Position numbers and translations under genes: made by a program. The notes below the pieces were generated by a model. That model was not told the DNA's origin and made no database searches. It worked only from the letters and a program-made list of their open reading frames with translations. DNA of 38,527 nucleotides from a virus, in IMG/VR virus record IMGVR_UViG_3300025102_000093, positions 1-38,527 of that record; one strand, written 5' to 3'. Shown piece after piece: positions 1 through 38,527 of this stretch; position 1 is the first letter of the stretch, and each line of letters starts with the position of its first letter.

Positions 1-278
1 CACCTGGGTATACAGCAGGTGGAAAAGCTTTGGTAAACCAAGGTGTGAAAGTTTCATCTTCAGTAGCGATTACTGATTTTGCTGATTTATCATTCGTAGG
101 TGTAACTCTTACAGCAAGAGGAGCATTAATTTACAATACAACAACTGATGGTGGATCAAACACTACAGATGCAGTTGCTGTATTAGATTTCGGTGGAGAC
201 AAGACTGCAACTTCGGGAACTTTTACAATTCAGTTCCCTGCATTCACAACCTCTGCTGCAATTTTAAGACTTGCATAA
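1..278 (+). CDS. Virion structural protein, C-terminal part (5' end outside window)
   Basis: The frame is open from the first base and ends at 278, so the gene starts upstream of the window. The visible part begins PGYTAGGKAL and continues as alternating Ser/Thr/Val/Ala beta-type sequence with an 'ARGALIYNTT' stretch and an 'LDFGGDKT' stretch. Small proteins of this pattern commonly sit just downstream of the major capsid gene in marine podovirus-like genomes and are usually annotated as minor capsid or decoration proteins, but that role is inference from family memory and position. The TTG at 30 is an internal Leu codon rather than the true start, because the same frame continues to the window edge. 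No catalytic motif is visible. Confidence 0.7.
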   Translation, partial: PGYTAGGKALVNQGVKVSSSVAITDFADLSFVGVTLTARGALIYNTTTDGGSNTTDAVAVLDFGGDKTATSGTFTIQFPAFTTSAAILRLA

Positions 279-291
279 GGAATAAAATGAT

Positions 292-1269
292 ATGGCCACT
301 GGATGGGGACGTAAGACATGGGGAGCATCAGAATGGGGAGATCTTTCTGACGAGATAGTTTCCGTTAGTGGCATATCAGCAACTTTTTCAATAGGATCAG
401 AAACAACAACTGCTAACGCAGATGTGGATGTTAGTGGAATTCAATTAACATCTACTCAAGGCACAACAGTTGGCGGAACTTCTGTACTAATAGAAAACCC
501 AGGACCTGTAACAATGTCTATAGGTGTTGGTAGCTCAACCATAGGAATTGGTGTTCCTGTATCTGGAAATGTAGCAACTTCATCCATTGGTGCTGCATCT
601 GTTGATGAATCACAATTGACAGGAATAGGATGGGGTAGAAAATCTTGGGGTAACCTTGCATGGGGTGGTGCTTATTCAGTTATCGCTACTGGTCAAAGTT
701 TAACATCATCAATCGGTTCTGCAGTTGCATCAATTGATGTTTCTGTATCAGTTACAAGTGCAGGACAATTATCATCTACGTTTGGAAATTTCTCATTACA
801 AATTGATCAAGACATAACTGTTTTTGCTGCTGAAGATCAACTTGATTTTACAATAGGATCATTAGATTTTGATGCAGATGCTAATGTAACTGTATCTAGT
901 GCGGGATCATTAACTAGTTCAATTGGAACTACCATAGCTGGTTTAAAAACTCCTGTAGATGTAAGTGGAGTTCAAGCCTCGTTTACTCTTGGAAGTATTA
1001 ATTTAGTACAATCTACAAATGAACAACCAACAGGCCTCCAAGGAACTTTAACTTTAGGACAACACGCAGAAATTCCAGGTCAGATAATAGGAGTTTCAGG
1101 TCTACAAATTAGTGGATCAATAGGTCAAGTAATAGTTGAAGCCACAGCTGGAATTGATGTATCAGGCATTCAAATGACTGCCTCTGTTGGAAGTCCTAGT
1201 ATAACGGCATGGGCAGAGATTGATCCCGGTGTATCAAATACTTGGTCACCAGTTGATTTGGCTGCTTGA
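292..1269 (+). CDS. Trp-rich repeat virion protein
   Basis: This 325-residue protein has two copies of a Trp/Gly module, GWGRKTWGASEWG near the N-terminus and GWGRKSWGNLAWGG around residues 112-125. They are separated and followed by many degenerate 'VSGIQxTxSIGS' beta repeats. No charged catalytic clusters, signal peptide or membrane segments are seen. Beta-repeat proteins with 'GWGRxxWG' modules are common in the tail or appendage region of marine phages, so a structural role at the virion surface is likely; the exact part is unknown. It starts at the ATG 13 nt after the upstream gene and lies directly upstream of the tail fibre gene, with only a short AT-rich spacer. Confidence 0.7.
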   Translation: MATGWGRKTWGASEWGDLSDEIVSVSGISATFSIGSETTTANADVDVSGIQLTSTQGTTVGGTSVLIENPGPVTMSIGVGSSTIGIGVPVSGNVATSSIGAASVDESQLTGIGWGRKSWGNLAWGGAYSVIATGQSLTSSIGSAVASIDVSVSVTSAGQLSSTFGNFSLQIDQDITVFAAEDQLDFTIGSLDFDADANVTVSSAGSLTSSIGTTIAGLKTPVDVSGVQASFTLGSINLVQSTNEQPTGLQGTLTLGQHAEIPGQIIGVSGLQISGSIGQVIVEATAGIDVSGIQMTASVGSPSITAWAEIDPGVSNTWSPVDLAA

Positions 1270-1305
1270 TTAATGTAAAATAAAAATATTTAAGGAGAAA
1301 AAATT

Positions 1306-2508
1306 ATGGCATCAAGTTACTCAACTGATCTAAAATTAGAATTAATGGTCACTGGTGAAAACGCTGGTACATGGGGTGATAAAACAAACACAAATTTAAA
1401 TTTAGTACAACAAGCAATTGCTGGTTTCGAGCAAGTTACACTTTCTTCAGGAGGAACTGTGGCATTAGTAATGTCAGATGGTGCACTATCAAACGCAAGA
1501 AATTTAGTAATTAAATTTGCAACTGCAACAATCGCAGCAAGCACAGTTTGTACTATTCCAGATTCAATAGAAAAATTTTATATCTTTGATTGTTCAGGGT
1601 TAACTAATCCATCAAACCTTACAATCAAAACTGCTTCAGGAACAGGATTTAGTCCTGATGCTGCAAAAATTTATGCAGCATACGCTGACGGAACAAATTT
1701 AAAAGAAGTATCATTAGATACTTTAGGTGGCACGATCGGAACTGCACAAATTGCAGACGATGCTGTTACGAATGCTAAAATTGCAGACGATGCAATTCGA
1801 GCTGCACAACTTTCAGATAACGCAGTAATAACTGCAACTATAAACGATGATGCTGTAACTCAAGCAAAAATTGCTGATGACGCTGTTGGTCCAGACCAAC
1901 TAGCTAACACTGCAGTATCTGCGGGAACATTTACTCTTGCGACAGTGACAGTTGATGCTCAAGGTAGAATTACAGGAGCTTCATCAGGAACAGCTGGCGG
2001 AGGAAACTTTGTACCAGCATTAGCAGAAGATGGTCCTGCATCAGGAACTTATTCAAGTGCTGCAAATGCTAATTTTATTGGTGCATACATGTATGCAGGA
2101 GCTGGAGGTAATGGCGGAGCTGCAACAACAAACTTTGGAGGACAACCTGGAGGCCCTGGAGGCATAGGTGGTTTTGGTTTTTATGGTGCACCAGTTTCTG
2201 GTCCTTTTTCTGGAACTTTTTCAGTAGGTGGAGCTGGAGGTAATGGAAGCCCTGGAACCCCAAGCGGAGGATCGGGCAGTGCGGGAGGTGCTACTAATTT
2301 ACAAAATATTGGAACAGTTAATGGTGGAAACGGTGGTAACGGTGGTACAGGTTACAACGTAAGAAACCCTGGAAACCCTGGTACTGCTGGAACAGCCCCA
2401 GGAGCAACAAACACATATAATCTTAGAGACATTGTTGTTGGTGATAAATATGGAACGACAAATGCTCAACAAGGTTGTTTAGTAGTATTTGAAAACTCTG
2501 GAGCATAA
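1306..2508 (+). CDS. Tail fibre or adhesin with polyglycine receptor-binding tip
   Basis: 400 residues. The N-terminal region ('MASSYSTDLKLELMVTGENAG', then 'TWGDKTNTNLNLVQQAIAG') is the typical virion-attachment start of marine phage tail fibres. Residues of about 145-205 are a run of near-identical repeats of the type 'AQIADDAVTNAKIADDAI', a pattern expected for a trimeric fibre shaft. The C-terminal third is extremely glycine rich (AGAGGNGG, GGPGGIGG, GGNGGNGG) with interspersed aromatic residues, recalling the polyglycine sandwich of the T4-like phage S16 gp38 adhesin. The likely function is host receptor recognition. A good ribosome binding site (AAGGAG) precedes the ATG. It ends 2 nt before the next gene. 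Confidence 0.85.
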   Translation: MASSYSTDLKLELMVTGENAGTWGDKTNTNLNLVQQAIAGFEQVTLSSGGTVALVMSDGALSNARNLVIKFATATIAASTVCTIPDSIEKFYIFDCSGLTNPSNLTIKTASGTGFSPDAAKIYAAYADGTNLKEVSLDTLGGTIGTAQIADDAVTNAKIADDAIRAAQLSDNAVITATINDDAVTQAKIADDAVGPDQLANTAVSAGTFTLATVTVDAQGRITGASSGTAGGGNFVPALAEDGPASGTYSSAANANFIGAYMYAGAGGNGGAATTNFGGQPGGPGGIGGFGFYGAPVSGPFSGTFSVGGAGGNGSPGTPSGGSGSAGGATNLQNIGTVNGGNGGNGGTGYNVRNPGNPGTAGTAPGATNTYNLRDIVVGDKYGTTNAQQGCLVVFENSGA

Positions 2509-2510
2509 TT

Positions 2511-3017
2511 ATGGCACTTTTTATTTTTACAAAAAATTCTGATGGAGTTGAAAACTCATTACTTGCAATTGCACCTTCGCAATCACACTATGATACTCAT
2601 AGTAATTTTCAAGATCATGAAGTTGATATAGTCACTGTAAGTCAAGAAGATTATGATGCTGTAAGGTTAAATGAAAAAAATGTTGTAAGTAAAAATGGCA
2701 GCTCAGTTAATATGGTTGATGAAATGTATCGTTATGCATACCAAAATCAAATTCAAGATGCCATCAACGAGAAAACAAAACAATTTGATAAATGGATTGC
2801 AAAAAATACTTCAAGCTCTGTTTATTCAAATGTTCTTGCCTTTAACAATTATTTAAGAGGCATTGATGTGTCTACTATGCTTACTGAGCCATCTGCGTCA
2901 GCTACATTTGACAATGACACACTTCAATGGTCTGATGGGTCACCTTTAACTACATCAATTGAAAAATGGTGTGAATCTCAAGGACAAACTGCTATTAATT
3001 TTTTAGAATTATTCTAG
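2511..3017 (+). CDS. Tail-fibre-associated hypothetical protein
   Basis: 168 residues, not recognised as a named family. It starts 2 nt after the fibre gene and is probably translationally coupled to it. The N-terminus (MALFIFTKN) and a mixed alpha/beta middle have no obvious enzymatic motif. The C-terminal half contains 'WSDGSPLTTSIEKWCESQG'. Its position suggests a fibre assembly chaperone, a short fibre, or an accessory tail protein. The gene is followed by a 32-nt gap with a weak TATAAA (3037-3042) immediately upstream of the next ATG. Confidence 0.6.
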   Translation: MALFIFTKNSDGVENSLLAIAPSQSHYDTHSNFQDHEVDIVTVSQEDYDAVRLNEKNVVSKNGSSVNMVDEMYRYAYQNQIQDAINEKTKQFDKWIAKNTSSSVYSNVLAFNNYLRGIDVSTMLTEPSASATFDNDTLQWSDGSPLTTSIEKWCESQGQTAINFLELF

Positions 3018-3049
3018 TAATTTTTGTATTTTAAGTTATAAACATTTAA

Positions 3050-3805
3050 ATGTTTAAAAATACAATTACATTTTCTGCACATGAAGATTATGTAGATAAT
3101 TGTGAAAAAGAAGATTTTCCTGTTCCTATAAAATTAAATATACCAGATTGGTATAAAAAAATGAAACATGGTTTTGGAAATCAAACTGTAAAAGGTTGTA
3201 TACCATTTCTTGATACTCTAACGACTGGTTATTTGCTCAAAGTCCCTCAAGATTATAGAATAAATCATAATATATTCAATGAAGAATTAGGTAAACAAGA
3301 TAGCTTTGCTCATAGTGGTAGAATAGATCCAGGATATTTAACATCAAGATTAATTAATTTAACTATGGATCCAGCTAAAGAAGTTCATCCTGTACAACAA
3401 ATACAAGGATCACCGATGGTAGAAAAAAATAAAAATTTGCCTATCTACAAAATATTTAATCCTTGGATAATTAAGACACCACCGGGATACTCAACACTTT
3501 TTTTACCACCCATGAATAATACTGATGATAGATTTTCAATAATACCTGGAATAGTTGATACCGATACTTTTCAGTTTGAAGTTAATTTTCCCATACTTAT
3601 TAATGGTGATAAATATGAATCTTTAAAAACAGTTATAAAAAAAGGGACTCCGTATGTTCAAGTAATTCCATTTAAAAGAGACTCATGGAAAATGAAAATA
3701 AAAAAATTAAAAATAAAAGATATGGCTGGACCTAAAAATTTATATTGGACAAGAATGCTTCACATATATAAAAGTAAATTTTGGAGCAAAAAAACATGGA
3801 CATAA
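3050..3805 (+). CDS. Conserved phage protein, DUF6065-like (tentative)
   Basis: 251 residues. The pattern 'IPDWYKKMKHGFGN', then 'VKGCIPFLDTLTTGY', then 'IFNPWIIKTPPGYSTLFLPP' is one I associate with an uncharacterised family (DUF6065-like) found in cyanophages and pelagiphages, often near oxygenase genes. Biochemical function is unknown. The C-terminus is strongly basic (KMKIKKLKIKDM, KSKFWSKKTW). It opens a block of four tightly overlapping genes, of which three look like 2OG-Fe(II) oxygenases, so it may be a substrate, partner or protein of the same pathway. No Shine-Dalgarno is seen; a TATAAA lies 7 nt before the ATG. Confidence 0.6.
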   Translation: MFKNTITFSAHEDYVDNCEKEDFPVPIKLNIPDWYKKMKHGFGNQTVKGCIPFLDTLTTGYLLKVPQDYRINHNIFNEELGKQDSFAHSGRIDPGYLTSRLINLTMDPAKEVHPVQQIQGSPMVEKNKNLPIYKIFNPWIIKTPPGYSTLFLPPMNNTDDRFSIIPGIVDTDTFQFEVNFPILINGDKYESLKTVIKKGTPYVQVIPFKRDSWKMKIKKLKIKDMAGPKNLYWTRMLHIYKSKFWSKKTWT

Positions 3806-4371
3806 AAAATTACATAGAAGTGTTTGATGCGGTAATACCATATCCAACTCTTGCTAATTTAATAAAATTTGTAAATACTAAAAATTTTGAAAAGGCAGAA
3901 GTAATAGGGACAAGTGGTCATGAAGTGAATATGAGCATAAGAAATACTTTTAATATTTCAATTGATATAAATTCAGAAAGCATGACTGATGTACATTGGT
4001 TAAATTTACTTACCTTAATATTTAAAACACACATGAGAAAGTATACAGAAAAAGTATCAGGTGATCCCAACAAAATTTTTGTAAGTAAAATTATAGATAT
4101 TCAACTTTTAAAATATATTGAGGGTGGTTTTTACAATTATCATGTTGACCACTGTGCTACTATACCTAGAACTTTAAGTGGAATATTTTTATTAAATAAT
4201 GATTACGAAGGTGGAGAATTATGTTTTAGAGATCCAAACAACCATAATGAAGTAAAGATCGATGTCATACCTAATAGAGTGATAATTTGGCCAAGTAATT
4301 TTTTATATCCACATTGTGTTAAACCAGTTAAGAAAGGAACGAGGTACTCAGTTGTAGCATGGGGATTATAG
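3796..4371 (+). CDS. 2OG-Fe(II) oxygenase, prolyl-4-hydroxylase type
   Basis: 191 residues from the ATG at 3796, chosen over the TTG at 3781 because GGAG at 3783-3786 is then correctly spaced. The double-stranded beta-helix motifs are visible: 'YNYHVDHCATIPRTLSG' supplies the HxD iron ligands, 'NDYEGGELCFRD' is the typical following strand, and 'LYPHCVKPVKKGTRYS' supplies the distal His and the Arg that binds 2-oxoglutarate. The complete HxD...H...R set predicts an active Fe(II)- and 2OG-dependent hydroxylase. The substrate is unknown; virion or host proteins are both possible. The gene overlaps its neighbours on both sides, consistent with one transcript. Confidence 0.85.
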   Translation: MDIKNYIEVFDAVIPYPTLANLIKFVNTKNFEKAEVIGTSGHEVNMSIRNTFNISIDINSESMTDVHWLNLLTLIFKTHMRKYTEKVSGDPNKIFVSKIIDIQLLKYIEGGFYNYHVDHCATIPRTLSGIFLLNNDYEGGELCFRDPNNHNEVKIDVIPNRVIIWPSNFLYPHCVKPVKKGTRYSVVAWGL

Positions 4372-4913
4372 GAAAAGATTTTAATTATAAAATTATTAAA
4401 AATTTTTTATCAACCGATGAAATAAATTTATTAAAAGAATTTTGTAAAATTAGACATAGACTCAATATTGATTTTAAAGATCCAAAGGTTGAAACTTTAG
4501 ATACAGGATTTTATGGCGATCCAATAATGGAATCTCTATTAATTAACAAAACTAAGATTGTTCAAGATGAAGTTGGTTTAGAATTATTACCTACTTATTC
4601 TTTTTGGAGAATGTATACAAAATTTGCAGATTTAAAAAAACATAAAGATAGAGAGTCTTGTGAAATTAGTATTACCGCCATGATAGATGGAGACACTAAT
4701 TTTAATTGGCCTATTTATATAGATGGTAATGAAATAAATTTAAATATAGGTGATGCTGCAGTTTACTTGGGTTGTGATCTATTACATTGGAGAGACGAGT
4801 TTTTAGGAGATTATCAATCTCAAGTTTTTTTACACTATGTAAATAAAGATGGAAAAAACAAAGAATTTTTTAAAGACAAAAGAATTTTATATGGAGGGGA
4901 AGGTACAATATGA
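4359..4913 (+). CDS. Putative 2OG-Fe(II) oxygenase, second type
   Basis: 184 residues. Beta-helix features: 'YSFWRMYTKFADLKKHKDRE' carries a candidate HxD (His-Lys-Asp), 'SITAMIDGDTNFNWPIYID' and 'LNIGDAAVYLGCDLLHWRDE' carry the strand and distal His, and 'SQVFLHYVN' ends the fold. The usual Arg after the distal His is not obvious (Gln-Ser-Gln-Val instead), so the cosubstrate contact may differ. It belongs to a different subfamily from the upstream gene. It overlaps the upstream gene by 13 nt and the next by 4 nt (ATGA). Confidence 0.7.
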   Translation: MGIIGKDFNYKIIKNFLSTDEINLLKEFCKIRHRLNIDFKDPKVETLDTGFYGDPIMESLLINKTKIVQDEVGLELLPTYSFWRMYTKFADLKKHKDRESCEISITAMIDGDTNFNWPIYIDGNEINLNIGDAAVYLGCDLLHWRDEFLGDYQSQVFLHYVNKDGKNKEFFKDKRILYGGEGTI

Positions 4914-5143
4914 AGTTTGTTCAAAAAAAAGATGGAAGTGCTGATATAATATTTTCAAATGAAGAAATTAAAATAATTACAAATACTAACAAACTTACTT
5001 TAGGTGATGAAGCATTAAGACATTTTGGTAATAATTTAGTTAAAATAGTATCAGATTGGAATTTAAATTTTAATAAAAAAATTCAAAATTTACAGACAGA
5101 GGAAAATCAAGAAATAATATCTGATGAAACCTATAATAAATAA
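4910..5143 (+). CDS. Small hypothetical protein in the oxygenase block
   Basis: 77 residues, not recognised. It is mixed polar and hydrophobic with 'ADIIFSNEEIKIITNTNKLTLG' then a helical 'LVKIVSDWNLNFNKKIQNLQ' segment and an acidic C-terminus. The ATGA overlap with the upstream oxygenase and a 20-nt overlap with the downstream one show that it is part of the same translationally coupled block. No enzymatic residues stand out; it may be an accessory subunit. Confidence 0.6.
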   Translation: MKFVQKKDGSADIIFSNEEIKIITNTNKLTLGDEALRHFGNNLVKIVSDWNLNFNKKIQNLQTEENQEIISDETYNK

Positions 5144-5774
5144 TATTGAAATATTTTATCTATGGGGACTTCCAATTGCAAAATCTAAAATATCTCCACT
5201 TGATTTTGATAAAAAAAATATTGTAGAAAAAATTGAAAAAAATTACAAATTATTACCGAGGAGAGAATCAAATTTAAAAAATAATTATGGTACTGATATT
5301 CACCAATCTCTGTACGATAATAGCAATGTTTTAAAAGATCCTCAATATGAATCGCTAAAGAAACCATATTCATTAGTAATAAAAAACTATATCAATACCT
5401 TTCATGTTAAAGAAAATTTAAAGTTTGAATTTTCAATTTTAAACTATACTGCATCAAATGAAAAATCTTATTTAGCACCCCACTGCCATGAAGACTCGGA
5501 CTTTGCAATGACACACTATATTAAATTTGATAAAACAAATGATCCTACAACATTTGTTAATCCTTACGTATTCAATGATTTTTGGATTAGACAAAATAAA
5601 TTATGTTCCTCAGTATCAAATAATATACACAATAGTTGGCTTTTTGACACTTGGACTTTTGAGACAGAAGAAGATGATATTTTAATTTTTCCAGCAATTT
5701 TAAAACATTTTGCTAATATTAGAAAATCTAATAATATTAGGATTACCCTAGCTACAAATGTAAAGATATCTTAG
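5124..5774 (+). CDS. Putative 2OG-Fe(II) oxygenase, PF13759-like
   Basis: 216 residues. 'YLAPHCHEDSDFAMTHYIKF' matches the His-rich first-ligand strand of the 2OG-FeII_Oxy_5 type, in which 'PHxHxxSDxSGxxY' is usual. 'DDILIFPAILKHFANIRKSN' then 'IRITLATNV' supplies the distal His and a following Arg. The long insertion between the two resembles the aromatic-rich middle of that family. It is the third oxygenase-like gene in a row, each from a different subfamily. Substrate unknown. It ends the block; a promoter for the next gene follows. Confidence 0.7.
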   Translation: MKPIINNIEIFYLWGLPIAKSKISPLDFDKKNIVEKIEKNYKLLPRRESNLKNNYGTDIHQSLYDNSNVLKDPQYESLKKPYSLVIKNYINTFHVKENLKFEFSILNYTASNEKSYLAPHCHEDSDFAMTHYIKFDKTNDPTTFVNPYVFNDFWIRQNKLCSSVSNNIHNSWLFDTWTFETEEDDILIFPAILKHFANIRKSNNIRITLATNVKIS

Positions 5775-5794
5775 TTACACAATATTACTAGTAT

Positions 5795-5822
5795 TTAACA
5801 CAATTAATAGTCATGTTATAAT
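5795..5822 (+). promoter_or_regulatory. Sigma70-type promoter for the 717-residue structural gene
   Basis: TTAACA (5795-5800), a 16-nt spacer and a perfect TATAAT (5817-5822). The ATG at 5828 is only 5 nt beyond the -10 box, so the predicted transcription start coincides with the start codon and the mRNA would be leaderless; no Shine-Dalgarno is visible. Confidence 0.7.
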
Positions 5823-5827
5823 CTCGT

Positions 5828-7981
5828 ATGCCATTAACAAAAGTAAATATAGCTCCAGGTTTTAATAAACAAGTCTCTCAAACAGGTGCCGAGGGTCAAT
5901 GGACTGATGGAGATTTTGTTAGATTTAGATATGGCCTTCCAGAAAAAATAGGTGGATGGGAACAAATCCTTTCAGGAACTTTAGTAGGCGCAGCTAGAGA
6001 ACAATTTATTTGGGCTGATTTAGACGGCAGACGTTATGCTGCAATAGGAACAAATAAACTTTTAGTAATATATTACGAAGGTGCTTTTTATGATATTACA
6101 CCTTTAGGAACTGCTTTAACTAGTTGCACTTTTGATACAGTAAATACATCAGCAACTGTTACTGTTAACAAAGCTGCTCATGGTTTAGAACCTGGGGACA
6201 TAATTTTATTTTCATCTGTAACACCTCCTACAGGGGCTGGATACTCTGCGGGCGATTTTACAACTAATCCTTTTGAGGTAGTAACTGTTCCTAGCAGTGA
6301 TGAATTTACTGTTACAATGGCTAGCGCAGCTGGAACCACGGTCAACGGATCTGGATCAGCTACTGTTACTCCCTATATAAAACCTGGTGCTTTAGGATTT
6401 ACTTATGGATTTGGTTGGGGCACAGGATTATGGGGTGGAGGACAACAAGTTTTTAGTACCCTTAATGGAGCTTTACTTGATGACACTGCGGGTACTGGTG
6501 GATCAGGAACTTCGATTACACTTGCGTCAACAACTGGATTCCCAACCACGGGCACAATAAAAGTTGGAGCAGAATTTATTTCATATACTGGTATATCAAG
6601 CAATGACTTAACAGGAATTACAAGAGCTGCAGCAGGAACAAGGTCGGCACATTCAAGTGGGTCTGGTGTAGAAGTTTTTACTGGATGGGGTGTTGCCTCT
6701 TTATCACAAACATTAACAACTGATCCCGCATCTTGGTCCTTAGATAATTTTGGTGAAAAATTAATTGCTACTATTAAAAATGGTGAATCGTTTGAATGGA
6801 ATCCAATTAACTCAAATCCTAACGCTTTAACTACAAGAGCCACAGCAATAAGTAATGCGCCAACAGCTTCAGTCATGTCTCTAGTTTCAGATAGAGATAG
6901 ACATTTAATTATGTTAGGAACTGAAACAACGATTGGCACTCCAAGCACACAAGATAAAATGTTTATAAGATTTTCGGATCAAGAGGATATAAGTGATTAT
7001 TCACCTACCTCTGTGAACACAGCGGGTACATTTAGACTTGATTCAGGCACTAAAATTGTTGGAGCAGTGAAAGGAAAAGATTATACATTTATTGTGACTG
7101 ACAATGCTGCATATGTAATGCAATTTGTTGGTCCTCCATTTACTTTTTCAATTAGACAAGTAGGATCTAATTGTGGTGCTATAGGTCAACATTCTATTAA
7201 ATATGTTAATGGTGCTGTATATTGGATGGGTGAGTCTGGAGGATTTTTTGTTTTTGATGGAACTGTTAAATCTTTACCATGCTCAGTAGAGGATTTTGTT
7301 TTTACAACTAAAAACGGAAATAATTTGGGTGTAAACTACTCTAATGGAGAATCAGTTTATGCAGGTTTAAATCACTTATATGAAGAAATATGTTGGTATT
7401 ATCCAAAAAGTGGATCTAGCTTCAATGACAGATACGTATGTTTTAATTACCAAGATGGAACTTGGGTGACAGGCTCATTGTCTAGAACAACTTGGGCAGA
7501 TGCCAACTTGTATGACAAACCATATGCAACAGAATTTACCTCAACAGGCACTCCCACTTTTCCAACTATACAAGGTGTAACAAATATAAACGGATCCACA
7601 AAATATTATGCTCATGAGGTTGGTGTTGATAATGTTGATGCTACTGGAGCAAAAACTGCTATTCCAGCTTTTATTGAATCAGGAGACTTTAGTTTAAATG
7701 TAGAAGGAAATGCTCAAGTATTTATGAGTATGAGAAGATTTGTTCCAGATTTTAAAACTATTCAAGGAGATGCTCAAGTGACTATTTTATTAAGAAATTT
7801 TCCAAGTGATACTGAAGCTTCTTCTCCTCTTGGGCCTTTTACAGTTTCAGGTACAACACAAAAAGTAGATACCAGAGCACGAGGGAGATTTGCAAGTTTA
7901 AAAATAGCAAATACCTCAACGGAACAAAATTGGAGATTTGGAACTTTTAGAGCTGATGTGCAACCAGATGGTATGAGATAA
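5828..7981 (+). CDS. Large virion structural protein (tail or DNA-stabilisation type)
   Basis: 717 residues. The N-terminus 'MPLTKVNIAPGFNKQVSQTG' followed by 'GDFVRFRYGLPEKIGGWEQI' is a widespread signature of a large structural protein in podovirus-like marine phages. I recall it annotated variously as tail tubular or P22 gp10-like stabilisation protein, so the precise role is uncertain. The body is beta-rich, with 'SFRFSDQEDISDYSPTSVN'-like propeller strands and 'MQFVGPPFTFSIRQVGSNCG'. No membrane segment is seen. It has its own promoter and begins a run of tightly overlapping small virion genes (TAATG junction with the next). Confidence 0.75.
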   Translation: MPLTKVNIAPGFNKQVSQTGAEGQWTDGDFVRFRYGLPEKIGGWEQILSGTLVGAAREQFIWADLDGRRYAAIGTNKLLVIYYEGAFYDITPLGTALTSCTFDTVNTSATVTVNKAAHGLEPGDIILFSSVTPPTGAGYSAGDFTTNPFEVVTVPSSDEFTVTMASAAGTTVNGSGSATVTPYIKPGALGFTYGFGWGTGLWGGGQQVFSTLNGALLDDTAGTGGSGTSITLASTTGFPTTGTIKVGAEFISYTGISSNDLTGITRAAAGTRSAHSSGSGVEVFTGWGVASLSQTLTTDPASWSLDNFGEKLIATIKNGESFEWNPINSNPNALTTRATAISNAPTASVMSLVSDRDRHLIMLGTETTIGTPSTQDKMFIRFSDQEDISDYSPTSVNTAGTFRLDSGTKIVGAVKGKDYTFIVTDNAAYVMQFVGPPFTFSIRQVGSNCGAIGQHSIKYVNGAVYWMGESGGFFVFDGTVKSLPCSVEDFVFTTKNGNNLGVNYSNGESVYAGLNHLYEEICWYYPKSGSSFNDRYVCFNYQDGTWVTGSLSRTTWADANLYDKPYATEFTSTGTPTFPTIQGVTNINGSTKYYAHEVGVDNVDATGAKTAIPAFIESGDFSLNVEGNAQVFMSMRRFVPDFKTIQGDAQVTILLRNFPSDTEASSPLGPFTVSGTTQKVDTRARGRFASLKIANTSTEQNWRFGTFRADVQPDGMR

Positions 7982-8145
7982 TGGCTAGAGTAGATATAGT
8001 AATTCCAGAACCAACACCTAGATATACTGAAGAAAATCAAAGACAAGTGACACAGTCTTTACGAACGATGCAAGATAAGTTAAACACTTCTTATCAACAA
8101 GAATTAAAAAATGAACAAGATACTTTTACTTGGTTTATATCATGA
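7981..8145 (+). CDS. Small conserved virion-module protein (54 aa)
   Basis: MARVDIVIPEPTPRYTEENQ, then a helical segment 'RQVTQSLRTMQDKLN' and a C-terminus 'FTWFIS'. The start overlaps the upstream stop (TAATG) and its stop overlaps the next ATG (ATGA). Short proteins with a 'PEPTPRYTEENQRQ' start are recurrent at this position in marine podovirus-like genomes. Function is unknown; an adaptor or linker peptide of the tail is possible. A real gene is supported by the overlap geometry and by the lack of any other frame filling the space. Confidence 0.7.
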   Translation: MARVDIVIPEPTPRYTEENQRQVTQSLRTMQDKLNTSYQQELKNEQDTFTWFIS

Positions 8146-8483
8146 CGATTAGATACAAAAACGAAGGAATTAATTTAAACTCAACTGGCACTATAAGTGT
8201 CCTGACAGCACCCGCTGACGCAACTGTTTTAATAAAACAAATTCAAATTAATAATGGTTCTACTAGTGCAGTAAATTTAAGTGTTCAAGTAACAGATACT
8301 TCTGCTACTGCAACTTTTAGAATTTTCAATGAACAAGTAGCAGCAACAACTACTAAAGATATAATTAATCAAACTTTAGTTTTAGAAGCGAGTGATGTTT
8401 TAAAAATGACTGCAGGCACTGCAGATGAAATACAAGGTATTATTTCTTACGCATTATTAGATCGATCACAAGAAAATGGCTAA
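8142..8483 (+). CDS. Small beta-sandwich virion protein
   Basis: 113 residues from the ATG at 8142, preferred over an upstream TTG at 8130 because it makes an ATGA coupling with the previous gene. The sequence is almost entirely beta-forming Ser/Thr/Ala/Val with 'TVLIKQIQINNGSTSAVNLS' and 'LVLEASDVLKMTAG', the layout of a small jelly-roll or Ig-like decoration protein. There is no catalytic motif. It is likely an exposed virion component. Confidence 0.65.
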   Translation: MTIRYKNEGINLNSTGTISVLTAPADATVLIKQIQINNGSTSAVNLSVQVTDTSATATFRIFNEQVAATTTKDIINQTLVLEASDVLKMTAGTADEIQGIISYALLDRSQENG

Positions 8484-8610
8484 ACAAAAATTTGTAAACT
8501 TTGTACCAAGGCCTAAACCTAGGAAACGTCCTGGTCGTCATAAAAAAAGACTTTCAAAAAGTGAAAAAAGAAGTTATAAAAAATATAATAAACAAGGACG
8601 AGGAAAATGA
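8476..8610 (+). CDS. Small highly basic protein (44 aa)
   Basis: The sequence MAKQKFVNFVPRPKPRKRPG is followed by a Lys/Arg-dense tail ending GRGK. Nearly half of the residues are Lys or Arg. It overlaps both neighbours (8 nt upstream, ATGA downstream). Such tiny basic proteins recur at this place in related phages. Charge suggests binding to DNA or RNA, for example packaged DNA, but no fold is recognisable. It is easily missed by gene callers because of its length. Confidence 0.65.
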   Translation: MAKQKFVNFVPRPKPRKRPGRHKKRLSKSEKRSYKKYNKQGRGK

Positions 8611-8804
8611 ATGATTTACCTAAAATACCAGCTGAAGCTAAAGAAATAATAAAAAATAAAAGGACAGGAAAAGTTTATGCTAGTAAAGCTGATTTTGATT
8701 CTGATGTTGCTGATCCCAATAGTGATACTACTGCTGATGATTTTAGACAAGATTTAGAAATTACTGTAACAAGAATACCAATGGGTATTCATACAAAAAA
8801 ATAA
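8607..8804 (+). CDS. Small acidic conserved protein (65 aa)
   Basis: MNDLPKIPAEAKEIIKNKRT, then an acidic middle (DFDSDVADPNSDTTADDFRQ) and a short beta C-terminus. Starts in ATGA overlap with the basic 44-residue protein and ends in TAATG overlap with the glycosyltransferase. The adjacent basic and acidic pair could form a complex; this is inference from charge only. No named family recognised. Confidence 0.65.
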   Translation: MNDLPKIPAEAKEIIKNKRTGKVYASKADFDSDVADPNSDTTADDFRQDLEITVTRIPMGIHTKK

Positions 8805-9733
8805 TGGAACCCAGAGGCGCAACAGAAATTCAACATGAATTGTTAGAAAAGTATGTTTCAAAAGATCTATTAGATAAATTTCAAATCTGCACATCTATTC
8901 CAGGAAAAGTTCCTTTGAATCCAAATAAAATAAATATTCTTTGGCAAAAAAATTCTTATGATCAACCTAACTTACAAAAGTTTTTTTCTGATCCTAATAG
9001 GCATAACGAATATGATTGGTATATTTTTAACAGTCATTGGAATTTTGAAAAATTTAGATATTTCTTTAACATTCCAACTGAAAGATGCACAGTAATTAAA
9101 AATGGTGCTCATCACTTTCCAAAGAGAAAAATTTATAAAAAAGGAGATCCAATAAAAATTTTACATCATTGTACACCTTGGAGAGGTTTGAATGTTTTAT
9201 TACTTGCAATGCAAATGGTAAAAAATCCTAATGTTACTTTAGACGTTTATAGTTCTTGTCATGTTTATGGTAGTGAGTTTGTAAATAAAGTTGATAAAGA
9301 TTTTACTGAATTGTATAACCAAGCTAAGAGTTTACCAAATGTAAATTATATAGGATACAAACCAAACGAATATATTTTAGAACATATGACAGATTATGAT
9401 TTATTTGTTTATCCATCTATTTTTGAAGAAACATTCTGCGCATCTGCTTTAGAGGCTTTAGCTTCTGGCTTACATGTCATTACTACAAATTTTGGAGCAC
9501 TACCTGAAACTTGTGCTGAGTGGCCTGTTTACATAAATTACACATTAGATAAAGAATTAATGGCTAGCTCTTTTGCACAAGCAATTGATGTTACTTCAAG
9601 CTATTTACATACAGACGTAATTCAAAAACATTTAGATGAACAACAACAATATTATAAAAAATTTTATAGTTGGGAAAAAAAGGGTATTGAATGGACAAAT
9701 TTTTTACAAGGAGCCTTAAATGTCAAACGATAA
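8804..9733 (+). CDS. Glycosyltransferase, GT4-like (GT-B fold)
   Basis: 309 residues. The C-terminal Rossmann domain is clear: 'IKILHHCTPWRGLNVLLLAM' (start of domain 2, 'xxPxRGL' type), 'VNYIGYKPNEYILEHMTDYD' and 'VYPSIFEETFCASALEALAS' with the Glu-x7-Glu element that contacts the nucleotide sugar, then 'GLHVITTNFGALPETC'. The N-terminal domain is short. Expected reaction: transfer of a sugar from a nucleotide-sugar donor. Placement between virion genes suggests glycosylation of a phage structural protein or of host surface glycan. It overlaps the next, unrelated glycosyltransferase by 14 nt. Confidence 0.8.
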   Translation: MEPRGATEIQHELLEKYVSKDLLDKFQICTSIPGKVPLNPNKINILWQKNSYDQPNLQKFFSDPNRHNEYDWYIFNSHWNFEKFRYFFNIPTERCTVIKNGAHHFPKRKIYKKGDPIKILHHCTPWRGLNVLLLAMQMVKNPNVTLDVYSSCHVYGSEFVNKVDKDFTELYNQAKSLPNVNYIGYKPNEYILEHMTDYDLFVYPSIFEETFCASALEALASGLHVITTNFGALPETCAEWPVYINYTLDKELMASSFAQAIDVTSSYLHTDVIQKHLDEQQQYYKKFYSWEKKGIEWTNFLQGALNVKR

Positions 9734-10595
9734 ATATGTAAATGAAGACACTTATCAAACGCTTACTGAACTAAAAATAGAACCTCAGTCTAATTACGAA
9801 TCTGCAATCACTCCATTATGGAAACCAGAAAAAGATGAGTTTACTAAGTATGATGTATTTGTTGGAACACCTGTACATAGTGACGTATCTATACATTATA
9901 CACAAGCACTTATAGAATTCCAAAAAGAATGTTTTTTAAAAAAAATGAGAGTATCTTTTCATTTAATTAAATCGTCTTTAGTTACTCAGGGTAGAAATTT
10001 ATGTGTTTCTGGATTTTTAGAATCAAATGCAACGCATTTATTATTTATTGATTCTGACATTTATTTTCAAGCTAAATCAATTTTTGCAATGCTCAAAGCT
10101 AATAAGCATGTAATATCTGTGCCATACCCTTTAAAAACTTTAATGTGGGAAAAAGCTTTTAACAAAATGCAACAAGGAAAAATAAAACATCCAGATGATA
10201 TTAGAAGAGCATTACATACTTACCCAATGAAAGTACCTAATATAAATAATATAAATCTTAATAAAGGTGTAATGGAAGTTACTGATTCTCCTACGGGATG
10301 TATGCTTATAAAAAGAGAAGTCATTGAAAAAATGATTGAGAAGTATCCTGAAAAATCTATTGTTCAGAAAACAGTTATCAATGGACAATATGTTAACAAG
10401 CCAAATATGTGGAATTTTTTTGATACAATTCATGATCCTAAAACAAAAACATTTAATGGGGAAGATTTTGCTTTTTGTCAGCTATGGAGAAATATAGGTG
10501 GTAAATGTTATGCTTACGTAAATGATTCAATAGTCCATGTGGGTGAGCATCAGTATCAAGGCAAGTTTCACGATGAGTTGATAGCCCTTAAATAA
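9720..10595 (+). CDS. Glycosyltransferase-like protein, GT-A fold
   Basis: 291 residues. 'DVFVGTPVHSDVSIHYTQAL' (first strand), 'SSLVTQGRNLCVSGFLESNA' and 'THLLFIDSDIYFQA' with an Asp-Ser-Asp (DxD) metal and nucleotide site identify a GT-A fold. 'DSPTGCMLIKREVIEKM' and 'GEDFAFCQLWRNIGGKCYAY' match the acceptor-side ED-type motif. Related proteins are common in large and marine phages. The donor and acceptor are unknown. Coupling with the upstream GT4-like gene suggests the two act on one glycan. Confidence 0.75.
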   Translation: MSNDKYVNEDTYQTLTELKIEPQSNYESAITPLWKPEKDEFTKYDVFVGTPVHSDVSIHYTQALIEFQKECFLKKMRVSFHLIKSSLVTQGRNLCVSGFLESNATHLLFIDSDIYFQAKSIFAMLKANKHVISVPYPLKTLMWEKAFNKMQQGKIKHPDDIRRALHTYPMKVPNINNINLNKGVMEVTDSPTGCMLIKREVIEKMIEKYPEKSIVQKTVINGQYVNKPNMWNFFDTIHDPKTKTFNGEDFAFCQLWRNIGGKCYAYVNDSIVHVGEHQYQGKFHDELIALK

Positions 10596-10606
10596 AATGT
10601 TAATAT
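10578..10606 (+). promoter_or_regulatory. Sigma70-type promoter for the internal virion protein operon
   Basis: TTGATA (10578-10583), a 17-nt spacer and TAATAT (10601-10606); predicted start near 10613, giving a leader of about 19 nt before the ATG at 10632. It overlaps the end of the upstream glycosyltransferase gene and is the best -35/-10 pair in the left half. Confidence 0.7.
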
Positions 10607-10631
10607 ATGCTATTATTAGGGAAAATAGTAT

Positions 10632-11537
10632 ATGGATCCATTTACACTTGCATTAGCCACATTTGGCGTACAGAAACTTAGAGGAAAATCAACTAGAACA
10701 GCATTAAAAGATGCTGCCCTTGTGGGTGGTACAACTTTTGGTATAGGCCAATTAGGTGGCATGTCACGTTTTGCAGGCACACCTTTTGCATCGGCTACAC
10801 AAGGTTTTAGAGGGAGTGCTTTTAGTGGTATTCCAGGGATGCAAGGCAACAATTTTTTAACAAGAATAATAGGACAAAAAGGTTCTCCAAAAAAAGAGAT
10901 TATTAAAAATGCAGCTGGAGAAGTCATACAAGATGCAGCACCAGCAGTCAAAGGATCTGGAATTTTAGGTGCAGATACTGGAACTAAGCTAATTGCAGCT
11001 TCAACAATACTACCTTTATTAGCAGGAGATGATGAAGAAGTTAAACCTCCTTTTACAGAAGAAGATTATAAAAAAGCTTACGAAGAACAATCAAAAAAAT
11101 TAGAAGGCGGATTTAAATCTGTAGACATGAAAACTGCTACACCTTCAAGGGCAGACGTGACGGGCTCTAACATGTTTTATGCTAATGAGGGTGGATTAGC
11201 TACAATGCTTCCAAAATATAATCAGGGAGGAGTAAATTACTTACCATCAAAAGTTGATCATGATGAAAACGATGTTAACAACTATGTAAGAGCAACTGGT
11301 TACGTAGAAGACGGAGCAGGTGTAGGTGATAAAGATGAAGATACAATGTTAGCTCAATTAGCTGATGGTGAATTTGTTTCAAGAGCAGATGCAGTTTTAG
11401 GAGCTGGTATTTTATCTGGTGCAGATCCAAAAAATTTTAAAGGAATGAGAAAAGCAGGAGCAGATTTTTTTTATAATCAACAAAAACAATTTAAAAGAAT
11501 TTACGATATAACAAATGCAAGCAAAAAAACAAATTAA
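10632..11537 (+). CDS. Virion-associated protein with 'ADGEFV' motif
   Basis: 301 residues. The first 60 are Gly/Ala/Phe-rich (LVGGTTFGIGQLGGMSRF), suggesting membrane-active or flexible sequence. The C-terminus has 'DEDTMLAQLADGEFVSRADA' followed by 'VLGAGILSGAD'. In my experience this motif recurs in virion-morphogenesis genes of uncultured marine podoviruses. Function is unknown; an internal or head-tail structural role is likely from the operon. Its ATG is 26 nt after the predicted -10 box. The 3' end overlaps the next gene by 23 nt. Confidence 0.65.
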   Translation: MDPFTLALATFGVQKLRGKSTRTALKDAALVGGTTFGIGQLGGMSRFAGTPFASATQGFRGSAFSGIPGMQGNNFLTRIIGQKGSPKKEIIKNAAGEVIQDAAPAVKGSGILGADTGTKLIAASTILPLLAGDDEEVKPPFTEEDYKKAYEEQSKKLEGGFKSVDMKTATPSRADVTGSNMFYANEGGLATMLPKYNQGGVNYLPSKVDHDENDVNNYVRATGYVEDGAGVGDKDEDTMLAQLADGEFVSRADAVLGAGILSGADPKNFKGMRKAGADFFYNQQKQFKRIYDITNASKKTN

Positions 11538-11973
11538 AAAAGGTGTAGAGGTTTTAGAGATCTATCCTAAAATTCTAAATGAATATTGGAGTCTTTGTGA
11601 GTTCATGCTACGAGAGGGTTTAAAATATGATGGTGACCCTATGTCCATAGAACAATTAAAAGAATACATTCAAAATGACAAAGCTGGATTATTTATGATG
11701 TTCGGTTCAGATGATGGTGTTCACTATAAAGTTTTTGGAGTTTGTGTTTTGAGAATTATGCCTCTTCCAAATTACTCACAATGTGAAGTAATTCTTTTAA
11801 AAGGAGAGAAGAGAGAATTGTGGCAAGATGAATTGGCTGATACAATTGAAAAAGTTGCAAGAATAAATGATTGTAAAAAAATTGCAGTTCATGCAAGACC
11901 AGGATGGCAACCTTTTTTAAAAACAAAAGGTTGGGGTGTAAAAAGATATTTATATACAAAGGAGATTAAGTAA
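11515..11973 (+). CDS. GNAT-like protein of the internal virion module
   Basis: 152 residues. The order of 'VFGVCVLRIMPLPNYSQCEV', 'ELADTIEKVARINDCKKIAV' and 'HARPGWQPFLKTKGW' matches the beta4, alpha3 and beta5-alpha4 layout of GCN5-type acetyltransferases. The acetyl-CoA pyrophosphate loop is not obvious, so the protein may be a structural derivative. Similar short proteins sit among internal virion genes of podoviruses. It overlaps both neighbours (TAATG at the 3' end). Confidence 0.6.
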   Translation: MQAKKQIKKGVEVLEIYPKILNEYWSLCEFMLREGLKYDGDPMSIEQLKEYIQNDKAGLFMMFGSDDGVHYKVFGVCVLRIMPLPNYSQCEVILLKGEKRELWQDELADTIEKVARINDCKKIAVHARPGWQPFLKTKGWGVKRYLYTKEIK

Positions 11974-12836
11974 TGAGTTTTATATTTGGTGGCGGAGGCG
12001 GAGGCGGTGGCTCCTCAACAGGAACACAAACTGCCATAACTAGAGAAGCCCCTGGAGTAGAGGCTAGAAAGTTATCGTTATATGATGAAGCTGCAAGACT
12101 AGCGTCATCACCCGTAAATTTACCCGCAGTTCAAGTAGCACCTATAAGTGGTATTGAACAAGCTGCAGTTAGACAAGCTGGACAAACAGGAGTTGGTGCT
12201 CCTACAACCACAGCTGGTATAGGATCATTATTGGGTGCACAACAAACTGCTGCAGCAGGACCTAACATTTCACAATTTTTTAATCCATTTCAATCATACG
12301 TTACTGACGAAATAAATAGACAATCTGCTATGGCACAAAATCAATTAGGTGCACAAGCAGTTGCTTCAGGGGCTTTTGGTGGTGGTAGACAAGGAATTGC
12401 TCAAGCTGAACTGGAAAGAGCTAGACTTGCACAAGTGGGTCAAGCGCAAGCTCAAGGATTTCAAACTGCATTAGGAGCTGCCCAACAACAACAAAATTTA
12501 TTAAGTGGAACTCAACTTGCTGCAGGACAAGCTTTAGGAAGAATGGGTCAACAACAACAAGCGATGAGTCTTGCTGATATACAAGCACAGTTACAAGCTG
12601 GGGCAGTACAAAGAGGTATTGGACAAGCACAATTAGATGCACAAAGGCAAACCGCTTTGCAAAGAGCATATGAACCATATCAAAGAATTGAATTCTTAAA
12701 AGGTATCATGACAAATTTACCTACAACACAAAGCACACTTACAGCAACCACGGCTCCCGGTGCGAACCCTATTGGACAGGCTCTTGGTGCTGGCTTAGGT
12801 GCATATTCTACATATAATTTAATGCAACCGAGGTAA
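11973..12836 (+). CDS. Ala/Gln/Gly-rich internal virion or ejection protein
   Basis: 287 residues. It starts with a poly-Gly run (residues 6-13), then a long Ala/Gln-rich helical region with 'VASGAFGGGRQGIAQAELER' and 'LAQVGQAQAQGF' and the C-terminal signature 'AYEPYQRIEFLKGI'. This combination is widely conserved in marine podovirus-like genomes and is usually annotated as a structural protein. The amphipathic Ala/Gln composition is typical of ejected internal proteins; the role is inferred. Its start overlaps the upstream stop. Confidence 0.65.
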   Translation: MSFIFGGGGGGGGSSTGTQTAITREAPGVEARKLSLYDEAARLASSPVNLPAVQVAPISGIEQAAVRQAGQTGVGAPTTTAGIGSLLGAQQTAAAGPNISQFFNPFQSYVTDEINRQSAMAQNQLGAQAVASGAFGGGRQGIAQAELERARLAQVGQAQAQGFQTALGAAQQQQNLLSGTQLAAGQALGRMGQQQQAMSLADIQAQLQAGAVQRGIGQAQLDAQRQTALQRAYEPYQRIEFLKGIMTNLPTTQSTLTATTAPGANPIGQALGAGLGAYSTYNLMQPR

Positions 12837-12837
12837 T

Positions 12838-13740
12838 ATGGATAAAGTTTTAACAAGAAAAATGTTTCGAGATAGATATTTTCAAATGCATAAACCAAAA
12901 CAATTTAATAAAGGTGGAATTGCTAACATTCAACATTTTCAAGAGGGTGGTATGTCGTCTAGAGAAAAAGCTATTATTGCAGCAACCTTTGCTGCTCCTT
13001 TGTTACAATCAACACAAAGACAAGGAGAAAGCGCATTGAGTGGTGTTCTTAGAGCAGTTGGTCAAGGTGCAGAAAAATTACCATCTACTTTAATCGCAAT
13101 ACAAGAAGAAAAACAAAAAAATAAAAAAAGCACAGAAAGTATTAGAGCTGCAACTGATGCTGAAAAAGCATCTCTTGGATATAATGTAAAAGATAGATTA
13201 ATTGTAAAAGTAAAAGATGGAGAAGTAGTTGATATCAAAGATAAACCTACTTTTGGTGAAAGAGAAAAAGCTGGTAAAAGATATACAACCTTACGTGCAG
13301 CCGATGATATTTTAAAAGATATTCAAGAAGGTGCAGATTCGGGTCCTATAGCAGGTCGTATTGCAAAAGCTACAGCAGCACTTGGTATGAATGCTAAAGC
13401 TGCAAACTTTAATACAAAACTAGAAACATTCAGAAAAGAGGCTATTGCTGCACTTAGGGGTGCACAAGTAGGTCCTTTAGAGGAAGCTAGTTTCAACGCT
13501 ATCTTGCCATCAATAAACGATCCTGAAAATGTAATTGTTGAAAAAATTAGAGTTGCTAAAAATAAAATTCAACAATTAGATGACAGACTAGGTGCTGGCG
13601 GTGTTGTGACAGATCCTAACACTGTAGATTATTACAGTTCAGCATTTAATAAATTTGGTATCAACGCACAAGATATAACATATGATCAAAGCCTAGACTT
13701 TTATTCTTTTGACGAGTCGGGTAACTTAGTAAAGGATTAA
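12838..13740 (+). CDS. Internal virion protein, helical
   Basis: 300 residues, mostly helical and Lys/Ala-rich. The N-terminus 'FNKGGIANIQHFQEGGMSS' carries a 'GG(I/M)' linker motif like those in neighbouring virion proteins. The centre has 'LRAADDILKDIQEGADSGPI' and a long helical segment (RKEAIAALRGAQVGPLEEAS), while the C-terminus is 'DFYSFDESGNLVKD'. Not a named family. Strong co-location with the neighbouring ejection-type proteins, separated by 1 nt on each side, indicates one transcript and a virion role. Confidence 0.6.
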   Translation: MDKVLTRKMFRDRYFQMHKPKQFNKGGIANIQHFQEGGMSSREKAIIAATFAAPLLQSTQRQGESALSGVLRAVGQGAEKLPSTLIAIQEEKQKNKKSTESIRAATDAEKASLGYNVKDRLIVKVKDGEVVDIKDKPTFGEREKAGKRYTTLRAADDILKDIQEGADSGPIAGRIAKATAALGMNAKAANFNTKLETFRKEAIAALRGAQVGPLEEASFNAILPSINDPENVIVEKIRVAKNKIQQLDDRLGAGGVVTDPNTVDYYSSAFNKFGINAQDITYDQSLDFYSFDESGNLVKD

Positions 13741-13741
13741 C

Positions 13742-16141
13742 ATGGGACAAATAAATGTGAAAGGTCTTGGTGTTGTAAACATAGAGGGTGAAACTCCTAC
13801 TGCTGAAGAAAGTAAAAAGATTGGAGAAGCATTATCTGAAATTAATAGTAATTTAGTAGGTGATGCTGTTGCTGATGAAGCTACACAAAAATATACAAAC
13901 GATCCATCATTTGGAAGAATTCTTACAGAAGCTGGTTTATCTATCGTTGGTGCATTAGGAACTGGTGCTAAATTTTTACCAGGAATAGCTGGTAGAGTTG
14001 GTATGCTATCTCAACCTTTTATAAAAGCATTACTGAAAACTTCAGCTGGAGCTGCAGCTGGTGGTGGTGCGGGTGCTATTGTTGCACAAACATTTGATCC
14101 AAAAGAAAATGTAGTTAAAGAAGTTGTAAGAGCTGCAACTGAAGGGGCAGCAGCAGAATTAATTGGTGGACCAATAGTAATTAAGGGTGGTCAGTACGTT
14201 TCAAAAATTTTAGGTAAACCTGAAGGATATGCAAAATTATTAGAAGGTGCAAACGAGGCTGAAAGCACATTAAGAATGAAAGCTAATGAAATTTTATATG
14301 GTAAAGCAGGAGCTAACTTTATTGCTAAAACTGCTGATGGCGCAATTAGACCTATAAAAGAACAAGTAGAACTACAAGCAAAAAGAACTATTGATGACGC
14401 AGCTATAAAAGATTTTATGGAGAAAAATAATATTCCTGAATCAAAATTTCAATCATTAAAAGACACTGCACAAGAAATGCAAAAAGGTTTGACCCCAGGT
14501 GTTAAAACAGAAAATAGAACACTTAACATTATTGAGAATGTAGTATCAAAAGCTTTATTTGGTGGTGGTGCATTAGAAAGAAGAAGAGGATCTGCACAAG
14601 CAATAGGCTCTTTTGTTTCAAGAGATATTGTAGATAGTTTTCAAGCTATAACTGCGGGTGGAATTAAAATTACTGACAAAGAAGCTTTAGGTAATTTCTT
14701 TTTTAAAACAATTACTGATGCAGACAGAATGTTTAAAACTGCGTCTGATGCTATGTATAAAAGAGTAGATGACGCCCTAATAAGTGCTTCAGGAAAAAAT
14801 ACAAAAATGATGCCTGTTCTACCAATTGAAGGTAAAGGAGGTTTGCAAGAAACATTAATTAAATTAAGACAACAAGCAGCTTTAGGTATTGAAGAAGCTA
14901 ATCCTTTGACTCCTACACTTAGAGTTATAAATAGAAAATTCGAAACAGCTGCAGCTGAATATGGTGGTAAATTAAGCTATGCTCAAGCTAGTGCGATTAG
15001 ATCTGATCTTGCGGGTCAGTTACAAGCGTTAAGAGCTTCAGGTCAAAGTAAAGCTGCGGGTCAATTAAGTGAATTAGTTCGAGTTTTTGATGAAACTTTA
15101 TCTCCAGAAAATTTAACTAAAAGTGGATTAGATCCACAGGCAGGAAAATTTTTACAAGAGGCAAATGAATTTTATGAAGGCGGTATGGACATATTTCAAC
15201 GAGGCAGTTTGAATGCAGTATTGGCAAAAGGTGTTGGGGCTAACAAAGATATTGGTGATATATTTTCTGCAGTTTTTAAAACAGGTGATAAATCAGATTT
15301 AGTAGGTAAGGTTGCTGAACAAATTAAAAGTCTACCTAAATTTACAAAATATGTAGATGAAAATGGAGTTGTTAGACAAATTACTAAAAAACAATCAGAT
15401 GACTTACTTCAATCTTTTAAAGGACAGTTTTTGAATCAAGCATTAGAAGCATCTAAAGAAATAGATCCACAATTTGGTACTATAATTAAAGGGAAAGATT
15501 TTGCAGCTCGGTTAGAAAAACAAGCATTAAGTATGAAAAAATTATTTTCGCAAGATGAGATTGGAGAGATAAATAAATTAATTAAAACTTTAGCATTTGC
15601 ACAAGGAGATCTAACAAGAATGAAAGGTCTTCCTGGTGGCGTATTTATTCAGTTGAAACAAGCAGGTGCAGCTGGGCAATTACTACAATTAGGTGGAGCT
15701 GGTTTTGGTTTAGCTACAGGAAATATTTTACCTGCTGTTGCAGTTTTAGCTACTCCAGCTTTTTTAGCTAAAGGTTTACTAAGTCCTAAATTTCAAAAAT
15801 TAATATTTGATTCTTACAAAGCACCAAGTGCGCCTAAATCTGCTGCAGCTATGAGACAGTTGATTGGAAGAATGTTTAGTGATGGTTATATACTTGAAGA
15901 TGAAAAAGATAAAGCACTAGCACAATTAGAATTATATGAAGAGGCAATAAAAGAAGGTGGTGAGCCAACTGCATTGGCTGAAGCAGAAAGCGTGCCATTA
16001 CCTAATGTATCACAAGGTAACTTTCCTGTAATAAATCAAGGAGGTGGTGCTACTCCAACTGGTGCAGCAAATCCACAACTAGCACAAGCCTTAAATTTAT
16101 TTAATAAAGGTGGAATAGTAAGTGCCAAAAAAACAATCTAA
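13742..16141 (+). CDS. Large internal virion (ejection-type) protein
   Basis: 799 residues. The N-terminus 'GQINVKGLGVVNIEGETPTA' is a small beta element seen on several phage ejection-type proteins. Two Gly/Ala-rich hydrophobic stretches occur around residues 55-125 and another around 645-680 (LLQLGGAGFGLATGNILPAV), compatible with membrane insertion. The rest is long helix. Size and place (last large gene of the virion operon, before a holin-like gene) fit the biggest of the internal proteins that help DNA cross the host envelope. No transglycosylase or peptidase motif is visible. A tape-measure protein is the alternative. Confidence 0.65.
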   Translation: MGQINVKGLGVVNIEGETPTAEESKKIGEALSEINSNLVGDAVADEATQKYTNDPSFGRILTEAGLSIVGALGTGAKFLPGIAGRVGMLSQPFIKALLKTSAGAAAGGGAGAIVAQTFDPKENVVKEVVRAATEGAAAELIGGPIVIKGGQYVSKILGKPEGYAKLLEGANEAESTLRMKANEILYGKAGANFIAKTADGAIRPIKEQVELQAKRTIDDAAIKDFMEKNNIPESKFQSLKDTAQEMQKGLTPGVKTENRTLNIIENVVSKALFGGGALERRRGSAQAIGSFVSRDIVDSFQAITAGGIKITDKEALGNFFFKTITDADRMFKTASDAMYKRVDDALISASGKNTKMMPVLPIEGKGGLQETLIKLRQQAALGIEEANPLTPTLRVINRKFETAAAEYGGKLSYAQASAIRSDLAGQLQALRASGQSKAAGQLSELVRVFDETLSPENLTKSGLDPQAGKFLQEANEFYEGGMDIFQRGSLNAVLAKGVGANKDIGDIFSAVFKTGDKSDLVGKVAEQIKSLPKFTKYVDENGVVRQITKKQSDDLLQSFKGQFLNQALEASKEIDPQFGTIIKGKDFAARLEKQALSMKKLFSQDEIGEINKLIKTLAFAQGDLTRMKGLPGGVFIQLKQAGAAGQLLQLGGAGFGLATGNILPAVAVLATPAFLAKGLLSPKFQKLIFDSYKAPSAPKSAAAMRQLIGRMFSDGYILEDEKDKALAQLELYEEAIKEGGEPTALAEAESVPLPNVSQGNFPVINQGGGATPTGAANPQLAQALNLFNKGGIVSAKKTI

Positions 16142-16337
16142 TAAAGATACCCTTGCTCATCAAAGAATCGATGATCATGAGAAGTTATGTAGAATTATGC
16201 AAGAAGAAACTAACAAAAAAATAAATGACGTACATCAAGATATCCATAGGCTTGAAAAGATAATGATAGCATCTACAGGCTTTTTGATGACATCTATGAT
16301 AGGAATAATTGTTGCTCTTATATTGAAATTAAATTAA
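16122..16337 (+). CDS. Holin-like or XhlA-like small membrane protein
   Basis: 71 residues, GTG start at 16122, overlapping the upstream gene by 20 nt. The first 45 residues are polar and coiled-coil forming (IDDHEKLCRIMQEETNKKIN), followed by one transmembrane helix (TGFLMTSMIGIIVALILKL) at the C-terminus. This N-in coiled coil plus C-terminal membrane anchor is the layout of XhlA-type lysis proteins. It is the only lysis candidate seen; no endolysin was recognised nearby, so a purely structural role remains possible. Confidence 0.55.
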   Translation: MPKKQSNKDTLAHQRIDDHEKLCRIMQEETNKKINDVHQDIHRLEKIMIASTGFLMTSMIGIIVALILKLN

Positions 16338-16345
16338 AAGACCTT

Positions 16346-17086
16346 GTGCGTCTTATCAGAGAAAATAACAGTTTCATAATTACTGATCTAAAAAGAGAAT
16401 CTAAATACGACTATCAGAAATATACACGAGACAACGACCTCGGCTCACGGCACTATAATGTTGGTAACAAAAAAATACCGAGTGTTACAACCATATTATC
16501 GGCTACACAATCTGAAGAAAAGAAGGCAGGACTAGATGCTTGGAGAGAAAGGGTCGGATACCAAGAAGCTGCTAGAATTACCTCTCAGGCAGCTCTCAGA
16601 GGGACGGAGATGCACTATGTACTAGAAAACTACATAGATGGGCGTGGATACCTAAATCTCTCTCCAGAGGGGGCTCAGGCACGTCTAATGGCACATGAAA
16701 TAGTAAACAATCTAGATAAGTTGAAAATAGTGTATGGCAATGAGGTTTGTCTAGCATACGAGGATCTATGGGCAGGAGCCACTGATGTGGTGGGTTTATA
16801 TGATGATAAGCCTACAATATTAGACTTCAAACAAAGTAATAAACCTAAAAGAGAAGAATATGTTGAAGATTATTATTACCAAATAGCAGCATATTCACTA
16901 GCCCACAAAAAACAATATGGACCAATAACACAAGGACTTATATGTATTTGTACTAAAGATGTGATCTATCAAGAGTTTAAAATGGACGAGATAAAATTAA
17001 AAGAATATGAAGATAAGTGGATGGAAAGAGTAAACAAGTATCATGAAACTAAAGCCACTTCTGAACCTGCTCTCCAAGAGTCTTAG
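16346..17086 (+). CDS. PD-(D/E)XK exonuclease (recombination type)
   Basis: 246 residues from a GTG. Core motifs: 'RGTEMHYVLENYI' (helix with the conserved Glu/His), 'EDLWAGATDVVG' (catalytic Asp), 'TILDFKQSNKPK' (Asp-Phe-Lys, the E/D-x-K element) and 'EYVEDYYYQIAAYSLAH' (Gln-x-x-x-Tyr helix). This full set identifies a lambda-exonuclease/RecB-like nuclease of the type encoded by many marine phages. Likely role: DNA end resection in recombination or host DNA degradation. Its 3' end overlaps by 38 nt the 3' end of the convergent helicase gene on the other strand. Confidence 0.8.
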   Translation: MRLIRENNSFIITDLKRESKYDYQKYTRDNDLGSRHYNVGNKKIPSVTTILSATQSEEKKAGLDAWRERVGYQEAARITSQAALRGTEMHYVLENYIDGRGYLNLSPEGAQARLMAHEIVNNLDKLKIVYGNEVCLAYEDLWAGATDVVGLYDDKPTILDFKQSNKPKREEYVEDYYYQIAAYSLAHKKQYGPITQGLICICTKDVIYQEFKMDEIKLKEYEDKWMERVNKYHETKATSEPALQES

Positions 17087-18485
17087 CAGATAATTCTATT
17101 TTGTTTTCTAAAGAATTGAGAACCATTTCATCAATAGTATCTCTAGCTATAATATCTATAATTGTGACTTGACCAGTTTGACCATGCCTATGAGCACGAT
17201 CTTCGCTTTGCCAACGGACTTCCAAATTATAAGAATTGCTAAAATATATAACATGCCTAGCAGCAGTAAGGGTAAGACCATAACCACCAACGGTAGGATT
17301 ACCAACGAGGAAGCGACATCTGTCATTATGTTGAAAAGTTTCAACAGCATCGTTACGAACTTCAACAGAATCTTTTCCGTATATCGAAACCACTGAGTCT
17401 GCGCCATAAGTCTCCCTAAGTTTAGTTTTAATCATTTCTATGTTGTGTACGTAATTGGCCCATATTATACACTTGTCCTCAGTCTCCTCCAATATATTCA
17501 TGAGTTCATTAAGTTTAGGATTAGTTTTAAATTCTACTATTTTATCATCATTAGTTTTAACAAAACCATTTGTTACTTGTTGTAGCTTTAGTAGTTCAGT
17601 GAGTTTGTTATTAAAAGAAACTTTTTCATCTTGTATTTTAGCCATAGCCAATACTTTTAATTCTTGATAAGCTTTGTTTTGTTCTGCAGATAAATCAACA
17701 TGTCTTTGTATGTACATTTTATCAGGTATATCTAAACATTCTTTTTTTCTTACTCTGTATGAAAAGTGTTTAAGTTTATATTCTAGTTCATCCAAATTTA
17801 CATAATATTTAGGTATTTGTATTTTGTACCCACCTTTCTCAATGTTATACATCACAGCATATCGAGATTTAAATACAGTAAAGTTATCGTACCCTAATAA
17901 TTTTTTATCTAAGAAAGCACATTGTGAAAATAAATCTAATGGAGATTTAGTGACAGGAGATCCTGTCAGAATTCTTTTATATCTTGCTAATTGTCCAAGT
18001 TTTACAATTGTCTTTGTTCTGGATGCTTTTAAATTTTTGATTGTCGTGCTTTCATCTACAATAATCATAGACCTCATACCATATTTTGAAAGCTTTTCTT
18101 CAAGCCATTTTTTACCTGAGTCATGAGATAATGCTTCAACATTCATCAATATAAATGTAAGTTTGTTAGGATCTAGTTTAAATTTTTTTTCTTTAGTAAC
18201 TTTCCAAATAAAAATATTACAATCTTCAGGACAATGTGTTTGTATTTCTTTTAACCAATTACGATAAACAGAATTAGGTGCAATGACAAAAGCAAAATCA
18301 ACTCTTTTGTCTTGAAATAGATAAGCTGCATTATCAATAGCTACTTTTGTCTTACCTGTTCCCATCTCCATAAAATAAGCAAAGTTATAATCTTTTGCAC
18401 CTTCTCGTAACGCTTGCCTTTGATGTTTGAACGGTTCTGTTTTATAATTATACACTGCGAATTTTTTTATTTTATTTATTTGCAA
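17049..18485 (-). CDS. SNF2/DEAD-like superfamily 2 helicase
   Basis: 478 residues on the minus strand. Motif I 'MEMGTGKTKVAI' (residues 39-50), motif II 'IIVDESTTIKN' with a DEST variant of DEAH (144-147), motif III 'LTGSPVTKSPLDL', and C-terminal motifs 'GGYGLTLTAARHVIYF' and 'RWQSEDRAHRHGQTGQV' (motif VI with Arg finger). This is the Swi2/Snf2-like helicase family common in phages. Likely roles are remodelling or unwinding during replication or recombination. The first possible start is TTG at 18485; GTG at 18455 is an alternative. It is the only large gene on the minus strand and is divergent from the next gene with 42 nt between. Confidence 0.9.
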   Translation of the reverse strand: MQINKIKKFAVYNYKTEPFKHQRQALREGAKDYNFAYFMEMGTGKTKVAIDNAAYLFQDKRVDFAFVIAPNSVYRNWLKEIQTHCPEDCNIFIWKVTKEKKFKLDPNKLTFILMNVEALSHDSGKKWLEEKLSKYGMRSMIIVDESTTIKNLKASRTKTIVKLGQLARYKRILTGSPVTKSPLDLFSQCAFLDKKLLGYDNFTVFKSRYAVMYNIEKGGYKIQIPKYYVNLDELEYKLKHFSYRVRKKECLDIPDKMYIQRHVDLSAEQNKAYQELKVLAMAKIQDEKVSFNNKLTELLKLQQVTNGFVKTNDDKIVEFKTNPKLNELMNILEETEDKCIIWANYVHNIEMIKTKLRETYGADSVVSIYGKDSVEVRNDAVETFQHNDRCRFLVGNPTVGGYGLTLTAARHVIYFSNSYNLEVRWQSEDRAHRHGQTGQVTIIDIIARDTIDEMVLNSLENKIELSAKTLGEQVQKWL

Positions 18486-18527
18486 ACTTCAATTAAATAA
18501 TATATTGATTCGCACAAGGAGGTTCTT

Positions 18528-19073
18528 ATGGACTTAGAAGCAGAGTCTATCGTAAAGATAGATGTGGCGATGTCTTTAGACATTACCGATTCTTGCAAAA
18601 AGTTATTGGAAACTCAGAAAAAAATAGAAGCGACTGAAGAAGAACTAAAGAAGTTAAAAGATGTTGAAACTACTCTTTCTGAGCAAACAATTCCAAACTT
18701 AATGCAAAAAGCAGGTGTAGAGTTAATTAAACTCGAAGGTGGAGTATCCGTTGAGGTTAAACCATTCTACTCTGCAAGAATACCAGCGTCTAAAAGTGAA
18801 GAGGCTTTTCAATGGTTACGTGACAACGGCCATGGAGACTTGATAAAAAATCAAGTGTCTTTGGAATTTGGCATGAAACAAGATAATGAAGCTAAATCAA
18901 TTGTAGAAGAGCTGAAATCAAAAGGTCTACCAGTTAAGCAAAAAACAACCGTACACCCAAGTAGTTTAAGAGGATTTGTAAGAGAACAAATTCAAGACTT
19001 AGGTAAGGATGTTCCAGCTGATCTGTTTGGGACCTACGTTGCTAATAAAACTAAAATAACCACGAAGGAGTAA
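18528..19073 (+). CDS. Conserved phage replication-module protein with N-terminal coiled coil
   Basis: 181 residues. Residues 20-60 form a coiled coil (QKKIEATEEELKKLKDVETT), followed by a conserved globular part with 'GVSVEVKPFYSARIPASKSE', 'EAFQWLRDNGHGDLIKNQVS' and 'VHPSSLRGFVREQIQD'. This family is common next to phage replication genes, but I know of no assigned function. A strong Shine-Dalgarno (AAGGAGG at 18515-18521) precedes the ATG, suggesting high expression. It forms an apparent operon with the SSB-like gene (2-nt gap). Confidence 0.7.
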   Translation: MDLEAESIVKIDVAMSLDITDSCKKLLETQKKIEATEEELKKLKDVETTLSEQTIPNLMQKAGVELIKLEGGVSVEVKPFYSARIPASKSEEAFQWLRDNGHGDLIKNQVSLEFGMKQDNEAKSIVEELKSKGLPVKQKTTVHPSSLRGFVREQIQDLGKDVPADLFGTYVANKTKITTKE

Positions 19074-19075
19074 CA

Positions 19076-19888
19076 ATGATTACAAAAGAAAAAGCAATGA
19101 CGAAAAAAGAAACAAATCTGCCAGCTGCTATTAATTTAGAAGAAATGGCAGGACAAGGTCAAGAGTTTGTAACAGCTCGTGACCAAAAACTTCCAATCTT
19201 AAAAATACTTTATGCTAACTCTCCAGTCTTAGATGAGACTGATGGAAAATATGTTGAGACTGCAAAGCAAGGAGATATATGGAGTGAAACATCTGGTAAG
19301 GTTTGGAAAGGTAGAGAAGGATTAATTGTAGTACCTTGTCTTTATATAAACACTTTTAACGAGTGGAAAGACAAAGGAGATAGTCCAGGAAGACCTGTAG
19401 CTATTCATACTGATCCATCTATTATGAGTCAAACAACAAGAGGTGCCGATAATAAGGACAGACTTGAAAACGGTAACTATGTTGAAGATACAGGAAATCA
19501 CTTTGTTTATATTTTGGATGAAAATTATAATCCATTAGAACAAGCATTGATTACCATGAAATCTACTCAGAAGAAAAAATCTAAGACATGGAATTCTATG
19601 ATCATGTCTCGAAGAGCACAAGGTAGTAAAGGCATGTACAATCCACCATCTTGGTCAACTGCATATAAACTATCTACTACCAAAGAGTCCAATTCACAAA
19701 ACTCTTGGTATGGATGGGTGGTAGACTTTAATAAATTTTTAACTGCAGCAGAGCATTTAAAAACTTTGGAGACTACAAGAGCCTTTTATGAAAGTGCTAT
19801 GAAGAGTGATATTTTCGGAAAAGTAAATTTTGATGATGATAATCAATCAGCAGGAAATAGCGCAAATAAAGAATCTGTTCCATTTTAA
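19076..19888 (+). CDS. Probable single-stranded DNA-binding protein analogue
   Basis: 270 residues. The core is rich in Trp/Tyr and basic residues (TMKSTQKKKSKTWNSMIMSR, then 'NPPSWSTAYKLST'). The C-terminal tail is acidic to polar and ends 'NFDDDNQSAG...ESVPF', resembling the acidic tail and terminal Pro-Phe by which bacterial SSB recruits partners. It lies between a conserved replication gene and the primase and has a consensus GGAG site. The SSB assignment is inference from tail, composition and position; a recombinase accessory protein is an alternative. Confidence 0.55.
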   Translation: MITKEKAMTKKETNLPAAINLEEMAGQGQEFVTARDQKLPILKILYANSPVLDETDGKYVETAKQGDIWSETSGKVWKGREGLIVVPCLYINTFNEWKDKGDSPGRPVAIHTDPSIMSQTTRGADNKDRLENGNYVEDTGNHFVYILDENYNPLEQALITMKSTQKKKSKTWNSMIMSRRAQGSKGMYNPPSWSTAYKLSTTKESNSQNSWYGWVVDFNKFLTAAEHLKTLETTRAFYESAMKSDIFGKVNFDDDNQSAGNSANKESVPF

Positions 19889-19893
19889 ATTTT

Positions 19894-21456
19894 ATGGAGG
19901 AGCAACTCTTAAAAATATTTGAGGGTAATTCTGAACTCTATCTCACTACTTCTCCAACAGGAGGAGTAGATGAGAGGGGCAAGGTTGAAGTTGAATGTCT
20001 CACGGTTCACGAACCAATTACTCTTAAATTATGGAAGGATCATTTGGATGGTAAACAAAGGATTGGAATCAAACCTGAAAAAGATGATTTATGTAAATGG
20101 GGCTGTATAGATATAGACCCACAAAGTTATAAAGATTATTCACAAAAAAAAGTAATAGACATTCTTAGAGATAATCAGCTGCCATTGATACCAGTTAGAT
20201 CTAAATCTGGTGGCTTACATTTATTTTTATTTCTTAATAATTGGAGCCCAGTTAAAGATGTTTTAAAAAAATTACATGAATGGAATAAGAATTTCTTTCA
20301 AGCATTAGAAGTATTTCCAATGAACAAATGTATGAACATGCCATACTTCAACATGAATGCTACTACTGAATTTGCATACAATGAAAACAATACACCTATT
20401 ATGATTGGTGGCTTTATTGATTTAGTAAAAAATAAAACAGTCACATTAGAACAACTTTCAAACATCAAAGTTAAAGAGTATGAGCCAGAAGAGGATTGGA
20501 AACACTACCCACCATGTATTCAAAAAATGATTATGGATAAATGGTCAGGAAATCATAGAAATGATTTACTCTACAATGTTGGTGTTTTAGAAATGAAAAA
20601 AAGAGATGGCAAAATTAATATTGAAGAGATGACAAATATTCTTGCACAAAGAAACCAACAAATATTTGTTACACCTTTAGATGTAAATGAAGTTAAAAAC
20701 TCTGTAGCAAAATCTGTAACTAAAAAAGATTATAATTATAAATGTCCACCTAAGTTTGGTGCTATTACACCTATATGTAATAAAGACTTATGTAAATTTA
20801 GAAAGCTCGGTATAGGCAGCCAAGTACCAGATTTAATAGATGACTTTGAAGATATTACATTTATTAGAACACCAACAACAATTGAATTTACTTTTAATTT
20901 TCAAGGAGAGAAAATTGTTGTGAATCCTGAAGACATGAAAGATGAAAAATCATGGAGAGTAAAATTATTGAAGTATGGAATATTTTGGATGACACTACCA
21001 AGACCAAGATCAGGTCCTTCTCCGTTTGAAATGTTGATGTCTACGATTGTAAAGAAAGCAGTTGAGAATGAACAGATGAAATTTGAAGATAATATCGGAG
21101 AACAAAAATATAGTTTTCTTAAAAAGTTTTTTGAAAATCACATTGAAGAAGATGACTTCAATAAATTAAAGGATAATTATGTAGTATTAGATTCTGAAAC
21201 AAATGTTTGTTATTTTAAAAGAATAACATTTGAAAATTTTTTAGGTAAAAATAAAGTGTTTAGATCAGCTAATGAAGCATTTAATCTTTTAGGATGTGAA
21301 AGATTAGAGTATCATCCCGGTAGTGGAGAAAAAAATGTATGGTATGTAACAATGCCTAAGTTTGTAGATTATAAATCTGCTGCACCTGAACCTAAAAAGA
21401 AAAGTGAACCTTCGGAGATGGATGATGAATTCCACACAGGAAAATTCAGAACTTAA
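19894..21456 (+). CDS. Archaeo-eukaryotic-type primase (AEP)
   Basis: 520 residues. The AEP catalytic core is visible: 'KWGCIDIDPQ' gives Asp-x-Asp at residues 73-75, 'RSKSGGLHLFLF' (102-113) is the Ser-x-His nucleotide motif, and 'NKCMNMPYFNM' follows. A helical PriCT-like segment ('GNHRNDLLYNVGVLEMKKRD', about 224-243) and a Cys cluster ('CPPKFGAITPIC', 'CKFRKLGIG') come next; the C-terminal domain is unassigned. Role: RNA/DNA primer synthesis for phage replication. The 3' end overlaps the start of the UvrD-like helicase. The ATG lacks an upstream Shine-Dalgarno. Confidence 0.75.
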   Translation: MEEQLLKIFEGNSELYLTTSPTGGVDERGKVEVECLTVHEPITLKLWKDHLDGKQRIGIKPEKDDLCKWGCIDIDPQSYKDYSQKKVIDILRDNQLPLIPVRSKSGGLHLFLFLNNWSPVKDVLKKLHEWNKNFFQALEVFPMNKCMNMPYFNMNATTEFAYNENNTPIMIGGFIDLVKNKTVTLEQLSNIKVKEYEPEEDWKHYPPCIQKMIMDKWSGNHRNDLLYNVGVLEMKKRDGKINIEEMTNILAQRNQQIFVTPLDVNEVKNSVAKSVTKKDYNYKCPPKFGAITPICNKDLCKFRKLGIGSQVPDLIDDFEDITFIRTPTTIEFTFNFQGEKIVVNPEDMKDEKSWRVKLLKYGIFWMTLPRPRSGPSPFEMLMSTIVKKAVENEQMKFEDNIGEQKYSFLKKFFENHIEEDDFNKLKDNYVVLDSETNVCYFKRITFENFLGKNKVFRSANEAFNLLGCERLEYHPGSGEKNVWYVTMPKFVDYKSAAPEPKKKSEPSEMDDEFHTGKFRT

Positions 21457-23065
21457 AATATTAGAAGATCTATATAGAAAAACTATTAAGATCTTTGGTC
21501 CTCCAGGAACTGGTAAAACATATACTCTAATTGAAAGAGTTTTAAAAAATTATTTAAGAAGAGGAGTGCAGCCATCTGATATTGCATACTTATCATTTAC
21601 AAACAAAGCTGTTAATACTGCAGTAAAAAGAGCAATGGATGCTTTTCCAAATTATTCTTCTGAAGACTTTCTTAGATTTAAAACATTACACACATATTGT
21701 AGAAGATATTTTCAAGAAGAAGTATTCGATCCCAAACATTGTGCAATTGATTTTGCATTACAAACAAAGATAATCAAAACATCTGATAAAAGATTAGCAG
21801 ATGATGCATTTACATTTAAAGATTGGTCACTTGGTATTTATAGTAAAGCAAGAAACTTATTAATGAATCCTGAAGAAGTATATAAGAAAGAGTCTTATAA
21901 AAAAGATTCTCTAACAGTATTTAATCGTAAGATCTCTACCTATGAGCACTACAAACAAGGTGGGGGAGAAAGATCCTTCATAGATTTTGATGACATGATT
22001 GAAAGAACTATAAAAGAGGTGGACTTTCCACGGCTCAAGGTTTTAATTTTAGATGAAGCTCAAGACTGTACACCGCTGCAATGGTCTGTAATTTATAAGA
22101 TGGCTATGAAGTCCGATAGAATTTATCTAGCAGGGGATGATGATCAAGGTATATACAAATGGAATGGAGCAGATCCAAAATATTTTACAAAGTTTTTTCC
22201 AGGTCGAAAAGTAAAATTAAGAAAGACTCAAAGATTTGGAGAAGCTATTTATCAATTCTCACAAGTAATTAGAAGAGGTATAAGAGATAGTGAAGAGAAA
22301 GAATATTTACCAGGGAAGAGCAAAGGTTATGTTAAGAGTTATTTATCATTCAAAGAAATTCCTTTTGAAAAACTTAAAGAGGATTGGTACATTCTTGGCC
22401 GTATTACTGAGACAGTTAATGAACTAAGAATGTTAGCTAAAGATGCTGGCCTATATTACAAAGATAATAGAGATAATAAATGTTTTGATGAAAAGCAATG
22501 GGAAGCAATTAAAGCTTGGACTGCAATTACAAAAAATAAAAAATTAGATAAAAAACAAGCAAGAAATTTATATAAGTATATTAGAGAACTTGCAGACCCA
22601 GATTATAGAACAGATAAATTTTGGAGAGCACAACCTGACTTTACAGAATATAATTTTCAAGATTTAAAAGAATGGTGTGGCTTAGAATTAAAAGATGAAG
22701 ATGCTAAAAAACCTTGGTATTGGATACTAAGAAGAAATTTTAAACCAAGACAAGTAAGACATTTCATTAGATTGTTAAGGAGATACGGACAAAAAGAATT
22801 AGATAAGGATCCGCTTATTACAATAGATACTATTCATTCAGTTAAAGGTGGAGAAGCTAACCATGTTGTTTTATATAGTAAAGGTAACTTTCCATCTGAT
22901 TATAGCCATAAATCTAAACAAGAAAAAAGTGATGAGAGAAGAGTTTGGTATACTGGTGCAACTCGTGCAAGAAAAACTTTACATTTATTGAGAACTGATT
23001 ATAAATTTAATTACCCAATTGGTGCAGATTATTTAATTTATGTCCAAGAAAAAAATGACAAATAA
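21425..23065 (+). CDS. UvrD/Rep-like superfamily 1 helicase
   Basis: 546 residues from the ATG at 21425, which has GGAG 7 nt upstream; the frame is also open back to a GTG at 21404. Motifs in order: 'FGPPGTGKTYT' (Walker A), 'AYLSFTNKAVNTA' (Ia), 'VLILDEAQDCTPLQW' (II, DEAQD), 'LAGDDDQGIYKWNGAD' (III), 'LRKTQRFG' (IV), 'TIDTIHSVKGGEANHVVLYS' (V) and 'VWYTGATRARKTLHLL' (VI). All seven are intact, so an active 3'-5' ATP-dependent helicase is expected, probably the replicative or recombination helicase paired with the AEP primase just upstream. It overlaps primase and DUF3310 genes. Confidence 0.9.
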   Translation: MNSTQENSELKILEDLYRKTIKIFGPPGTGKTYTLIERVLKNYLRRGVQPSDIAYLSFTNKAVNTAVKRAMDAFPNYSSEDFLRFKTLHTYCRRYFQEEVFDPKHCAIDFALQTKIIKTSDKRLADDAFTFKDWSLGIYSKARNLLMNPEEVYKKESYKKDSLTVFNRKISTYEHYKQGGGERSFIDFDDMIERTIKEVDFPRLKVLILDEAQDCTPLQWSVIYKMAMKSDRIYLAGDDDQGIYKWNGADPKYFTKFFPGRKVKLRKTQRFGEAIYQFSQVIRRGIRDSEEKEYLPGKSKGYVKSYLSFKEIPFEKLKEDWYILGRITETVNELRMLAKDAGLYYKDNRDNKCFDEKQWEAIKAWTAITKNKKLDKKQARNLYKYIRELADPDYRTDKFWRAQPDFTEYNFQDLKEWCGLELKDEDAKKPWYWILRRNFKPRQVRHFIRLLRRYGQKELDKDPLITIDTIHSVKGGEANHVVLYSKGNFPSDYSHKSKQEKSDERRVWYTGATRARKTLHLLRTDYKFNYPIGADYLIYVQEKNDK

Positions 23066-23300
23066 AGATATTTTTGACGAAACATTTCCACAAGATAAAC
23101 AAATTGGAGGATCTCATTATAAACAGTTTTTAATACAGCCTTGGACTTTTATAAGAAAGAACGGCCTTAATCCTTTTCAAGCAAATGTAATTAAGTATGT
23201 TTGTAGATATTTGACAAAAGGTAAATCAATTGAAGATCTTAATAAAATAAAACATTATTGTGATTTAGAAATAGAACATTTAAAAGATAAAAATGAATAA
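23040..23300 (+). CDS. DUF3310 protein
   Basis: 86 residues. The signature 'IGGSHYKQFLIQPWTFIRKN' and 'NVIKYVCRYLTKGKSIEDLN' with 'KIKHYCDLEIEHL' is the DUF3310 pattern found in many T7-like and other phages, sometimes annotated as nucleotide-kinase-associated. Biochemical role is not established. It overlaps the helicase by 26 nt and the next gene by 8 nt. Confidence 0.85.
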   Translation: MSKKKMTNKDIFDETFPQDKQIGGSHYKQFLIQPWTFIRKNGLNPFQANVIKYVCRYLTKGKSIEDLNKIKHYCDLEIEHLKDKNE

Positions 23301-23877
23301 TTATAGAATACATTATTTCGGCCCTATGTTATTTCAGACTGAATTATCAAATGAGCAAGCTACATCCATAGAAAATTTACTAAACAAAAAACAAGAAAAT
23401 AACTTTCAAGCACAATTGGCTGGACACTTAAAAGATGAATTTTTAATTAATTCTGTAGCATTAGAAAATATATTACTTCCAACTTTTGAATCATTTTATG
23501 AAGCGCATCAAAAGTTTTATGGTAAAAAATTAATGCAACAATTTGTTAAAAGAGCTTGGGTAAATTATATGAAATCAGGAGATTATAATCCAATACATGC
23601 ACACTCTGAATGTGATTGGTCTGCAGTAATATATTTTAAAATACCTCAAGGATTACAAGATGAACAAAAGAAACATGTTGCAAATAGTCAAGCTCCAGGA
23701 GGTATTACATTTATGTATGATTTAATACCTATAAGATTTTCATATGGTCAACTAAATTTTACTCCAAAAGAAAAAACAATATTTATTTTTCCAGCAGAAC
23801 TTTGTCATGAGGTGACACCTTTTAAATCTGATGGTGAAAGAATTACAATAGCTTTTAATTTGAAAAGTAGAGAATAG
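23293..23877 (+). CDS. 2OG-Fe(II) oxygenase (PF13759-like) in the replication module
   Basis: 194 residues. 'YNPIHAHSECDWSAVIYFKI' is the His-rich first iron-ligand strand of the 2OG-FeII_Oxy_5 type, and 'KTIFIFPAELCHEVTPFKSD' followed by 'GERITIAFNLKS' gives the distal His and the Arg for 2-oxoglutarate. The motif set is more canonical than that of the third oxygenase in the tail module. The substrate is unknown; given its neighbours, a nucleic acid or replication protein is conceivable. Overlap with DUF3310 (8 nt) places it in the replication transcript. Confidence 0.8.
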   Translation: MNNYRIHYFGPMLFQTELSNEQATSIENLLNKKQENNFQAQLAGHLKDEFLINSVALENILLPTFESFYEAHQKFYGKKLMQQFVKRAWVNYMKSGDYNPIHAHSECDWSAVIYFKIPQGLQDEQKKHVANSQAPGGITFMYDLIPIRFSYGQLNFTPKEKTIFIFPAELCHEVTPFKSDGERITIAFNLKSRE

Positions 23878-24050
23878 TGCAAGAAAATAAACTTATTTAT
23901 ACCACTATATTAAAAAATCATTTACAGTGGTGCAAAGAAAATGGTAGAGACACAACATGGGTAAAGACAATAGGAAATCTATCTTGGTACAAAAAGTTCA
24001 AGAAAAAAGATGCAGTGAGTGTAGTGAAAAAGCTGTCTTCTTGGAAATGA
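23877..24050 (+). CDS. Small hypothetical protein (57 aa), GTG start
   Basis: The GTG shares its G with the upstream TAG stop (TAGTG). Translation: VQENKLIYTTILKNHLQWCK, then 'ENGRDTTWVKTIGNLSWYKK' and a basic C-terminus. It is Trp- and Lys-rich with a plausible two-helix pattern. It would fill an otherwise empty gap and overlaps the zinc-ribbon gene in another frame by 94 nt. The Shine-Dalgarno is weak, so this is a moderate call. Confidence 0.45.
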   Translation: MQENKLIYTTILKNHLQWCKENGRDTTWVKTIGNLSWYKKFKKKDAVSVVKKLSSWK

Positions 24051-24142
24051 AAAAACTTTATTGTCCAAAACATTATGCAAAACTTAAACACATACCATTA
24101 GAGGATTATGAGCAAAGGCTTACAACTTACACTGACATTTAA
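23957..24142 (+). CDS. Small zinc-ribbon protein
   Basis: 61 residues. 'KRCSECSEKAVFLEMKKLYC' followed by 'PKHYAKLKH' gives a Cys-x2-Cys...Cys-x2-His zinc-binding pattern, preceded by a basic N-terminus. Placed immediately before and overlapping DNA polymerase A by 35 nt. Small zinc proteins in this position may bind DNA or an endonuclease or polymerase partner; this is inference. The overlap with the upstream GTG reading frame is unusually long for this genome. Confidence 0.6.
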   Translation: MGKDNRKSILVQKVQEKRCSECSEKAVFLEMKKLYCPKHYAKLKHIPLEDYEQRLTTYTDI

Positions 24143-25982
24143 AAAGTCTATTTGGAATACACCATTAGAATATAAAGATTTATCTAATGCAAAAGAAATA
24201 GCAATAGACTTAGAAACAAGAGACGATGGTATCAACGATAGGCTGGGAGCTGGTTGGGCTTTAGGTAAAGGAGAGATTGTAGGTTTCGCAGTTGCAGTGG
24301 ATGGATGGCAAGGATACTTTCCGTTTGGTCATTTAGGTGGTGGTAACATGATACCTGAACAAGTAAAAGCTTACATGAAAAAAGTTTGTAGTTTACCTTG
24401 TCCTAAAATATTTCATAATGCACAGTATGATGTAGGTTGGCTTGAAGCATCAGGTATCACGGTCAACGGACCAATTATAGATACAATGGTAGCCGCAGCA
24501 CTCATAGATGAAAACAGATATCAATACAGTTTAAATAGTTTATCAGTAGATTACCTAGGTGAAATAAAAGCAGAAACAGAATTGAGAGAAGCTGCAGCAG
24601 CTCATGGTATAGATCCAAAAGCAGAAATGTGGAAGTTACCCGCTGAACATGTTGGATATTATGCAGAGCAAGACGCAGTGCTTACATTAAAGTTATGGCA
24701 AAGATTTAAACAAGAGATACAAACACAAAGTTTGACAACGATATGGGAATTAGAATCTAATCTTCTCCCGGTGCTTATAAAAATGCGCCAACGAGGAATC
24801 CGAGTCCAAGTGGAAAAAGCTGAAGTATTACAAAAAGAAATGTTGAACCAAGAGAAAGAAATACTATTGGCCATAAAAAAAGAATCAGGAATAGAAGTAG
24901 ACATTTGGGCATCACGCCAGATCGCCAAAGCTTTCGACAAAATGAAACTAGATTATCCACGTACTGAAAAAACAAAAGAGCCTTCCTTTACACAAAATTG
25001 GTTGAGTAATAATAAAAACAAAATAGCACAATTAATTGTACAAGCAAGAGAGGTCAATAAATTTCACGGAACTTTTTTATCTTCAATCATGAAGTACCAA
25101 GTCAACGGTAGAATTCATGGAGAGATACAGCAACTAAGATCTGACTCAGGTGGTACAGTCTCAGGTAGACTAAGTATGAGTAACCCTAATCTTCAACAGA
25201 TACCAGCTAGGAATAAGGATTTTGGTCCTAAAATTCGTAGCCTATTTATTCCAGAAGAAGGTATGCAATGGGGTAGTTTTGATTACTCGCAACAAGAACC
25301 ACGAATGACGGTTCACTATGCAGCATCAATTGGAGATGGGTATGAAGGATCTAACGAATTAGTTGAGGCATACCACAACACAGAAGCTGACTTTCATCAG
25401 ACAGTAGCAGACTTAGTAGGTATTGAAAGGTCTCAAGCTAAAACAATTGGCCTAGGGTTAATGTATGGAATGGGTAAAAATAAACTAGCCTTATCATTAG
25501 GAGTAAGTAAAGATGAGGCAGATCAATTAATAATTAAATATAATAAGAAAGTTCCTTTTGTAAAAAAATTATCAGACAGATGTAAGTTTGCAGCAGATGA
25601 AAAAGGAGTTATTAGAACAAAAAAAGGCCGTAAATGTAGATTTGATATGTGGGAAACAAAAGACTTTGGCCTTCATGTTGCAGAAAAATTTGATGATGCT
25701 GTAGCTAAATATGGTAAAGATAATATTAAAAGAGCATATACTTACAAAGCCCTTAACAGATTAATTCAAGGATCTTCTGCAGATCAAACTAAACAAGCAA
25801 TGTTAGATTGTTATGAAGCTGGTCATTTACCTATGTTACAGATACATGATGAACTTTGTTTTAATATTAAAGATGAGGCACACGCAAACCAAATAAAAAC
25901 TATTATGGAAAATGCAATTGAATTTAAGGTGCCTTCAGTTGTTGACCAAGCACTTGGAGAAAGTTGGGGAGATGCAAAATAA
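24108..25982 (+). CDS. polA: DNA polymerase A family with 3'-5' exonuclease domain
   Basis: 624 residues. Exonuclease motifs: ExoI 'AIDLETRDDG', ExoII 'IFHNAQYDVGWLE', ExoIII 'YYAEQDAVLTLKLW'. Polymerase motifs: A 'SFDYSQQEPRMTVHYAAS', B 'RSQAKTIGLGLMYGMG', C 'MLQIHDELCF'. All metal ligands are present, so both activities are expected. The residue equivalent to E. coli Pol I Phe762 is Leu (about residue 449), a variant linked in viral ecology literature to slower or less error-prone replication and possibly lysogenic styles. There is no 5'-nuclease domain, as usual for phage. The last codons overlap the start of a homing endonuclease gene. Confidence 0.95.
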   Translation: MSKGLQLTLTFKKSIWNTPLEYKDLSNAKEIAIDLETRDDGINDRLGAGWALGKGEIVGFAVAVDGWQGYFPFGHLGGGNMIPEQVKAYMKKVCSLPCPKIFHNAQYDVGWLEASGITVNGPIIDTMVAAALIDENRYQYSLNSLSVDYLGEIKAETELREAAAAHGIDPKAEMWKLPAEHVGYYAEQDAVLTLKLWQRFKQEIQTQSLTTIWELESNLLPVLIKMRQRGIRVQVEKAEVLQKEMLNQEKEILLAIKKESGIEVDIWASRQIAKAFDKMKLDYPRTEKTKEPSFTQNWLSNNKNKIAQLIVQAREVNKFHGTFLSSIMKYQVNGRIHGEIQQLRSDSGGTVSGRLSMSNPNLQQIPARNKDFGPKIRSLFIPEEGMQWGSFDYSQQEPRMTVHYAASIGDGYEGSNELVEAYHNTEADFHQTVADLVGIERSQAKTIGLGLMYGMGKNKLALSLGVSKDEADQLIIKYNKKVPFVKKLSDRCKFAADEKGVIRTKKGRKCRFDMWETKDFGLHVAEKFDDAVAKYGKDNIKRAYTYKALNRLIQGSSADQTKQAMLDCYEAGHLPMLQIHDELCFNIKDEAHANQIKTIMENAIEFKVPSVVDQALGESWGDAK

Positions 25983-26382
25983 AAATTTACCGCATGATAA
26001 TAAAGACTTAATAGCTTATGCAGCTGGATTATTTGATGGAGAGGGAAACATTAATTACGCAAAATACAATTGTAATAGTCCTAATGGAAAGACTTATAAA
26101 AAATGGAATGTAGCTATGGAAGTAGCCATGACAGATTTAGATTGTATTAAAAATTTTTATGATATTGTAAAAACAGGAACGATACATTTTAAAGGTAAAG
26201 CAAAAGGTTCTTTAAATAAAAAGGATCAATGGCGATGGAGATGTTCTCATCAAAAAGCTTACAGTTTAGCAAAATTATTTTTACCTTATAGTGTAAGTAA
26301 AAGACATAAACTTTTAGCTATTATAAATCACTATGAGTTTGTTTTGCCGAAAAGACGCCTACGAGAAAAATTTAATTTTTAA
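25972..26382 (+). CDS. LAGLIDADG-type homing endonuclease
   Basis: 136 residues from the ATG at 25972, which overlaps the polA stop by 11 nt and has GGGGAG upstream. One LAGLIDADG-like helix is present: 'AYAAGLFDGEGNINYAKY' (residues 15-32), with the catalytic acidic residue in 'DGEGNI'. 'DQWRWRCSHQKAYSLAKLFL' matches the second half of the single-motif family, which acts as a dimer. Expected activity: double-strand cleavage of an allele lacking the gene, driving its own spread. It is free-standing at the 3' end of polA; no intron or intein is seen in polA. It converges with three minus-strand genes. Confidence 0.75.
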   Translation: MQNKNLPHDNKDLIAYAAGLFDGEGNINYAKYNCNSPNGKTYKKWNVAMEVAMTDLDCIKNFYDIVKTGTIHFKGKAKGSLNKKDQWRWRCSHQKAYSLAKLFLPYSVSKRHKLLAIINHYEFVLPKRRLREKFNF

Positions 26383-26396
26383 ATTACAATAAAAAC

Positions 26397-26579
26397 TTAA
26401 GCTGATGCTCTTAAATTTTCTTGTACATCTTGATATTTAATCTCATTTCTTTTAGATCTAATATCAGATTCTATCTTAGTCATTCCAGTATGCACACCAC
26501 CATGAGTTAATAACTCGGATGACCATTTGTTTTCAAGTTCTTGAAGTTCTTTCAATAACTTTATTTTTTCAGGACTCAT
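26397..26579 (-). CDS. Small hypothetical coiled-coil protein
   Basis: 60 residues, last of a three-gene minus-strand unit. 'EKIKLLKELQELENKWSSEL' and a second basic helix 'IESDIRSKRNEIKYQ' predict a helical hairpin. Its ATG overlaps the stop of the preceding gene (26576-26579), so it is translationally coupled. Not recognised; no catalytic residues. Confidence 0.5.
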   Translation of the reverse strand: MSPEKIKLLKELQELENKWSSELLTHGGVHTGMTKIESDIRSKRNEIKYQDVQENLRASA

Positions 26580-26761
26580 TTTAGTTCCTCGTATGTTACG
26601 TGGATCCTAGAGTTTCCTGTAAAACCATCTTCAGTGATTTCACACTTACCCTGGTCCACTAGTTCAGAAAACTTATTAAGCGCAGCTTTATCATTTTCTG
26701 CCTCGACTACATGGTCTACACGCATATTATTTTGATAAGCTATGATACGATAAGCCTTCAT
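26576..26761 (-). CDS. Small hypothetical protein
   Basis: 61 residues. 'MKAYRIIAYQNNMRVDHVVE' followed by 'AENDKAALNKFSELVD' is a small beta-beta-alpha pattern, reminiscent of short phage proteins that read like a host-interaction domain, but no family is assigned. It overlaps both neighbours by 4 nt in the minus-strand unit. Confidence 0.5.
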   Translation of the reverse strand: MKAYRIIAYQNNMRVDHVVEAENDKAALNKFSELVDQGKCEITEDGFTGNSRIHVTYEELK

Positions 26762-27015
26762 GAGATATTATAGGATATTTTGAACGAATGGTCAACATTG
26801 TACCCTTCTAGGTCAATAGCTATACAATGTGCCCCATACTCGACCAAATTACCCTCTTTTTTTAACATTTTACGTTTTTGAGCCTTACCTATAGCATCAG
26901 CCATAAATTTGCATTCTGAAGCATCTGAGAGATTATCTCTAAGGTATTGGCCACATTTTACTTCACCATTAATATTAAAACAAAAACTTGTAAGTAATAT
27001 GAACTTTAAAATCAT
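26758..27015 (-). CDS. Small exported, cysteine-containing protein
   Basis: 85 residues. The N-terminus MILKFILLTSFCFNINGEV looks like a signal peptide or lipoprotein-like leader. The mature part has Cys residues in 'VKCGQYLRDN', 'ASECKFMAD' and 'GAHCIAID', possibly disulphide bonded, implying a periplasmic location. First gene of the minus-strand trio and divergent from the gene at 27091 across a 75-nt promoter region. Superinfection exclusion or lysis control are possibilities that the sequence alone cannot settle. Confidence 0.5.
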   Translation of the reverse strand: MILKFILLTSFCFNINGEVKCGQYLRDNLSDASECKFMADAIGKAQKRKMLKKEGNLVEYGAHCIAIDLEGYNVDHSFKISYNIS

Positions 27016-27054
27016 AATTATTTATACTTTTTTCAATTTACTTTGCAATAGTAT

Positions 27055-27083
27055 TTGACTTATGAATGTATCCCATATATGTA
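27055..27083 (+). promoter_or_regulatory. Promoter with leaderless geometry for the 27091 gene
   Basis: TTGACT (27055-27060), a 17-nt spacer and TATGTA (27078-27083). The ATG at 27091 lies 7 nt beyond the -10 box, so the predicted transcript starts at the start codon. It sits in the divergent gap next to the minus-strand trio. Confidence 0.55.
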
Positions 27084-27090
27084 AGATTTC

Positions 27091-27384
27091 ATGCAAAAAC
27101 AAAAAAGTAAAAGTCAAATATTAGAAACGATATTTGAACAAGTAGATGAGCAGCTATCTTTAATTCCTGATTACGATTGGGATGGCAGCACAATCCAAGA
27201 CTCAATGCACTTTGATATGTATGTAGATACAATTGCTGATGTGCATTTTACGGATGGTCTTAATAGAAAGCACTATCCATTTGATAAAACCATGGCAACT
27301 ATTTTATTAGAAGATGAATTAGAATGCCGACAACTAACAAAGGAGGACGAATATGCCGTCAATAAAAACAACAAACACGACTAG
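27091..27384 (+). CDS. Hypothetical acidic protein
   Basis: 97 residues; acidic, with 'LSLIPDYDWDGSTIQDSMHF' and 'ADVHFTDGLNRKHYPFDKTM'. Not recognised. First gene of a plus-strand chain of small genes that ends with the DNA methyltransferase; each overlaps the next. Its 3' part contains the ACTAACAAAGGAGG leader (27333-27346) that serves the next gene. No Shine-Dalgarno of its own. Confidence 0.55.
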   Translation: MQKQKSKSQILETIFEQVDEQLSLIPDYDWDGSTIQDSMHFDMYVDTIADVHFTDGLNRKHYPFDKTMATILLEDELECRQLTKEDEYAVNKNNKHD

Positions 27385-27694
27385 TAGTTATAGTGTAGAT
27401 GATCAATTACCTTTAGGACAAAGACCTGAAGGAGATGATCAGTTTGAAAATGCATTAATTAAACTTGAAGATGCATTCAATAGATTAATGAGTAGCATTA
27501 GTTTATTACAAAAAAATTTAGATGAATTAAAAAGAAGAAATGCAATTCTTGAATCTAAGTTTGCTTTAATGGGAGATCCATTTAAAGATTTTAGAGATAA
27601 TCCTAGAAAACCAAAAGATACATTAGTCTTAACTGAAGACATGGAAGTTAATTGGAAAGACTTTGTGAAGGAGGAAAACAATGGACATAAGTAA
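27353..27694 (+). CDS. Hypothetical helical protein
   Basis: 113 residues. A coiled coil occupies the middle (ALIKLEDAFNRLMSSISLLQ, then 'KNLDELKRRNAILESKF'), followed by a polar C-terminus 'LVLTEDMEVNWKDFVKEENN'. Not recognised. It has a strong ribosome binding site (AAAGGAGG) inside the end of the upstream gene and overlaps the next gene by 14 nt. Confidence 0.6.
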   Translation: MPSIKTTNTTSSYSVDDQLPLGQRPEGDDQFENALIKLEDAFNRLMSSISLLQKNLDELKRRNAILESKFALMGDPFKDFRDNPRKPKDTLVLTEDMEVNWKDFVKEENNGHK

Positions 27695-27902
27695 ATGGAA
27701 ATCTGTAGCAATAAAGAAAACTGATTTTGATTTGCTTAAAGGTTTATGTAAAGATAAATTCAGAGCCCCAGGAGCAATGATATCTAAAATATTAAATGAT
27801 TACGTAGACCATCAAGCAAGGAAAAATAAAATTCCTAATGCAGTATACCGTACTAAACTTTTAAATGGTGGTTCAGATGGATCCAAAAAAGATAAAAGGT
27901 AA
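27681..27902 (+). CDS. Putative ribbon-helix-helix DNA-binding protein
   Basis: 73 residues. 'WKSVAIKKTDFDLLKGLCKD' followed by 'RAPGAMISKILNDYVDHQAR' reads as a short beta strand then two helices, the layout of ribbon-helix-helix repressors (strand 'KSVAI', helix 1, helix 2 with 'MISKILNDYV'). It is likely a small transcriptional regulator of this small-gene block or the methyltransferase downstream; it may also bind one of the palindromes in the window. Assignment is by pattern only. Confidence 0.55.
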   Translation: MDISKWKSVAIKKTDFDLLKGLCKDKFRAPGAMISKILNDYVDHQARKNKIPNAVYRTKLLNGGSDGSKKDKR

Positions 27903-28071
27903 AGAGTTTTTTACAATAGAACTCGATCTAGAAAGTAACAACGTTACATTATACGTAAATGGAGAACTTAGAAATAAAATACATACGGTCAAAGCAGAGC
28001 CATTGTTTGACCGTATGCTTAAAATCGCTAAACTAAAGTTTTTAAAAATGCGAGATCAGATTGAACAATAA
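27865..28071 (+). CDS. Small hypothetical protein upstream of the methyltransferase
   Basis: 68 residues (or 64 from Met at 27877). 'FFTIELDLESNNVTLYVNGE' is beta-forming, followed by a basic helix 'LFDRMLKIAKLKFLKMRDQI'. Overlaps the upstream gene by 38 nt and the methyltransferase start by 11 nt. Not recognised. Confidence 0.5.
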   Translation: MVVQMDPKKIKGKEFFTIELDLESNNVTLYVNGELRNKIHTVKAEPLFDRMLKIAKLKFLKMRDQIEQ

Positions 28072-29134
28072 GCTTAAAGTATTAGATTTATTTAGTGGGA
28101 TTGGAGGTTTTAGTTTAGGCCTTCATTCCACTGGTATATTTGATACTATTAAGTTTGTAGAGTTTGATAAATATTGTCAGAAAGTTTTAAATAAAAATTT
28201 TCCAAACATACCAATTGAAGGAGATATAAGAAATGTCAAAGGAACAGAATTCGAAGCAGATGTCATTACTGGAGGATTCCCATGCCAACCATTCAGCGTT
28301 GCAGGAAGACAAAAAGGAACAAACGACAACCGCTATCTCTGGCCAGAAATGTTTAGACTCATTAAAGAAATTAAACCAGAATTCGTTATTGGGGAGAATG
28401 TGCAAGGAATTATTAACCTCCAAGACGGCATGGTACTCAGACAGGTGCTCAACGACTTGGAAGGTGAAGGTTTCGAAGTCCAATGTTTTCTTATTCCAGC
28501 TTCGGGCATCGGTGCTTGGCACCAAAGGAACCGAACATGGATTATTGGCCACTCCAAACACAATGGATTACTTGCCTCCGAGAAGCGCAGCAGGGACAAA
28601 AAAATTAATGGAGGGACATCGGAAGGGCAGAACCAAACCATCAAATCTGAGAGAACAAGTGGATCCTCAAACGATGGCAATGTATCCAACTCCATCAGTA
28701 GCTTGCGAGGAAGGTGGAGAACAATCGGAGAGAGTAGAGAGGACCAAATCTGGAGGTTTCTTACTAAGGAAAAAGAACAATCCGAACATGACATACGGAG
28801 CCAAACTATCGGACGCAATGCTTTATCTAGAGAAGGAGAAGAAGATGTATCGATCTCCAATGGTATCGGACTTCAAGGACATGGCCTACAATCCAATAAC
28901 GAACAAGAAGAGAGGAGTACAGATCAAACTACCTCATCAAGTATTGGCCAACAACAAACCTGGTGGACGCTTGAATCCTCTGTTTGTGGAATTCCTAATG
29001 GGATTTCCTATGAATTGGACAAAGACAGAGCAAGCAGAATCAAAACCCTCGGAAACGCAATCGTCCCACAAATCGCAAGAGAAATAGGTTTAGCTTTAAA
29101 AAAAGTTTTAAATGATTCATCTAGAGATAACTAG
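28061..29134 (+). CDS. DNA C5-cytosine methyltransferase
   Basis: 357 residues from TTG at 28061. Motif I 'LDLFSGIGGFSLGL' (residues 8-21, AdoMet), motif III 'GDI' (54-56), motif IV 'GGFPCQPFSVAG' with catalytic Cys75, motif VI 'GENVQG' (111-116), motif VIII 'HQRNRTWIIG' (154-163) and motif X 'LGNAIVPQIAREIG' at the C-terminus. Residues 165-320 (target recognition region) are polar and low in hydrophobics. A second long gene lies nested in the +1 frame from 28233 to 29087, which likely constrains this region. It could protect phage DNA from restriction or alter host methylation; the target sequence is unknown. Confidence 0.9.
   Translation: MNNKLKVLDLFSGIGGFSLGLHSTGIFDTIKFVEFDKYCQKVLNKNFPNIPIEGDIRNVKGTEFEADVITGGFPCQPFSVAGRQKGTNDNRYLWPEMFRLIKEIKPEFVIGENVQGIINLQDGMVLRQVLNDLEGEGFEVQCFLIPASGIGAWHQRNRTWIIGHSKHNGLLASEKRSRDKKINGGTSEGQNQTIKSERTSGSSNDGNVSNSISSLRGRWRTIGESREDQIWRFLTKEKEQSEHDIRSQTIGRNALSREGEEDVSISNGIGLQGHGLQSNNEQEERSTDQTTSSSIGQQQTWWTLESSVCGIPNGISYELDKDRASRIKTLGNAIVPQIAREIGLALKKVLNDSSRDN
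28233..29087 (+). CDS. Nested gene overlapping the C5 methyltransferase in +1 frame
   Basis: 284 residues, entirely inside the methyltransferase gene, +1 frame. A consensus AAGGAG (28218-28223) lies 9 nt before its ATG and is encoded by the Glu-Gly-Asp codons of methyltransferase motif III. Its sequence is protein-like, with Trp, Tyr, Pro and Phe: 'YSDRCSTTWKVKVSKSN', 'HGLLATPNTMDYLPPRSAA', 'GRTKPSNLREQV', 'MYPTP' and 'GGRLNPLFVEFLMGFPMNWT' (244-263). From memory, proteins with TPNTMD, YPTP and 'GGxLNPxxVExLMGxPxxWT' are widespread next to or overlapping C5 methylases in phages, mostly unnamed. A function linked to methylation or target recognition is inferred. A chance open frame of this length is very unlikely in such AT-rich DNA. 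Confidence 0.75.
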   Translation: MSKEQNSKQMSLLEDSHANHSALQEDKKEQTTTAISGQKCLDSLKKLNQNSLLGRMCKELLTSKTAWYSDRCSTTWKVKVSKSNVFLFQLRASVLGTKGTEHGLLATPNTMDYLPPRSAAGTKKLMEGHRKGRTKPSNLREQVDPQTMAMYPTPSVACEEGGEQSERVERTKSGGFLLRKKNNPNMTYGAKLSDAMLYLEKEKKMYRSPMVSDFKDMAYNPITNKKRGVQIKLPHQVLANNKPGGRLNPLFVEFLMGFPMNWTKTEQAESKPSETQSSHKSQEK

Positions 29135-29660
29135 TAAAACAGATGAAAAGCTCCTTCAATCAATGGCTAAACATTATACTAAACCGAAGGGGTTTGTAGG
29201 AAGATCTATTTGTTATGCGATTTACTACGATAATATTTATTATGGCCACATTATTGGTGGCAGCTGCACTTTATTTTTACCTGGACGCAACGAATACTTT
29301 GGAATTGATAAATCAAAATTTAAACATATTGTAAATAATATTTTTTATCATGTTGAAAAAGTAAATGGAAAGTATCCAATTCGTAACTTTACTTCTAAAG
29401 TTTTAGCAGCTTGGAGGGATAAAATAAATGTTGATTGGCTTAATAAATATGGAAATAAGGTCATAGGTTTTGAATCATTAATAGAACCACCAAGAACTGC
29501 AGATCTATATAAAAAAGATAAATGGACATTAGTAGGTAAGACTTATGGATATACTTGTAAAAGAATTCCTGGAAAAGAAAAAGGTATGTTTAAGACTGGT
29601 AAAAGAATTTGGGATAGAAAAAATTTAAAACCTAAGTTAGTTTACTGTCGTGGGTTGTAA
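29112..29660 (+). CDS. DUF4338/DruA-like or Mom-like protein
   Basis: 182 residues. The layout 'KHYTKPKGFVGRSICYAIYY', 'YYGHIIGGSC', 'HIVNNIFYHVEKVNGKYPIR', 'NFTSKVLAAWRDKINVDWLN', 'YGNKVIGFESLIEPPRTADL' and 'WTLVGKTYGYTCKRI' parallels DUF4338 (the Druantia DruA domain): His-Tyr start, Asn-Asn, Arg-Asn-Phe, Trp...Tyr-Gly...Glu-Ser, and a Val-Gly-x-Thr-x-Gly end. The fold may be related to GNAT-like Mom proteins, so a DNA or nucleobase modification role is possible. It starts inside the last codons of the C5 methyltransferase (23-nt overlap), which supports functional coupling. Assignment is tentative. Confidence 0.6.
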   Translation: MIHLEITSKTDEKLLQSMAKHYTKPKGFVGRSICYAIYYDNIYYGHIIGGSCTLFLPGRNEYFGIDKSKFKHIVNNIFYHVEKVNGKYPIRNFTSKVLAAWRDKINVDWLNKYGNKVIGFESLIEPPRTADLYKKDKWTLVGKTYGYTCKRIPGKEKGMFKTGKRIWDRKNLKPKLVYCRGL

Positions 29661-29785
29661 AACCTTACAATTATTCAACCAAGAAGCGTAACTTTTTTAA
29701 GAAAATACTTGATTAATAAGCTCAGTATTTTATCGTTTTTGTGATTGGCAATAAAGTCAATCATAACTTTAACATACGAGGTGTT

Positions 29786-30184
29786 ATGAATAAAATAAAA
29801 ATAAGTGAAGCTTTCCTTAGAAATTGTGAAGGCTTTATGTTTGAACAAGTATTACTTGATAAGATTGATACTTATTTAAAAATAGATCATGAGCATGGTA
29901 TGACTCTTAAAGGATTAACTAATGTTTCTCCAAGAGATCTTACAGCTACATTAGGAGATGGTAATCCTATTTTTAGTAAAACAGAAGTCAGTAAAATAAT
30001 AAATCTTTTATCTAAATTTGATTTGTCATTAAAAGATATGGCCACGCATTGTTATAATAGTCGTGGGGAACGTGTCACCGACACAAATTTAGATTATGAA
30101 ATAGAAGATTATGCAGCACCAGAAATAGAAGCTGCAGCCGAAAAAGTTTTAGAAGATCTTCAGGACTTCGAACCAAAACACTAG
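29786..30184 (+). CDS. Hypothetical protein
   Basis: 132 residues from the ATG at 29786, which has CGAGG upstream; the frame is open further back to 29741 without a ribosome site. 'MNKIKISEAFLRNCEGFMFE' begins a helical protein, and the acidic C-terminus 'APEIEAAAEKVLEDLQDFEP' is unusually Glu/Asp-rich. No family recognised. It is monocistronic in appearance: a 125-nt AT-rich gap precedes it and a hairpin terminator follows. Confidence 0.6.
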   Translation: MNKIKISEAFLRNCEGFMFEQVLLDKIDTYLKIDHEHGMTLKGLTNVSPRDLTATLGDGNPIFSKTEVSKIINLLSKFDLSLKDMATHCYNSRGERVTDTNLDYEIEDYAAPEIEAAAEKVLEDLQDFEPKH

Positions 30185-30193
30185 CCCATCCAA

Positions 30194-30224
30194 TTGGTGT
30201 CAAGTCCATTGCACTTGGCACCAA
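30194..30224 (+). terminator. Hairpin terminator after the 29786 gene
   Basis: TTGGTGTCAAGT (30194-30205) pairs with ACTTGGCACCAA (30213-30224) across a 7-nt loop, 12 pairs including one G-T wobble, followed by CTCTCTTT. The T tract is short, so it may be moderate in strength. Confidence 0.6.
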
Positions 30225-30267
30225 CTCTCTTTACAATTTACTGTTGCAACTATAAAAAAAATTTTAT

Positions 30268-30480
30268 ATGACTAAAGACATTGGCAAACTCAATAAGTGT
30301 ACAGATTGTAATGGTACCGGGTATATTATTACACATCATAAAAGTTACGTGAATTGTATCATTTGCAACGGATCAGGAACCACGTCTCACGGCCCTTTCA
30401 ACAAAGAAGCAGAACAAGTTTTATTATACAAATTAGCGTGGGACTATATAAATGGCAAAACAAAAGGATGGTATCACTGA
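30268..30480 (+). CDS. DnaJ-type zinc-finger protein, stand-alone
   Basis: 70 residues. Two Cys-x-x-Cys-x-Gly-x-Gly repeats are present: 'CTDCNGTGYI' and 'CIICNGSGTT', as in the cysteine-rich domain of DnaJ chaperones, but without a J domain. It probably binds one zinc ion and acts on nucleic acid or protein; the substrate is unknown. The ATG has no Shine-Dalgarno. Overlaps the next gene by 29 nt. Confidence 0.65.
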   Translation: MTKDIGKLNKCTDCNGTGYIITHHKSYVNCIICNGSGTTSHGPFNKEAEQVLLYKLAWDYINGKTKGWYH

Positions 30481-30748
30481 TCTTACTAAAGTTTTAATTA
30501 GTGCTGCCAATAAATTTACTGACAGAGAGTATACTAAGTTAACTCAAGTTATCTTTGCACTTCTTCATGGTGTTAATTATGGTTATGAAACCATGGATCA
30601 AAAATTTCTTAATGATGCTCAAGATTTAAAGTTTGTTCATAACGCAGATAAAAAATTTAAAAAAATTACTAAGGTTAAAAAGAATTATAAAAATAATGTT
30701 ATTTACGTGAAACATTTTAGTAAGGAGTCTTCCAAAGATGATGCCTGA
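30452..30748 (+). CDS. Hypothetical basic protein
   Basis: 98 residues. The N-terminal half is helical (TDLTKVLISAANKFTDREYT, then 'KLTQVIFALLHGVNYGYETM'), while the C-terminal half is strongly basic (KKFKKITKVKKNYKNN). Nucleic-acid binding is plausible from charge. Not recognised. It overlaps the zinc-finger gene and the next gene. Confidence 0.55.
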   Translation: MAKQKDGITDLTKVLISAANKFTDREYTKLTQVIFALLHGVNYGYETMDQKFLNDAQDLKFVHNADKKFKKITKVKKNYKNNVIYVKHFSKESSKDDA

Positions 30749-30953
30749 TAATTATACTAGAAGTGAAATGATATTAGATTTAAAAGAAATAAAAGACCAT
30801 ATTAAAGACGAAGGATTACAAGGCGCAGACATAACTCTTTTAATAGAGGATGTTCACGAACATTACGAGGTCGCTACTCGATTTAATTTTAAAAATTCGA
30901 AAGGCCACTACCGTGATTTACTCTCCAGACTTGTTAAGACTTATGGGCACTAA
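30738..30953 (+). CDS. Small hypothetical protein
   Basis: 71 residues with a strong AAGGAG site (about 30722) upstream of two consecutive ATG codons. 'SEMILDLKEIKDHIKDEGLQ' followed by 'ADITLLIEDVHEHYEVATRF' is helical and acidic. Not recognised. Overlaps both neighbours by about 11 nt. Confidence 0.55.
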   Translation: MMPDNYTRSEMILDLKEIKDHIKDEGLQGADITLLIEDVHEHYEVATRFNFKNSKGHYRDLLSRLVKTYGH

Positions 30954-31386
30954 AATTACTGCGGATATTTTAGCCGAAAATCATATTAATAATGAACAGA
31001 AATTGTGGAGGCATGTAATTTTAAATGCATTCGAAGATTGTAGAATAGAAGCTGGAGACAGAAAAAGTGCTCTTAATAAAACTGATGCACATTTTTGGAT
31101 TGCTAAGTCTAAAGACTTTGATCAAATTTGTTGGTGGGCTGGATGGGAACCAGACGATGTTAGATACCGATATTATAAAGCTCTTAAAAAAGGTGACATA
31201 AAATTTAAAAGAAAACATTTTTTATGGCATGAATATAACGAATTATTTCAAAGACTTAAAAAAGAAACTAATTTAGAGCTGCGTAAAACATTGAGAAGAA
31301 ATTTAGAAAATAAGAGAAAGCAGATTATGTTAGCTGATAATGTTTATGTAGAAAATTTTTTAAGAAATTTTGAGGAGAGAAATTAG
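30943..31386 (+). CDS. Conserved hypothetical phage protein
   Basis: 147 residues from the ATG at 30943 ('MGTKITADILAENHINNEQK'); an upstream in-frame extension would overlap the previous gene heavily and is rejected. The core 'LWRHVILNAFEDCRIEAGDR', 'KTDAHFWIAKSKDFDQICWW' and 'AGWEPDDVRYRYYKALKKGD' is a pattern I have seen in many marine phage contigs, located near terminase genes. Function unknown. Basic, Trp-rich C-terminal half. Last gene before a 573-nt non-coding region. Confidence 0.65.
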   Translation: MGTKITADILAENHINNEQKLWRHVILNAFEDCRIEAGDRKSALNKTDAHFWIAKSKDFDQICWWAGWEPDDVRYRYYKALKKGDIKFKRKHFLWHEYNELFQRLKKETNLELRKTLRRNLENKRKQIMLADNVYVENFLRNFEERN

Positions 31387-31423
31387 TAAAAGACCGTAGT
31401 CATGGTGGATACCAGAATTTTAA

Positions 31424-31457
31424 CTTAGAGGGTAGGGAGCAATCGCCACCCTCTAAG
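31424..31457 (+). other. Perfect 10-bp hairpin without T tract
   Basis: CTTAGAGGGT (31424-31433) and ACCCTCTAAG (31448-31457) are exact reverse complements around a 14-nt loop. The absence of a T run downstream argues against a simple terminator and for an RNA structure or binding site. Confidence 0.55.
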
Positions 31458-31528
31458 ATGAAAGGAATCATATTACTATGAAACATTCCTAATAGATATA
31501 CGTTCTAATTAAAATTTCAACTAAAAAA

Positions 31529-31563
31529 AAGAGCCCAGGGAGATGATAAAAACCTGGGCTCTT
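31529..31563 (-). terminator. Terminator-like hairpin, poly-T on the minus strand
   Basis: AAGAGCCCAGG (31529-31539) and CCTGGGCTCTT (31553-31563) form an 11-bp stem. The eight A residues on the left give a poly-U tail only if read from the minus strand, so it would stop transcription entering from the right; no minus-strand gene is visible to the right. It may also act as a transcript-end hairpin for the plus strand. Confidence 0.55.
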
Positions 31564-31772
31564 AGTAACTAACAAAAAAGGCATTTATTAATGAAAAAAA
31601 AATAAATACTAGATAATCTTATACATATTGAGCCGTGGTTGTAAAGGTATTGGCTAGTTTAGAATGATTCTAATGTAGTGGATATGGCAGCAAGGCTCTC
31701 GGCTCTCGGACCTCTTTCCTAATGCACTTTCTTACAAACAAAAAATAAAAAAATATGTAAAACATGAAAAAT

Positions 31773-31865
31773 ACTAGGAAACTAGGAAAATACTATATAA
31801 ATCAACACTTCTAGAGCAAAATCAACTAGGAAAACACTAGGAAAATTCCTAGTAATACCAGGAAA
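31773..31865. repeat. Iteron-like CTAGGAAA cluster upstream of terS
   Basis: ACTAGGAA occurs at 31773, 31781, 31825 and 31836, with an inverted TTCCTAGT at 31846-31853 and a degenerate ACCAGGAAA after it. The first two are adjacent; the third and fourth are 11 nt apart, about one helical turn. The surroundings are very AT-rich. Compatible with initiator binding, an operator, or terminase binding near terS. Confidence 0.6.
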
Positions 31866-31959
31866 AATTACTATAGAGGACGTCAAAAGTGCAAAAATTT
31901 TTTTAAAAAAATGTTTGTAAGGAAGAGTATTAGGAGAAATTGTGATATAAGAGGTCAAG

Positions 31960-32466
31960 ATGGCAAAAAGAAAAAACGTATTGAAATCAACCTCTGAGTT
32001 AACTTTAAAGCAGAAAGCTTTTGTAGATATATACGTTAGTAATTGGGGAGAGATAACAAAGGTAGAAGCTGCAAGAAGAGCTGGTTATAAATCCAATAAA
32101 CCTGAAGGACCAACAGAAATTGCCTCAAGACTCACAGATCCAAATAAAAACCCACATGTAGTCAGATACATGGAAATGAAGTACAACCAAGAATTAAAAA
32201 AACATGAAGGTGATAAATTAAAAAAATATAAAAGATTTGAAACACTTAGTAAAAAAGCAGAAGATAAAAAACAGTATGCTGTAGCTGTTAATGCAGAATT
32301 CAGATCAGGCCAAATGGCTGGTATGTTTGTAGATAAGAAAGAAGTAACACATGTTGGGTTGGAGGGAATGAGTCGTGAACAATTGGAGAAGAGGTTATCC
32401 GAACTTGAAGGAAAAATCGGAGAAGCCAAAAACATCATTGACGTTACGCCAGAAGAGATTAGTTAA
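31960..32466 (+). CDS. terS: Terminase small subunit
   Basis: 168 residues. The N-terminal helix-turn-helix region 'LTLKQKAFVDIYVSNWGEIT', 'KVEAARRAGYKSNKPEG' and 'SRLTDPNKNPHVVRYMEMKY' is the typical DNA-binding pattern of Terminase_2-like small subunits. The rest is a coiled coil with oligomerisation character ('SREQLEKRLSELEGKIGEA'). It recognises packaging DNA and loads the large subunit. Unusually, the large subunit gene lies about 5.6 kb downstream. A tandem repeat array begins 106 nt after its stop. Confidence 0.75.
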   Translation: MAKRKNVLKSTSELTLKQKAFVDIYVSNWGEITKVEAARRAGYKSNKPEGPTEIASRLTDPNKNPHVVRYMEMKYNQELKKHEGDKLKKYKRFETLSKKAEDKKQYAVAVNAEFRSGQMAGMFVDKKEVTHVGLEGMSREQLEKRLSELEGKIGEAKNIIDVTPEEIS

Positions 32467-32571
32467 AACATCTCAATGGATGCAAGTGTTTAATGAAGTT
32501 CACAACAAACATCTTAACACTTCAATAGGTATTGTTTCTATTTTAATTAAGGAGAAGAAATGATATTGCTA

Positions 32572-32655
32572 AAACTTTACTATGTAAAAAATTTTCATAT
32601 TCCTGAAACTTTACTATGTAATATTTTTTCATATTCCTAAAACTTTACTATGTAA
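32572..32655. repeat. Triple 16-bp repeat array A (AAACTTTACTATGTAA)
   Basis: Three exact copies of AAACTTTACTATGTAA at 32572-32587, 32606-32621 and 32640-32655, spaced exactly 34 nt apart, with similar TTTTCATATTCCT linkers. The core TTAC-TAT-GTAA has dyad symmetry. The third copy abuts the start of the next gene (ATG 32662). A second array with the same element but GC/GC arms lies at 35681-35819. It resembles three-site binding arrays such as lambda cosB R sites near terminase genes, or operators; the function is inference. Confidence 0.85.
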
Positions 32656-32661
32656 AAAATT

Positions 32662-32973
32662 ATGAAAAAGATAAAAAGAAAAAGTAAAAAAATTTTAATT
32701 CCAAAAAAAATAAATTCAGAAATTGAAAAATATCCAATGATTTCTTGCGAGTGGTTTGATATTGTTTCGGATAGTAGTTGGAGTAGTTTTGAACAAATAA
32801 AAAATTCTGATCTTGCAACTTGTATAACAAAAGGTCATTTGTTATCGCAATCAAAAGGTATTACAAGGATATTTGGCGATTATTCATTGTCAGAAGATAA
32901 GAAAAAAATAGAGACTATTGGAAATACTACTTTAATTCCAAACTCTGTAATAAAAGAGATTAAAAAAATATAG
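32662..32973 (+). CDS. Conserved small phage protein
   Basis: 103 residues. After a basic N-terminus the sequence 'CEWFDIVSDSSWSSFEQIKN', 'LATCITKGHLLSQSKGITRI' and 'IGNTTLIPNSVIKEIKKI' matches a recurring phage family in which Trp-x-Asp...Ser-x-Trp and a final 'IPxxxIxxI' are kept. Function unknown. The start codon is 6 nt after the third copy of repeat array A, and no Shine-Dalgarno is present, so expression may be controlled by the array. Confidence 0.6.
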   Translation: MKKIKRKSKKILIPKKINSEIEKYPMISCEWFDIVSDSSWSSFEQIKNSDLATCITKGHLLSQSKGITRIFGDYSLSEDKKKIETIGNTTLIPNSVIKEIKKI

Positions 32974-32996
32974 TTGTAATTAAAAAATTAGTCTTT

Positions 32997-33145
32997 ATAT
33001 CTTATTTTCATGGGAAATTTGTTTGCACATATATTATATTTTTGCATTGCTTATCCAATACCTACGTTTTTTATAGCTTTTTTTGGTTGGTTATTATTGT
33101 CTTTTTTCTTTAAATTATAGACTTGCATATCTTATTATCATGGGA
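32997..33145 (+). promoter_or_regulatory. Duplicated element ATATCTTATTWTCATGGGA
   Basis: The 19-nt element occurs at 32997-33015 (middle base T) and 33127-33145 (middle base A). In each case it lies at the beginning of a small gene unit. The first copy provides the start codon of the 36-residue membrane peptide; in the second the same ATG is followed directly by a stop, and a new start lies 11 nt on. Candidate promoter or leader module. Confidence 0.5.
33010..33120 (+). CDS. Tiny single-pass membrane peptide (36 aa)
   Basis: Translation: MGNLFAHILYFCIAYPIPTF, then 'FIAFFGWLLLSFFFKL'. Almost the entire peptide is hydrophobic and would span a membrane once or twice. The start lies in the duplicated 32997 element; no clear Shine-Dalgarno. 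Possible holin-like or toxin-like peptide. Gene status is uncertain because of its size. Confidence 0.4.
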   Translation: MGNLFAHILYFCIAYPIPTFFIAFFGWLLLSFFFKL

Positions 33146-33156
33146 TAGTAAGAGGA

Positions 33157-33282
33157 ATGAATAAAAAACAAAAAATTTTAAAATTTCAAAAAGTTTTAAA
33201 TGAAGAAATCTTAAAATATAAAAAAACTGATGAATATAAAAAAATTAGTAATGAGTTAAAAGTTCTTTATTCTAAAATTTAA
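33157..33282 (+). CDS. Tiny basic helical protein (41 aa)
   Basis: MNKKQKILKFQKVLNEEILK, followed by 'YKKTDEYKKISNELKVLYS' and a short end. Good Shine-Dalgarno (AAGAGGA) before ATG. A Lys-rich amphipathic helix, perhaps binding nucleic acid or a partner. Not recognised. Confidence 0.45.
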   Translation: MNKKQKILKFQKVLNEEILKYKKTDEYKKISNELKVLYSKI

Positions 33283-33303
33283 CAAACTAAAAAAGGAGCA
33301 ATA

Positions 33304-33804
33304 ATGGGTTTTGATATAAGCGGATTAAATCCAAAAAATAAAAAAGGCGAATACTTTAGAAACAACGTTTGGTATTGGCGACCTTTAGCACAATATGTAC
33401 TTGAAGAGACTAAAGTTATAGATGAAAAAGAAAAAGAGCATTGGCACTATAACGATTGCTACGAAGTACCTAAAGAACAAGCAGAGCAGATCGCTAAACA
33501 ATTAGATCATTTAATAAAGAGTGGTCATTGTAGAACGTTTGCTCGATCATGGGAAATAAGAAGAGAAAAGATCGAAGAGCATAATAAAAAAGTTATGAAG
33601 GAACTCGATAAATTTGAAAAAGACGTTCAAAGAAGAATGAATGACAGTAATCTTGCACCAAAAGATTATCCGAAAGAAGATCATGATAAATGGGAAAAGA
33701 TTTACGAAAAAAGAAATAGTGACGGTAGTTATCCATTTGAAGAGGAAAACGTTAAAGAGTTTTCTGAATTCTGTAAAAATAGTGGTGGATTTACTATTGG
33801 TTAA
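33304..33804 (+). CDS. Conserved hypothetical phage protein
   Basis: 166 residues. 'MGFDISGLNPKNKKGEYFRN' and 'NVWYWRPLAQYVLEETK', then 'YNDCYEVPKEQAEQIAKQLD' and the end 'YPFEEENVKEFSEFCKNSGG' are a pattern repeatedly found in phage and prophage accessory regions. It is rich in Trp/Tyr and charged residues, with a central basic coiled-coil segment. Function unknown. AAAGGAG lies 8 nt upstream of the ATG. It is one of the genes with a recurring leader. Confidence 0.65.
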   Translation: MGFDISGLNPKNKKGEYFRNNVWYWRPLAQYVLEETKVIDEKEKEHWHYNDCYEVPKEQAEQIAKQLDHLIKSGHCRTFARSWEIRREKIEEHNKKVMKELDKFEKDVQRRMNDSNLAPKDYPKEDHDKWEKIYEKRNSDGSYPFEEENVKEFSEFCKNSGGFTIG

Positions 33805-33814
33805 AAAAGAATTT

Positions 33815-33929
33815 TTTGATTATTTTTGACGATTGTTATAAAATAAAAATAATCATGGTGGCTACTTGCAACTTTCCAAGAAGACCATTTGTGAGAGCCA
33901 CCTTTAACTAACAAAAACAAGGAGCAATA
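33815..33929 (+). promoter_or_regulatory. Promoter and structured leader for the 33930 gene
   Basis: TTTGAT (33815-33820), 16 nt, then TATAAA (33837-33842) is a likely promoter. The leader can fold through GGTGGCT (33857-33863) and AGCCACC (33896-33902), and then carries ACTAACAAAA (33907-33916) and GGAG (33921-33924) before the ATG. Moderate support. Confidence 0.45.
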
Positions 33930-34541
33930 ATGAGTAATAAACAAATAAGCAAAGATAATAGAGAATATTGGTCAAATAAACTTTCTCGTAAATTTAGAGA
34001 AAAGAAAAGTGCCATTGAATCTCTACATCAAGCAGAAATAAACGAAACAACTCAAAAGAACTTTCCAACTTTTGTAAAAAGATTAGGAGTTGAAAAAGAT
34101 ATTGAAAAGTATCTGAAAGTTGAAAAAGAGTTTAACGATTATTCTAAAAACTATCAAAAGAGACTTGAAGAAAAAAGAGAACAAGTGAGAAAGTTTTTTC
34201 AAGTTGTAAGTCATAAATTAAATAATTGGGCAGAAACTCGTAATTGGGAAACATACGATATCCCAAGTTATGAGTACGATAAAAAAATTTATGATCTTAA
34301 AGATAGGATTGATAATTTTTTAAGAAGTCAATGTAAATTGGAAACCAAAAAAGCATTTTATAATTCTAAAAAAGGAAAAGAATTACAAGTGCTTGATGAG
34401 TTGGAAGAAAAAGCAACTGATTTATTACATAGTGATATGATCGGAACAGAGGTATTAAAACAAATATCTTTGATTGCTAAACAAACTCAAATCAATATGG
34501 CAATTCCAAGTGAAACAGTAAAAGCACTACCAAATGGTTAG
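33930..34541 (+). CDS. Hypothetical coiled-coil protein
   Basis: 203 residues, highly charged. Long helices such as 'EKYLKVEKEFNDYSKNYQKR' and 'LKDRIDNFLRSQCKLETKKA' predict coiled coils; no catalytic motif. It has a leader with ACTAACAAAA and GGAG, and its end overlaps the next gene by 8 nt. Not recognised. Confidence 0.6.
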   Translation: MSNKQISKDNREYWSNKLSRKFREKKSAIESLHQAEINETTQKNFPTFVKRLGVEKDIEKYLKVEKEFNDYSKNYQKRLEEKREQVRKFFQVVSHKLNNWAETRNWETYDIPSYEYDKKIYDLKDRIDNFLRSQCKLETKKAFYNSKKGKELQVLDELEEKATDLLHSDMIGTEVLKQISLIAKQTQINMAIPSETVKALPNG

Positions 34542-34749
34542 TATTGAGACACTTGTAAAAATATATAAGAACTTTGGCGATAGAGAAAATCTATCGCCAT
34601 TGGGAAGTGCAGATGAAGAGATTATGTGGAATTCCAAACTAACACCTAAACAAGTTAATTGGTTGGAACGATTTATAATTGTTTGGGATTATGCGACTAA
34701 TCTTGATGTTCAATTAAATAAAATAAGTGCTATGGCAAAAAAGGAGTGA
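34534..34749 (+). CDS. Small hypothetical protein
   Basis: 71 residues with 'LVKIYKNFGDRENLSPLGSA' then 'SKLTPKQVNWLERFIIVWDY'. The second half forms a helical pair with conserved-looking Trp. It overlaps the upstream gene and its end contains the AAGGAG site for the next. Not recognised. Confidence 0.55.
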   Translation: MVSIETLVKIYKNFGDRENLSPLGSADEEIMWNSKLTPKQVNWLERFIIVWDYATNLDVQLNKISAMAKKE

Positions 34750-34751
34750 TA

Positions 34752-35024
34752 ATGGCAAAAACAAAAAAACTTAATGAGATGACAGAAAATGAATTGGCTT
34801 TATCTTGGCAAAAAAGAATTGAAAAACATTTGTTAGGTAAATCAATTATCAAAATTGAATATTGTTCTGAAGAATTGGCAGATGAACAAGGTTGGAGTAA
34901 AAGACCCATTCAATTACTTTTAAACAATGGTGTTTGGTTGACCATGACAAGTGATGATGAAGGTAATAATGGTGGTGCAATTCATACGAATATAAAAGAA
35001 CTTCCTATTATTCCTATTATATGA
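34752..35024 (+). CDS. Small phage hypothetical protein
   Basis: 90 residues, started at the ATG 34752 with AAGGAG upstream rather than the GTG at 34746. The first half is helical (LNEMTENELALSWQKRIEKH) and the second half is a beta sheet ('PIQLLLNNGVWLTMTSDDEG', then 'NNGGAIHTNI'), similar to small phage proteins of unknown role that share a 'DDEGNxxGxI' turn. Overlaps the next gene by ATGA. Confidence 0.6.
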   Translation: MAKTKKLNEMTENELALSWQKRIEKHLLGKSIIKIEYCSEELADEQGWSKRPIQLLLNNGVWLTMTSDDEGNNGGAIHTNIKELPIIPII

Positions 35025-35215
35025 CTTTAAAACAAATATTCTCAAGAGCAAAAAAGATTAATCCTTTGTATAATGGAACCTTTGCAGATTTTATAAAAGA
35101 TTTTTCTAACTGTAGAGAATGTTTTTTTGTATCTTTTAAGGAGTGGAAGAAATACGCATTTACAAAGAAAATTGAAAAGGCACTTGATAAACATTATAAG
35201 AAATATTATCATTAA
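35021..35215 (+). CDS. Small basic hypothetical protein
   Basis: 64 residues, Lys-rich: 'MTLKQIFSRAKKINPLYNGT', 'FADFIKDFSNCRECFFVSF' and a basic C-terminal helix 'KKIEKALDKHYKKYYH'. Coupled by ATGA to the previous gene and followed by a strong terminator, so it closes an operon. Not recognised. Confidence 0.55.
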   Translation: MTLKQIFSRAKKINPLYNGTFADFIKDFSNCRECFFVSFKEWKKYAFTKKIEKALDKHYKKYYH

Positions 35216-35226
35216 ATTGACTAGTT

Positions 35227-35264
35227 AAGCCCAAGTAAAGCGAGAGTGGAACTTGGGCTTTTTT
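35227..35264 (+). terminator. Strong intrinsic terminator
   Basis: AAGCCCAAGT (35227-35236) pairs with ACTTGGGCTT (35251-35260) to form a 10-bp stem with a 14-nt loop; an uninterrupted run of T residues continues from the stem (35259-35264). It is the clearest rho-independent terminator in the window. Confidence 0.85.
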
Positions 35265-35287
35265 AATGTTATTGACTTAATAACATT
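35265..35287. promoter_or_regulatory. 9-bp perfect palindrome touching a start codon
   Basis: AATGTTATT (35265-35273), spacer GACTT, AATAACATT (35279-35287); the next base begins the ATG of the nuclease gene. The symmetric arms with no Shine-Dalgarno suggest an operator or a translation-controlling hairpin. Confidence 0.6.
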
Positions 35288-35653
35288 ATGAAAAAATCAG
35301 AAAGTTTGCTTTGGCAACGTATCAAAAAATTAAAATTAAAAGGTCAAATTTTTCGCATAGAAAGTAATACAATTAATGGAATTGCAGATGTTTATTGGTT
35401 GATAAATGGGAAAAGTATTTGGATTGAACTCAAGTCCAATGACGTCAAGAATTTAGGACTTTCAAAGTATCAGATTAATTGGCATTTAGAACATTATCAA
35501 AATAAAGGCACTTCATTTATCTTGCGAGAGGTACTCTCGCAGAGACAACCCAAACGTTTCGAACTTTGGTTGGTTCGTGAACCGAGAACCTTGATACTTG
35601 ACTATTCTACCGAAAATTTAAAAAAAATTTTTCAAAAAATCTTGACGCAATAA
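35288..35653 (+). CDS. PD-(D/E)XK endonuclease, Holliday-resolvase/VRR-NUC-like
   Basis: 121 residues. 'SESLLWQRIKKLKLKGQIFR' gives the N-terminal helix with Glu, 'TINGIADVYWLINGKSIWIE' carries the catalytic Asp and Glu, continuing 'LKSNDVKNLGLSKYQINWH' (Glu-x-Lys and Gln). These elements (Gly-x-Ala-Asp, Ile-Glu-Leu-Lys, Gln-x-x-Trp) define a compact PD-(D/E)XK nuclease like phage or archaeal resolvases and VRR-NUC proteins. Likely role: branched DNA cleavage before packaging or defence. Its expression is probably governed by the palindrome at its start. Confidence 0.75.
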   Translation: MKKSESLLWQRIKKLKLKGQIFRIESNTINGIADVYWLINGKSIWIELKSNDVKNLGLSKYQINWHLEHYQNKGTSFILREVLSQRQPKRFELWLVREPRTLILDYSTENLKKIFQKILTQ

Positions 35654-35660
35654 CCACGTC

Positions 35661-35845
35661 TCACGCACCGAAGGTGCGTGAAACTTTGCTATGCAACTTT
35701 AAAACCATTTTACTATTACTAAAACTCACGTATGCAATCTGCGTGAAACTTTGCTATGCAACTTTTTTTTCTTTTATCTATAACTAATACCCACGCATGC
35801 GTGAAACTTTGCTATGCAAATTTTTTACCTTTATTACTATAACTA
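35661..35845. repeat. Triple composite repeat array B (AAACTTTGCTATGCAA)
   Basis: Three copies of AAACTTTGCTATGCAA at 35681-35696, 35746-35761 and 35804-35819. Each follows a palindrome with GCGTG on its right: a 9-bp hairpin with GAA loop (35661-35681), a TCACG/CGTGA pair (35726-35746), and the perfect CACGCATGCGTG (35792-35803). Linkers share CTTTTATTACTATAACTAAT-like sequence, so each unit is about 60 nt. The 16-mer differs from array A only by paired changes (TTAC/GTAA to TTGC/GCAA) that keep the dyad. Confidence 0.85.
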
Positions 35846-35855
35846 ATTATCAATT

Positions 35856-35956
35856 GGTCCTGGAACCGTGGCAGCTCTTAGCAGCTCGCAGCTCAAAGCT
35901 TAGCAGCTCAAAGCTTACCAGGTTATTGGTCCCGGTGGTCCTGGAGTCATGGCAGC
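35856..35956. repeat. Direct repeats around a tandem 15-mer
   Basis: GGTCCTGGAACCGTGGCAGC (35856-35875) recurs as GGTCCTGGAGTCATGGCAGC (35937-35956). Between them GCAGCTCAAAGCTTA is tandemly duplicated without change (35888-35902 and 35903-35917). The patch is rich in CAGC and AGCT words unlike the flanking AT-rich DNA. It marks the left edge of a compositionally different cassette. Confidence 0.75.
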
Positions 35957-35979
35957 AGATCCAGCTTCAAAAATAAAAT

Positions 35980-36009
35980 TTGACAGCTGCATGCATCCCA
36001 TGTTAATAA
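35980..36009 (+). promoter_or_regulatory. Sigma70-type promoter for the 36039/36274 gene pair
   Basis: A perfect TTGACA (35980-35985), an 18-nt spacer and TAATAA (36004-36009); predicted start near 36016. The leader then carries ACTAACAAA (36021-36029) and AGGG before the ATG at 36039. This position shows that an in-frame ATG at 35949 is not the start. Confidence 0.7.
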
Positions 36010-36038
36010 GATGCAAATCAACTAACAAAGGGAAAAAA

Positions 36039-36287
36039 ATGATTAAATTTAAAGATCTAAAAAGAGGGCAGCAGATAAAAAGTAACCAGCTGCATCCTTA
36101 TCACCTATGCAGCGGAAAGCTCTTAGAGTCTCCAAAGCAAGGCAAGGGCATTAAGAAAACTGTGCTAATAGATGCGAAGGGCTCGGAGCTGGGTTTTTTC
36201 GATGAAGCTGGCAGCGTCTACAGTCATCAAATAAAATTAGCTAAGGTTGCTAATAAATGGGAGCTAGTAGTTCATGCCGCTTCTTAA
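36039..36287 (+). CDS. Hypothetical small beta protein
   Basis: 82 residues from the ATG at 36039, downstream of the predicted promoter. 'MIKFKDLKRGQQIKSNQLHP', 'CSGKLLESPKQGKGIKKTVL' and 'SELGFFDEAGSVYSHQIKLA' suggest a small beta-barrel of KOW or SH3 type, but no family is assigned. Overlaps the Gp88-like gene by 14 nt, so both are in one transcript. Codons and words are richer in CAGC than neighbouring genes. Confidence 0.55.
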   Translation: MIKFKDLKRGQQIKSNQLHPYHLCSGKLLESPKQGKGIKKTVLIDAKGSELGFFDEAGSVYSHQIKLAKVANKWELVVHAAS

Positions 36288-36975
36288 TTATTACAGCCAA
36301 ACCAAAATGGCCAAAGGGGAGGCGTTTGGATATAAAACCGCAATATTACATTTGGCCCCATATGATCTAAGTGGCAAAAATGTTTGTCCCAAAGCAACCA
36401 AAGGGCCAGGGGGATGCATTGCGCCTTGTTTAAATACTTCAGGCCGTGGCCAAATGGGCAGCGTTCAAAAAGCTCGAATAAATAAAACCAATTTATTTTG
36501 GTCTAATAAGAATGCATTCTTATGGCAGCTAAGCACTGAAATCGAGCAGCTTAAAAAAAGAGCAGCGAGTCAGGGGTATAAATTTGCTGTTAGATTAAAT
36601 GGGACAAGTGACCTGCCATGGCATCGAATGCGAGTCGATGGAGGTGGCAGCTTGATGGAGCTGCACCCTGATGTGAATTTTTACGAATACACAAAGGTCC
36701 TTAACTACCTTGATCATGATCTTAAAAATTTACATTTTACATTTAGTGACAGCGGAAAAAATGAAGCGGACCAATTAGCTGCAATGGAGAAGGGCGCAAA
36801 CGTTGCTGTTGTGTTTAAGGATAAGCTGCCCAAAACCTGGATGGATCGGAAAGTCATAGACGGTGATAAGCATGACTTACGTTTTAAGGATCCGAGTGGC
36901 GTGGTGGTTGGTTTGGTAGCTAAGGGACTCGGACGGAAAGTAACTAAAAATTCATTTATTAAAACGGCAGTTTAG
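36274..36975 (+). CDS. Gp88-like cysteine-rich phage protein
   Basis: 233 residues. 'NVCPKATKGPGGCIAPCLNT' followed by 'SGRGQMGSVQKARINKTNLF' matches the conserved Cys/Gly signature of the phage Gp88 family (CPxAT...C...CLNTxGRG). Further motifs are 'FAVRLNGTSDLPWHRMRVDG' and 'LHFTFSDSGKNEADQL'. The three Cys in the signature suggest metal or Fe-S binding; biochemical role unknown. The gene belongs to a CAGC-rich cassette with a distinct base composition, suggesting recent acquisition. Confidence 0.7.
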   Translation: MPLLNYYSQTKMAKGEAFGYKTAILHLAPYDLSGKNVCPKATKGPGGCIAPCLNTSGRGQMGSVQKARINKTNLFWSNKNAFLWQLSTEIEQLKKRAASQGYKFAVRLNGTSDLPWHRMRVDGGGSLMELHPDVNFYEYTKVLNYLDHDLKNLHFTFSDSGKNEADQLAAMEKGANVAVVFKDKLPKTWMDRKVIDGDKHDLRFKDPSGVVVGLVAKGLGRKVTKNSFIKTAV

Positions 36976-37026
36976 AATGTTTCTAATGTGGGTTTTTATT
37001 CAGGTATTATGGAAGGAAATTTTAGT

Positions 37027-37100
37027 CCTAATTTTATTATTTTTAATTTTTTCAATTTTTTAAAATTAGGGCTTGATATCCTCCCATTAATAACTATATT
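37027..37100 (+). promoter_or_regulatory. Inverted repeat and promoter for the 37150 gene
   Basis: CCTAATTTT (37027-37035) and AAAATTAGG (37062-37070) are exact inverted repeats around an AT-only loop. They are followed by TTGATA (37073-37078), a 16-nt spacer and TATATT (37095-37100). The leader then has ACTAACAAA (37128-37136) and GGAG before the ATG 37150. Confidence 0.6.
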
Positions 37101-37149
37101 CATGAGACGTGTTAAAAATAAAAACAAACTAACAAAGGAGTTAATTATT

Positions 37150-37473
37150 ATGACACAGACAAAAATAAAAAAAGCAAATAATATTTCACCAGTTGAAAAT
37201 GTTAAATTGTTTCAAGCGTGTGAAGTAAACGACACTAGAAAAAGTTACAATAAACTTTGGGCAGATGTTAAAGACGAAGCAATCGAGATTGTTGAACGTG
37301 TTGGAGGTTCAATAATTTCAAAATATAAATCTAAAGCTTTTTACATGGAGATCGCCAAAAAGAATACAAAACGATTTGATGTTAAAGGTTTTAAAGAAAA
37401 CTACCCTGAATTATACGAGACGTATTTAATTGATGGTGAAAGTGTTGAACTAAAAACAAAGGTTGTAAAATAA
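37150..37473 (+). CDS. Hypothetical helical protein
   Basis: 107 residues from the ATG at 37150, which lies after GGAG (37137-37140); a longer in-frame extension crosses the promoter and is rejected. 'NKLWADVKDEAIEIVERVGG', 'SKYKSKAFYMEIAKKNTKRF' and 'VKGFKENYPELYETYLIDGE' form alternating helices and strands. Not recognised. The stop overlaps the next ATG (TAATG). Confidence 0.6.
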   Translation: MTQTKIKKANNISPVENVKLFQACEVNDTRKSYNKLWADVKDEAIEIVERVGGSIISKYKSKAFYMEIAKKNTKRFDVKGFKENYPELYETYLIDGESVELKTKVVK

Positions 37474-37625
37474 TGAATATATTTTTAGTTATACTTTTAA
37501 TATTATCTAGTTTTACAATCGCATTTTTAGGCGTTGTAATTCTTTTTTCAGTCGATGTTTGGCTAGGGTTTACCCTAGCCACACTAGGCATAATTTTGTC
37601 ATTAAGAACTATAGGGAGGGTTTAA
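37473..37625 (+). CDS. Small two-pass membrane protein (50 aa)
   Basis: MNIFLVILLILSSFTIAFLG, then 'VVILFSVDVWLGFTLATLGI' and 'ILSLRTIGRV'. Nearly all hydrophobic with two likely transmembrane helices. Coupled by TAATG to the upstream gene. The coding sequence contains a perfect hairpin GGCTAGGG-TTTA-CCCTAGCC (37561-37580). Possible lysis or superinfection-exclusion peptide. Too small for ordinary gene calling. Confidence 0.5.
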   Translation: MNIFLVILLILSSFTIAFLGVVILFSVDVWLGFTLATLGIILSLRTIGRV

Positions 37626-37626
37626 T

Positions 37627-37812
37627 ATGAAATATAAAGGATATTTTATTCAATTAGTACCTAAAAGAACTGAAGGCCTTTGGCAGTTAGAACTACAAAG
37701 GGGTGAGTATGTTACGGCCATTTCAGTCGGTACTGAAATGACCTTAGTTGCAATTGAAAAAATTGCATTTGATACAATCGACAAATTAGTCGAGAACGAA
37801 AAACAGACGTAA
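37627..37812 (+). CDS. Small hypothetical protein
   Basis: 61 residues, one nt after the membrane protein with GGGAGGG upstream. 'MKYKGYFIQLVPKRTEGLWQ', 'LELQRGEYVTAISVGTEMTL' then a helical C-terminus. A small beta-beta-alpha protein, not recognised. It is followed by a strong hairpin, so it ends the accessory operon. Confidence 0.6.
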   Translation: MKYKGYFIQLVPKRTEGLWQLELQRGEYVTAISVGTEMTLVAIEKIAFDTIDKLVENEKQT

Positions 37813-37819
37813 ATAAAAA

Positions 37820-37846
37820 CACGGCACAACCCTAGGTTGTGCCGTG
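37820..37846. terminator. 12-bp perfect hairpin before the large terminase
   Basis: CACGGCACAACC (37820-37831) and GGTTGTGCCGTG (37835-37846) with a 3-nt loop. The right side lacks a T run (GCTCCCTTCTCTT), while the left AAATAAAAAC gives a poly-U tail on the minus strand, so it may act bidirectionally or only as an RNA-stabilising hairpin. Confidence 0.65.
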
Positions 37847-38034
37847 GCTCCCTTCTCTTCAATAGAGGTACCAAACCAAAACCAAAAATTGACCAAAAAA
37901 AATTAAATTTTTTTTGCGAAAAATTTTTATATGTTACTTAACTTTTACTAAAACTTGTAGCGCAAATACATGGAGTAAGGGCTTAAACGTTTAGGGGTTT
38001 ATTTAAAGGGGACCCGAGGGTATAGTGGATCTAT
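37847..38034. other. Non-coding leader region before terL
   Basis: About 190 nt without an ORF. The first half is A/T homopolymer-rich (37875-37935), the second contains a G-rich stretch 'AGGGGACCCGAGGGTATAG' shortly before the ATG. No convincing -35/-10 pair is seen. This is a possible packaging (cos or pac) or regulatory region because of its place upstream of terL. Confidence 0.4.
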
Positions 38035-38527
38035 ATGACAAATACAGAATTGTTGACCACAGATCAACTGCGAGAGAGGCTCGAAAAAGTATGGTTAAGA
38101 CACATAAAATTATGCCAAGATAACTTCTTATATTTTGTAAAGAATGTGTGGCCAGATTTTATCTGCCGTACTGATAAAGATCCTAATCGTTGGGGACATC
38201 ATCAACATATTGCACATGAGTTTACAAAAATATCTAAGCACAAAAAAGGAAGGCTCATTGTGAATATGCCTCCTAGACATACTAAGTCTGAATTTGCATC
38301 CATCTATTTTCCAGCTTGGATGATAGGGAAGTTTCCTAAGATGAAAATTATGCAAGTGTCTCACAACGCAGAACTCTCTGCGAGGTTTGGTGCTAAGGTA
38401 AGAAATTTAATTGATAGTCCAGAGTATAAACAAATCTTTGGAGATGTTAGACTAAGAGAAGATAGTAAGGCTAAAGGACGTTGGGAGACCAATCATGGTG
38501 GGGAATACTTTGCAGCGGGTGTTGGCG
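38035..38527 (+). CDS. terL: Terminase large subunit, N-terminal part (cut by window end)
   Basis: 164 residues are visible from the ATG at 38035. 'RLIVNMPPRHTKSEFASIYF' (residues 73-92) holds the deviant Walker A loop 'PPRHTKS' of large terminases, followed by 'KIMQVSHNAELSARFGAKVR' and 'IFGDVRLREDSKAKGRWETN', which match the ATPase domain of the Terminase_6-like group. The Walker B and nuclease domain lie beyond the window. It is separated from terS by about 5.6 kb of accessory genes. The N-terminal part includes 'YFVKNVWPDFICRTDKDPNR', typical of this subfamily. Confidence 0.9.
   Translation, partial: MTNTELLTTDQLRERLEKVWLRHIKLCQDNFLYFVKNVWPDFICRTDKDPNRWGHHQHIAHEFTKISKHKKGRLIVNMPPRHTKSEFASIYFPAWMIGKFPKMKIMQVSHNAELSARFGAKVRNLIDSPEYKQIFGDVRLREDSKAKGRWETNHGGEYFAAGVG

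What the first reader, a model, noticed from the sequence alone, without database searches (positions are those of the whole stretch)
28233..29087. 284-residue gene nested in the +1 frame of a C5-cytosine methyltransferase
In very AT-rich DNA an 855-nt alternative frame should be broken by stops. Here it is open, preceded by a consensus AAGGAG 9 nt before ATG (formed by the conserved Glu-Gly-Asp motif III codons of the methyltransferase), and encodes a plausible aromatic-rich protein with recurrent motifs (TPNTMD, KPSNLREQV, YPTP, GGRLNP...FLMGFPMNWT). Both frames carry conserved motifs in alternating parts, and antisense frames are also unusually open. This looks like overprinting of a second, functionally linked protein, possibly a methyltransferase partner or target-recognition modulator. 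I recall similar proteins beside C5 methylases but no described function.
Basis: partly seen in the sequence, partly recalled or inferred. Interest (0 to 1): 0.92.

Follow-up and report, generated by a model that had tools for sequence, protein, structure and literature searches.

The report
Nested gene encodes methyltransferase recognition subunit
Inside the phage's DNA-methylating enzyme gene, a second protein is written in another reading frame; the evidence says it is the missing DNA-recognition half of the same enzyme, built from exchangeable modules, and the same hidden arrangement occurs widely in phages and bacteria.

Summary
A 284-codon ORF (beta, 28233-29087) lies in the +1 frame of a C5-cytosine methyltransferase (alpha, 28061-29134), with AAGGAG 9 nt before its ATG. 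It is not chance: 0 of 5,000 synonymous reshufflings of alpha keep it open, and it is present in the same +1 relation in all 80 related IMG/VR loci and in 79 of 80 of the best bacterial-genome loci. Both frames are under selection, and they swap roles: alpha dominates motifs I-VIII and X, beta dominates the region between. Within matched beta modules, 83% of single-base codon changes are silent in beta and 4% in alpha. Best explanation: beta is the target-recognition subunit (TRD plus motif IX) of a split C5 methyltransferase; alpha gives catalysis and motif X. Natural single-frame enzymes in other viral contigs carry the same PTP modules and LMGFP motif between motifs VIII and X. The closest described enzyme is M.EcoHK31I (motif IX in a separate subunit). 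Here the TRD also sits in beta, as 2-7 shuffled PTP modules, which suggests multispecific methylation (inferred). New variant of a known kind. AlphaFold of beta alone was poor; no activity is shown.

The parts
28061..29134 (+). alpha: C5-cytosine methyltransferase catalytic subunit, 357 aa, TTG start (relatives use ATG, GTG or TTG at the same place)
   Evidence: Pfam PF00145 E 3e-54; relatives
28085..28111 (+). alpha motif I (DLFSGIGGF, SAM binding)
   Evidence: invariant columns in alignment A2; M.HhaI match over alpha 5-162
28218..28223 (+). AAGGAG, ribosome binding site for beta, 9 nt before its ATG
   Evidence: sequence; SD-like sequence in 65 of 70 relatives
28233..29087 (+). beta: nested +1 gene, 284 aa, target-recognition subunit
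   Evidence: (PHROG 1008 E 1e-24)
28233..28544 (+). beta N-terminal domain (aa 1-104), overprinted on alpha motifs IV-VIII; both frames constrained
   Evidence: alpha third-position rate falls from 0.355 to 0.147; alpha Leu codon under beta Trp76 is NTG in 67/67 versus 5% background
28271..28297 (+). alpha motif IV GGFPCQPFS with catalytic Cys75
   Evidence: invariant PCQ in A2
28391..28405 (+). alpha motif VI GENVQ
   Evidence: invariant in A2
28523..28540 (+). alpha motif VIII QRNRTW
   Evidence: conserved in A2
28545..28964 (+). beta: three PTP-type recognition modules (types A, B, L: LATPNTMD..., YPTPSVAC..., YRSPMVSD...); alpha frame here is a polar, low-complexity linker
   Evidence: module clustering; beta third position fastest; alpha 16% hydrophobic versus 39% in its core
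28965..29030 (+). beta motif IX (GRLNPLFVEFLMGFPMNWTKTE)
   Evidence: aligned by hhalign to E. coli Dcm motif IX RRLTPRECARLMGF, register only, not significant; beta third position fastest; lies between VIII and X in single-frame relatives
29031..29084 (+). alpha motif X (RIKTLGNAIVPQIARE); beta tail weakly constrained
   Evidence: alpha third position fastest again, 0.277; LGN/P invariant in A2

Best explanation
The two frames encode the two halves of one C5-cytosine methyltransferase. Alpha (frame 0) folds into the SAM-binding and catalytic domain with motifs I-VIII and, at its end, motif X. Beta (+1 frame) starts independently from its own Shine-Dalgarno site and ATG; it provides the DNA-recognition domain (a tandem array of three PTP modules that act as TRDs) and conserved motif IX. 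The subunits pair, probably through beta's N-terminal ~100 residues and the IX/X region, to give an active enzyme that methylates phage DNA, presumably against host restriction. Between motifs VIII and X alpha is only an open, polar linker lying under beta's recognition modules. Shown by sequence and selection: beta is a real gene, its span is dominated by beta selection between VIII and X, and its parts correspond to the VIII-X segment of single-chain enzymes. Inferred: heterodimer formation, enzymatic activity, one target per module, and the anti-restriction role.
For: (1) Same +1 arrangement in all 80 viral relatives. By regex, motif IX is in beta with motif X in alpha in 70/80 marine loci, 41/60 other viral loci and 73/80 bacterial loci; six more bacterial loci are nested with X in beta or not found (earlier tally). 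(2) Role swap in codon-position rates at the motif boundaries: alpha3 fastest in I-III (0.355 vs 0.12/0.08) and X (0.277 vs 0.10), beta3 fastest in the TRD (0.37 vs 0.23/0.22) and IX (0.257 vs 0.14/0.145). Within matched modules beta pos1/2/3 = 0.133/0.080/0.315, with 83% of single changes silent in beta and 4% in alpha. (3) Beta's N-terminal domain is selected: the alpha Leu codon under invariant beta Trp76 is NTG in 67/67 marine loci (background 5%), 34/36 other viral loci (25%) and 58/59 bacterial loci (36%). (4) Natural single-frame enzymes (L128, L136, L145, L230, L232; L301 5'-truncated) have I-VIII, then PTP modules, LMGFP motif and X in one frame; hhalign beta vs L128 E 4.8e-22, vs L136 E 2e-11. 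(5) Intermediates: alpha ends after VIII while +1 beta has TRD + IX + X (L097, L125, L129, L130; mycobacteriophage Peaches gp77/gp76). (6) PHROG 1008 'DNA methyltransferase' E 1e-24; several phage records annotate both ORFs as DNA cytosine methyltransferase. (7) AlphaFold of single-chain L232: pLDDT 73, best PDB match M.HhaI E 2.7e-16.
Against: No biochemical data. AlphaFold of beta alone is poor (pLDDT 54, pTM 0.23), and the module region of L232 is also low-confidence (residues 194-271 below 50), so the TRD fold is not shown. Many of the best Foldseek matches of L232 cover only the ~185-residue catalytic core; the top HhaI hit and some others span the whole chain, at high rmsd. Beta has no significant match to any solved structure; the alignment of its motif IX to canonical Dcm motif IX is in register but not significant alone (prob 0.2). 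The Pfam alpha match extends to motif X without needing beta. For M.EcoHK31I the published assignment puts the TRD in the large subunit (PMC3404938), the opposite of what selection indicates here.
Confidence: 0.88

Rival explanations
1. Programmed frameshifting rather than a separate subunit: ribosomes translate alpha I-VIII, shift +1 into the TRD/IX frame and (in this family) back again, giving one chain.
For: Single-frame relatives exist, and in mycobacteriophage Peaches the two ORFs overlap by only 23 nt in the +1 frame, where a frameshift is conceivable.
Against: Beta has its own SD and ATG in nearly all relatives. Its N-terminal 100 residues, which a frameshift product would not contain, are under selection (Trp76 codon test; alpha3 slowdown). 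Motif X would need a second shift back.
Confidence: 0.06
2. M.EcoHK31I-type division as published: the TRD stays in alpha and beta contributes only motif IX.
For: Motif distribution (I-VIII and X in alpha, IX in beta) matches the published M.EcoHK31I description (PMC3404938).
Against: In the VIII-IX interval only 4% of single changes are silent in alpha against 83% in beta; alpha there is 80% polar and low-complexity; single-frame enzymes have the beta-type modules there.
Confidence: 0.05
3. Beta is a regulator or inhibitor of alpha, or an unrelated overprinted protein, not part of the active enzyme.
For: No structure or activity data; beta has no Pfam or NCBIfam match.
Against: Beta segments occupy the VIII-X place in single-chain enzymes, and in other phages beta carries motif X itself.
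Confidence: 0.03
4. Artefact: the +1 frame is open by chance or codon bias and is not expressed.
For: The region is richer in G+C (44% vs 33%).
Against: 0/5000 shuffles open; conserved in the relatives examined; selection on the beta frame.
Confidence: 0.01

Closest known systems
M.EcoHK31I (and M.EaeI), two-polypeptide C5 methyltransferases (YGGCCR)
   Same: Large polypeptide with motifs I-VIII and X, small polypeptide with motif IX (M.EcoHK31I: PMC3404938). From memory, not verified here: the small polypeptide is read from an alternative frame of the same gene, and M.EaeI is alike.
   Different: In the published description the predicted TRD is in the large polypeptide; here selection and homology place it in beta. 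Beta here is larger (284 aa), has a conserved N-terminal domain and a variable array of PTP modules, and is carried by phages.
M.AquI (CYCGRG)
   Same: Split C5 enzyme; small subunit has part of the variable region and motif IX (PMC3404938). Relatives L097, L125, L129, L130 and Peaches gp77/gp76 have a similar division.
   Different: In M.AquI motif X is in the small subunit and the variable region is divided; in the window motif X is in alpha and the genes are nested.
Multispecific C5 methyltransferases of Bacillus phages (M.SPRI, M.H2I, M.phi-BssHII)
   Same: Phage enzymes with several TRDs in tandem (cited in PMC8936443); module size (~30-55 aa) is similar to TRDs of those enzymes as I recall them. 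M.phi-BssHII has TRDs at separated places; some relatives here have an extra PTP module after IX (L301, L005).
   Different: There the TRDs are in one single-frame polypeptide; here they are in an overprinted separate subunit. Multiple specificity is not shown here.
PHROG 1008 ('DNA methyltransferase'), and nested genes such as Paenibacillus phage Bloom gp57
   Same: Beta matches the PHROG over almost its full length; Bloom gp57 is a 31%-identical relative nested +1 in gp56.
   Different: The family is labelled only by annotation; the subunit role is not stated there.

Membership tests
C5-cytosine DNA methyltransferase (PF00145) | Motifs I, IV (PCQ), VI (ENV), VIII, X in alpha | tested here: met
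   Pfam E 3e-54; invariant motif columns
C5-cytosine DNA methyltransferase (PF00145) | Motif IX and TRD in the same polypeptide | tested here: not met
   LMGFP-type IX is in the +1 frame in the window and nearly all relatives
M.EcoHK31I-type split C5 MTase | I-VIII and X in large polypeptide, IX in small polypeptide | tested here: met
   definition from PMC3404938
M.EcoHK31I-type split C5 MTase | TRD in the large polypeptide (published assignment) | tested here: not met
   selection on the VIII-IX interval acts through beta; single-frame relatives
M.EcoHK31I-type split C5 MTase | Both polypeptides needed for methylation | not testable with these tools
   needs biochemistry
M.EcoHK31I-type split C5 MTase | Sequence homology to M.EcoHK31I subunits | not tested
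   M.EcoHK31I sequence was not at hand; original paper not held
M.AquI-type split C5 MTase | Motif X in the small subunit | tested here: not met
   motif X is in alpha in the window; it is in beta in 11 of 300 classified relatives
Multispecific Bacillus phage C5 MTases | Several TRDs in tandem between VIII and IX | tested here: inconclusive
   2-7 PTP modules of at least 23 recurrent types in varying combinations; that each is a TRD is inferred
Multispecific Bacillus phage C5 MTases | TRDs in the same polypeptide as the catalytic core | tested here: not met
   modules are in beta
Multispecific Bacillus phage C5 MTases | Methylates several different sequences | not testable with these tools
   needs methylome data
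PHROG 1008 | Profile match over the protein | tested here: met
   E 1.1e-24, beta 2-275 to profile 30-290 of 329

The most novel reading that the evidence does not exclude
A large family of phage and bacterial C5 methyltransferases hides its whole target-recognition machinery in an overprinted +1 gene: an array of exchangeable PTP modules, each with its own DNA target, so that module shuffling gives combinatorial multispecific methylation while the catalytic subunit's own frame serves only as an open linker beneath.
Probability: 0.5. Interest if true: 0.8.

Novelty: new variant of a known kind. Interest (0 to 1): 0.66.

Why it matters
If right, many annotated phage and bacterial 'DNA cytosine methyltransferases' are only half enzymes: the half that reads the sequence lies in a nested gene that Pfam and NCBIfam do not recognise and some records leave out or call hypothetical. 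Such enzymes cloned alone would look inactive, and specificity predictions from alpha would be meaningless. It is also a clear natural case of two long overlapping reading frames that divide one enzyme, with selection passing from one frame to the other at the motif boundaries, and it makes module-by-module specificity testable by swaps.

Tried and rejected
PDB sequence searches with beta and with the beta profile found nothing significant. A strict regex classifier missed many MTase cores and was replaced by an HMM-based one; the classes still rest on regexes for IX and X, so counts are approximate. Apparent single-frame cases L099, L116, L212 and L271 were set aside as possible assembly frameshifts, deletions or rearrangements. 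The antisense ORFs were considered and not pursued as genes: they are long in two frames in many relatives but conservation of a product was not tested. Recombination of modules between distant backgrounds had little nucleotide support: only 5 pairs with a module >=93% identical and N-terminal region <=80%, all against L080, so shuffling rests on differing module order, not on recent exchange. The E. coli search with the ESSI2_ev129 gene gave only two partial matches. No paper in the library described the nested arrangement in phages.

Full report
WHAT IS THERE. The window is an unnamed 38.5-kb virus record with phage structural and replication genes. A C5-cytosine methyltransferase gene (alpha) runs from 28061 to 29134 (PF00145, E 3e-54). 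In its +1 frame lies a 284-codon ORF (beta), 28233-29087, with AAGGAG 9 nt before its ATG.

NOT CHANCE. Reshuffling alpha's synonymous codons gave on average 9.9 stops in that frame and never an open frame in 5,000 trials; with the window's codon usage the mean was 18.1. All 80 related IMG/VR loci keep both frames open in the same relation, and 65 of 70 complete relatives have an SD-like sequence before beta's start. A profile of beta found 413 confirmed places in the genome collection; of the 80 best, from many phyla, 79 are nested +1, 73 of them with motif IX in beta and motif X in alpha.

BOTH FRAMES ARE SELECTED, IN TURN. Over relatives at least 75% identical to the window, the fastest codon position is alpha's third in the alpha-only start (0.355 against 0.12 and 0.08) and in motif X (0.277 against 0.10), but beta's third between motif VIII and motif IX (0.37 against 0.23 and 0.22) and in motif IX (0.257 against 0.14 and 0.145). 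In the overlap of motifs IV-VIII, alpha's third position slows to 0.147, as expected if beta constrains it. Pairwise alignment mixes unlike modules, so the test was repeated within modules of one type: beta positions 1/2/3 change at 0.133/0.080/0.315, and 83% of single-base codon changes are silent in beta but only 4% in alpha. These pair counts are not phylogenetically independent, but the contrast is large. An independent test: beta's invariant Trp76 needs the overlapping alpha Leu codon to be NTG. It is NTG in 67 of 67 marine loci, where upstream Leu codons in the same genes are NTG 5% of the time; in bacteria it is 58 of 59 against 36%. This shows selection on beta's N-terminal domain, which only independent initiation would produce.

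WHAT BETA IS. Beta matches PHROG 1008 (DNA methyltransferase, E 1e-24) and has no Pfam or NCBIfam match. Its C-terminal part has modules that begin with a YPTP-like motif, then GGRLNPLFVEFLMGFPMNWT. In other viral contigs (L128, L136, L145, L230, L232; L301 is cut at its 5' end) a single reading frame contains motifs I-VIII, PTP modules, the LMGFP motif and motif X; beta profiles align to two of these in the VIII-X interval (E 4.8e-22 and 2e-11). In others (L097, L125, L129, L130; mycobacteriophage Peaches gp77/gp76) alpha ends after VIII and the +1 partner carries TRD, IX and X. Hhalign places the LMGFP motif on the canonical motif IX of E. coli Dcm (RRLTPRECARLMGF), though a 16-residue match is not significant by itself. 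So beta corresponds to the recognition part of a C5 enzyme, and alpha's stretch beneath it (16% hydrophobic, 80% polar) is a linker to motif X.

MODULES. In 66 marine betas there are 2-7 modules before motif IX; clustering gives 33 clusters, 23 of them recurrent, in many orders (window A-B-L, L067 A-E-E-D-B-J-O). Boundaries share a repeated sequence (AAGATGTATCCAACACCA), which could serve exchange. By analogy with Bacillus phage multispecific enzymes, which have tandem TRDs (PMC8936443), each module may read one target. This is inference: direct evidence of recent exchange was thin (5 pairs).

STRUCTURE. AlphaFold of beta alone failed (pLDDT 54). The single-chain relative L232 gave pLDDT 73 and matched M.HhaI (E 2.7e-16), but its module region is low-confidence and many of the matches cover only the core. 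Structure supports the enzyme family, not the TRD fold.

KNOWN OR NEW. M.EcoHK31I is a natural two-polypeptide C5 enzyme whose small subunit holds motif IX, with the TRD assigned to the large one (PMC3404938). I recall, without being able to check it here, that its small subunit is also read from another frame. The present system shares that motif division but puts the recognition region in beta as a module array. It is therefore a new variant of a known kind. No paper in the library described this nested arrangement in phages, but most subscription papers are not held.

LIMITS. Translation of beta, complex formation, activity and specificity are not shown. Counts of architectures rest on regular expressions, and the fetched loci were selected by similarity, so they are not a survey of prevalence.

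Noticed in passing
window 29112-29660 (+): The 182-aa gene directly downstream has a weak, below-cutoff match to DruA/DUF4338 (PF14236, E 2.7e-4) and recurs downstream of the same methyltransferase pair in L003, L009, L029, L034, L068, L074.
   Followed up: partly
L005:3380-3796, L029:3626-4042 and about 20 other loci: In these relatives beta runs past motif IX into a 139-aa extension (another RTPTAMD module plus a domain ending HWLRSDHCFAYPTVEYWN...ESDWE) that the window lacks; no Pfam match.
   Followed up: partly
L227:1257-2267 and 1285-2208: Escherichia phage ESSI2_ev129 has an unusual C5 methyltransferase whose motif order looks permuted (motif-I-like FAGIG after the first ~50 residues), with a +1 nested ORF carrying PTP modules and GGQLNPALSLWLMGLPPEW.
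   Followed up: no
L226:1062-2157 (mycobacteriophage Peaches gp77/gp76): Two genes annotated as separate DNA methyltransferases look like the two halves of one C5 enzyme, overlapping by 23 nt in the +1 frame; many related mycobacteriophages are annotated likewise.
   Followed up: partly
window 28187-28561 (-) and 28333-28860 (-): Antisense frames of the methyltransferase gene are long and open in many relatives (>=100 codons in 81% and 50% for two frames); cause unexplained, possibly a by-product of the double coding.
   Followed up: partly
window 17049-18485 (-): A helicase-like gene (PHROG 62, E 8.6e-121) lies on the strand opposite to nearly all other large genes of the record.
   Followed up: no
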